Assembly: GCA_021784555.1 (NCBI GenBank)
Contig: JAJYHY010000029.1
Span: 1-40,643 of the forward strand
DNA: 40,643 bases
Source: a bacterium
GTDB taxonomy: Bacteria > Verrucomicrobiota > Verrucomicrobiia > Limisphaerales > UBA8199
Direction of reading: 5' to 3'
A program made the translations under genes and the position numbers. The notes beneath the pieces are model-generated. The model searched no databases, was not told the origin of the DNA, and was given only the letters and a program-made list of their open reading frames with translations. Below are positions 1-40,643 of the stretch, piece by piece (the first letter of the stretch is position 1; every line of letters starts with the position of its first letter).

Positions 1-96
1 GAGGGGCGGACGAGGGCGTCCGCGCTCCTATCCCATGCGCCCAGCAGGCTGACCTGGGCAGTCGCGTGGGACGTTACGGGATTCCAGCCATTGCTC

Positions 97-1163
97 ATGC
101 TCGAAAGACACTTTCATTTGGCGGCCAATAAGAGCTGTGCCCGCACCGAGGTGCTGGCGGGCCTGACAACTTTCCTCACGATGGCCTACATCATCTTTGT
201 GCAGCCGGCGGTGCTGTCCGGGGCGATGTTTGGCAAGCCTACAGGCATGGAGTTCGGCGCGGTCACCACCGCCACCTGTCTCTCGGCCGCCTTGGCTACC
301 GTCATTATGGCGCTCTATGCCCTCTATCCGATAGCCCAGGCGCCGGGGATGGGCGAAAACTTTTTCTTCGTGTTTTCGGCCATCCCGGCGGCGAGCGCGG
401 CAGGCTTCTCAAACCCGTGGCAAGTGGCCCTGCCGGGCGTGGCGTCATGGCGCGTAATGGCGGGTTCCGGGCTGGCGCAGCATTTCAAATGGGCCAGGGG
501 CATTGTCGCCGCCCCGCCCTCAATCGGCCCAACGTTCTTGAAGATGGACCTGGTCCGTGCCCTTTCGCCTCAAATGCTGCCCTTTGTGTTTGTATTCCTG
601 TTCATGCTCGTCTTCGACACCGTCGGCACGCTCATTGGCGTCTGTGAACAGGCCGGTTTCATCCAGGACAACAAGCTGCCGCGCGCCCGCCAGGCCATGC
701 TCTCCGACGCGGTCGGCACGGTCGCGTGGGCGGCCTTGGGCACGAGCACGGTGACGAGTTTTATTGAGAGCGCCGCCGGAGTGGCGCAAGGTGGGCGCAC
801 CGGCTTGACTGGTCTGGTTGTCGCCGCTCTGTTCTTGCTGGCCCTGTTCTTCAGTCCCTTGATTGCCATGGTGGGCAGCTATCCGCCGATCAGGCGCCGG
901 CCTTGGTCATCGTCGGGACGAGGATGCTGCAGAACGTCACCCGTATCGACTGGAAGGATTGCAGCGAGGCCATCCCGGTATTTCTCATCCTGGTTGGCAT
1001 CCCTTTTTCGTATTCCATTGCCGACGGCATGGCGCCGGGCTTCATCAGCCACCCGATTGTCAAGCTCTTCAGCGGCAGGCGCAAGGATGCCGGCTGGTTG
1101 CATTGGCTCCTGGCGGCCATTCTGACGGCCTATTTTCTCTCCATCCGCAGCCGGATGGGTTAG
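97..1163 (+). pseudogene. NCS2 family purine permease (AzgA-like), internally deleted and frameshifted
   Basis: The ATG at 97 opens with LERHF, then RTEVLAGLTTFLTMAYIIFV and a PGMGENFFF segment, the usual start of AzgA-type adenine/guanine/hypoxanthine permeases of the inner membrane. Later family signatures are present: APPSIGPTF, FDTVGTLIGV, GTSTVTSFIESAAGVA and GGRTGLTGLV. Two lesions are visible. After NPWQVALPGV (near 440) the next recognisable family segment is the GIVAAPPS region, so roughly 100 residues covering several membrane helices are missing, apparently in frame. Near 890-893 the frame is lost: GSYPPI is followed by nonsense, while the +2-shifted frame from about 894 continues correctly (APALVIVGTRM, AIPVFLILV, YSIADGMAPGFISH) to the stop at 1161-1163. 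One missing base explains this. With about 100 residues gone, transport is unlikely even if the frameshift is a sequencing error. The last intact family is clear; loss of function is inference. Confidence 0.85.
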
Positions 1164-1717
1164 CCATTATGGCCTGGCGACTTTGCCAATAGCTGTGGGG
1201 TCAGGGCCTGATCGGGCTTGATCACCAGCGACTTACGGTAATTCGCCTCGGTCCGGCGTTGCGGCCGCTCCCCGAGGCGGACTTCGCAAAGTCCGCCCTT
1301 TCCGCCTCCGCAAGTGGCAGCGTATCGCTCGGGGCCCGGCAGGCTCGATGCCAAAGCGGCGTCGCGTTTCGCTTCCCGCCGCACTCCACTGCTCCACCGC
1401 TCCGTTGCTCCATCAGCCCACCCATCATCCACCATCCATTCATCCGTTGCTGCCCTACCGTACCGCTGCGCTCACGCCCAGCGCCCGATGCCCGCCGCCG
1501 GTGAGCTTCGTCCACCGCTCCCGGCCCCAAACGCGCCAGACCGACTGCATACTGACCAGCAGCCAGTAGAGCAGAAGCACCTGCAAGGCGATGTCCGTCA
1601 GCCCACGGGGGAGCGGCAAGCGGTCGGCCAACCGGCCCATCGCCCACCATGGCGGCGCCGGTAGGCCGAGACCAGCGGGTCGTCCGCCGGCAGGCCGAGG
1701 ACCGCCTCCCTGTAGAA
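1164..1717. other. Intergenic stretch with no supported gene
   Basis: No open frame here has a recognisable product; frames on both strands are arginine/proline-rich out-of-frame reading of GC-rich DNA. It holds a small perfect hairpin (1276-1297) and a pyrimidine-rich low-complexity run (about 1380-1450) made of CCACCGCTCC / CATCCACCATCCATTC-type units. The stretch lies between two decayed genes, so it may be degraded coding DNA. Confidence 0.6.
1276..1297. repeat. Small perfect hairpin, GGCGGACTT arms
   Basis: Arms GGCGGACTT (1276-1284) and AAGTCCGCC (1289-1297) pair perfectly over 9 bp around the loop CGCA. A second copy with one mismatch lies at 33994-34015, so this is a dispersed small palindrome rather than a gene-specific terminator. 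There is no U-tract after it. Confidence 0.6.
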
Positions 1718-2410
1718 CTAGTAACCTCTGTAGTTGTCGTCCATGGCGCGGCCGAGATCGAGTCGGCCCGTCGGCACGGGTGCGTGCGCACCGATTCCGA
1801 TTCCCTGCTGCAGGTACCAGGCCGACGTCAGCACCGAGTCCGCCAGGCCCACCACGTCGCTGGGCGCCACGACATCTGACTCGTGAATTGGGTGCCAGCC
1901 TGGGCCGTTTGGGTAAGGCTTGACGTCTCCTGTGCCATAGCTGCCCAGCGTGTCGTCCAGCCCATTGAGCTCCGGACCGTCCATATGATCGGCCAGCGGC
2001 TCGGCCCACCGCTCCATGCCCTCCGAGTTGTAGGCGTACCTCCCGAAAGCCCACTCGCACTCGCCAACGCCGGGTACCGGGCCCCGACGCAAGCCCGGCT
2101 CATCCCAAAACTGACCCTGCACCCGATTGTACCCGGGGCAGCAATAAACCCCCTGCCGAGGACCGAGATAGGCATCGGGAGCGAAGGGGGCTCGCCCGAA
2201 CCTGCCCGCGTAGTTGTTCGCTGGCCATGGCGCGTGGAGGAATGGATAGAGCTCCGGCAACAGGGAGTTCACCTCGGGATAGGTCCCGTCTTGCTGCACG
2301 TACATCGTCAGCGCCAGCGAAAGCTGGTGCAAGTTGCCGCGGCAGGCGGCCGAATTTATGAAACAGGCGCTCGGTTCCGACTTCCTTTTCCGGTCCGCTC
2401 GTGATAAGAT
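1718..2410 (-). pseudogene. Prepilin-like (type II secretion pseudopilin / DUF1559-like) protein remnant
   Basis: On the minus strand the frame reads CRGNLHQLSLALTMYVQQDG, which matches the stretch directly after the N-terminal helix of the many prepilin-like proteins in Verrucomicrobiota and Planctomycetota (RNLRQLGLALxMY). It is followed by YCCPGY, RYAYNSEGM and a GLADSV segment typical of their globular body. The frame runs from about 2410 to the stop at 1718. Upstream there is no hydrophobic helix and no G-F-T/S-L-I-E-L prepilin cleavage motif; the frame hits a stop at 2411-2413. The C-terminal H-x9-DG motif is also missing after DDNYRGY. The only in-frame start is a TTG at 2332, inside the conserved segment. 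Both ends are therefore lost, and export or assembly is not expected. Homology is judged by eye only. Confidence 0.65.
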
Positions 2411-2416
2411 TCAACC

Positions 2417-2887
2417 ATGAATACGGCCATCCTGGAAAGCGCTCAAACTTACGAACAAGAGAGAGGGAAACCCATGCCCAGCAGGAACCACGCTGCCGCG
2501 CAAACGAACCTGGTCGCGGAGTTTATCAAACAGAGGGAGTACCGCATCTTCAGCGAGCTGTCCCTGCAGCTCAACGGGCGTCCCTTGACTCCCGACCTCC
2601 CCGTTTACCCCCGCCGGCCCGTTGATTTCCGTTATGACGAGGTGCATTTGATTGAGCCCCCGGTGCTTGTCGTTGAGATCCTTTCCCCCATACAGGGGAT
2701 GCTGGCGGTCATGGCGAAAGTGGAGGCTTACCTCCAGAGCGGGGTGAAGAGTTGCTGGGTCGTCAATCCGCCCCAAAGAGTTATCAGCATCTACACCCCC
2801 GACGGCGCTACCAAAACATACGCCGAAGGGGTGGCCAAGGACCCCGCCACCGGCCTGACCGCGGATTTAAACGCCGTGTTTTCGTGA
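2417..2887 (+). CDS. Uma2 family protein (DUF820, PD-(D/E)xK nuclease fold)
   Basis: This 156-residue protein has the core of the Uma2/DUF820 family: LTPDLPVYP carrying the acidic metal ligand, then PVLVVEILSP carrying the E-x-L position of the PD-(D/E)xK active site, then a helix with K (KVEAYLQSGVKSCWVVNP). The product ends with the usual strand-rich tail (ISIYTPDGATKTYAEG). The family has a restriction-endonuclease-like fold and is very abundant in cyanobacteria, Planctomycetota and Verrucomicrobiota; its true role is unknown. It is slightly short of the usual 180-200 residues, mainly at the N-terminus, which has little resemblance to the family start. The gene stands alone: upstream is the decayed prepilin-like gene on the other strand, downstream the convergent helicase gene. 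Confidence 0.8.
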   Translation: MNTAILESAQTYEQERGKPMPSRNHAAAQTNLVAEFIKQREYRIFSELSLQLNGRPLTPDLPVYPRRPVDFRYDEVHLIEPPVLVVEILSPIQGMLAVMAKVEAYLQSGVKSCWVVNPPQRVISIYTPDGATKTYAEGVAKDPATGLTADLNAVFS

Positions 2888-2954
2888 GCGAATCGGCCGC
2901 CTTTTGCTCCCGTGAGGGCCATGTGAGGCCACTTTCCTCACTACGGTCGTAGCG

Positions 2955-5030
2955 TTAGTCCAGGCCGGCGCGGACGACGTCGAACATGCTCTTGGCGGAT
3001 TCGACCGGAACCGGGCGGGTGGCTTTCTGGTCGGCGTGTTCAACCAGTTCGGGCGGCAGGTCTTTGAGGAAGGGCGAGGGGTGGCAGACGGCAGGCTTTC
3101 CAAATTTCTGGCGTGTGGCGCAGTGGCTGATGGTCAGGCCGCGCATGGCGCGGGTGATGGCGACATAGAACAGCCGCCGTTCCTCGTCCAGCGTCCCTTC
3201 CTCCTTTGAGCGCGCGTGCGGCAGGAGGCCGTCTTCCATGCCAACGACATAGACGTTGGGGAACTCCAGCCCCTTGCAACTATGCATGGTGATGAGCGTG
3301 ACGGAGTCTCCGTGCGCCTCGTCTTTATCGTTGCGGTCGCTGTCGAGGCTGATCTCCTCCAGGAACCGTTCCAATCGTTCGGACGCCGGCGGAGAGCCGG
3401 ATTCGCCGCCATCCAGCGTGGCCATCAACTCCTTCAGATTGCGGATTCTCGCCTCGGCCGCCTCGGCGGTCTTTTCGAGCCGCCGCAAATCATTGAAATA
3501 GCCGACCCGGTCCAGGAATTCCTCCGCCCACGTCTGAAGAGGGCGGGGAAGACCGGCGAGGGTGCCATGCAGGAGCCGGTCACGAGTTTGCTCCACGAGT
3601 TGGACGAAGGCCTCGATGGACTGAGCGGTCCGCGCTTGGAAAGTGGCGACAACGGCCGGGTTTTTCATCACGTCGAAGACGGAGATCTTGTGCTCGTGGC
3701 TGGCGGCCAGGAGCCGTTCCATCGTGACATCCGTCATGCCGCGCGCCGGGACGTTGGCGATGCGCAGCAGGCTAACGTCGTCGCGCGGGTTAAGGAATGT
3801 CTTGAGGTAGGCAAGGAAATCGCGAACCTCGCGCCGGTCAAAGAAGCTTTGGCCGCCCACCAGATGGTAAGGGACGCCGGCCTGGCGGAGGGCAGTTTCC
3901 AGCGGCCGGGACTGGGCGTTGGTGCGAAAGAGGATGGCGTGCTCGGCCAGGGGCGTGCGCCGGGCCAGCCGGGCAAAGTTGATCTGCTCAACAATCGTCC
4001 GCGCCTCCTCTTCTTCGTTTTTGAAGGTATAAAGGTTGACCTTGGGGCCGTCCCCTTTCTGGGACCAGAGGTGTTTGCCGCGGCGCCGGAGGTTATGCTT
4101 GATGACGGCGTTGGCGGCGTTGAGGATGGTGTTGGTTGAACGGTAGTTCTGCTCCAGCTTGATGACCTTGACCTCCGGGAAGTGCTTCTCCATTTCGAGC
4201 AGGTTCGAGATCTGGGCCCCGCGCCATCCGTAGATGCTCTGGTCGTCATCCCCCACCACACAGAGGTTGCGATGCGTAGAGGTGAGGGCGTGAACCAGCT
4301 TGAATTGAGCGGCGTTGGTGTCCTGGTATTCATCGACCATCACGTAACGGTACTTGGTTCGGCAGGCCTCGAGGGCATCCGGCTGTTCCTCGAAGAGCCG
4401 CAACGTCAGCAGAATTAAATCATCAAAATCGACCGCATTGCAGGCGCGCAAGGCCGACTCATAGCGCGGACGGATCTGCTGGGCGATTTCGCATTCAATC
4501 GGGCCAGCGGCAAAGGCGCCCTCATCGCCCGCGTTCTTGAGACGGCTGAGCCAATGGAGAACCGTTGGCGCATCGACCTTCTCGCCCTTGACGGAGAGAC
4601 GCGCCAGGACTTTCCTGAGCGCGCCGAGTTGCTCGGATTCGTTGTAAATAACGAAATTGCGCTTATAGCCGAGTTTCTCGATGTGCTGGCGCAGGATGCG
4701 AACGCACAGGGAGTGGAAAGTGCAAAGCGTCGGACGGGATGAGGCCTCGGCGCCGGGTGTGCCCTGGGCGCCCCGAACGCCGGTCTTCCGGTTTCGGGCC
4801 GGTCTGGCGACGAGTTTGGCGACCCGTTCTTGCATCTCGCGCGCGGCCTTGTTGGTAAAGGTCACGCCGAGAATGTTGTCGCTGGGAATGCCACGCGCGA
4901 TGAGATGGGCGATGCGATAGGTGATGACGCGGGTCTTGCCCGTGCCGGCCCCGGCCAGAATCAGCACCGGGCCGTCGAGAGTCTCCACGGCAAGGCGCTG
5001 CTGCGGGTTGAGGGTGTGAAGGCTAAGCAT
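2955..5030 (-). CDS. UvrD/PcrA-type superfamily 1A DNA helicase
   Basis: A 691-residue 3'-5' ATP-dependent DNA helicase for repair and replication restart. Motifs in order: Q-motif (LNPQQRLAVE, residues 7-16), Walker A GAGTGKT (27-33), motif Ia (VTFTNKAAREM), Walker B DEYQDT (233-238), motif III GDDDQSIYGWRG (260-271), motif IV QNYRS (294-298), motif V (TLITMHSCKGLEFPNVYVVG) and motif VI (EERRLFYVAITRA). VAITRA rather than VGITRA is normal in many homologues. The length is a little below the 720-740 of PcrA/UvrD; the C-terminal Tudor-like RNA-polymerase-binding region is short or absent. Residues 76-100 (rich in R, G, A, P) look like a low-complexity insertion in domain 1A. The start ATG at 5030 puts the Q-motif at the expected distance. 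The gene is monocistronic. uvrD, pcrA and rep are not separable by eye. Confidence 0.93.
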   Translation of the reverse strand: MLSLHTLNPQQRLAVETLDGPVLILAGAGTGKTRVITYRIAHLIARGIPSDNILGVTFTNKAAREMQERVAKLVARPARNRKTGVRGAQGTPGAEASSRPTLCTFHSLCVRILRQHIEKLGYKRNFVIYNESEQLGALRKVLARLSVKGEKVDAPTVLHWLSRLKNAGDEGAFAAGPIECEIAQQIRPRYESALRACNAVDFDDLILLTLRLFEEQPDALEACRTKYRYVMVDEYQDTNAAQFKLVHALTSTHRNLCVVGDDDQSIYGWRGAQISNLLEMEKHFPEVKVIKLEQNYRSTNTILNAANAVIKHNLRRRGKHLWSQKGDGPKVNLYTFKNEEEEARTIVEQINFARLARRTPLAEHAILFRTNAQSRPLETALRQAGVPYHLVGGQSFFDRREVRDFLAYLKTFLNPRDDVSLLRIANVPARGMTDVTMERLLAASHEHKISVFDVMKNPAVVATFQARTAQSIEAFVQLVEQTRDRLLHGTLAGLPRPLQTWAEEFLDRVGYFNDLRRLEKTAEAAEARIRNLKELMATLDGGESGSPPASERLERFLEEISLDSDRNDKDEAHGDSVTLITMHSCKGLEFPNVYVVGMEDGLLPHARSKEEGTLDEERRLFYVAITRAMRGLTISHCATRQKFGKPAVCHPSPFLKDLPPELVEHADQKATRPVPVESAKSMFDVVRAGLD

Positions 5031-5100
5031 GGAACCGCGGGTTGGGTGGGGGGTGTATTCTGGTGGGGGGCACCCCAGACCGCTTTTCCCACCTCATTGA

Positions 5101-5177
5101 GCATTGGGCATTAGGCATTGCGCATTTGGCATTGCCAATGAATAATGGTGAATGCCCAATGCCTAATGGGAAATGCC
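5101..5177. repeat. Inverted heptad repeat built from CATT units
   Basis: From 5101 the sequence steps in sevens with CATT in each unit (CATTGGG, CATTAGG, CATTGCG, CATTTGG). From 5141 to 5177 the same heptads run on the opposite strand, and the two arms align in register over about 35 bases with a few mismatches, giving a long imperfect hairpin. It lies just upstream of the helicase start. A related single-sided array is at 31613-31650. No coding potential is seen in the 5031-5479 spacer apart from this and the repeat at 5307-5452. Confidence 0.7.
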
Positions 5178-5306
5178 GCTGTGCGCGCCTCAGATGCACA
5201 CTGCTTCGCCCTCGGCGCACACGCAGCAAGATTTGGTTTGTCTGTAGCATTCTTGAAACTGGAGGATTCTACCGAGCCGGCGATCAGACCACTTGTTTTT
5301 CGCAGC

Positions 5307-5452
5307 GAGAATTAAGAATTGAGAATTTCAAATTGAACCCCGATTCCGGGGTCCTCGGGAAGACCGCATCGGTTCGATCTGCGCGGTGGAAATGGATTTG
5401 CCTGGAGTGCAACAAAGTGGCATCAATTTACCATTTCCAATTCTTAATTCTC
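5307..5452. repeat. AT-rich inverted repeat with 15-bp perfect arms
   Basis: GAGAATTAAGAATTG at 5307-5321 is exactly reversed at 5438-5452, with 116 bases between the arms. Both arms continue into further AATT/GAGAATT-type sequence. The AT-rich arms stand out in a GC-rich background. The element ends about 30 bases from the stop of the radical SAM gene and may act as a bidirectional terminator or a mobile-element relic; neither is shown. Confidence 0.7.
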
Positions 5453-5479
5453 AATTCTCAATTAGCTTCTATAGCCCGC

Positions 5480-6655
5480 TCAGACGCCTCCAATCCATTT
5501 CCGGTCTTCCCAGACGGCCTTGATTGAGGTGATGTTTCTGGAATCAAGGATCTTCTTCGCGGCCTTGATGAATTGGCCTCTCTTGAGGTGATGCCAGGCA
5601 TCGCTGGCGCTGATGGCGGCGAACTGCAGAACGCTGGGGTCGCGGTAGCAATCGATCATGCAGCGTGTGCAGCCGTCTCGAATCAGCTTCGATGAGTCAA
5701 ACTCGTAGATGTTGCACATCGGCGTCTCCCAGAAGTGGCAGCGGTAGAGATTCAGGTTCCAGTCGAGGTAAAAGTACTTGTGCCCTCCGAGGCAGCCGAA
5801 CTTCTCAGGCTCCTTGCGCAGATGCCGTTGCATTTCGGTAAGCGATTCAGCCGGGTTGACTACCGGGAAACCGCTATGGTGTTTCATCAACTTTATTTTT
5901 TCGAAAACCTCAATGAGCTCGTTGGTGGTGTAACTGACCAGGCCGGAATCGCTGAAGCTGAGGTAGCTGGAGGCCAGGCTGGTCAGGGGGTAACTGAAGG
6001 TGCAACTCCGGAAGCCGAGTTCTGACAGGAAGGCGGGCAGTTTCTCGTAGTCGTCGATGAGCCGGCTGGCGGTGACACTGGCCGTGGTTTGAACCGCGAG
6101 CTGGGAGAAGACCTCATTGGCGCGTTGGATCTTGCGGCAGACCTCCGGCAAACCGCGATTTGACTCGTGCCGGGCCACGTCATGGGCATCGATCGACATA
6201 ATGACGCTGCTCAGACCGTCCCCGGCGAGGTCGCGCATGTTGCCCTCCGTCCAGAGTGACCCGTTGGTGCAAACCATCGGGTGAATCCCGCGTTCGGCGG
6301 CGTATCGCGTCATGGCGCGCAGGTCTCGATGTGCCAATGGTTCGCCCCCTACAAACAGGAGGTAGCCGACGTGGTTTTTGAGGCAGATATCGACCACGTC
6401 CCGCGCCTCCTGCAGTGTCACACTGCGCCTCATCTTAGCGTCGAAGCGGTCCACGGCAAAGCCGCAGAAATCGCACCGGGCGTTGCAAATATTGGTGATG
6501 GCGAACTGGAGATAGCCCGGTCCGCCGTGTTCGAGCACGTCCCGCAGGAGCCGCCATCGGCTCTGGTGCGGACGTTCCACGGGCTGTAAAACGCCGGCCT
6601 CTTTCTCCATGGAGATTGAGGAGCCTTTGCTTTCGCGTAATGCTATGGGACTCAT
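5480..6655 (-). CDS. Radical SAM protein with SPASM-like C-terminus
   Basis: A 391-residue radical SAM enzyme. The CxxxCxxC cluster ligand set for the 4Fe-4S/SAM site is C57, C61 and C64 (CNARCDFC). It is followed by the GGEPLAH glycine-rich SAM-binding motif and by the TNGSL strand typical of the MoaA/PqqE/NifB-like group. The C-terminal third contains more cysteines (GCLGG, YRCHFWETPMCN, GCTRCMIDCYRD), a pattern expected for one or more auxiliary clusters of SPASM/twitch type. The substrate cannot be told from sequence; related proteins include peptide- and cofactor-maturing enzymes and many unassigned ones. There is no candidate precursor peptide next to it. The start is uncertain: ATG at 6655 or ATG at 6610 (15 residues shorter); neither has a good ribosome-binding site. 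It is divergent from nnr with 132 bases between. Confidence 0.85.
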   Translation of the reverse strand: MSPIALRESKGSSISMEKEAGVLQPVERPHQSRWRLLRDVLEHGGPGYLQFAITNICNARCDFCGFAVDRFDAKMRRSVTLQEARDVVDICLKNHVGYLLFVGGEPLAHRDLRAMTRYAAERGIHPMVCTNGSLWTEGNMRDLAGDGLSSVIMSIDAHDVARHESNRGLPEVCRKIQRANEVFSQLAVQTTASVTASRLIDDYEKLPAFLSELGFRSCTFSYPLTSLASSYLSFSDSGLVSYTTNELIEVFEKIKLMKHHSGFPVVNPAESLTEMQRHLRKEPEKFGCLGGHKYFYLDWNLNLYRCHFWETPMCNIYEFDSSKLIRDGCTRCMIDCYRDPSVLQFAAISASDAWHHLKRGQFIKAAKKILDSRNITSIKAVWEDRKWIGGV

Positions 6656-6787
6656 GCCAAATAGACTCGCCCATTTTGCCGGGAACGCCAGCCCTCACGC
6701 AACCACGAAGGATGCGGGCCCCCCAGATGCCCCTATCCCGCCCCTTGAAGCTTGTGCTTGGGGGCGGCGTATAGGTAAGTTTCTGCC

Positions 6788-8239
6788 ATGTCACTTCCGG
6801 TAATCAACGTCGAACAAATGCGCGAATGGGAACGGGCTACCTGGGCTTCGGGCCAGACCGAGGACGAAGTCATACGGCGGGTTGGGGCCTGTGTTGGGCG
6901 CCGGGCGCTGGAATTGACGCGGCCCGGGGAGCGGGTGGTCATCCTGGCTGGCAAGGGTCACAACGGCGAGGACGCCCGATGCGCCCGTGAGCACCTGGCG
7001 GCGCGCAGCGTCGATGTGTTGGAGGTTGGCGACCCCGCGGCGGACATCTCCAAGCTGGAGGCGCTGCTTTCCACCCCGGTCGCGCTGGTTATCGACGGCC
7101 TCTTCGGCATTGGCTTGAACCGTCCCCTTAGCCCGGAATGGGTCGCCTTCATCGAGCGGCTCAACGACCAGCGGGCGCGTGTTCTGGCCGTCGATGTGCC
7201 ATCAGGGTTGGATGCCGATAGCGGTCAGAGCCAGGGCGCGGCGGTCCGCGCCGCCGTTACCTTGACGGTCGGCGCACCCAAAGTCGGCCTGCTTCAGTCC
7301 CACGCCTGCCCCTTTGTTGGCCGGCTTGAAGTCGCTTCCGACGTCGGTCTTGTCCCCTGTCCGGCAACCAGCGACGTCAAATGGATCGTCCCGGAGGATT
7401 TCAAGGGTTTTCCCCCTCTCCGCGAGGTCGCGACCCACAAAGGCAGTTACGGACACTTGGCCATCCTCGCCGGCAGCCTCGGGTTCCATGGAGCGGCGGT
7501 GATGAGCGCGAAAGGCGCCCAGCGCGCCCAACCGGGACTCATCACCCTCTACACCCTTGAATCGGTTTATTACGTGGTGGCGCCCCAGCTTCAATCGGTG
7601 ATGGTTTCGCCTTGGCGCCCAAGCGCGAAACTCACCGCCCTTTATGACGCCGTTCTTATTGGCCCAGGTTTGGCGGCGACCGACGTGCCGGACCAGCTAA
7701 AAATGTTCACCCGGCATTTGTGGCGCGATTCCGAAACGCCGATGGTGGTGGATGCCAGCGCGCTGGACTGGGTCCCGCTCGAAACCCCTCGCCGAAACGC
7801 TGTGCGCGTGATCACCCCCCATCCAGGCGAGGCGGCCCGAATGGTGCGCGGCACTTCCGAGCAGGTCCAGACTAACCGGGTGGCCGCATTGCGGAACATT
7901 TCCCAGCGGTTTGGGAATTCGTGGGTCGTCCTTAAGGGCCATCAGACCCTCGTCGGGCGCTCCACGGGCGATGTCCTGGTCAACTCCAGCGGCAACCCGC
8001 ATCTGGCTCAAGGCGGCAGCGGAGACGTCCTTTCCGGCTTTATTACAGGGCTATTGGCCCAGCCCGCCCTGCAGGAGGACCCACTGAGGGCGCTGGCCTA
8101 CGCGGTGTGGCAACATGGCGCCGCCGCGGACCGCCTCCAGAGCATGCGCGCCGGCTGGGTTATCGAGGACTTGATTGTCGAATTGGGCAGGTTCAAGCCC
8201 GGCGAACAGCCGTTTGAGCTCAGCGACTCGGCTCGGTGA
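6788..8239 (+). CDS. nnr: Bifunctional NAD(P)H-hydrate epimerase / ADP-dependent NAD(P)HX dehydratase
   Basis: A 483-residue fusion of two repair activities acting on damaged, hydrated NADH and NADPH in the cytoplasm. The N-terminal YjeF_N epimerase domain (about residues 1-205) shows AGKGHNGEDA (54-63), a variant of the usual GxGNNGGDG nucleotide loop, then VIDGLFGIGLNR and AVDVPSGLDAD. The C-terminal ribokinase-like dehydratase domain begins near 210 and shows KGSYGHLAILAGS, VITPHPGEAARM, VVLKGHQTLV and the GGSGDVLSGFI catalytic/ATP loop. Length matches the family (about 490-510). The changed loop (HNGEDA for NNGGDG) is worth noting but other verrucomicrobial-type sequences vary here. The gene is followed after 15 bases by the GGQ release-factor-like gene and the two are probably one transcript. 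Confidence 0.93.
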   Translation: MSLPVINVEQMREWERATWASGQTEDEVIRRVGACVGRRALELTRPGERVVILAGKGHNGEDARCAREHLAARSVDVLEVGDPAADISKLEALLSTPVALVIDGLFGIGLNRPLSPEWVAFIERLNDQRARVLAVDVPSGLDADSGQSQGAAVRAAVTLTVGAPKVGLLQSHACPFVGRLEVASDVGLVPCPATSDVKWIVPEDFKGFPPLREVATHKGSYGHLAILAGSLGFHGAAVMSAKGAQRAQPGLITLYTLESVYYVVAPQLQSVMVSPWRPSAKLTALYDAVLIGPGLAATDVPDQLKMFTRHLWRDSETPMVVDASALDWVPLETPRRNAVRVITPHPGEAARMVRGTSEQVQTNRVAALRNISQRFGNSWVVLKGHQTLVGRSTGDVLVNSSGNPHLAQGGSGDVLSGFITGLLAQPALQEDPLRALAYAVWQHGAAADRLQSMRAGWVIEDLIVELGRFKPGEQPFELSDSAR

Positions 8240-8254
8240 TGATTCCATTCCCCC

Positions 8255-8668
8255 TTGAGCGCGCCAACCGTCAGTTCGGAAAAGCAGGAGCAACTGGCCC
8301 ATCGCATGGCCCAGCTCGGTGTGAGCGAAATGGACATCGAGGAGACGTTCGTCCGCTCCGGCGGGCACGGCGGGCAAAACGTCAACAAGACCGCCACCTG
8401 CGTGATGCTGATGCACCGCCCCACGGGACTGCAGGTCAAATGCCAGACGACGCGCCAGCAGGGACTAAACCGATTCATCGCCCGCCGCCTGCTCCTGGAC
8501 AAGATTGAAGAGGCGCAAAAGGGTTATGTTGCCGCCAAGCGCGCCCAGGCCGAAAAAATACGCCGGCAGAAGCGAAGCCGGAGCCGGCGTGCCAAGGAAC
8601 GGATGCTGGCTGACAAATCCCGCCAGGCGCTAAAAAAGGAATCTCGCCGTCCGGTCAGGATGGACTGA
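8255..8668 (+). CDS. Peptide chain release factor-like protein with GGQ motif (RF-1 domain only)
   Basis: A 137-residue protein consisting of the peptidyl-tRNA hydrolase domain of class I release factors. The catalytic loop [12 protein letters not shown] includes GGQ at 39-41, followed by [18 protein letters not shown] and a long basic C-terminal helix ([23 protein letters not shown]). It lacks the codon-recognition domains of RF1/RF2, so a stop-codon-independent role such as rescue of stalled ribosomes (ArfB-like) is likely; that role is inference. The basic tail fits binding in the mRNA entry channel as in ArfB. The frame is closed by a stop at 8240-8242, so the only start giving a full N-terminus is TTG at 8255; the next ATG (near 8306) would still leave the GGQ domain whole. 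It follows nnr closely and converges with the sulfatase gene 13 bases away. Confidence 0.85.
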
Positions 8669-8681
8669 ATCGAAGATTGCG

Positions 8682-10259
8682 TCAGGGGGCTTTGGATTCC
8701 GTTCTTTGACCCCTTAACCCCGCCGCGGGATCAGCGTGGCGCGGAAATTGGGAATCAATCTCGGAAAGGCGCGCGGCCAAGGCGGCGGCTTTGTGCGGAT
8801 GCGTGTTGGCAAGATTCGTCTTTTCGCCTGGGTCATCTGCCAGATTGAACAGGAATCCTGGCGCCGGAATCTTCACGCGCTTCCAAGGCCCCAAGCCGTC
8901 GCAAGTCCGCCCCGGCAAAACGAATTTCCAGTCACCGGCGCGTAGCGCCTTCTCCCGTCCTTGATCCCACTCCACCAGACTCTGGCGCCCGGTTGGTGAC
9001 TGCCCCAGCAAGGCAGGCAGCACGTCCTGACTGTCGGGACAGTCGCCCGCCCCCAACCTCTGTCCGGTCAGGGCCGCAAACGACGCCGCCAAGTCCACCT
9101 GACTGACCAGCGCCTGCGACACGCCGGGTTTGACTTTGCCGGGCCAGCAGACAATGAACGGCACCCGCGTCCCACCGTCGAAAATGCTGTATTTGCCCGC
9201 GCGCAGCGGGCCGGCCGGTTTGTGATTGCCCAGCAGTTGGTTGGCCTGGTCGTTGTAGCCGTCGTCCAGCACCGGGCCGTTGTCGCTGCTCAAAATCACC
9301 AGGGTGTTGTCCGTCAGTTTCAGCCGGTCGAGCGTTTTGAGAATCTGGCCCACCGCCCAGTCAAACTCCGCCAACTCATCGCCGCGCGGCCCCATGCCCG
9401 TCCGGCCCACGAACCGTTTGTTCGGCACCCGCGGCACGTGTATGTCGTGCGAGGCGTAGTAGAGGAAAAACGGATGATTCCTTTCGCTTTCGATAAAATT
9501 GACGGCCTGCTTCGCCAGGACCTCTTCAATCTCGTCGTCTTTCCACAGCGCCGCCTTGCCGCCGGTCATATAGCCGATGCGCCCAATGCCATTGATGACG
9601 GCATTGTTGTGACCGGCGCTTGAAGTCATCACCAATTCGCGGTGGTCCATGGTCTTGTAGGTGACTTCACCCGGCAGGGCGTGGCGGTAGCTGACATGGA
9701 TCGGATCAGAGGGGTCGAGATTGAAGACGCGGTGGTCCTGAACATAGACGCACGGCACGCGGTCCGGCGTGGCGGGAATGATGAAACAGTGATTGAACCC
9801 CACTTCCAGCGGGCCGGGTTTGATGACGCCGTTCCAGTCCTGCGCTCCCCGCTTCGCTCCCAGGCCCAGATGCCATTTGCCGATCGCGGCGGTAGCGTAA
9901 CCCGCGCGCCGCAAAATGGCCGGCAGGGTCATACTGCCCGGCTCAATGAGCAGCGCGGCATCGCCCGGCAGCACCCCGCTGCCTTTCCGGCGAAAGGCGT
10001 ATTCGCCCGTCAAAATGGAAAAGCGCGACGGGGTGCAGGTGGCGGAGGTTGCGTAGCCGTTCACAAAGCGCAGGCCTTCCCTGGCCAGCCGGTCCACGTT
10101 CGGCGTCCGCACGCGGCTGCCGCCGTAACACTGCAAATCGCCAAAGCCAATGTCATCGCCGTAGATTATTACGATGTTGGGTTTTGGTGCGGCGGCCAGG
10201 CCCGGCAGTACCGGGCATAACAATGCAGCCGCCAGGGGGAGTGGAAGGATTTTGTTCAT
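8682..10259 (-). CDS. Exported type I sulfatase (arylsulfatase family)
   Basis: A 525-residue sulfate ester hydrolase. A Sec signal peptide covers about residues 1-24 (hydrophobic PLAAALLCPVLPG, AxA-type site before PKPN). The mature protein starts with the family metal site PNIVIIYGDDIGFGD (D35, D36). The formylglycine motif is CTPSR at 75-79, so the cysteine-type maturation is expected, by a formylglycine-generating enzyme that is not encoded in this window. IGKWHLG and the later SSDNGP metal-ligand motif are both present. Cleavage of sulfate from a glycan or other sulfated substrate in the periplasm or outside is likely; which sulfate position cannot be told. It lies head to tail with the DUF4838 gene upstream (13-base gap) on the same strand, so the two probably form an operon. 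Confidence 0.92.
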   Translation of the reverse strand: MNKILPLPLAAALLCPVLPGLAAAPKPNIVIIYGDDIGFGDLQCYGGSRVRTPNVDRLAREGLRFVNGYATSATCTPSRFSILTGEYAFRRKGSGVLPGDAALLIEPGSMTLPAILRRAGYATAAIGKWHLGLGAKRGAQDWNGVIKPGPLEVGFNHCFIIPATPDRVPCVYVQDHRVFNLDPSDPIHVSYRHALPGEVTYKTMDHRELVMTSSAGHNNAVINGIGRIGYMTGGKAALWKDDEIEEVLAKQAVNFIESERNHPFFLYYASHDIHVPRVPNKRFVGRTGMGPRGDELAEFDWAVGQILKTLDRLKLTDNTLVILSSDNGPVLDDGYNDQANQLLGNHKPAGPLRAGKYSIFDGGTRVPFIVCWPGKVKPGVSQALVSQVDLAASFAALTGQRLGAGDCPDSQDVLPALLGQSPTGRQSLVEWDQGREKALRAGDWKFVLPGRTCDGLGPWKRVKIPAPGFLFNLADDPGEKTNLANTHPHKAAALAARLSEIDSQFPRHADPAAGLRGQRTESKAP

Positions 10260-10272
10260 GGTTGCGATTCAT

Positions 10273-12162
10273 TCATTCGCCCGCCGCCCTCTTCATTTGG
10301 CTAATCCATTCGCCGGCCCCATGGCCCTCGCGAAGGGAGGTGAAATGGAATCGCTTAAGGTCGGCTATAAACGGATTCAGGCGCGCGCGGAAGTCGGCCC
10401 GCTGGGCCGCGGTCGCGTCGCGGCCGGGAACATGAGTGGCCAGGTAGATGTAGCGCAGCCCCAGGCGCGCCTCCTGGACGCGGTTCCTGATTTTTGGGGT
10501 CTGGGCCGCCGCTTCCGCGTGGTCGAAGAGGAGATTCGCCGTGCTGAGCAATGCGGGACTGAAGAGCTTGGAGGTGGGAGGATCGTAAAGGTGCAGGTGG
10601 ACGTCGGGTTGCCGCAACTGATAGTGGAAAAGCCGGAGATAGGCGTAGATGTCCGGACCGGCCTGGCCGTAGTAGCCATCGCAGAAATCGCGAATGAGGC
10701 TCCAGACATCCTGGCGCGGGTCCCACACGAGATGGGCGATGACCCACGTGTGCAACGGCTGCATGGCGGAGTTGCCGGCGACATCGCCTTCGCAAAACAT
10801 GCCCGAAACGCCGTTGTCCCGGTAATAGGCCATATCGGCGCCCAGTTCGTCCCAATCGGGATAGGGTTGGGCGTAGTGAGCGAAATTGACCACGTAGTGC
10901 CAGATTTGAAGGTGGCCCGGCGCCACCTTTGCCCACCCGAGCAGTGCTCTTTTGGAGGCCTTGTTCTGCGGACCGTAGGCCAGCGAATGACCGTCGCAAG
11001 CATAGATCGGCGCCAGGCAGACCAACACGTTGGTGGCCGGGGCAATGGCGCCGGGCGTGGGCGCTTTTTGAGTGTATTGATAGGCCAGCGTATCGAGCCA
11101 GATTTTGCGTCCCGGCAGGGCCGCCTGCACCGCCGCGGCGACTTTGTTGACAAAGTTCAATAGCGTGCCGGCGGGGGAACCGTACTTAGCATCGGCCGCC
11201 CGGCAGGCCGCGCACTGGCAGTTTCCATCCACGGCATCGTTGGGGGACAGGCCCAAGGTAAGTTCTTTGGGGTTGGCCTTGGCCTGGGCGATGAGCGCCT
11301 GAACCACGACCTTGAACACACCCGGATTGCTCAAGCAGAGTTGAGAGTCCCTGGAGCACTTTCGTCTGCCGTTGATGAGGCTGTAATAATCGGGATGGTC
11401 GGCGAAATAACGGGATGGCGGGACAAGGCCGTAGAAATTTTCCGCCCCGTTGAAGAGCCGGTTGATGCCCCCCAAGTCGCCGCGGTCGGGCACACTGACT
11501 CCGTTGAGCTTGAGATGCGCGTCCCACCGCGGGTGTTGGAAAACGATCTGCTCGTCCGTGTCGCGGTAGTTAAAGGCCGGCGCCTGGGTCTCGTCCAGGC
11601 GCGGAATGCGCACCACCTTTCTACGCGGCAGCACGGTGGCGTCCGGCGCATACCATCGCGCGCCCAGGTGCTCTTCGAGGAAGGAATAGACGGCGTAAAG
11701 CGTGCCCCGGTCGTCGTGGCCTGCCAGGTAGAGGTTGTCGCCCTCGACACGCATCACAAACCCTTCCTGGGCAAGGGCGTTCAGTTCCACCTTTTTGAAG
11801 CCCGGTGGCAGGAACGGGCTGGCGCCCACGAAGATGGCCGGGCCATCGGGCTTCTGGCTCATCACCGGCAGCGTGGCGCCCGAAATCTGCTTCAGGTCTC
11901 CCGCAAGCTCCTGTGCCGCGTGCCCCACCGTCGCGCTGGCATCCGGGGCAATGACGATGGAATAGGTGCTCTGCCCATGCCGCGCTAGAATCAGTCCCGC
12001 CGCCGAGGCCGCGCCAGTTGACAGGCAGAAGCTCAGAGCCAGGGCCAACTGCCGCGCGAACCAAAGACGCCCGCTGAATGGGTGAACAGAAACCGGGAAA
12101 AAGCCGGCAACGCGCCGCCAGGCCGAAACCTGGCGCCAAAAAGGTGTGGAAACTGTTTTCAT
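10273..12162 (-). CDS. Exported DUF4838 protein with glucuronidase-like N-terminal domain
   Basis: About 629 residues from the ATG at 12162; an in-frame TTG at 12186 would add eight residues. The N-terminus has a signal peptide-like stretch (WFARQLALALSFCLSTGAASA). It is followed by a beta/alpha domain as in the N-terminal part of GH67/GH20 enzymes (YSIVIAPDASATVGHAAQEL, IFVGAS, GTLYAVYSFLEEHLGARWYAP). The rest matches DUF4838: HPDYYSLINGRR, LCLSNPGV, LGLSPNDAVDGNCQCAACRA and FCEGDVAG, predicted as a TIM barrel. DUF4838 proteins are common in polysaccharide-degrading Bacteroidota, Planctomycetota and Verrucomicrobiota; activity is not generally established. Together with the sulfatase 13 bases downstream, breakdown of a sulfated or uronic-acid polysaccharide is a reasonable guess. 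Start choice: the ATG at 12162 follows a GGGGG run, better than the TTG. Confidence 0.85.
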   Translation of the reverse strand: MKTVSTPFWRQVSAWRRVAGFFPVSVHPFSGRLWFARQLALALSFCLSTGAASAAGLILARHGQSTYSIVIAPDASATVGHAAQELAGDLKQISGATLPVMSQKPDGPAIFVGASPFLPPGFKKVELNALAQEGFVMRVEGDNLYLAGHDDRGTLYAVYSFLEEHLGARWYAPDATVLPRRKVVRIPRLDETQAPAFNYRDTDEQIVFQHPRWDAHLKLNGVSVPDRGDLGGINRLFNGAENFYGLVPPSRYFADHPDYYSLINGRRKCSRDSQLCLSNPGVFKVVVQALIAQAKANPKELTLGLSPNDAVDGNCQCAACRAADAKYGSPAGTLLNFVNKVAAAVQAALPGRKIWLDTLAYQYTQKAPTPGAIAPATNVLVCLAPIYACDGHSLAYGPQNKASKRALLGWAKVAPGHLQIWHYVVNFAHYAQPYPDWDELGADMAYYRDNGVSGMFCEGDVAGNSAMQPLHTWVIAHLVWDPRQDVWSLIRDFCDGYYGQAGPDIYAYLRLFHYQLRQPDVHLHLYDPPTSKLFSPALLSTANLLFDHAEAAAQTPKIRNRVQEARLGLRYIYLATHVPGRDATAAQRADFRARLNPFIADLKRFHFTSLREGHGAGEWISQMKRAAGE

Positions 12163-12757
12163 GCCCCCAGATAAAAAGCCGCCCAACCCGCCAAGCCAAG
12201 CGTAAAATTCGCGGCGATGGTCAGGCGCATAGCCGTCAACTCTTAGTTGTTACATTTTGGCGATAATCTTGGTCTTGGAAGGTCACAATTGCCGCCATTC
12301 TTCGCCCTTGCATTGGACCGACGCGCCTTGGGAATCGCTCTGGCCGGGGGTTGCACCCGCCGGTGAGCGCGACAATAAAATACGCGGCCGCGTATTTTAT
12401 TGTCGCGGCCAAAAGGACGGTCGAACTCCGGGCATTAACAATTTCACCCCAAGCATGGCCCCGCGGAGCGTCCAGTCCTTCAATTCAAAAGCCGGAAGAA
12501 CTACGCAGGGATGGGCGAGAAGCTCCGCTTGAAGTGACAATCTCACGCCAAAATCATCGCCAAAATGTCAGTAGTTCTCAATTATCAATTATCGCTGACA
12601 AAACAAGGGGTCTGAGCGCCGGCTCACGGACAGTGACAAGGTCACCGTAAACCGTTGGAAATCAGCAGTACGGTCTTGACAATTGCCGTGAGCGCCTGCT
12701 GGCTAGCGGCTAGCATTTGTTCGGGACATCCTCACACCATTTTTTTAGGCTGGCGGC
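12163..12757. other. Divergent intergenic region between two exported-protein genes
   Basis: About 570-590 bases with no supported gene separate the DUF4838 gene (minus strand) from the Tat-exported protein (plus strand). It carries the perfect palindrome at 12368-12407, an AT-rich run (about 12575-12600) resembling the AATTATCAATT repeats seen elsewhere, and a TTGACA hexamer at about 12675-12680 that could be the -35 element for the plus-strand gene; no convincing -10 follows at 16-18 bases. The size and content fit a regulatory region serving both directions, which is inference. Confidence 0.5.
12368..12407. repeat. Perfect 40-bp palindrome without spacer
   Basis: The left arm CGCGACAATAAAATACGCGG (12368-12387) is followed directly by its exact reverse complement (12388-12407). 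The centre is GCGGCCGC. There is no loop, and pairing stops abruptly on both sides (G/C mismatch at the next position). A 20-bp perfect arm without loop is far beyond chance. It could be a dimeric operator, a cruciform-forming site or the trace of a mobile element; no second copy was seen in the window. Confidence 0.9.
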
Positions 12758-15331
12758 ATGGGTAAAAGCAAACATGAATATCGACGGCGTGAGTTCTTGC
12801 GGAAATCGGCGGTGGGGGTTGGCGGCCTGGTGCTGGGCAGGAATTTTGCCCCCGGCCAACACCAGGCACTTCCTGGGCGCGCGCCCGCTGGAGGCGGTCG
12901 CGCCGCCACCGGTGGCCCGCTGGTGAGGCTGCGAACACAAGCCGCCACCTTTGCGATTGATGCCACCGGTTCGCTCAGCGAGCTTTCCGCCAACAGCGAC
13001 GGGCGCGGCTACCTGGCTGACAATCAGCCCGCTCCTCTGCTGAGTGTGCGGCTTCACGATGCGCTTTGCGCGCCGAGTGAGGCCACGTGGGAGGCGGGAA
13101 CCGGCCGGTTGACGCTTCGCTATGGTGAGGCCGAGGTGACCGCAGTGTTGCGCGCCGAAGCGAAGGCAACCCACGTCGTGTTCGAAGTGGTTGAGGTGGA
13201 AACGCCCAAACACGTGGAACTCGTGCTATGGGGGCCGTATCCGACGAGCATTGGGGATATCATTGGCGAAACGGTCGGTGTAGTGCGCGACCACCGGTTC
13301 GCCATCGGCATCCAGGCCCTCAACGCCAAGACTCTGGGCGGCTACCCCGCAGCCGCTGACGACATCCAGGCCGGTTTCATGGCCGACGACCACGGCCATT
13401 ACCCGGACCTGCCGGAGGCGCTGAACCGCGACCAGCAGTGGCGGGGGGATACGGCGCGCGCCAGGCCTTTCGGCAGCGTGTTGCAGGCCTATTGCCGCAA
13501 CCGGGACCGGGAGCGGGTCATCGCGAATTGGGGCCTGCCAAAATTTGTCGCGCCGGCCTTCAACGATGGCGGGGTCATAGGCAGCAAGGTCGCGCTCTTC
13601 GGCTGTCCGGCCGCGAACGCCCTTGACGTTATCGGCGCCATTGAGGTGGCCGAGGGATTGCCGCATCCGCTCCTGGATGGCATCTGGGGCAAGGTGGCGC
13701 CCAAGGCCAATTGTTCTTACCTGATTGTGGACTATGGCGAGGAAAGCATAGACCGCGCCATTAGCATGGCCAAGCGCGCCGGTTTGAAATATGTTTACAA
13801 CAGTTCGGCCTTCGAAACGTGGGGTCACTTCAAGCTTAAGCGACGTTTCTTTCCCCATGGCCGGCAGGGCCTGCGGGCTTGCGACCAAAAAGCGCGCCGG
13901 GCAGGACTGCGGATTGGCTTCCACACGCTCTCCAATTTTATTACGCCGAACGACGCTTACGTTACGCCAAAGCCGGACCCACGCCTGGCCCGGGTTGGAG
14001 CCAGCGCGCTGACCGCCGACGCGGATGCTATTCAGAAGGAAATTCCCGTTGCCGCGCCGGATTATTTTCAGAAAAAGACCACCATGAACACGGTGGTCAT
14101 CGGCGAAGAACTCATCCGCTACGATTCGGTTTCCAACGCCGCGCCGTGGCGTTTGTTGAATTGTCAGCGCGGAGCCTGGGGAACGCGCGCCGCCGCGCAC
14201 GCTCAGTACGCCGCCGTCGCCAAACTCATGGACCATCCCTACCACGTGTTTCTTACTGATGCCGGCCTCTCCGAGGAGGTGGCCCGCAACATCGCCGCCC
14301 TGTGCAACGATACCGGCGCCCGGCAACTCTCCTTCGACGGGCTGGAGGGCAACTGGTCCACCGGGATGGGACAGTATGGGCGGACGCTCTTCACCCGGGC
14401 CTGGTATGAGGCACTGTCCCCGCAAGCGCAAGGCCGGGTTATCAACGACGCCAGTAATCCCGGCCACTTCAATTGGCACATTTACACCCGGATGAACTGG
14501 GGCGAACCCTGGTACGCGGGTTTTCGCGAAAGCCAGACATTGTATCGGTTCAAGAATCAGGTTTATTTCGAACGTAATCTCATGCCCCGCATGTTGGGCT
14601 GGTTTGCCTTGCGGCCCGATACCAGCCTCGCCGACGCCGAATGGCTGTTGGCGCGCGCCGCGGGATTTAACGCCGGTTTCGCCCTGGTCGCCAGTCTGGC
14701 CAGCACGGCGCAACTCTCGGCCGATGTCTCCTCCGGCGAAGCGACGAGCCGCTGGGGCGCCACACCTGCCATCCTGGAGGCGGTCAACCAATGGGAAACG
14801 GCGCGGCTGGAGCGCGCTTTCCCGGCACACGTCAGGGCTGTGTTGAGGGACAACACTCGCGAGTTTCATCTGGCTGCCGCTGGCCCCCATCAGTGGGACC
14901 TTTATGAAGTTCATTCGGCGCGGTTCACCCGTGACTGCGCCCGAGTGGCGCCGACCCAATGCCAGTTCCAAAATAGGGATGGCCCCCAGCCGTTGCGCTG
15001 GACCTTTCACTCCACTGCCGCCCATCCTCTGACCGGGTTGACAATCGGCATCAATGGGGTGCAGGTGTTTGATTTGGCGAACCAGGCGCTGCCCGAGGGC
15101 GGTTACTTGCACTACGCCGGGGGAGCGGCCGCCGCGCTTTGCGACCACCAATGGCGCCAGTTGGCACGCCTTCCAATTGACACGGCCGCCGCCCGCGTCG
15201 GGAACGGCTCGCAAGAAGTGGAGGTGAGTTGCGCGCCGCTGCGGAAGGCCGAGTTAAAGATCGAATTATACACGCTGAGCGCCGCCACTCGTCTTCGAGC
15301 GACAACCACGGACTTCCAACTACCCGTTTGA
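12758..15331 (+). CDS. Tat-exported large protein, TIM-barrel-like, function unknown
   Basis: 857 residues. The N-terminus carries a twin-arginine signal (RRREFLRKSAVGVGGLVLG, residues 9-27), so the folded protein should be exported by Tat. Residues 50-240 are strand-rich (LLSVRLHDAL, VVFEVVEVE, ELVLWGPYP), like the N-terminal beta-sandwich of many glycoside hydrolases. The centre (about 310-600) looks like a TIM barrel: YLIVDYGEE, LKYVYNSS, GLRIGFHTLSNFI, QLSFDGLEGNWSTG, INDASNPGHFNWH. Between barrel strands sits an inserted segment (VVIGEELIRYDSV, LLNCQRGAWGT). The acidic D-G-L-E in the FDGLEG segment is a candidate catalytic site. The C-terminus is again strand-rich. I do not recognise a named family. 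The neighbours (sulfatase, DUF4838, GH42-like) suggest action on a polysaccharide; that is inference. The stop is only 5 bases before the next gene. Confidence 0.8.
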   Translation: MGKSKHEYRRREFLRKSAVGVGGLVLGRNFAPGQHQALPGRAPAGGGRAATGGPLVRLRTQAATFAIDATGSLSELSANSDGRGYLADNQPAPLLSVRLHDALCAPSEATWEAGTGRLTLRYGEAEVTAVLRAEAKATHVVFEVVEVETPKHVELVLWGPYPTSIGDIIGETVGVVRDHRFAIGIQALNAKTLGGYPAAADDIQAGFMADDHGHYPDLPEALNRDQQWRGDTARARPFGSVLQAYCRNRDRERVIANWGLPKFVAPAFNDGGVIGSKVALFGCPAANALDVIGAIEVAEGLPHPLLDGIWGKVAPKANCSYLIVDYGEESIDRAISMAKRAGLKYVYNSSAFETWGHFKLKRRFFPHGRQGLRACDQKARRAGLRIGFHTLSNFITPNDAYVTPKPDPRLARVGASALTADADAIQKEIPVAAPDYFQKKTTMNTVVIGEELIRYDSVSNAAPWRLLNCQRGAWGTRAAAHAQYAAVAKLMDHPYHVFLTDAGLSEEVARNIAALCNDTGARQLSFDGLEGNWSTGMGQYGRTLFTRAWYEALSPQAQGRVINDASNPGHFNWHIYTRMNWGEPWYAGFRESQTLYRFKNQVYFERNLMPRMLGWFALRPDTSLADAEWLLARAAGFNAGFALVASLASTAQLSADVSSGEATSRWGATPAILEAVNQWETARLERAFPAHVRAVLRDNTREFHLAAAGPHQWDLYEVHSARFTRDCARVAPTQCQFQNRDGPQPLRWTFHSTAAHPLTGLTIGINGVQVFDLANQALPEGGYLHYAGGAAAALCDHQWRQLARLPIDTAAARVGNGSQEVEVSCAPLRKAELKIELYTLSAATRLRATTTDFQLPV

Positions 15332-15336
15332 AACTT

Positions 15337-17259
15337 ATGCCAAGACACCTAACCAAATCGCAGATTACCGCTTCTATCGCGGAGAGGGTGGGACTTACCA
15401 AGACGCAGTCCACTCAAGCCTTTGAGGCCCTCGTGGCGCTGACCTGCAAGCAGGGATGGAGGGCGAAATTAGGGATTGTCGCTTTAGCGCTCATTATCTT
15501 CTATCCGGCTATCGGCTGCTCCAATGGCCGCGGCGGAATGCTCTGGCAAAACTGGCCGGGGATGCCCAGCCGCAGTCAGCCCCTTTGGTGGGCTCAAGTT
15601 GACTTCACAAAGCCGCACAACATCCCTTGGAGTAACGGGGACTTTGCGGCGCTGGCGCAGGACGGGATGAATGGGGTGGAAATCAACTTGGACTGGGGAA
15701 ACATCGAACCTCGAGAGAATCGCTATGATTTCCAATTGCTGGATCGTTATATGGCCGAGGCGGCAAAATCCCATCTGAAGATTTACCTGCTGTTTTGGGA
15801 AAGCGTTTGGGGTGGACCAGGCAAGAACCCTCCGGCCTGGATTACGGCCCGCGACCTTTCCAGTGACGGCGTCAAGGCTCTCGAGCCGCCTTGGTGGGAT
15901 CCGACCTCGCGCAAGGCTTATTTTGACTACGTTGCGCGTACGATTGACCACGTAAAGCGCAGTCCGGGCTTCGGCGGCGTGTACGCCGCGTATGGATGGC
16001 TGGATTCGGAGTGGGGGCCGGCGCCGCGGGGTTCTCACGGGGTCACCGGTTACGCGCCGGCCGACGTTCAAGCCTTTTACCGGTGGCTTCCACAAACGTA
16101 TAAAACTGTCGCCAGGTTCAACCGCCGCTGGCATACCTCCTACCGTGCCTGGAGCGCGGTGCCGGTGGGGAGGCCGGGCGAGCCATTGTTTCCTCTTTAC
16201 CAGCGTTTTCGTCAATATAGCGCCGAAGAGGGTTTTGCCGCCATCTCGCGGCTAGTGCGCGAACATACCCAAGCGACCCTGCTCTATTCCTGGGGAGGCG
16301 GCATCTGCGGGAGAATTGGCCCGGAGGTGCAAGGGAATGATCCCGACATGTTCTTCCGCCTGGCGAGGAAATACCACGCGATTGTCAATCTCGATGATTG
16401 TGACACGACGGGGTTGGCGCTGCTTTTTGGCAGCATGGCACGCTATTATGGAGTTCCTCTCTTGAACGAATGGACCCCCGGCAGACCAGACCTCCGGCCT
16501 GAAGCTCCGCAGTGGCTGGGCCATATCGGGCTGGACGCACCCTATGAAGTGGGAGAAGATTTCTTTATCTATCCCCCTTCGCGGGAGCATCTTGGATTCG
16601 TTCAGGGCTGGCAGGTTTACCAACAATTCCATCGGATCCTGACGAAGGTTATTCAGGGAGTCATGCCCTGGCAGCCAGTGGCTGCGATCGTGCCTTTGCG
16701 TCAAATCTCCCTAAGCGGCAACCTCAACGCCGACCCGAATCTGGCGCGGGAGCTGGGTGACTTTTGGCGGCATTATCACGTGCTGCCTCAGTTTGTGAGT
16801 GATGAGCAGGTGGAGCGAGGAATAGTCAGCCTTCGACGCTTTCGAGCCGTGGTCGATTTAGGGGACGAAGCGGGGACTCTGCCTGCCCTGAAGGCTTACG
16901 CCAAGAAACATCCTATTCTCAAGACGCTTGAACAGACGGTTGCCTATCTCCAGCCCTATGAGACCCTGAAACCGCAAGACGACTCAATAGAGGTAGTGCC
17001 GACGGTCGAAGGGTCGGAGGTTTGGCTTACGCTGGCCAATTGCAGCGGGCAGGCTTACAACGGGTCCGTCCGGTTTCATCCTATGGCGATTGGACTGCGG
17101 GCGGCAGCCGCTTCCATCGTGAAAGATGCGGAAACGGGCGGGCGTGTTGCAGCCCTCCGCCGGCCAAATGGCGACATGGAGTGGCCAGTCCATATAGCAC
17201 CCGCCGGTTTTCAAGTCCTGGAGCTGCGGCCTTTCGCTCCGGCACAAGGGGCAAGATGA
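15337..17259 (+). CDS. GH42-like beta-galactosidase-type lipoprotein fused behind an HU N-terminal fragment
   Basis: The frame from ATG 15337 encodes 640 residues in three parts. Residues 1-38 (MPRHLTKSQI, then RVGLTKTQSTQAFEALVAL) match the N-terminal helices of HU-family DNA-binding proteins as found in Verrucomicrobiota, without the beta-arm. Residues 41-61 (WRAKLGIVALALIIFYPAIGC) form a lipoprotein signal with lipobox cysteine 61. From 85 a GH42/GH35-like TIM barrel follows: GVEINLDWGNIEPRENRYDF, LKIYLLFWES, with E225 (DSEWGP) and E378 (LLNEWTPG) as candidate catalytic acids. A downstream GTG at 15433 (residue 33) would give a normal lipoprotein without the HU part and may be the true start. 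The hydrolase would sit on the outside of a membrane as part of the carbohydrate cluster. The HU part cannot bind DNA alone and looks like a recombination scar. Confidence 0.8.
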   Translation: MPRHLTKSQITASIAERVGLTKTQSTQAFEALVALTCKQGWRAKLGIVALALIIFYPAIGCSNGRGGMLWQNWPGMPSRSQPLWWAQVDFTKPHNIPWSNGDFAALAQDGMNGVEINLDWGNIEPRENRYDFQLLDRYMAEAAKSHLKIYLLFWESVWGGPGKNPPAWITARDLSSDGVKALEPPWWDPTSRKAYFDYVARTIDHVKRSPGFGGVYAAYGWLDSEWGPAPRGSHGVTGYAPADVQAFYRWLPQTYKTVARFNRRWHTSYRAWSAVPVGRPGEPLFPLYQRFRQYSAEEGFAAISRLVREHTQATLLYSWGGGICGRIGPEVQGNDPDMFFRLARKYHAIVNLDDCDTTGLALLFGSMARYYGVPLLNEWTPGRPDLRPEAPQWLGHIGLDAPYEVGEDFFIYPPSREHLGFVQGWQVYQQFHRILTKVIQGVMPWQPVAAIVPLRQISLSGNLNADPNLARELGDFWRHYHVLPQFVSDEQVERGIVSLRRFRAVVDLGDEAGTLPALKAYAKKHPILKTLEQTVAYLQPYETLKPQDDSIEVVPTVEGSEVWLTLANCSGQAYNGSVRFHPMAIGLRAAAASIVKDAETGGRVAALRRPNGDMEWPVHIAPAGFQVLELRPFAPAQGAR

Positions 17260-17644
17260 AGGTCACCCAAGTCAAGCGCCCAGCGCCCAATCATCGCCCC
17301 TCGCTTAGAACCACCCCCCTCGCTTGCTCGGAATCCTCCGACTAAAACTGCCCTGCTCGGAAAGGGAACACCGCCTCCTGGAGAACAGGCGACGCCAATC
17401 CTCTCCCGTCGAGTGGATTCCTTTTCCGTGAGCAAAGCCGGGTCAGTTTCCGTGAACGTCTGGGGCCCCTTTAGGCCTGATAGAAGCCAGCCCTCCAACT
17501 CCCCATTGGCTGGATACCTTGGCTCCGAAGCGCCCAAGTTCCACATGGGCGGCGCGGTAAGTCGCCCGCGCAACCACTGACGAGTTGGCCACCCATATCT
17601 AATCGTCGTTGACTTCGCCGCGAGATTCGCTAAGCTTCCCCGAT
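17260..17644. other. Intergenic stretch, nothing recognised
   Basis: About 385 bases between the GH42-like gene and the small protein at 17645. No frame has recognisable content, and no clear hairpin-plus-T-run terminator or promoter hexamers stand out. Confidence 0.5.
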
Positions 17645-18028
17645 ATGCAACTGTCCGATTTATCACCACAACAACTACGAAAGGCCGCTGACATCAAGGA
17701 ACGAATCGACGCGCTCCAAGCCGAACTGAACGAACTGCTGGGCGCGGCTGAAGGCTCTGAGGCGCCATCCAAACCCAGGGTGGCCGGGAGTCAGAGGCGC
17801 AAGGCGCATCCATCGCTCAAAGGCGATGCGAAGCTCACGATTCAGGCGGCGGTCCTCGAGGCGCTTGGGTCGGGGGAGGCGATGAGCAAGAAGGAAATCC
17901 TGCAGAGGGTCTCCGCCTTGCGGGGAGAGAATACCAACGCCGAGAGCCTTCGTCTCAGGCTTTATGAAATGAAGGCGAAGGATAAGACCATTACCAACCC
18001 TCAGCCTGGGTTCTACCAGTTGAGGTAG
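17645..18028 (+). CDS. Small protein with N-terminal coiled coil and C-terminal winged-helix-like domain
   Basis: 127 residues from the ATG at 17645 (an earlier in-frame start at 17609 adds 12 unlikely residues). Residues 1-40 (LRKAADIKERIDALQAELNE) form a heptad-like helix resembling the start of many small verrucomicrobial proteins. A basic linker (KPRVAGSQRRKAHPSLKG) follows. The last 60 residues (LTIQAAVLEALGSGEAMSKK, EILQRV, LRLRLYEMKAKDKTI, GFYQL) have the spacing of a winged helix-turn-helix, ending in a beta-hairpin-like turn. A DNA-binding regulator is possible; no named family was recognised. It stands alone, convergent with the CNNM operon about 70 bases downstream. Confidence 0.6.
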   Translation: MQLSDLSPQQLRKAADIKERIDALQAELNELLGAAEGSEAPSKPRVAGSQRRKAHPSLKGDAKLTIQAAVLEALGSGEAMSKKEILQRVSALRGENTNAESLRLRLYEMKAKDKTITNPQPGFYQLR

Positions 18029-18099
18029 CCAGTCCGGCCAAAGCCGGACAGGTTCAGGTGGCCCTCAGGGGCGGCCCAGCAGGAGCATTCATGGTCTAA

Positions 18100-19431
18100 T
18101 CAGGCCTGTCCGTCCCGCAGAGAGGCTTCCAGGTTGAGCCGCGTCACGAGAATGCCGGCCACTTCTTCAACGCGCAGGCGGTAACGGCCTAGTTCGACCT
18201 TATCTCCGGCTTTTGGGAAGCCGCCCAGCCGATGGGTAATCCAGCCGCTGACGGTGCTGATGCCTTCCTCCTGGAGCGGTTGGCCGACCAACTCCTCCAG
18301 TTCATGCAACGGCAACGCGCCGGCAATCTGCCACGAGTTCTCCGAAGTTCGGACCACCAGGGGCTTTTCCTGGTCAAACTCATCCTGGATCTGGCCGACG
18401 AGCTCCTCGAGGATATTCTCCATGGTTGCCAGTCCGGTGGTGCCGCCGTATTCATCGACCACGATGGCGAAATGCATCTTTCGTTCCAGGAACAATTTGA
18501 GGAGCCGCTCCAGGTGCGCGGTCTCGGGGACATAGATCAATTTGCGGGCTACTGAAGCCAGGTCCGCCCCGCTCCGCGTTTTCAGGCGCATGGCGTAAAG
18601 GTCCTTGATGTGAACGACGCCCAGGGTCTTGTCCAAGTCGCCTCCTTCACACAAAGGGAGGCGTGAATAACGGGTCTTCTCGGCCGTGTCGAGGCACTCG
18701 GCGATGCTGGCCTCCGTATTCAGGCAGACGATTTCGTGCCGTGGCCGCATGACCTCCCTGGCCAGGCGATGGCGAAGGTCGAGGGCGTTGAGCAGGAGAT
18801 CGCGCGAGAAGGAGGAGACTCCTGCCTGCTTCTGGGCCGCCGCAAAGAGCAGCCGCAGTTCCTCCTCCGAGTGGGCGCGTTCGACTTCGGAGACGGCGGC
18901 CAATCCGACCTGCTGAAGGAGCCATTGGGAGGTGGTGTTGAGAGCAATGACAAAGGGATAGGCAATCCGGTGGAACCAATATAGCGGATAGGCGATGGTC
19001 AACACTGTGGGCAGGGGCTTCTGAATCGCCAGCCATTTGGGGGCCTGCTCCCCGGCGCTGATGTGCAGGAAAGTGATGGTGGTGAAGCCGACGGCGAATG
19101 CCAGGGTGTGCCGCGCCTCCTCGGATTGAAGATGCATCCAGTTGAAAAGCGGGTGCAGGATGGCTACAAACACCGGTTCACCAATCCAGCCCAGGCCCAG
19201 GCTGGCCAGCGTAATGCCCAGTTGCGCGGCACTGAGGAACGAGTCCAGCCGATGCAGGATTGTGTTGGCCACCCGCGCCCTCCGGTGTCCCCGCCCGATG
19301 AGCGGACTCAATTGGGTGTCGCGAACCTTGACCAAGGCAAACTCGGCCGAGACAAAGAAGCCATTGAGCAACACAAGCAACAGCACCGCCAAGACCCGGA
19401 GCACGATGGAGATGGCGCTGTCGCCGGTCAT
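18100..19431 (-). CDS. CNNM/CorC (HlyC) family membrane protein with CBS pair
   Basis: 443 residues. An N-terminal CNNM (DUF21) membrane domain spans about 1-190, with hydrophobic segments (ISIVLRVLAVLLLVLLNGFF, FLSAAQLGITLASLGLGWIG, TLAFAVGFTTITFLHISAGE). It is followed by two CBS motifs (EVMRPRHEIVCLN near 215-235; VPETAHLERLLKLFLERKMHF, after about 295) and VVDEYGGTTGLATMENILEELVGQIQDEFD, a CBS signature. A C-terminal CorC_HlyC domain (WQIAGALPLHELEELVG onward) closes it. The family acts in magnesium/cobalt homeostasis or ion transport at the inner membrane; substrate here is unknown. It is the last gene of a three-gene operon; the upstream CNNM gene ends 1 base before its ATG. Confidence 0.88.
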   Translation of the reverse strand: MTGDSAISIVLRVLAVLLLVLLNGFFVSAEFALVKVRDTQLSPLIGRGHRRARVANTILHRLDSFLSAAQLGITLASLGLGWIGEPVFVAILHPLFNWMHLQSEEARHTLAFAVGFTTITFLHISAGEQAPKWLAIQKPLPTVLTIAYPLYWFHRIAYPFVIALNTTSQWLLQQVGLAAVSEVERAHSEEELRLLFAAAQKQAGVSSFSRDLLLNALDLRHRLAREVMRPRHEIVCLNTEASIAECLDTAEKTRYSRLPLCEGGDLDKTLGVVHIKDLYAMRLKTRSGADLASVARKLIYVPETAHLERLLKLFLERKMHFAIVVDEYGGTTGLATMENILEELVGQIQDEFDQEKPLVVRTSENSWQIAGALPLHELEELVGQPLQEEGISTVSGWITHRLGGFPKAGDKVELGRYRLRVEEVAGILVTRLNLEASLRDGQA

Positions 19432-19432
19432 G

Positions 19433-20422
19433 CTACAGATTCACCTCGCCGAATATGACCCGGAGCACGTCTTGCAGGCTGATGATGCCGCTCTCCCGCC
19501 GGTCGCGGCCCAGAACGATAGCCAGGCGCCGCCCGCTGCGCTGCATCCGGCGCAGGGCCACCTCCAGCCGCAGGTCTTCGTCGAGATACAGGGCGGGTTT
19601 GACGTGCTCGCCCACCGGCCGCTCCACGTCCAAATCCGTTTGGTAGAGCAGCGTGCTCAGGGTCACAAAACCGGCAACCCGCGATTGGCCGTCGCGCTCC
19701 TCGCAGACGGGCAGGCGGGAGAAGTTGCGGTCGCGGAAAACGCTTAGGGCCTGCCCGACCGGCGTGTGAACGGAGAGAGTGACCGCCTGCGCCAGGGGTT
19801 TCATGACCTGGCGAACCGTCAGCCCTTGCAGGTCCAAAACGCGGTTAATCATCGTGCGCTCCTCCGAGGTCAGGGCCTGGGCCGATTGCTGCATGACCCA
19901 TCGGAGTTCCTCGCGATTGCCGAATAGCCGGCCGGTGAAAGCCCGCCCTCCGCGCCACCGCAAGAGGAGGCCGGAGACCCATTCCACCAGCTTGACGAGC
20001 GGGCGCAGGGCAAAATCGACCGCCCTGAAGGGCCGCGCCAGCAGCAGGCAGAGGCGGGTCGGACGCTTGCGAAAGAGCATTTTCGGGAGCAGATCGAAGA
20101 GGCTGTAGAACAGGAATACCGTGATGGCATAGACAAGGGAAAACCAAACCAGGTGATAGGCCAAGGCCCGATGCACCACGATGATCAACCAGCCGAGAAT
20201 CAGAAAGTTCGCCAATGTATTGCCGACCAGGATTGTCCACAAAAATGTCTCGGGATGTTCCAGATACTCGTGCAGGACCTGCGCCGAGAGCCGCCCAGCG
20301 CGCACCTGTTGCCGTATCTGGAGCCTGCTCAGGGCGAACACCCCCGCCTCCATTCCGGAAAGGAGGAACGAAAGCGCCAGGCAGACGCCGAAGACGCACC
20401 AGGCAAGAAGGTCATGATCCAT
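19433..20422 (-). CDS. CNNM domain protein with CBS pair, lacking the CorC_HlyC domain
   Basis: 329 residues with the DUF21 membrane domain at the N-terminus (LLSGMEAGVFALSRLQIRQQ, then FLWTILVGNTLANFLILGWL, then a YAITVFLFYSLFDLLPKMLF segment). CBS motifs follow (QVMKPLAQAVTLSVHTPVGQ; FSRLPVCEERDG; LYLDEDLRLEVALRRMQRSG; SGIISLQDVLRVIFGEVNL). The chain stops right after the second CBS, so the CorC_HlyC module present in both neighbours is absent. LLPKMLF resembles the E-x-x-P-K of canonical family members but with D-L-L-P-K. Short CNNM proteins are known, so this need not be a truncation. It is the middle gene of the operon, 11 bases after the first. Confidence 0.85.
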   Translation of the reverse strand: MDHDLLAWCVFGVCLALSFLLSGMEAGVFALSRLQIRQQVRAGRLSAQVLHEYLEHPETFLWTILVGNTLANFLILGWLIIVVHRALAYHLVWFSLVYAITVFLFYSLFDLLPKMLFRKRPTRLCLLLARPFRAVDFALRPLVKLVEWVSGLLLRWRGGRAFTGRLFGNREELRWVMQQSAQALTSEERTMINRVLDLQGLTVRQVMKPLAQAVTLSVHTPVGQALSVFRDRNFSRLPVCEERDGQSRVAGFVTLSTLLYQTDLDVERPVGEHVKPALYLDEDLRLEVALRRMQRSGRRLAIVLGRDRRESGIISLQDVLRVIFGEVNL

Positions 20423-20433
20423 AGGTTCGGCGC

Positions 20434-21666
20434 TTATTTGGCCTTTTCAACCAGAATCTCGCGCACCCGGCGCTCGTCCGCAATCCGGGTGGTCAGCTTC
20501 AGTCCGCGAAAGTTGGCCGCCTCGCCCGGCTTGGGGACAACCTCCAAAAGGCTCATGAGCAGCCCGCCCATGGTCTCGACCTCCGGCACATCGCCTAAAG
20601 CCGGGTATTCGCGCCGGAAATCGTCCAGGCGCAAGGTGCCCGCGACCCGCCACCGCCCCGGTCCCAGGTTCTCCAGGACGAATCCCTCCGGCTCCTCCTC
20701 GTCCCGTATCTTGCCGATCACCTCCTCCAGAATATCCTCCAGGGTCACGATGCCGGCCGTGCCGCCGAATTCATCGAGAACAATCGCCAGCCCGCGCTGC
20801 TGGAGTTGGAGGCTCTTGAGGAGTTGAAGGAGGTTCATCGATTCGGGCACAAACGAAGGAAACTCAATGGCGTCGGCCAGGTCGAGGGCGGGCCCCAGCA
20901 GCAAGGCCCGGGTGTTGAGGATGCCCACAATCGTATCCGGAGTTTCGTCATAGAGCGGCAGGCGGCGGTGGCGGTAGCGGCGGGCGGCGGCGATCATCTC
21001 CTCGATGGAGAGCTCGTCGGAAAGCGCGGCCATTTGAGGACGCGCTTTCATGACCTCCCCGGCCGTGCGCCGGTCGAGGCTAATGATTTGGAGAATGATC
21101 TCCTTTTCCGATTCGGCCAGGGTCCCCTGTTGGTAGGCCATCTCAAGAAGTTCCTGGTAGTCAGCGTCCGTCAGCACACTTTGAGGATAGAGTGTGCTGG
21201 AAGTCATCAGCCTAAGGAGCAACAGGTTGATCTTCTGGGCCACTCGGCAGAGCGGGGCGCTGGCCACCAGCACGAGCAACAGAGGCCGGGCTACTCTGAG
21301 TGACCACCGCTCGGCTTGGCGCACGGCCATGGTCTTGGGGAGCACTTCGCAGCCGAAAAGCACCAACACTAGCAGCCCGGCCACCGTGCCCGCCAGCGGC
21401 CAGCGCCCGGTTATTGCCATCCAGAGAGCCATAGCCAGCATCGCGGCGGTAGCGAAGGTATTGCCCAGGACCATCGTCGCCAGCATGTCCTCCGGGCTGG
21501 CCAGCAATCGCAAGACCGTCCCGCCGCTCTGCGGCTCGCGCTCAGCCAGATGGCGCGCCTGCCATTTGCTCAGAGAAAAGAGAGCGGTCTCCGCCAGGGC
21601 AAAAAAGAAACTTGCCCCTCCGAATACCAGCACAATGACCAGGGCGATTATCGGCGTGGCCGCCAT
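20434..21666 (-). CDS. CNNM/CorC (HlyC) family membrane protein with CBS pair
   Basis: 410 residues from the ATG at 21666; the frame is open further upstream to 21801 but that part has no family resemblance and the ATG begins with a typical hydrophobic start (AATPIIALVIVLVFGGASFF). DUF21 domain with FALAETALFSLSKWQARHLA and a GCEVLPKTMAVR segment carrying the conserved E-V-L-P-K. CBS pair: EVMKARPQMAALSDELSIEE and VPESMNLLQLLKSLQLQQRG, then VLDEFGGTAGIVTLEDILEE. The C-terminal CorC_HlyC domain (WRVAGTLRLDDFRREYPALG) is complete. First gene of the operon, divergent from the beta-barrel gene with about 170 bases between. Same ion-transport/homeostasis role as its two paralogues; the specificity is not visible. 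Confidence 0.88.
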   Translation of the reverse strand: MAATPIIALVIVLVFGGASFFFALAETALFSLSKWQARHLAEREPQSGGTVLRLLASPEDMLATMVLGNTFATAAMLAMALWMAITGRWPLAGTVAGLLVLVLFGCEVLPKTMAVRQAERWSLRVARPLLLVLVASAPLCRVAQKINLLLLRLMTSSTLYPQSVLTDADYQELLEMAYQQGTLAESEKEIILQIISLDRRTAGEVMKARPQMAALSDELSIEEMIAAARRYRHRRLPLYDETPDTIVGILNTRALLLGPALDLADAIEFPSFVPESMNLLQLLKSLQLQQRGLAIVLDEFGGTAGIVTLEDILEEVIGKIRDEEEPEGFVLENLGPGRWRVAGTLRLDDFRREYPALGDVPEVETMGGLLMSLLEVVPKPGEAANFRGLKLTTRIADERRVREILVEKAK

Positions 21667-21838
21667 ACATTGAGCATGCCGGAAGAAGAGGCCAAAAGCA
21701 ACTGCAAGGCTGGAACCCCTGGAGTGCGGCGCGGACCGCCGCTTTCGGTTTCTCCCCCCTCCCAAATCTAAGATGAACTGCTCAATGCGCTCATCCGGCA
21801 CTTGCCCACACGCCGGCTTTCGGCTAACAAACAGCCCC

Positions 21839-23056
21839 GTGATACGTTTTCAGCGTTGGCTGCTCATGTTATCCGTGGCGGGGTGCCTTGGTCCGTTGAA
21901 CTCCATCGGCCAGATCGACTCCACAAAACGCGAGCTCATTCAGTTGGGCTATAACGCCGCCCTGGAAGGTCATCCGCCGCTTTCGGCTTACGCCTTTTTC
22001 TACCTGAACGAGCCGGAGTTTGTAAACACGAATATGGCCTTGCGGCTGGCTATCGCGCCAACTTACCTGGATTCAGAGTTGGGCTTTCGTCATCTGCTCG
22101 GCCCAAACACCGACCTGGGAATCGATCTGGCCGGAGGCGGCTTCGCGGATTCCTACGACGAAATCCACCAGGGCACATTTCTGCCGGCGGAATCGTTCGA
22201 CGGTCATGGCGGCGAATTCGGCTTAAGCGTCTATCACCTCTTCAACCCGGGGCAAACAATTCCCCTTTACGGGGTATTGCGGGGCCTGGGCCACTATGCC
22301 ACTTACTCCCGCAACAGCGACACCGCTGACAATTTTGAACTGCCTCCCGATCATGAGACTTATTCAGTGCGCGCGGGCGTCCGGTGGGGGGGGCGCGCCC
22401 CAACGCTCTTTCCCGCCTTCTCGATGGAATTGTCGGCCTGGTACGAGGGCCGGTTCCGGTCAACCTCAGGCACTTACGGCTATGACGATCGCACGCTGGA
22501 GCCGCAGTCGCACCTGTTTTGGGCACAGGCGGGTCTGGGCTATACCTTGCCCAAGCTTAAGCACAGCTTTCACGCGGACCTTACGGCGGGAACGAGTCTG
22601 GACGCCGACCGCTTCAGCGCCTATCGGCTTGGAGGGCTCTTGCCATTGGTCTCTGAGTTCCCCCTCTCGCTGCCGGGGTATTATTACCAGGAAATCAGCG
22701 CCAAAGACTTTGTCCTGCTCAGCGGGAATTACATCATCCCCTTCGACCAAAAGCAGCATTGGAACCTCGACCTGAGCGCCGCCGCCGCCTGGGTGAACTA
22801 TCTGCCCGGACTGACCCAGCCCGGAAACTGGCAAAGTGGGGTGGGCGCCGGCCTCCTGTATAAGGCGCGTTCGTGGCGGGTTGCCATTGGGTATGGCTAC
22901 GGTATCAACGCGATTCGCTCCCACGGCCGGGGGGCCGATAGCGTCGGCGTCCTGATGCAGTTCGATCTTGAGGAGGCCAAAGGGAACCTGTTCAGACCCT
23001 CCGAACCGGGGCTGTGGCGTGGAATTGAGCGGATATTCGGCCTGTTTGGCGATTAG
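21839..23056 (+). CDS. Predicted outer-membrane beta-barrel protein, function unknown
   Basis: About 405 residues from a GTG at 21839 that gives a good signal peptide (IRFQRWLLMLSVAGCLGPLN); the open frame begins at 21773 but that part is not signal-like. The mature protein is made of alternating strands rich in aromatic and glycine residues (YSVRAGVRWGGR, MELSAWYEGRFRS, LFWAQAGLGYTLPKL, SFHADLTAGTSL, RVAIGYGYGINAIRSHGRGA), typical of a 12-14 strand outer-membrane barrel. Partial resemblance to Omp85/BamA-like C-terminal barrels (YYYQEISAKDFVLLSGNYIIP). The terminal residues GIERIFGLFGD lack the usual C-terminal aromatic. Role: unknown. It is followed by the inverted repeat at 23063-23247. 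Confidence 0.65.
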   Translation: MIRFQRWLLMLSVAGCLGPLNSIGQIDSTKRELIQLGYNAALEGHPPLSAYAFFYLNEPEFVNTNMALRLAIAPTYLDSELGFRHLLGPNTDLGIDLAGGGFADSYDEIHQGTFLPAESFDGHGGEFGLSVYHLFNPGQTIPLYGVLRGLGHYATYSRNSDTADNFELPPDHETYSVRAGVRWGGRAPTLFPAFSMELSAWYEGRFRSTSGTYGYDDRTLEPQSHLFWAQAGLGYTLPKLKHSFHADLTAGTSLDADRFSAYRLGGLLPLVSEFPLSLPGYYYQEISAKDFVLLSGNYIIPFDQKQHWNLDLSAAAAWVNYLPGLTQPGNWQSGVGAGLLYKARSWRVAIGYGYGINAIRSHGRGADSVGVLMQFDLEEAKGNLFRPSEPGLWRGIERIFGLFGD

Positions 23057-23062
23057 TTCGTG

Positions 23063-23247
23063 GTAAACATTCGGCTAAACAGGAGGCAACAGAGGAAACT
23101 GAGGCAGGCAGCCGAGCGAGAGCCCCGTTGGCGGGGGCTGGCAATTGCGCACGGGCAGGTGATCTGCGTGAGCCATCGCCCCCCGTTGGAAGCCACGAAT
23201 ACCCTTCGCCGTTTTCTCTGTTTTCTCCTGTTTGCCCGAATATTTAC
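23063..23247. repeat. Inverted repeat with 37-bp arms (about 31/37 identical)
   Basis: The left arm (23063-23099, starting GTAAACATTCGGCTAAACAG) and the right arm (23211-23247) are near reverse complements with about six mismatches. The roughly 110-base interior has no recognised gene. Purine-rich arms like this (AACAGGAG, AACAGAG) are dispersed-repeat-like. It lies between the barrel gene stop and the stop of the retropepsin-like gene, so it could be a bidirectional terminator or a MITE-like relic. Confidence 0.75.
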
Positions 23248-23277
23248 AGTTCGTGGGGCGCGGGTCCCCAATGACCA

Positions 23278-23730
23278 CTACCGAGTTAGGGACCGCGAAA
23301 CAAGGGGCGGAGAAACCGCCTTGAGTTTATTCACGGGTTGGTCGGGATGTGCCGGATTGGGCACCAAACAGCGCCGCCTGCAATCCACCTGTAGGTCCAT
23401 GACCTCAAGCACTGTTTGGCCGATGAGCACTTCGTCGCCCAGTACATAAGCCTCCTCTTCGGCCTCACGCCCCATAATCTGAAAAATGACGCCTCGGACC
23501 ACGCCGACCGCTTCCTTGCGCCCATCGGCATACTCGACGACTTGCCGCCGCCGCGTCTTGAGTCCAAGCCGCTCCGCGACATGCGGCGGCAAAACGGAGC
23601 GCACGGCGCCGGTATCGACCATGCCTGTGGCCACCACCGCTCGAGCCTGGGCGGGGCGGAGCCGGCCTTCCTCGACCGCTTCGGCATCAAGGAGGTTCAT
23701 CAGGTTCACCTGGACTTTAACTTCGCCCAT
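23278..23730 (-). CDS. Retropepsin-like (clan AA) aspartic protease domain protein
   Basis: 150 residues. The catalytic motif D-T-G lies at 39-41 (GMVDTGAVRSVLPPHVAERL), followed by flap-like strands (RRRQVVEYADGRKEAVGVV) and the ILG-type motif of this group, here V-L-I-G-Q-T-V-L-E (DEVLIGQTVLEVMDLQVDC). Single-domain clan AA proteins of this size are common in cyanobacteria and Verrucomicrobiota; they would act as homodimers. The start at 23730 follows GGAAAGAGAA, a usable Shine-Dalgarno sequence; an open frame continues upstream but runs antisense through tRNA-Leu and is not coding. Substrate unknown; the downstream C-terminus is slightly longer than the catalytic domain. Confidence 0.8.
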   Translation of the reverse strand: MGEVKVQVNLMNLLDAEAVEEGRLRPAQARAVVATGMVDTGAVRSVLPPHVAERLGLKTRRRQVVEYADGRKEAVGVVRGVIFQIMGREAEEEAYVLGDEVLIGQTVLEVMDLQVDCRRRCLVPNPAHPDQPVNKLKAVSPPLVSRSLTR

Positions 23731-23858
23731 TTCTCTTTCCGGTTCTCTGGCTGTTCTCATACCCAACTCACTCTCGCTCCGCAATCTGAAAACTCCAGCC
23801 GTTCCACGAATCTGCTTGCACTCTGGGCCGAGGGCTGGTTCATTGATGGCAGCCGCAG

Positions 23859-23943
23859 GCGCATATGGCGGAATTGGCAGACGCGCTACTTTGAGGTGGT
23901 AGTGGGGTAACCCGTGCAGGTTCAAGTCCTGCTATGCGCACCA
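23859..23943 (+). tRNA. tRNA-Leu (anticodon GAG)
   Basis: 85 bases with the 3' CCA encoded. Acceptor arms GCGCATA and TATGCGC pair fully. The anticodon arm CTACT / GGTAG encloses loop TTGAGGT with anticodon GAG at 23893-23895. A variable arm with GGG/CCC marks a class II tRNA, and the T-arm (GCAGG TTCAAGT CCTGC) is complete. The tyrosine integrase lies directly downstream, so the 3' half of this gene is the probable integration site of the island. Confidence 0.95.
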
Positions 23944-24005
23944 GTTTTCCTGGGGAAAATGGTGGGTTGGCCGCTTTCCCCCAAGATTCCCCCAATATTT
24001 TGGGG
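23915..24005. other. Probable integrase attachment region (attL/attR side) at tRNA-Leu 3' end
   Basis: The tRNA T-arm and acceptor (23915-23943) are the usual core for tRNA-directed tyrosine integrases, and the integrase begins within about 145 bases. Two small perfect hairpins follow: TTTTCC/GGAAAA (23945-23959, loop TGG) and CCCCAA/TTGGGG (23990-24005, loop TATT), which could be arm sites or directionality elements. No second copy of the tRNA 3' end was seen in the window, so the other boundary is not defined. Confidence 0.45.
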
Positions 24006-24154
24006 CGGTTACGGGACGAAAGCGAACAGAGCGAACAGAACGTGAAATGCCCCAAGCGCCTCCGACATCGTGGCAAAGGCAAGGTCTTGGCGACCATCTA
24101 TAAGCGCCCGGAGGCTATCGCCTTTACTGGCGCACGCGGGTCGATGGCAGGCCG

Positions 24155-25423
24155 GTGAGCCGGGTGAAGGACTGTGCCACCTACAGCGAGGCCAAGCGCG
24201 AGGGAGACAAGGTGGTCGGGGACCTAGTCAAAAGCTCCCAGGCCGCCGTTCTATCGCCCGGGCAGACCAGTGACGCCCTGGCTGCGCTTCAGCGGCTCCA
24301 ACGCTTCTACCGAGACACTGGACAGCGCGTTTCCCTGCTTGCTGGAATTTCCGGCTACTGTGAGGCGGTTGCTCGGCTTAACGGACGCACACTCGCCGAG
24401 GCCGTTGACGGGTTCCTCAGCACTGCCGTCATGGTGCGCCGGAAGGATCTCGCGGAGGCCGTCGAGGAATTGATAGCCACCGAAGAGCCGCGCACCAGAG
24501 CTGCCGATGGCCGGCGGGCGCAACTCTCACCGAAGTACGCCTACAACCGCGCCATTATGTTGCGCCGATTCGCGGGCGCCTTCCCCGACACAGCCGTGTC
24601 CGACCTGACCAAGGACGACCTGGACGCATTCATTTCGAACCTCGCCGACCTGAAATCAAGGTCCCGCAACGGCAAACCGGTTGCCTCCTCAAAAGCCCGG
24701 AATCATCACCGGGCCGCCATCCGCCAATTCCTCCAATGGGCGGTCCGCAAGGATTACCTGCCCGTGAACCACCGCCTGGCCGAGGCAGACGCCATGCGCC
24801 CCGAACACGGCAACGAGGCGGAAATCGAGTTTTACACCCCCGCCGAACTGGCGGCACTACTTGAAGCCGCGGACGGGCCGGAGGAAAGCTCCATGCGCGC
24901 CATGATCGCCATCGGCGGACTGGCCGGACTCCGGACCGCCGAATTGCTCCGGTTGACCTGGCAGGATGTTTGGCGCGTCGAGAATCACATCGAGGTTACG
25001 GCCGGCAAGGCCAAGACCCGCCAGCGCCGCCTTGTCGAAATCTGCCCCGCCCTGGCCGCTTGGCTCGAACCATACCGCGCCTTCACGGAGGGCCAGCTTT
25101 GCGGCCTTCACGAAATCACCTGGCAGCAGCATTTCGTTGCCCTCTGCGAAGGGACGCGCGTCGAGGTCAAAGGCAGGCTGGTTCCGGTTCAGCGCAAACC
25201 TAATTGGTTGCGCCACGCCTTTTGCTCCTACCACTTCGCCTTGCACGGCAACGAGAACCTGACCGCCCAGCAGGCCGGCAACTCGCCCGCCATGGTCCAT
25301 CAGCATTACAAAGGGCTGGCCACCAAGAAAGAGGCGGAAGCCTGGTTCGCCGTGGCCCCGGAGCAGCCCGCCAATGTCCTCCTCCTCGCCGCCCGGCAAG
25401 CCACCGTAACACAACCAAGCTGA
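24155..25423 (+). CDS. Tyrosine recombinase (phage/island integrase), N-terminus frameshifted
   Basis: 422 residues from the GTG at 24155. The catalytic set is R260 (GLAGLRTAELLRL), K285 (AGKAKTRQR), N-W-L-R with R353 in place of H-x-x-R, H382 and Y385 (MVHQHYKGL), so the active site is complete apart from an N for the first histidine, which occurs in related integrases. The core-binding domain spans about 125-205. Translation upstream shows a lesion: TTG at 24087 starts MATIYKRPE, the normal N-terminus, but the frame is lost between 24104 and 24113; the correct continuation (YRLYWRTRVDGRPVSRVKD) is in the frame of this ORF, which meets a TAA at 24101. A one-base indel explains it. The arm-binding N-terminus may therefore be lost, or this is a sequencing error. 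It lies just after tRNA-Leu and would integrate the island there. Confidence 0.85.
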   Translation: MSRVKDCATYSEAKREGDKVVGDLVKSSQAAVLSPGQTSDALAALQRLQRFYRDTGQRVSLLAGISGYCEAVARLNGRTLAEAVDGFLSTAVMVRRKDLAEAVEELIATEEPRTRAADGRRAQLSPKYAYNRAIMLRRFAGAFPDTAVSDLTKDDLDAFISNLADLKSRSRNGKPVASSKARNHHRAAIRQFLQWAVRKDYLPVNHRLAEADAMRPEHGNEAEIEFYTPAELAALLEAADGPEESSMRAMIAIGGLAGLRTAELLRLTWQDVWRVENHIEVTAGKAKTRQRRLVEICPALAAWLEPYRAFTEGQLCGLHEITWQQHFVALCEGTRVEVKGRLVPVQRKPNWLRHAFCSYHFALHGNENLTAQQAGNSPAMVHQHYKGLATKKEAEAWFAVAPEQPANVLLLAARQATVTQPS

Positions 25424-25450
25424 TTGCACGTGAGAAACAAGGATCGCCCG

Positions 25451-25714
25451 TCAAGCTGGCCGGGGTCCGCCGCCGAGGCGATAGTCTGGGCGCTGGGCGA
25501 CAGACCGATACTCGCGCAGATCGCCGGCAATCTCCACCGCGTAGATGAGGCGCCCGTAATGGGCCGAAAGCCGTTGAATCTTGTGGGGACGCAACCGCGC
25601 ATCGAAGGGATCGTTCCTAAAGATTTCAAACGCGGCTTTGGCAGCGTGTTTTTGCTCTGGAGAGAGTCTGCGCAACGCCTTGCGAAATCCGGGCGTCGTT
25701 CGGAAGAGGCGCAC
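25451..25714 (-). CDS. RelE/ParE-superfamily toxin
   Basis: 87 residues from a GTG at 25714. RLFRTTPGFRKALRRLSPEQ, then DPFDARLRPHKIQRLSAHYG, then GRLIYAVEIAGDLREYR match the beta/alpha core of RelE-like mRNA interferases and ParE-like gyrase toxins. After GDLREYR the usual final strand (a D-x-x-x-x-L-x-x-I-G-x-H-x-E segment) is not recognisable, so the C-terminus may be altered and activity reduced. The GTG is 2 bases after the antitoxin stop, so translation is probably coupled. The gene is convergent with the integrase (27 bases). Confidence 0.75.
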   Translation of the reverse strand: MRLFRTTPGFRKALRRLSPEQKHAAKAAFEIFRNDPFDARLRPHKIQRLSAHYGRLIYAVEIAGDLREYRSVAQRPDYRLGGGPRPA

Positions 25715-25716
25715 GC

Positions 25717-25905
25717 TCAGGGCCGGTCCCGTTCCTTCAAGGCTTCATCCAAGTCCATTGTCCGCCCGGCGGCAATGTCCGCCATGCCCTGTTTGAACTC
25801 TGGCGGAATCCAGGAATCATCCTCCTCCAGGACAAACCTTGTGACCCGCTCCCGCTCCTCGGGCGGCAGCGCCTTGATTTCTTCGATGACCTGCTCTGCG
25901 CTCAT
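25717..25905 (-). CDS. Antitoxin of the RelE-like toxin
   Basis: 62 residues from ATG 25905: SAEQVIEEIKALPPEERERV, a DDSWIPPEF segment, GMADIAAGRTMDLDEAL. The alpha-helical start with a short helix-turn and the C-terminal GMADIAAGRxxDLDEALKE tail resemble small antitoxins found with RelE-family toxins (addiction-module type). It precedes the toxin with a 2-base gap, the standard arrangement, and probably represses its own promoter. The upstream frame to 25941 gives an unlikely extension. Confidence 0.7.
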   Translation of the reverse strand: MSAEQVIEEIKALPPEERERVTRFVLEEDDSWIPPEFKQGMADIAAGRTMDLDEALKERDRP

Positions 25906-25960
25906 CCGCCGCACTATGCCCGTCGTTACAACTATCCGCAAGCGGCTTTCACGTCCATGA

Positions 25961-26425
25961 CCCCCTGGGGGGATTCAGACTTTCGTTTGCCGCGGCTTTA
26001 CCTCTCTCTCCAGCCTGGCGCAAGCGCCCCGCACCTTCCGGGATGCGGAGTCAGCCGGCAAGCTGGTCCGGGCTCTCTACTTCGGCGACCATGACCCTTC
26101 GGGCAGACTCATCGACCAAGTTGCCGAGCGCACCCTGGCCGAGGACTTTGGCGTGAGCGTGGAGTTTCGCCGGGTAGCCGTAACGGAGCAGCAGATCGCG
26201 GAGTGGAATCTCCCCACTCGGTCCACCAAGATCACGACTCACAGCCGCGGCTGGAGCGGCGGCGATTCCGTCGAAATCGACACCATCCGTACCGCCGACT
26301 TGAAGGCGCTTGTTGAGCGCGAAATCAAGCAGGTTATTGATCCCCACCAATGGCAGAGGATGCTGGCCATCGAACAGGAGGAACGCCTTACCCTCCGCCA
26401 GATGATCGGGAGAAGGGCCGCGTGA
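25961..26425 (+). pseudogene. TOPRIM-domain protein, N-terminally truncated remnant
   Basis: The open frame reads FVCRGFTSLSSLAQAPRTFR, LVRALYFGDHDPSGRLIDQV, then VEFRRVAVTEQQIAEWNLPT and VEIDTIRTADLKALVEREI. G-D-H-D-P-S-G is the TOPRIM D-x-D metal site, and the rest resembles the C-terminal half of TOPRIM proteins carried by mobile elements (topoisomerase VI A-like). There is no start codon before 26153 (GTG), and the frame is closed at 25958-25960. The upstream frame ends MTPWG just before a run of six G (25967-25972); removing one G would join it to IQTFVCRGF in frame. So both a homopolymer frameshift and loss of the N-terminal half are likely. The toxin-antitoxin pair now occupies the position where the missing half would be. 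Confidence 0.6.
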
Positions 26426-26785
26426 GGGCGGGTAGGCGGCTGTGCGCGCCGCACGCCCGACGTATTGTTCGCTCAAGGCGTAGCGCCCAAAGCACCAGCC
26501 CGCTCTGACGAATTTGATTTCCTCTTGTGTCCGTTTCTGACAACAATAAACCCGCTCGATTCCTATGTAACCAAACAATCCAAAACCGATTTGCGGCTTC
26601 GGCTGCTGTCCACTACGAAACGGGAGATTTCGACTTCAAGGACGCCGTTGAAGACACGCCCAAATCGGGCGTGCCTGAAAACGTTCCTTGAGAGGCACTC
26701 CCGTGCCTGTAGTGGCGCGCGAGTAGGTCACGCGCATTCTTAGCGACGGCAGGCGGACCCGCTGTTTACAACGGAGGAAGAGATC
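26426..26785. other. Intergenic stretch with two hairpins
   Basis: About 360 bases, AT-richer than the surroundings, with no recognisable gene. Two perfect hairpins: CACGCCC/GGGCGTG (26655-26673, loop AAATC) and AGGCAC/GTGCCT (26693-26708, loop TCCC). They lie upstream of the membrane-protein gene at 26786, which has a clear GGAGGAAG ribosome-binding site. Possible attenuator or relic repeats; no T-run follows either. Confidence 0.5.
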
Positions 26786-27391
26786 ATGAGACGACTCCTC
26801 AAAGGCTTAGGCAGCAGAGGCTGGATTTGCGTGCAAGCCGCGTTGTTCGTCTGCGTCCTAACGTTGGATGCGAGCAGCGCGAGGGAGCGGTTCGCGCTGT
26901 GCGCCATGGTGGGCATCGTAGCCTGGCCGATAACCGCGATAGCAAAGGTCCAGGACCGGCCAGGCTTGTGCGCGCTCTTCCTGGCTGGCGGGCTTTCCCT
27001 GGTCGCCGGGGGGAGCCGGTTGCACGAAGCCATAACCCACGTCGGTCCGGGAGTCGTGGAGGTTGGAGGAGAGGAGCCTGGAACGGGCGGGGCCATCGCA
27101 ACAGATGAGCACGCCTTGCTCGTTGGGGTGCGTCAGTACCGGCGGGAGATGTGGAGCGAGGCGGGGGTGCTCTTTCTCCTTGGCGGAGCGGTGATGTGGG
27201 GAGCGTTTCGCCTCTGGAGTGAAAGAAACCAGATGGAGAGACTCACCTTGCCAGTGGCTGGCCGCAAGGATTTGAAGAATGTCGGTCGTGTAGATGTCAC
27301 CTGCACCGATGGACACAGACCACTTGGCGCTTCGCGGGGTTCGGATACGATGCCAAACGACCGGCACGAGCAGGAACACACCGGCGGCTAG
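26786..27391 (+). CDS. Predicted membrane protein of unknown function
   Basis: 201 residues; ATG at 26786 preceded by GGAGGAAG, so the start is well supported. Hydrophobic segments lie at about 13-27, 36-53, 61-76 and 125-144, with a short soluble loop between the third and fourth. The C-terminal tail from about 155 is hydrophilic and resembles no family. No homologous family was recognised. It ends in an amber stop at 27389-27391; the same frame stays open for another 252 codons, so the following ORF may have been the cytoplasmic part of the same protein. Base composition of the tail is more AT-rich than the housekeeping genes, fitting horizontal origin. Confidence 0.55.
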   Translation: MRRLLKGLGSRGWICVQAALFVCVLTLDASSARERFALCAMVGIVAWPITAIAKVQDRPGLCALFLAGGLSLVAGGSRLHEAITHVGPGVVEVGGEEPGTGGAIATDEHALLVGVRQYRREMWSEAGVLFLLGGAVMWGAFRLWSERNQMERLTLPVAGRKDLKNVGRVDVTCTDGHRPLGASRGSDTMPNDRHEQEHTGG

Positions 27392-28150
27392 TTCGCCGAC
27401 AGCCCCGGCGTTACAGCTATTGCGGGTGGCGCGTGGAACGTAGCAAAGCACATAGCCACCGAATGGGGACGTGATGTCTCGCGCTCGCTGGGCCTCCCTG
27501 AGCAAGATGCCTGGAAGGCATTTAAGAGGCAACTCGCCGCAGTCTGGTTCGGGCCACCAGAAAGGCGCCTCTTCCTGCCGGATTGGTCAGTCGCGGACGC
27601 GTTGGCATATGCACGCCGGTTTCCGGATAGAAATGTACGCGTCTCCTCTTTTCCGCGGGACATCGCATGCCACGCAAAATCCATCCGGCTGCCAGCGGAC
27701 CAGAAGGACCGCTGGTTGGCAACCCTGGCATCGCTGGAGCGCAAGATCCTCATCGAGGTCTTCCCCGAGTCCTCTTCGGACACCGGAATCTGCCTTCGGC
27801 GCTTCACCTCCGCCTTCGGAGAGGACGTCTTTTACGAGGCAGGAATGGGACAAGCGATGGCTGTCTTCGAGGAGGAGCAAGGAAAGCACCCGAAAGTGTT
27901 CGCCTCAAAGAAGTGTCCAATGCGATTCTCAATGCAGGGGCAAGGTCCAGGTCTGGACGTCACGAAGATAAAGAGGCGGCTGCGGTTGCTGATCCAAAAG
28001 CACGACACGAGCATTCAAAGCAGACGCTCGGCCATTTGCAGAAGGATCGGGATGGATGGATTAGGCATTGAAGGGTACTTCAACCCCAACACAAAGGACG
28101 ACTTGGTCGTTGTGGATTTCGACCTCCCTCTAGATCTTGCGTTCATGTAG
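27392..28150 (+). CDS. Open frame of unknown function, in frame with the preceding membrane protein and without its own good start
   Basis: From 27392 to 28150 the frame is open for 252 codons. There is no ATG or GTG before the TTG at 27602, which lies inside what looks like coding sequence. The product has a mixed alpha/beta look (GAWNVAKHIATEWGRDVSRS, EDVFYEAGMGQAMAVFEEEQ, YFNPNTKDDLVVVDFDLPLD) and no recognised motif. Two readings are possible: an amber mutation splits one 454-codon gene that began at 26786, or this is a gene that lost its 5' end. Coding quality is supported by codon phase consistency only. It lies in the island and has no obvious partner. Confidence 0.45.
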   Translation, partial: FADSPGVTAIAGGAWNVAKHIATEWGRDVSRSLGLPEQDAWKAFKRQLAAVWFGPPERRLFLPDWSVADALAYARRFPDRNVRVSSFPRDIACHAKSIRLPADQKDRWLATLASLERKILIEVFPESSSDTGICLRRFTSAFGEDVFYEAGMGQAMAVFEEEQGKHPKVFASKKCPMRFSMQGQGPGLDVTKIKRRLRLLIQKHDTSIQSRRSAICRRIGMDGLGIEGYFNPNTKDDLVVVDFDLPLDLAFM

Positions 28151-28383
28151 CCGACTGGTGCCTCAACTCTTCGCGCCATCTTCCAACACACGCTCCTGCC
28201 GCCTTCCCGCAGACTCAGGAAGCGCCGGATCATCACCGACCTCCGACGCAATTCGCCATTCCCCGCATGCAGAATATCAGTTGCGAATTCGTGATCCCAA
28301 CCACTACCGCATCGGCCACCAGGCCCAGTGCCAGAAGCGATAGAGCTTTCTGCGGTTGTGCATTGAGCGCTCCCATAATCGCA

Positions 28384-28521
28384 ACCATCATCCAGCGCCA
28401 GCGCCACCACCGCCTGCCCGGCCGCCAGCTCGCCCACGTGCGTATACTGCCGCGTCATCGCCGGGTCGCCGTGCCCGTGCCCGACGACAATCGCCTCGAC
28501 CACAGCCAGCGGCGCGTTGCC
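28384..28521 (-). pseudogene. Tyrosine recombinase C-terminal fragment
   Basis: The minus strand reads NAPLAVVEAIV, then GHGHGDPAMTRQYTHVGELA, then AAGQAVVAL, the C-terminal end of a tyrosine integrase with the nucleophile tyrosine in R-Q-Y (28444-28446). GHGHG looks like a 6-base tandem duplication of GGGCAC; the normal sequence would be IVGHGDPAM. Upstream the frame runs into stops and the catalytic R and K regions are absent. The missing middle and the N-terminal fragment at 30691-30979 on the same strand suggest one former gene. Confidence 0.7.
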
Positions 28522-28598
28522 CTCGTCGCCGTCACGCTTTGGATCATCCCACGCGCCTTCAAAAACGCCCTCTTCTCTCGGCTATTCGCCCACTTCGT

Positions 28599-28679
28599 TT
28601 ACGACATCCTGAAAGCTATCGCGATAGGGGGGCTTTGTCCCACCAGTTCATCGCGGTCGCGAAGGAGTGAGTCAAGCAT
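28599..28679 (-). pseudogene. Short ORF behind the SWIM gene with strong ribosome-binding site, probably a gene remnant
   Basis: ATG at 28677-28679, 3 bases after the SWIM gene stop, preceded by GGAGGTGA, encodes 26 residues (LDSLLRDRDELVGQSPPIAI) before a TAA. A run of six C in the sequence sits at the point where a frame change would continue as YRDSFQDVVNEVGE before another stop. It looks like the first codons of a lost or frameshifted gene translationally coupled to the SWIM gene. Confidence 0.45.
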
Positions 28680-28682
28680 GGC

Positions 28683-29525
28683 TCACCTCCGGACTCCCGT
28701 CCCGGCCGGCGGCGGAAGGACGCGTTCAATGTTCGTGTATTTGCCGTCAGGGCTGGGTTTGGTGACCACTCGGCAGGGCAGATTGAACGTCATCCCGTCG
28801 GCGATGACCGCCCCCACGTCAGCGTATCTGGCATCGGTGACGGCTCCGGCCAACTGCCTCTCGCTACCGAACAGCTTAAGCACGTGGCCGTTGACCTGGA
28901 TGTTGAGGAAGAGGCGCTTGCCCCATTTACCGTTCATGGAGGCAACGGCGAGCATCTGGCCCGGCACGGCATTGGCCGTGTCCTGGCTGTTGTTGCCGTT
29001 GCCCGCTGTCTTCCCGTTCTTCCCGTTGCCGTTCGTCTTGATGAAGCCGTTGGCGATATCCGCCTGGAGCGCAAGAATCTTTCCGGCGCGGCTCTTGAGT
29101 TCCTCCGGCGTGCTCTTGCCAATCGGCAGAGAGAACTCAACCGAGAGGGAATCGATCCGGCCGTCCGGGCTGACGCTGCGCTTCAGGAGCATCACGGCGC
29201 CGTTGCCGTTCTTGCCGGCGGGCGCTTTCCGGGCGGTGCTGGTTGGCGGCTGGTTGCCGCTGCGGCTCCCGGCCGGCGCCGGCGTCGCCTCCGCTTGCGG
29301 CGGACTCGGCGTGTTCATTTCCTGGAGCACGGCCAGGATGTGCTTGCAAAGGTATTCCGGGTCGCCATCGTGGCTCCCGAACTCCGGGCAGGTGCAGTGC
29401 GGTTCATCGGGCAGTCCGGTGACCACATATTGCTTTGCCGGTGTCAGTGGCGAACAGACCCGAAACCCTTCGTCCGTCTTGGCGATGACGAAGGTCTCAG
29501 TGCCTGAAGTCGTTGTGGTATTCAT
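28683..29525 (-). CDS. SWIM zinc-finger domain protein with Gly/Asn-rich linker
   Basis: 280 residues from the ATG at 29525, which follows AAGGAAGGATAG, a clear Shine-Dalgarno sequence; longer starts are not supported. Near the N-terminus CTCPEFGSHDGDPEYLCKH fits the SWIM pattern C-x-C-x13-C-x-H (C44, C46, C60, H62), a zinc-binding, probably nucleic-acid- or protein-binding module. A proline/alanine linker and two Gly/Asn-rich stretches (KNGNG; NGNGKNGKTAGNGNN) separate two globular parts (AVMLLKRSVSPDGRIDSLSV; LFLNIQVNGHVLKLFGSERQ). SWIM proteins of this kind are seen in mobile elements with unknown role. It is divergent from the XamI-like gene (36 bases between starts), so a shared promoter region is likely. 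Confidence 0.75.
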   Translation of the reverse strand: MNTTTTSGTETFVIAKTDEGFRVCSPLTPAKQYVVTGLPDEPHCTCPEFGSHDGDPEYLCKHILAVLQEMNTPSPPQAEATPAPAGSRSGNQPPTSTARKAPAGKNGNGAVMLLKRSVSPDGRIDSLSVEFSLPIGKSTPEELKSRAGKILALQADIANGFIKTNGNGKNGKTAGNGNNSQDTANAVPGQMLAVASMNGKWGKRLFLNIQVNGHVLKLFGSERQLAGAVTDARYADVGAVIADGMTFNLPCRVVTKPSPDGKYTNIERVLPPPAGTGVRR

Positions 29526-29560
29526 AACTATCCTTCCTTTCCGTATGTAATTGCGGTGTT

Positions 29561-30499
29561 TTGGGGGCGGTCTTGGGAAGCGCGCGCTCCGTTGATCTTT
29601 ATAATGCCTGGTTTCTTGAGTTCGCCCCAAAGGCATTTCGAGAAACACGAATCGAAACGACTAGAACTGTCGAGCAGGCATTGGAATGGACCGAGTCCAT
29701 GAGGTCTATCACGCCGGAGGTGCTGGTAGCGCATCCGAAAATCATTCCTATGTTGCGAATGAGCACCTGTCCGCCTATCGCACGCGATCGGCTCATCGGC
29801 CTAGCCCAGGTGTCTCCCTCTCTTGTCCGCTCCATGGAGATTGAGGGAAGGGTCCCGCCGAAGATGCTCCAGCTTCAACTCGAAAAGGCGATTTTCAAGA
29901 TCATCTCGACCATTACTGCCATGGTCGATCCAGACATTTTTGTCTGGCTCAGAAGATCTGTTCCACCGGAGGAAGTTGAAATTCACCGTGCCGCAACCAT
30001 CGTGGCCGATAGGCTTTGTGGGGCTGTTGCTGACCCCATTGTCCGTAATGCACAGGAACAGCGGCAACTCGGGCTCATCGCTCAATGGTTGCAGAAGCGC
30101 GGCTATCGACAGATCAAGCAGAGCGACGCGAGGAGTCTCGCAATTTTCCCTGCGGGTACATTCGCATTCCGATATAATGTTCCAGTGGTCCATGATGATA
30201 GGGGCGGAAAGGTCAATATTCCCATTGATGTTGTTATCAGCCCAAAGTCAAAGCTCCGGGGCGTGTTGCCGCTTCTGGTCGAGGCAAAGTCCGCTGGCGA
30301 CTTTACAAACGTCAACAAGCGGCGGAAGGAGGAAGCAACGAAAATAAACCAACTCCGCAAGTCGTATGGAAAAAAAGTCAGATTTGCGCTCTTTCTCTGC
30401 GCGTACTTTGATTCTGGCTATTTGGGATATGAAGCGGCTGAGGGCATCGACTGGGTATGGGAACACCGAATTGATGACCTGGCACAGTTTGGACTTTAG
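29561..30499 (+). CDS. XamI-like type II restriction endonuclease
   Basis: 312 residues from the TTG at 29561. The C-terminal half has a PD-(D/E)xK site: PID (D223) followed by PLLVEAKSAGDFTNVNKRRK with E241-A-K243, and then conserved helix KINQLRKSYG and a FDSGYLGYEA tail as in the XamI family. The helical N-terminal half (ITPEVLVAHPKIIPMLR, then LIGLAQVSPSLVRSMEIEG) also fits. XamI enzymes cut at GTCGAC, but the site cannot be inferred here. TTG is the first start; there is no ATG before residue 47, so the N-terminus may be truncated or rely on TTG. The following gene is the start of the cognate-type methyltransferase, only 3 bases away, but truncated. If active, self-cutting would need another methyltransferase or a dead enzyme. 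Confidence 0.65.
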   Translation: MGAVLGSARSVDLYNAWFLEFAPKAFRETRIETTRTVEQALEWTESMRSITPEVLVAHPKIIPMLRMSTCPPIARDRLIGLAQVSPSLVRSMEIEGRVPPKMLQLQLEKAIFKIISTITAMVDPDIFVWLRRSVPPEEVEIHRAATIVADRLCGAVADPIVRNAQEQRQLGLIAQWLQKRGYRQIKQSDARSLAIFPAGTFAFRYNVPVVHDDRGGKVNIPIDVVISPKSKLRGVLPLLVEAKSAGDFTNVNKRRKEEATKINQLRKSYGKKVRFALFLCAYFDSGYLGYEAAEGIDWVWEHRIDDLAQFGL

Positions 30500-30502
30500 A
30501 CC

Positions 30503-30689
30503 ATGGTGCCGCGCAGCGAAATCCACACAGCGAAGGAAGAGGCCCAGCAGGCTGTTGAGATCCTCAGCACCCAAGAGGAGCGAAACGAGCTTGGACAGTT
30601 TTCGACCCCACCGGGGCTAGCGTCACAGATTATCGCCGTTGCGCTCACCTATTTGCCTCGTCGTGAGCCGATCCGGTTCCTCGAACCTC
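30503..30689 (+). pseudogene. DNA methyltransferase N-terminal fragment, cut off at motif I
   Basis: The ATG at 30503, 3 bases after the endonuclease stop, reads EERNELGQFSTPPGLASQII, then YLPRREPIRFLEP. G-Q-F-S-T-P-P followed by F-L-E-P is the start of gamma-type N6-adenine methyltransferases, where motif I (F-L-E-P-x-x-G-x-G) should follow at once. Instead at about 30689 the sequence changes to the inverted 5' part of an integrase, and the frame continues as unrelated residues to 30841. Neither motif I nor the N/D-PPY catalytic motif is present, so no methylation is possible from this gene. Confidence 0.75.
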
Positions 30690-30690
30690 G

Positions 30691-30979
30691 TGGACTCCGA
30701 GCGTCCCTCTCGGATGCCCTGGAACTTTTCAAGCAACTGCGCCAGCGTGGTTTTGCCGGCATCCGTGCTCACGCTTTCCAGGCTCGCAATCCAGTCCTTG
30801 AGCCTCCGCTCGGCCAGCTTGCGATCGGTGGTGTCGAGTGAATGCTCTTTGCGCTTGCCGCCCCGCTTCTTTATTCCATAGTACGTCCCGTTGACCGTAT
30901 GTTTAAAAAGACACGGATGATTTGGAATCTTCGCCAGGAGCTGCCTCGTGCTGAGGTGCTTTGCTCTGTCCATAATCAC
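30691..30979 (-). pseudogene. Tyrosine recombinase N-terminal fragment
   Basis: On the minus strand from 30979 the product starts MIMDRAKHLS, then HTVNGTYYGIKKRGGKRKEH, DTTDRKLAERRLKDWIASLE and AQLLEKFQGI. This matches the N-terminal arm-binding and core-binding start of verrucomicrobial integrases. At about residue 96 (near 30691) homology ends exactly where the methyltransferase fragment on the other strand ends. No catalytic residues are included. The collinear C-terminal piece is at 28384-28521. Confidence 0.7.
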
Positions 30980-31067
30980 GCTGCGATTCTACGGGGTGAC
31001 AAACGGGGGTGTCAACAGAAGAATGCAGTTCTCAGAATGCACGTAACCTATTGGATATAAAGCTATT

Positions 31068-31143
31068 GGGCGCTTGGCGCAGCGGTTAGCGCGTCTCGTT
31101 TACACCGAGTAGGTCGGGGGTTCAAATCCCTCAGCGCCCACCA
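31068..31143 (+). tRNA. tRNA-Val (anticodon TAC)
   Basis: 76 bases with the 3' CCA. Acceptor arms GGGCGCT and AGCGCCC pair. The anticodon arm (TCTCG/CGAGT, outer pair T-T mismatched) encloses loop TTTACAC with anticodon TAC at 31101-31103. D- and T-arms (GGGGG TTCAAAT CCCTC) are standard. It marks the right side of the island. The last 13 bases overlap the 3' end of moaE on the opposite strand. An AT-rich TATAAA at 31056-31061 could be the -10 element. Confidence 0.93.
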
Positions 31144-31532
31144 GCTTTAAGGGGTCTCTTCCAGATGGGAACGACCTGTTTCATTTGGTCGATGAGCCAT
31201 TGGCAGGCCTGAAAGGCCTCACCTCGGTGCGCGGCAACGACCTCCACCCAGAGCGAAGGCTCATTGACCCGCACCCGGCCTAAGCGATGCACCAGGCGCA
31301 CCGATTCGACCGGCCATCGTTTCTCCACCTGGTCAAACAGGAGATTGAATTGGTGCTCGGCCATCGCCCGGAAGGATTCGTACTCAAGGGCCTCAACCAA
31401 GGCGTCCCCCTCGATTTGTCTCACAACGCCCAGGAAACAGACCACCGCCCCCATGTCCTGGGACATCTTGCGGGTGGCCAGGAGGCTCGCCTCGTCGATG
31501 GGGTCGGCCGTTATCAAAAGCTGACGCAGCAT
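31131..31532 (-). CDS. moaE: Molybdopterin synthase catalytic subunit MoaE
   Basis: 133 residues. It transfers sulfur from the MoaD thiocarboxylate to cyclic pyranopterin monophosphate to give molybdopterin in the cytoplasm. Family features: CFLGVVRQIEGDALVEALEY, VHRLGRVRV, VAAHRGEAFQACQWLIDQMK with H102/R103 and K118, and VPIWKRP with the catalytic-type K125. The C-terminus ends at GGR, a few residues shorter than typical, with the stop formed by the tRNA-Val T-arm/acceptor sequence on the other strand. moaD lies 170 bases upstream on the same strand with a CATT repeat between, so they are probably co-transcribed. Confidence 0.93.
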   Translation of the reverse strand: MLRQLLITADPIDEASLLATRKMSQDMGAVVCFLGVVRQIEGDALVEALEYESFRAMAEHQFNLLFDQVEKRWPVESVRLVHRLGRVRVNEPSLWVEVVAAHRGEAFQACQWLIDQMKQVVPIWKRPLKAGGR

Positions 31533-31612
31533 CAGTTCTCCGATAAGGGTCTAGGCGCTTTCGCCGCGTGCGCGGCTAAAGTGAGGTTCTCCTGCGGAGA
31601 GCAGCCCCGATT

Positions 31613-31650
31613 GGGCATTGATCATTAAGCATTGCTCATTAGTCATTGAG
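31613..31650. repeat. CATT-containing short repeat array
   Basis: GGGCATTGATCATTAAGCATT and the following bases repeat CATT at intervals of 6-7 bases, like one arm of the inverted array at 5101-5177. It lies between moaE and moaD. No coding content is present in this 170-base spacer. Confidence 0.55.
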
Positions 31651-31701
31651 AACGCTCGCGCGTCAGCGACAACATGTTTGTCCTTGTCCTTCACCAACGG
31701 G

Positions 31702-31947
31702 CTAGCCCCCTTGTACCGGTGGGAATAACGAGACTTCATCGCCCTCTTTCAACACGTAACCCGGGGGCTGGTATTCAAGTCCGACGGCGATCAGCGCGGA
31801 TTTTCGCATTCCAGCCAGCTTGGGGAACCGCTCGACAACCTGGTCCAGCAATCCATCGAGCGTGCTCCCCTCGGCAATTGTCTCCTGGAGACTCGCGCAA
31901 CCGGCCAGTTCTTTGAAAAAGGAGTAAAATGAGACCTTCACCTGCAT
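31702..31947 (-). CDS. moaD: Molybdopterin synthase small subunit MoaD
   Basis: 81 residues with ubiquitin-like fold pattern (VKVSFYSFFKELAGC, TLDGLLDQVVERFPKL, GDEVSLFPPVQGG) and the essential C-terminal G-G, which is adenylated by MoeB and converted to a thiocarboxylate. It works with MoaE. The start overlaps the hpt gene end by 10 bases, so the two are translationally coupled in one operon hpt-moaD-moaE. No moaA, moaC or moeB is in the window. Confidence 0.93.
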   Translation of the reverse strand: MQVKVSFYSFFKELAGCASLQETIAEGSTLDGLLDQVVERFPKLAGMRKSALIAVGLEYQPPGYVLKEGDEVSLFPPVQGG

Positions 31948-32627
31948 GACATATCCTGCGCCGAAAGGCGGGATTCTGCGCCCGCCGGCGTGGTTTCCTG
32001 CGGCGCCGGCTGGTAGATGGACGTTTTCGCCAGGCCAGGTCGCCCTTCAGCCTGAGCCTGCTGATAGACCTCTGGGCGCAGCACGCCGACGAAGGGCAAG
32101 TTCCGGTATCGTTCGGCGTAATCCAGCCCATAGCCTACGACGAAAAGATCGGGAACATCAAACCCGACGTAATCAGCCTTAATCGGCTCGACGCGGCGGG
32201 CGGCCTTGTCGAGCAGGACGCAAATCCTGATTTGGCGCGGCTGGAGGGCGCGCAGTTTGGCCAGGACGCGGCTGAGGGTCCGGCCGGTGTCGAGGATGTC
32301 ATCGACGAGCAGCACATCGCGCTCGCGCACATTGAGCCGCAGTTCCTTGGTGAAGGCGAGCTGGCCCGACTCGGTCCCCGCGCCGTAGCTGGATACGCCC
32401 ATGAAATCCAGCCGCAAGGGGAGGGACAGGTTCCGGATAAGATCCGCCAGAAACAGCACCGTCCCGTTGAGCAGGGAGACCACCACCATCTCACGGCCCG
32501 TGAAATCGCGCTGGATAGCGCGCGCCATGGCGCGAATGCGGCGCGCAAGCTGCTCCCGGGTGATCAGGATTCTCTGGACGTCCCTGCGCCACCGCGCCGG
32601 GACGGCCGCTGTCCGCCTGGATTTCAT
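31938..32627 (-). CDS. hpt: Hypoxanthine phosphoribosyltransferase
   Basis: 229 residues. Converts hypoxanthine (and usually guanine) with PRPP to nucleotide in purine salvage. Features: VVVSLLNGTVLFLADLIR, then MGVSSYGAGTESGQL, and the PRPP-binding loop VLLVDDILDTGRTL, followed by KADYVGFDVPDLFVVGYGLD and LPFVGVLRPEVY. The first 15 residues (KSRRTAAVPARWRRD) and the last 35 (after VLRPEVYQQ) are longer than usual; a later start near residue 17 (VQRILITREQ) is possible. It is first in the hpt-moaD-moaE operon. Confidence 0.93.
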   Translation of the reverse strand: MKSRRTAAVPARWRRDVQRILITREQLARRIRAMARAIQRDFTGREMVVVSLLNGTVLFLADLIRNLSLPLRLDFMGVSSYGAGTESGQLAFTKELRLNVRERDVLLVDDILDTGRTLSRVLAKLRALQPRQIRICVLLDKAARRVEPIKADYVGFDVPDLFVVGYGLDYAERYRNLPFVGVLRPEVYQQAQAEGRPGLAKTSIYQPAPQETTPAGAESRLSAQDMSCR

Positions 32628-32872
32628 TGGTTTGGCTCCACGATGACCGGCTTATCCTGCCAAAAGACTCGCACGTGCGCAACCGCGGGCGCGGGGTCAG
32701 CCCTCACTTTTTCCGCGGCGAAGGAAGGGAAGTGGCGGAAAAAGGCGCAGGACTGGCCCCGGCGCCTCCGTGCCCGACACATTCAATCGCATCGGCATTG
32801 AGGCAGCGCGGCGGGTGAGCAATGTTCATCCGGGCGAGGAGTTGGCCGTTATCGCCGGGGACGGGAGCCAGG

Positions 32873-33847
32873 TCACATGACCCTGTTCAGCAGCGGTTCG
32901 TCGTGAACGAAACGGTGCAGGTTGTTCAAAAAATGGAGCACGAGCGTTTTGGTTTCGTCCCTATCGCCACCGGCGGTATGCGGCGTGATGAAACAATTCG
33001 GCTCCGACCGGAGCGGATGGTCCTCGGGCAAGGGCTCCGGCTCGGTTACATCCAGCCACGCCGCGGCGAGGCGGCCCGAGCGGAGCGAATCGAGCAAGGC
33101 GTCCTGATGGACCGTGCCGCCGCGCCCAACGTTGTAGAAAATCGCCCCCCGCTTGAAGGAGGCGAAACGGGACTGGTCGAAGAAGCGGCGCGTCTCGGCG
33201 CTGTCCGGAAGGATGTTAATAACATGGTCAGCCTGGCTGAGGGCGGCGGCCAATTGTCCGGCTGGAACGATGGGCACCACTTCGTCCCCGCGCGGATGGC
33301 GGCGATAGCCCCTGAGTTGCATTTCGAAGGGGCGAAGCAACTCAGCCAGCCGTTTGCCGATGGTGCCGTACCCGAGAATAAGCGCGGTCTGTCCTCGAAT
33401 CGTTTTGGACGCCCGGCGCAAGGCGTGCCAGGTGGCCGTGCCGCCGGCGGTGCGCGTCTTCAGGCCCAGCGGCAATTGGCGGGCTTGGGCGAGCATGAAA
33501 CTTAGGGTATGGACGGCGCAGGCCTCGCTATAGACGTTGGCGCTGTTGGATACCACGATGCGGCGTTTGGCCACGAGAGCGCGAAAGGCCGGGGCGTCGT
33601 AGCGCGTGATGCCCGACGTGCTGATGTGAATCCACCTGAGCCTGGCTGCATCCGCGATCGCCGCCGGGTCCGGCTGGCCAAAGGCTATATCTACTGTCGC
33701 AAAAGCCGGGTCGCGTTCGGCCTTGGCGAGCACGGAGGAGACCGGCTTTTCGGGAAAGACCAACTCGTGTCCCGCTGTTCCCTCACGCAGCATCTGCAGG
33801 ATGTCGGGCGGGGCGATGAAATCCACATAGATTCGAAGTCTGTTCAT
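32873..33847 (-). CDS. D-2-hydroxyacid dehydrogenase family protein
   Basis: 324 residues, NAD-dependent oxidoreductase of the 2-hydroxyacid type. The Rossmann motif is ILGYGTIGKRLAELL (G158-G163 region) and the catalytic set is R241 (NVGRGGTVHQDAL), E268 (DVTEPEPLP) and H289 (ITPHTAGG). N-terminal substrate-binding lobe ends with SNSANVYSEACAVHTLSFML. Substrate not predictable; homologues act on glyoxylate, hydroxypyruvate and other 2-oxoacids. Monocistronic; 245 bases upstream of it in transcription order (32628-32872 is its 3' side) hold nothing recognised. Confidence 0.9.
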   Translation of the reverse strand: MNRLRIYVDFIAPPDILQMLREGTAGHELVFPEKPVSSVLAKAERDPAFATVDIAFGQPDPAAIADAARLRWIHISTSGITRYDAPAFRALVAKRRIVVSNSANVYSEACAVHTLSFMLAQARQLPLGLKTRTAGGTATWHALRRASKTIRGQTALILGYGTIGKRLAELLRPFEMQLRGYRRHPRGDEVVPIVPAGQLAAALSQADHVINILPDSAETRRFFDQSRFASFKRGAIFYNVGRGGTVHQDALLDSLRSGRLAAAWLDVTEPEPLPEDHPLRSEPNCFITPHTAGGDRDETKTLVLHFLNNLHRFVHDEPLLNRVM

Positions 33848-34193
33848 GTCCTGCCAGATTAGCCCTCAGTCCAGAAGTAATCCAACCGGAACGGTGGATT
33901 TGCGATTTGCGATTTGCGATTAAAATGCGCTCCAGTTCGCCCGACGCATGTCTGAACGCTTCTGAGCCACGGCCTGGCGAGCCGGCGCTGGCGGGCGGAC
34001 TTTGCAAAGTGCGCCCCACCCCGCGCGTGCGACTCAGCGCCCCGGGGACTCCGCGTAGCAAGGGCGTCCCGCTTACGGGTTTTCCTGGCCGTCTCGCCCG
34101 GGGAGGCCCGCGTTACCTCCGACCCCTTCAAGCGCACCCCCCCAACCACACCTGCGGCTTGCAAGGCGCGAGGCCTCCAGTAGTCTTTGGGCC
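33848..34193. other. Intergenic region with short tandem and inverted repeats
   Basis: 346 bases between divergent genes. It contains GATTTGC repeated three times and a half (33897-33921, 7-base unit) and a copy of the GGCGGACTT hairpin (33994-34015, one mismatch, loop TGCA). No gene is supported. trpS begins at its right end without a clear Shine-Dalgarno sequence. Confidence 0.55.
33897..33921. repeat. Tandem 7-base repeat GATTTGC
   Basis: Three complete copies of GATTTGC at 33897-33917 plus GATT. It is a simple sequence repeat in the 5' region of the dehydrogenase gene and may vary in copy number between strains. Confidence 0.85.
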
Positions 34194-35159
34194 ATGCGAA
34201 TTCTATCAGGCATACAGCCCTCCGGCTCGCTGCACCTGGGCAATTACTTTGGCATGATGCGCCCGGCCATCGAGCTGCAGGAGCAGGGCGAGGCCTATTA
34301 TTTCATTGCGGATTATCACTCGATGACCTCGCTGTTCGATCCCGAACAGCGGCGCAAGAACTCACTGGACGTAGCCCTGGATTTTCTGGCCTGCGGGCTG
34401 GACCCACAACGCACCGTCTTCTTCCGCCAATCGGATGTGCCTGAGGTAACCGAACTGACCTGGCTGCTGGGAACCGTCACGCCCATGGGCCTGCTCGAAC
34501 GCTGCCATTCCTACAAGGACAAGCTCGCCAAGGGCATCTCCCCCAACTTCGGCCTGTTCGCCTACCCGGTGCTGATGGCGGCGGACATTCTGATTTATGA
34601 TTCAAACGTTGTGCCGGTCGGGCGCGACCAGAAACAGCACGTGGAGGTCACGCGCGACATTGCCATCAAGTTCAACGAGCAATACGGCCAGACCTTTGTC
34701 ATCCCCGAACCGCAGATTCGCGAGGAGGTGGCGGTTGTGCCGGGCACCGACGGCCAAAAAATGAGCAAGAGCTACGGCAACACCATTGACATCTTCGGCG
34801 AGCAGAAGGCCACCCGCAAACGCATCATGAGCATCGTCATGGACAGCCGCACCCCTCAGGAACCGAAACCGGACGCGGACCGGAATCTGGCCGTCCAGCT
34901 CCTGAAACTGGTTGCGCCCGCTGAAACCGGGAGGGAATACGAGGAGCGGCTGCGCGCCGGAGGGCTTGGCTACGGCGATTTGAAGAAGGCACTCTTTGAG
35001 CACTATTGGAACTTCTTCGCCTCCGCCCGCGCCAAACGGGTCGAGCTTGCCGCCAACCTGGGTTACGTCAATCAAGTTCTGGCGGACGGCGCCGCCAAGG
35101 CTCGCGTCAAGGCGCGGGAGGTCGTGGAGCGGGCCAAGCTGGCGGCCGGACTGCGGTAG
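34194..35159 (+). CDS. trpS: Tryptophanyl-tRNA synthetase
   Basis: 321 residues, class I aminoacyl-tRNA synthetase charging tRNA-Trp. HIGH-type motif at 14-17 (SGSLHLGNYFG) and KMSKS at 189-193 (GTDGQKMSKSYGN), plus SGIQPSG at the start, which binds tryptophan/ATP in this family, and PVGRDQKQHVEVTRDIA. Length is normal (about 325-335). It stands alone, with the DUF6483-like gene convergent downstream. Confidence 0.95.
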   Translation: MRILSGIQPSGSLHLGNYFGMMRPAIELQEQGEAYYFIADYHSMTSLFDPEQRRKNSLDVALDFLACGLDPQRTVFFRQSDVPEVTELTWLLGTVTPMGLLERCHSYKDKLAKGISPNFGLFAYPVLMAADILIYDSNVVPVGRDQKQHVEVTRDIAIKFNEQYGQTFVIPEPQIREEVAVVPGTDGQKMSKSYGNTIDIFGEQKATRKRIMSIVMDSRTPQEPKPDADRNLAVQLLKLVAPAETGREYEERLRAGGLGYGDLKKALFEHYWNFFASARAKRVELAANLGYVNQVLADGAAKARVKAREVVERAKLAAGLR

Positions 35160-35354
35160 GGCCCGTCAACGCTCAGAGCTATTGCAATCAGCCACCTTCA
35201 GCGTGGCCCGAGGCGCCTCGTTACAGCCAGCCTTGGCGACAACCCCAATCCGCGTCGCCGTGCGCTTTGAGAAACGTCGTCACTGCTCAGTTGGCGGACA
35301 ATTGCACTCGCCGCGCGCGCAGGCAACGCCGCATTATGAGCCGAGGTCCTCGGT

Positions 35355-36044
35355 CTATTCCGGCGTTTTCTGGGCGAGGGCCGCTTGCCTGGCGCGCAGT
35401 TCGGAGAGGCCCGCCTCCAGTTCAGCCCGCGGCAGGTTGCCGGCCAGCAGGGCGGCATCGGTCCGGCTTTTGAGACGGTCATAGAAACTCAGACCCAGCT
35501 CGATAACGCGGGGATTCTCCGGCTCGGTCTCGAGCAGGCCAAAAAGGGCGTCTTCGGCCTTGGCAAACTGGCCACTTTGCTCGTAATGGCGCATGAGCAT
35601 GGCTTGGGTGCCCAGCGGCAGTTTCTCGCCCTCCAGGGCGAGCATATACGCATCGACCTGGGGGATGAAATCCGGGCGGTCGGCAAACTCCTCTTGCCCA
35701 AGATTGCCGATCAGCAGGTGCAGGCCCTTGATATAATACGTTCGCCCTTCCTCCTCCCGGCCTTCGGCGACCGCGATATCTCCGGATTCCTTCAGCAACG
35801 CGGTGAGGATGAGGGCCTTCTCCCGAACCGCCTGAGCCGGCTCGCGTTGGATGAGCCGGGCGAGCAACTCTGTCTCGGACAACTCGGCCGCCTCCCGGCT
35901 CCCTCCTCCAATGAGCCGTTCATAGCCCTCCTCCAGAGTCAAACTCGCTTCCGCCAGCCGTTGCTCACTTTCTAAAGAGCGGATTCGAGAGAGCATCTGG
36001 AAGAACTCATCGATCATCCGCAGGATGTAGTCGCTACGAATCAT
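35355..36044 (-). CDS. DUF6483-like helical-repeat protein
   Basis: 229 residues, wholly alpha-helical. The start IRSDYILRMIDEFFQMLSRI is characteristic of the DUF6483 group. Residues 80-215 look like TPR-type repeats (GREEEGRTYYIKGLHLLIGN, AMLMRHYEQSGQFAKAEDAL, ENPRVIELGLSFYDRL), a likely protein-binding scaffold. No enzyme motif. The function of the family is unknown. Convergent with trpS (195 bases of empty spacer). Confidence 0.65.
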   Translation of the reverse strand: MIRSDYILRMIDEFFQMLSRIRSLESEQRLAEASLTLEEGYERLIGGGSREAAELSETELLARLIQREPAQAVREKALILTALLKESGDIAVAEGREEEGRTYYIKGLHLLIGNLGQEEFADRPDFIPQVDAYMLALEGEKLPLGTQAMLMRHYEQSGQFAKAEDALFGLLETEPENPRVIELGLSFYDRLKSRTDAALLAGNLPRAELEAGLSELRARQAALAQKTPE

Positions 36045-36224
36045 GCCGGTTGGTTGAGACCTTGTCCCAACAACTCCAGCTTATCGCGCCCATTATCTCA
36101 CACTTCGTCGAGAACACGCCGGAATTCGATAAGGTGGAGGACAAAGTGGCCGAGAAAGTCCCCAAATCGCCGTTCTCAGGACACAAAGCCATAATGATTC
36201 ATGGGTTGGCCATCACCGCGAGCC

Positions 36225-37397
36225 TCATCGGCGCCCATGAAATCCACCTCCACGGACTCCGCCCCCATGAAAGCCGCCAACGCCGCCGCCATGGAATCCG
36301 CCGCGAAAGCCGCCAAACGCCCGCCCGCCGCGCATCACGGGAAGGCCTCCCGGACGCCGGACGCCGAAGCCCGAGACGAACCCGCCGGGATGCCCTCGAA
36401 ACGGAACCGTCCCATGAAAGCCGTGCAATCCAAAGGCTCGGTTGAATCCGGCAAAGCCGGGACGGAAGCCGCGACCCGGGAAGATACCCCGGTCATCGAA
36501 ATCCCGGTCGAAATGGCCGAAGCGATGCTCGAAGCCGTAGTGAAAACGGCCCCCAAAGAAGCCAAAGGGATAGAAGCTGAAGGTATTGAGTCCGTAATAA
36601 TAAGGATAAGAGTAGGAATAGTAATAAGGGTAGCAATAATAGGGATAATTGTAAGAGGGGTAGTAATAATAGGGCGCACCGTAATAGCCGTACGAATAGA
36701 CGGGATAGCCATTGATATAGGTCGGATACGAATTGTTGAAGGTGACCACCGCCCCATAAGGAGAACCGTATCCGAGATAGCCGCTGGTGTAGGGCGGATA
36801 GACATAGCTGTAGGCCGGCGCCGGAACGCTGGGAGCGGGCTGGCTGGGAGGGGCAGCCGCCGTGGCTGGGGGCGCCTGGGCCAATTCCCTCTCCTTCGCC
36901 CGCAATGTGGCCCCATGCTGGAGCATGGCGGCAAGAACGCTGCCCGGGACGCCGTCGTGCTGCAGCGCAATGATTTCATCCGCGCTGAGGCGGTACGCCA
37001 CGGGGGAGTTCTTGATGAAGGCCAGGATGACCTCCGGCTCGACCTTGTGCTTGACCATTTTGAGGATCGCCTGCGTGCCGGGGGAGAACCGGGGGTGGGT
37101 GCCGGATCGAGTCACCGGCGCGAGTCCGCGGCGGTGTCGCCCGAAAAGGGAGATCCGGGCTGGCGAGACGGAGGGTTGCTGAGCGTTGGTCGCTTTACCG
37201 GACTCTTGTCCGGTGTTTTTCGAGGCCGGCGCCGTTGAGTTTGCTGGCGTCGGCGTTTGCGCTGCCGCCGTCTGCGCCAAAGCCAAGGCAGGCGTGGCAG
37301 GAGTTGTCCCCGCCAGCATTGCGCCAGCCGCTATCGCCGTTAACACCGTCCAGCGGGTATGCCTTCCGGAGAATCCGTCTATTTGAGATGTTTTCAT
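36225..37397 (-). CDS. Secreted Tyr-rich / Gly-Phe-His-rich repetitive protein
   Basis: 390 residues from the ATG at 37397 (an upstream in-frame start at 37418 adds seven). Signal peptide-like hydrophobic run (LTAIAAGAMLAGTTPATPAL) then Ala/Thr/Pro-rich linker. About residues 105-170 form two helical repeats (AILKMVKHKVEPEVILAFIK; LSADEIIALQHDGVPGSVLA), a module seen in verrucomicrobial secreted proteins. Next is a Pro/Tyr stretch (YGYYGAPYYYYPSYNYPYYC), and finally a Gly/Phe/Arg/His stretch ending GGFHGGGVGGFHGGGVRGG. The low-complexity tail could form an extracellular or cell-wall material; this is speculation. Intact, no frameshift seen. No recognised family for the whole protein. Confidence 0.7.
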   Translation of the reverse strand: MKTSQIDGFSGRHTRWTVLTAIAAGAMLAGTTPATPALALAQTAAAQTPTPANSTAPASKNTGQESGKATNAQQPSVSPARISLFGRHRRGLAPVTRSGTHPRFSPGTQAILKMVKHKVEPEVILAFIKNSPVAYRLSADEIIALQHDGVPGSVLAAMLQHGATLRAKERELAQAPPATAAAPPSQPAPSVPAPAYSYVYPPYTSGYLGYGSPYGAVVTFNNSYPTYINGYPVYSYGYYGAPYYYYPSYNYPYYCYPYYYSYSYPYYYGLNTFSFYPFGFFGGRFHYGFEHRFGHFDRDFDDRGIFPGRGFRPGFAGFNRAFGLHGFHGTVPFRGHPGGFVSGFGVRRPGGLPVMRGGRAFGGFRGGFHGGGVGGFHGGGVRGGGFHGRR

Positions 37398-37462
37398 AAG
37401 CCGCTCCGATTCTCTCATGCCAGATGTACCATTGCCCTTTGAAGCCGCTTGTCAAGCCCGCG

Positions 37463-38353
37463 TTAGGGCACGATGACACGGAGCCCGGCGGGGTCGAGGG
37501 AAAAAGTGGCGGGAAGCTGCCCGGCTAGCTCGCCATCGACCTCCAGCGGGGTGGGCACGGCGGCGGAGAGAGTGAGGCGATTGGCGGTGAAAAGGTGGGC
37601 GCTGGCGCCTGGAAGGCTCCCGCGCAAGAGCAGGCGGGGCCCGCAACGGGCGAGGGTCATCCAGTTCACTCGCGGGAAGACGCAGACGTCCAGAAGCCCG
37701 TCGTGCAGGTCGGCGTCGGGAAAGACGCGGAAGTTGCCGCCGTAGAAGCGTCCGTTGCCGACGAGAACCAGTTCGCCGATGGAAAGAACTCCGTCACCTT
37801 CCACGCTGATCTTTGCCGGAGGGCCGCACAGGGCCTTGAGGCCGGCGAGAACGTAGGCCAGTGAACCGACTCTCTTCTTCAGCGGCCAATGCACTAGTTC
37901 GACTGCCCGGGCGTCCAGACCCGCTCCGCCGAGTTGAGCGAAGTAACGGCGCTGCGCCTTTGGACCGTCGCCGAAGCGCACACAAGGCAGGTCGATCCGC
38001 ATTTCCCGGCCTTGCAGCACGGTCTGCCAAGCCAGCTCCAGCCGGGTGGGCAACGCCAGTTCGCGGGCGAAGACGTTGACCGTGCCCAAAGGCAACACCC
38101 CCAGACAAGCGCGCTCAAATCCGTCCGGCGCGTCGCCCAGGCCATTGAGCACTTCGTTCACCGTTCCATCTCCCCCGGCGGCGATAATGCGCTCGAAGCC
38201 CTGTTCGACGGCCTCGGCGGCCATGCGGCGGGCGTCTCCGGCCGCCTCGGTGCCCTCCAGCGCGCAATGCGAGCCGAAGTCGTCGAGGTGACGCCGGAAG
38301 CGCTGAGCCTTCTCGCCCTTGGCCGCCGGATTGAAAATGACGCAAGCGCGCAC
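37463..38353 (-). CDS. Diacylglycerol kinase-family lipid kinase (YegS/DagK-like)
   Basis: About 296 residues from the GTG at 38353, which gives the usual start RACVIFNPAAKGEKAQRF; the open frame extends to 38509 but that part runs antisense through the rplM leader and has no family likeness. The nucleotide-binding motif GGDGTVNEVLNGL is at 60-72, followed by LGVLPLGTVNVFARELALPT, and a C-terminal beta-sandwich (LVLVGNGRFYGGNFRVFPDA, LHDGLLDVCVFP). Phosphorylates a lipid such as diacylglycerol at the membrane; substrate not predictable. Divergent from rplM. Confidence 0.88.
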   Translation of the reverse strand: MRACVIFNPAAKGEKAQRFRRHLDDFGSHCALEGTEAAGDARRMAAEAVEQGFERIIAAGGDGTVNEVLNGLGDAPDGFERACLGVLPLGTVNVFARELALPTRLELAWQTVLQGREMRIDLPCVRFGDGPKAQRRYFAQLGGAGLDARAVELVHWPLKKRVGSLAYVLAGLKALCGPPAKISVEGDGVLSIGELVLVGNGRFYGGNFRVFPDADLHDGLLDVCVFPRVNWMTLARCGPRLLLRGSLPGASAHLFTANRLTLSAAVPTPLEVDGELAGQLPATFSLDPAGLRVIVP

Positions 38354-38499
38354 AGCCCTATATCGGCGGGACGAAATGGAATGTCGAGGGCAAACCGATT
38401 CGCCGCGGTATGGCGCGGGTTGCAAAAAACCTTTCAAAGCATATTGACTTCCACGTGCGCTTGAGTCATTTTCGAACTTCCCCTTCACGGGGAGAGCAC

Positions 38500-38934
38500 A
38501 TGAAGACATATTTGCCGAAAATCAATTTGGATGAGCGCAAGTGGCATGTCATTGATGCCAATGGGGCCGTTTTGGGCCGGCTGGCGGTGCAGGTGGCCGA
38601 CATTCTCCGCGGAAGAAACAAACCGGTTTTTACTCCGCACGTCGATGCGGGCGATTTTGTCATTGTCATCAACGCGGAAAGAGTTCGACTGACCGGCAAG
38701 AAGGAGACACAGAAGAAGTACATGAGTTATTCCGGCTGGAAGGGCGGAGAGAAATACACCTCCGTGCAGCAGTTCCGCGCCCGCAATCCCGAGAAGCTGA
38801 TCACTCACGCCGTTCGCGGCATGGTTCCCAAGAACCGGCTCGGACGCGTCCTGATGACCAAACTCAAGGTCTATAAGGGACCAGAGCATCCGCACGCGGC
38901 CCAAAGGCCGGAGGTGCTCGCTGCGGCCACTTAA
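38500..38934 (+). CDS. rplM: 50S ribosomal protein L13
   Basis: 144 residues. KTYLPKINLDERKWHVIDAN, GAVLGRLAVQVADILRGRNK, VDAGDFVIVINAERVRLTGK and the VRGMVPKNRLG segment are L13 signatures. ATG at 38500 is preceded by GGGGAGA. An earlier in-frame start (38410) adds 30 unrelated residues and is rejected. It is followed by rpsI after 39 bases, the universal L13-S9 operon. Confidence 0.97.
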   Translation: MKTYLPKINLDERKWHVIDANGAVLGRLAVQVADILRGRNKPVFTPHVDAGDFVIVINAERVRLTGKKETQKKYMSYSGWKGGEKYTSVQQFRARNPEKLITHAVRGMVPKNRLGRVLMTKLKVYKGPEHPHAAQRPEVLAAAT

Positions 38935-38973
38935 TGAGTTGAGCGTCTATTCCTAACCTATCTCCTTTGCGTC

Positions 38974-39390
38974 ATGGTCGAAATCATTACTCCCGAAACC
39001 AAATCTTCTCACTCTCTTGGCACCGGCCGGCGCAAGACGGCCGTTGCGCGGGTGCGCCTGACCTCGGGATCGGGCCGAATTCTCGTCAATGGCCGCCCCT
39101 TCGAGAGCTATTTCCCCGTCGAGGCGATGCGTGTCGCCGTGTCCCAACCGTTCAGCGTGACCGGCACCATCGAAAAGTTTGATGCTCAGGTCACCGTTTC
39201 TGGAGGCGGGCTCCAGGGCCAGGCGGCTGCGGTGCGCCATGGCCTGGCTCGCGCGCTCCTGGGAGTGGACGCCAATTTTCGGCCCTTGCTCAAGTCGGAG
39301 GGGCTGCTGACCCGCGACCCTCGGATGAGGGAGCGAAAGAAATACGGCCAACCGGGCGCCCGCAAACGCTTTCAATATAGTAAGCGATAG
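38974..39390 (+). CDS. rpsI: 30S ribosomal protein S9
   Basis: 138 residues. [54 protein letters not shown] and the conserved C-terminal KRFQYSKR that reaches the ribosomal P site. The start ATG at 38974 lies 39 bases after rplM, in the standard operon order. Slight N-terminal extension ([13 protein letters not shown]) is normal for the phylum. Confidence 0.97.
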
Positions 39391-39462
39391 ACCCGGCCAT
39401 CAGGCCCTGGCACTGAAGCATGTGGGGCCGTAACCAACTTGAAGTCACACTTGTCATGCGCG

Positions 39463-40509
39463 ATGAGATCGGCTCGCGCCGCTTCGCTCCGGTTGCGAGT
39501 CCTGTGCGGCCTGGTGTGCGCGACACTGTGGCTCGGGCCCTGGAACAGCGCGGCAGCGGCCCAACACCGGGTTGGCGGGGCGGCCGGATTGCTTCTAGTG
39601 GCAAACAAAGGCGACAGGGCCCTGGGTATCATTGATCCTATTAAAGGCAAGGAGATTGCCACCGTCGCTGAGGACGGCGTGACGGGGCACGAGATTGCCG
39701 CTTCACCGGATGGCAAACTCGCCTTCGTTCCGATTTACGGCAATGGTGGCGTTGGCGGACGCGGCACCGATGGCCGGTTGATTCGGGTCATCGATTTGGC
39801 CTCGCGCCGCATCGTCGGGACCATCGACTTCGGCAATGGGGTCCGTCCGCATTGCGCTGTATTTGGTCCCAATGGATTGCTCTACGTGACGGCCGAACTG
39901 GAAGACGCCGTGGCGGTCGTCGACCCGAACACGCTGAAGATCGTGGGAACTATTCCCACCGGTCAGGCGGAGTCGCACATGCTGGCGATCAGCAGTGACG
40001 GAAAGCGCGGCTACACGGCTAATGTCGGCGCTGGCACCGTCTCGGTTTTGGATCTGGAGGCGAAGAAGCTCGTGACCGTTATTCCAGTCTGCCAGGTGAC
40101 CCAGCGGATTTCGCTGTCGATCGATAATCGGTTGGCGTTTACCGCCGACCAGCGTCAGCCGCGCCTGGCGGTCATTGACACCGCCTCTGACAAGGTGAAA
40201 ACCTGGATCCCGCTCCCTGGCATCGGCTACGGAACCAGAGCCACACCGGATGGCAAATGGCTGCTGGTGGCGATGAGCCGCGCCCGGAAGGTCGGGGAGG
40301 TGGATCTTGAGACCATGAGGCTGACTCGGACCCTCGATGTGCCCCGATTTCCCCAGGAGATCCTTGTCCGCCCCGATGGGGCGGTGGCTTATGTGTCGTG
40401 CGATGCCAGCGCCAAGGTCGCCGCCATCGATTTGAAGGGTTGGAAAATCGAGAAGCTGATTGATGCCGGAAGAAACGCCGATGGCTTGGCCTGGGCCCCG
40501 GCGCCGTAA
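39463..40509 (+). CDS. Secreted YVTN-type beta-propeller repeat protein
   Basis: About 348 residues from the ATG at 39463; an in-frame TTG at 39439 adds eight. Signal peptide RAASLRLRVLCGLVCATLWL with AAA-Q site. The mature part is a series of roughly 40-residue beta-propeller blades: GLLLVANKGDRALGIIDPIK, LLYVTAELEDAVAVVDPNTL, RGYTANVGAGTVSVLDLEAK, and DGAVAYVSCDASAKVAAIDL. Seven blades are expected, forming a closed ring. Such proteins act in the periplasm as scaffolds or with redox partners; no enzyme residue is evident. It follows rpsI by about 70 bases but probably has its own promoter. The remaining 134 bases of the window (40510-40643) hold nothing recognised. Confidence 0.82.
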   Translation: MRSARAASLRLRVLCGLVCATLWLGPWNSAAAAQHRVGGAAGLLLVANKGDRALGIIDPIKGKEIATVAEDGVTGHEIAASPDGKLAFVPIYGNGGVGGRGTDGRLIRVIDLASRRIVGTIDFGNGVRPHCAVFGPNGLLYVTAELEDAVAVVDPNTLKIVGTIPTGQAESHMLAISSDGKRGYTANVGAGTVSVLDLEAKKLVTVIPVCQVTQRISLSIDNRLAFTADQRQPRLAVIDTASDKVKTWIPLPGIGYGTRATPDGKWLLVAMSRARKVGEVDLETMRLTRTLDVPRFPQEILVRPDGAVAYVSCDASAKVAAIDLKGWKIEKLIDAGRNADGLAWAPAP

Positions 40510-40643
40510 CGTCACGCCCCGTTGACTCATTGAAAAAAGACACCGAAGGGGTCTGAGTAAGCAGGCCGTTTCGGACTCATTTTTCGGTTCGTTAGCCTTG
40601 ATACTTTTTTTGACGTTCGATTGCGAGATAAAACGAGCAGGGG

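Follow-up and report, generated by a model that had tools for sequence, protein, structure and literature searches.

A restriction endonuclease gene whose companion methyltransferase has been lost raises the question of how the cell that carries it survives. We met such a gene in a contig of 40,643 nt (JAJYHY010000029.1, assembly GCA_021784555.1; hereafter the window) from a bacterium of the Verrucomicrobiota lineage UBA8199. As the methyltransferase is here the more damaged gene of a restriction-modification (R-M) pair, the arrangement can be survived only with an endonuclease that has no activity, is not expressed or does no harm. We consider, with a probability of about 0.84, that positions 29582-30688 are a recent and probably inactive 1.1-kb remnant of a XamI-type R-M operon that was cut at both ends. 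The features on which this reading draws are collected in Table 1.

Table 1. Features of the window between tRNA-Leu and tRNA-Val
Feature	Position	Strand	Evidence
tRNA-Leu, left side of the integrase-rich region	23859-23943		
Tyrosine integrase just downstream of tRNA-Leu	24155-25423	+	PF00589 E=4.8e-7, phrog_1 E=6.6e-30
Topoisomerase fragment	26003-26422		
SWIM zinc-finger gene, transcribed away from the endonuclease	28686-29525	-	PF04434 E=1.7e-5
In-frame foreign extension LGAVLGS, from a TTG codon	29561-29581	+	No alignment to the homologue N-terminus; weak DNA similarity of ~29514-29568 to the 5' flank of the SWIM paralogue
5'-truncated XamI-family type II restriction endonuclease gene	29582-30499	+	PF09572, PADLOC REase_II, alignment with 80 homologues
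Cognate N6-adenine methyltransferase, first 62 codons only, up to FLEP before motif I	30503-30688	+	PDLC03328, homologous N-termini
N-terminal fragment of a tyrosine integrase, ~95 codons, adjoining tRNA-Val	30689-30979	-	58% identity to full-length integrases; phrog_1
tRNA-Val(tac), which bounds the island on the right and precedes moaE	31068-31143	+	ARAGORN

The family of the endonuclease, which an earlier note on this DNA had proposed from the letters alone, was confirmed by profile searches. Positions 29561-30499 form one open frame of 312 codons, the length that the note had given, with no stop and no frameshift; the frame matched positions 2-256 of the 256 positions of Pfam RE_XamI (PF09572) with E=1.2e-107 (359.6 bits, the curated cut-off being 25 bits), a match that disposes of the possibility, raised by the note itself, that XamI homology was lacking. 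The PADLOC model REase_II was matched with E=1.4e-109 at positions 16-312 of 315. A scan of genome contigs gave a homologue set of 80 relatives with 57-67% identity; across their alignment the PD-(D/E)xK residues, likewise noticed earlier, are invariant and are present in the window endonuclease as D223, E241 and K243, and in its structure model a helix comes after the strands at 217-227 and 238-244. In the window 111 of the 118 highly conserved columns are intact. Four of the seven departures are the N-terminal N, W, K and D; in the endonuclease body only 3 of 114 conserved positions are altered, the predicted catalytic residues not among them. Among plasmid records there were 12 matches to the endonuclease, 10 of which cover most of the protein (best full-length match, 61% identity). 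Searches of phage records gave no match, PDB sequence and fold searches gave no significant match, and in the literature on the XamI family we found nothing on point.

The earlier description of an endonuclease that was kept while its methyltransferase was cut turned out to be misleading, since both genes are cut. A conserved N-terminus bearing W-[KR]-x-D, typically M-A-V-N-R-D-K-P-x-x-W-K-A-D-I-A, with its W and D invariant, is found in all 80 homologues and is absent from the window endonuclease, whose alignment to them starts from the final A of this segment, at residue ~8 and base 29582. The gene has lost its first ~15 codons, start codon and ribosome-binding site, 305 codons being left, and is thus not a full-length endonuclease. 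Comparison with full-length homologues, which the note had recommended, therefore supports the one of its options in which the enzyme is inactive and may lack its N-terminus. The W-[KR]-x-D segment lies outside the PF09572 model; as the model begins past the part that was lost, the domain match looks complete despite the truncation.

As the residues upstream of base 29582 do not align to any homologue, the TTG at 29561 is not the endonuclease's own start; the next methionine of the frame is residue 47. Judged by the alignment, the extension LGAVLGS does not derive from the endonuclease, and it is probably part of the upstream region of the divergent SWIM gene. This gene has a paralogue with 64% identity on contig C313 of the same genome (it was not found in the 57 relatives searched), and a stretch at ~29514-29568 shows weak DNA similarity to the 5' flank of that paralogue. 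Its counterpart on C313 forms the 3' end of a small frame, judged by eye to be a ribbon-helix-helix gene.

On the right side, the methyltransferase begins with an ATG 3 bases past the endonuclease stop. The fragment matches positions 16-73 of the 587 positions of the MTase_II model and has 47% identity to residues 18-71 of the protein P0004. Where the fragment breaks off at F-L-E-P, homologous methyltransferases run on as [D/E]P-A-x-G-T-G-[AS]-F-Y; the residues that come next in them, A/G-x-G-T-G, are the SAM loop. Only 62 of ~525 codons are present, i.e. about 88% has been removed, and with the intact cognate methyltransferase absent the locus is not a complete type II R-M system. The claim that the methyltransferase stops at F-L-E-P is right for the homology, which ends there, but not for the frame, which runs on to 30841 as the antisense of the integrase fragment. 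The homology to methyltransferases ends at ~30688 and that to integrases at ~30689, with an uncertainty of a few bases; hence the two genes end at one junction, which lies at motif I by coincidence. The integrase stub has 58% identity to the full-length integrases of two relatives, G021 and G001, and matches phrog_1 with E=3.6e-4; in G021 the full-length integrase adjoins tRNA-Val in the same place as the stub does in the window. Ahead of the stub, at 31015-30986 of the reverse strand, there is a strong sigma-70-like promoter match (TTGACA-18-TAGAAT); the predicted promoter would drive transcription antisense to both gene remnants, first that of the methyltransferase and then that of the endonuclease.

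A full methyltransferase lies directly downstream of the endonuclease in 78 of 78 testable homologues (in the other two the contigs end inside or before the methyltransferase), so that linkage of R and M is the rule and the window holds a broken unit. With XamI-type II systems this unit shares the order of R then M, a short spacing (3 bases in this unit and in 12 of the homologues), the PD-(D/E)xK residues and, for its protein, 60-66% identity to the aligned set; unlike them, with their ~320-aa endonucleases carrying a W-K-x-D N-terminus and methyltransferases mostly of 490-565 aa, it has both genes truncated. Two XamI units with one broken gene were found among the homologues (L048, 8001-8978, and L055, 5919-6833): each endonuclease gene has one in-frame stop and the methyltransferase is of full length. 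This order of decay is the harmless one, unlike that in the window, and is to be expected if an unprotected enzyme does harm.

In the same genome another type II R-M pair, on contig C599 (L105, genes at 1104-2084 and 2841-3551), looks cut as well: the match of its methyltransferase gives out after ~310 of 494 profile positions, and that of its endonuclease covers only positions 148-315 of 317. On contig C47 (L115, 1036-1929) the middle of a methyltransferase-like frame is seemingly missing, the N-terminal motif I region being fused in one open frame to a C-terminal part (profile positions 330-475 of 539).

The region between tRNA-Leu and tRNA-Val is mobile-element debris. The R-M slice has 53.5% GC, its surroundings 61-62%. 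The right flank is native, its order tRNA-Val/moaE/moaD/hpt being found in three relatives of the same family. At 28380-28560 of the reverse strand we noticed by eye a sequence (GDPAMTRQYTHVGELAAGQAV) that may be left over from the C-terminal end of another integrase and for which no family match was obtained at the thresholds used. Between 20000 and 34000 no tRNA-derived direct repeats that could be attachment sites were detected at a tolerance of 3 mismatches per 20 bases.

Taken together, the mobile debris on both flanks, the difference in GC of the slice and the second cut pair on C599 count in favor of a remnant. A complete XamI-type R-M operon, R first and M second, would have been acquired horizontally, and rearrangements in an integration hotspot between the two tRNA genes would then have trimmed it at both ends by true deletions, the left one taking away the start of the endonuclease along with ~15 codons, and the right one most of the methyltransferase, whose rest it joined to the oppositely oriented integrase stub. 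What is left is probably not expressed as an active enzyme. The few changes in the endonuclease body make the break look recent, as it probably is on this comparison, and recency of the damage would explain why the frame is still open. Against a remnant counts the absence of an intact precursor locus: a search of 57 relatives for a precursor or an empty site gave no shared junction, its finds being confined to the native right flank and to the end where an integrase adjoins tRNA-Val.

Among the alternatives, an assembly artefact, i.e. a piece of an intact R-M operon wrongly joined to this locus, is unlikely. The assembly is a fragmented draft (658 contigs, 87% complete, 2.7% contamination), and the absence of these junctions from relatives and the GC of the slice would be in line with a false join; still, two false joins at a distance of 1.1 kb would have to have arisen independently, each ending in mobile-element sequence, no other part of the assembly was found to contain the remainder of the methyltransferase, and the native gene order at the right flank is intact.

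The next alternative, a live solitary endonuclease that is tolerated because its sites are rare or because another methyltransferase protects them, we regard as very unlikely. Other N6-adenine methyltransferases are encoded in the genome; in the 87% complete draft, though, we found neither a second XamI endonuclease nor a cognate methyltransferase. A full-length XamI-type methyltransferase used as query matched the fragment itself and otherwise gave weak partial matches, which leaves the earlier suggestion of a second, protecting methyltransferase with no positive support. As to the sites, GTCGAC, presumably the XamI cleavage site, is about tenfold depleted (9 copies were observed in 317 kb of the genome, where ~84 would be expected), but it is rare rather than absent, one copy being at 39919 of the window. 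The depletion is shared by relatives of the family and order, where it is about fivefold (counts were made in the window and loci L134-L153, L102, L104, L105 and L118 of the own genome, and in L154-L173 of relatives). With relatives depleted too, and GTAGAC and GTATAC depleted here, avoidance of GTCGAC is probably no specific response to the endonuclease, and this reading was rejected; the depletion characterizes the lineage more widely. The pattern GTMKAC is strongly avoided in the genome (GTCGAC 9/84 observed/expected, GTAGAC 4/47, GTATAC 2/9), while GTCAAC is normal (183/172). CAGCTG (3/59) and GTGCAC (0/40) are avoided too; relatives share the avoidance of CAGCTG and GTCGAC, while the near-absence of GTGCAC is peculiar to this genome. 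Solitary type II endonucleases have been described, as has PacI in a genome without its sites (Ershova et al. 2012, PMC3488263). For the window gene, the loss of the native start and of the conserved N-terminus speaks against such a role.

A variant of this alternative, harder still to credit, has the shortened endonuclease active from the captured TTG, with survival of the cell explained by the earlier loss of ~90% of GTCGAC sites. A protein begun at this TTG would retain the entire PD-(D/E)xK domain, which, together with the open frame, does count against an inactive remnant. AlphaFold models of the truncated endonuclease and of a full-length homologue were of similar, middling confidence (mean pLDDT 76 and 74); as confidence is low at the extreme N-terminus of either model, structure does not show the missing segment to be essential.

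Recruitment of the gene to another role, e.g. DNA binding or regulation, an option of the earlier note that has gained no positive evidence, is barely credible: the open frame and the 111 intact conserved positions agree with it, but a recent break would leave the gene just as conserved, the intact catalytic residues are not required for a non-nuclease role, there is no conserved new partner, and the arrangement is seen in no relative.

Returning to the remnant, a cell with an endonuclease that lacks its native start and conserved N-terminus, and whose methyltransferase is lost too, would need no protection, and the loss of the endonuclease's start and N-terminus is the simplest reason why it is tolerated. 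With both genes cut, the puzzle of an unprotected DNA-cutting enzyme is largely gone.

The locus belongs to the kind of solitary or truncated endonucleases and is a new instance rather than a new phenomenon. The survey of Ershova et al. 2012 catalogued 272 solitary endonuclease genes, with corrupted methyltransferases in 11 type II cases and a probable truncation in 16 type II endonucleases, the truncated ones near mobile elements (PMC3488263). As in those cases, the endonuclease gene of the window has mobile elements and a broken methyltransferase gene as its neighbors; unlike the truncated set, it is short by only ~5%, so that the 20% length rule of that survey would not flag it. Where a gene has been annotated as a solitary restriction endonuclease, the N-terminus is thus worth checking. 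An R-M unit can lose both its halves by breaks at either end and leave behind an open frame that looks live.
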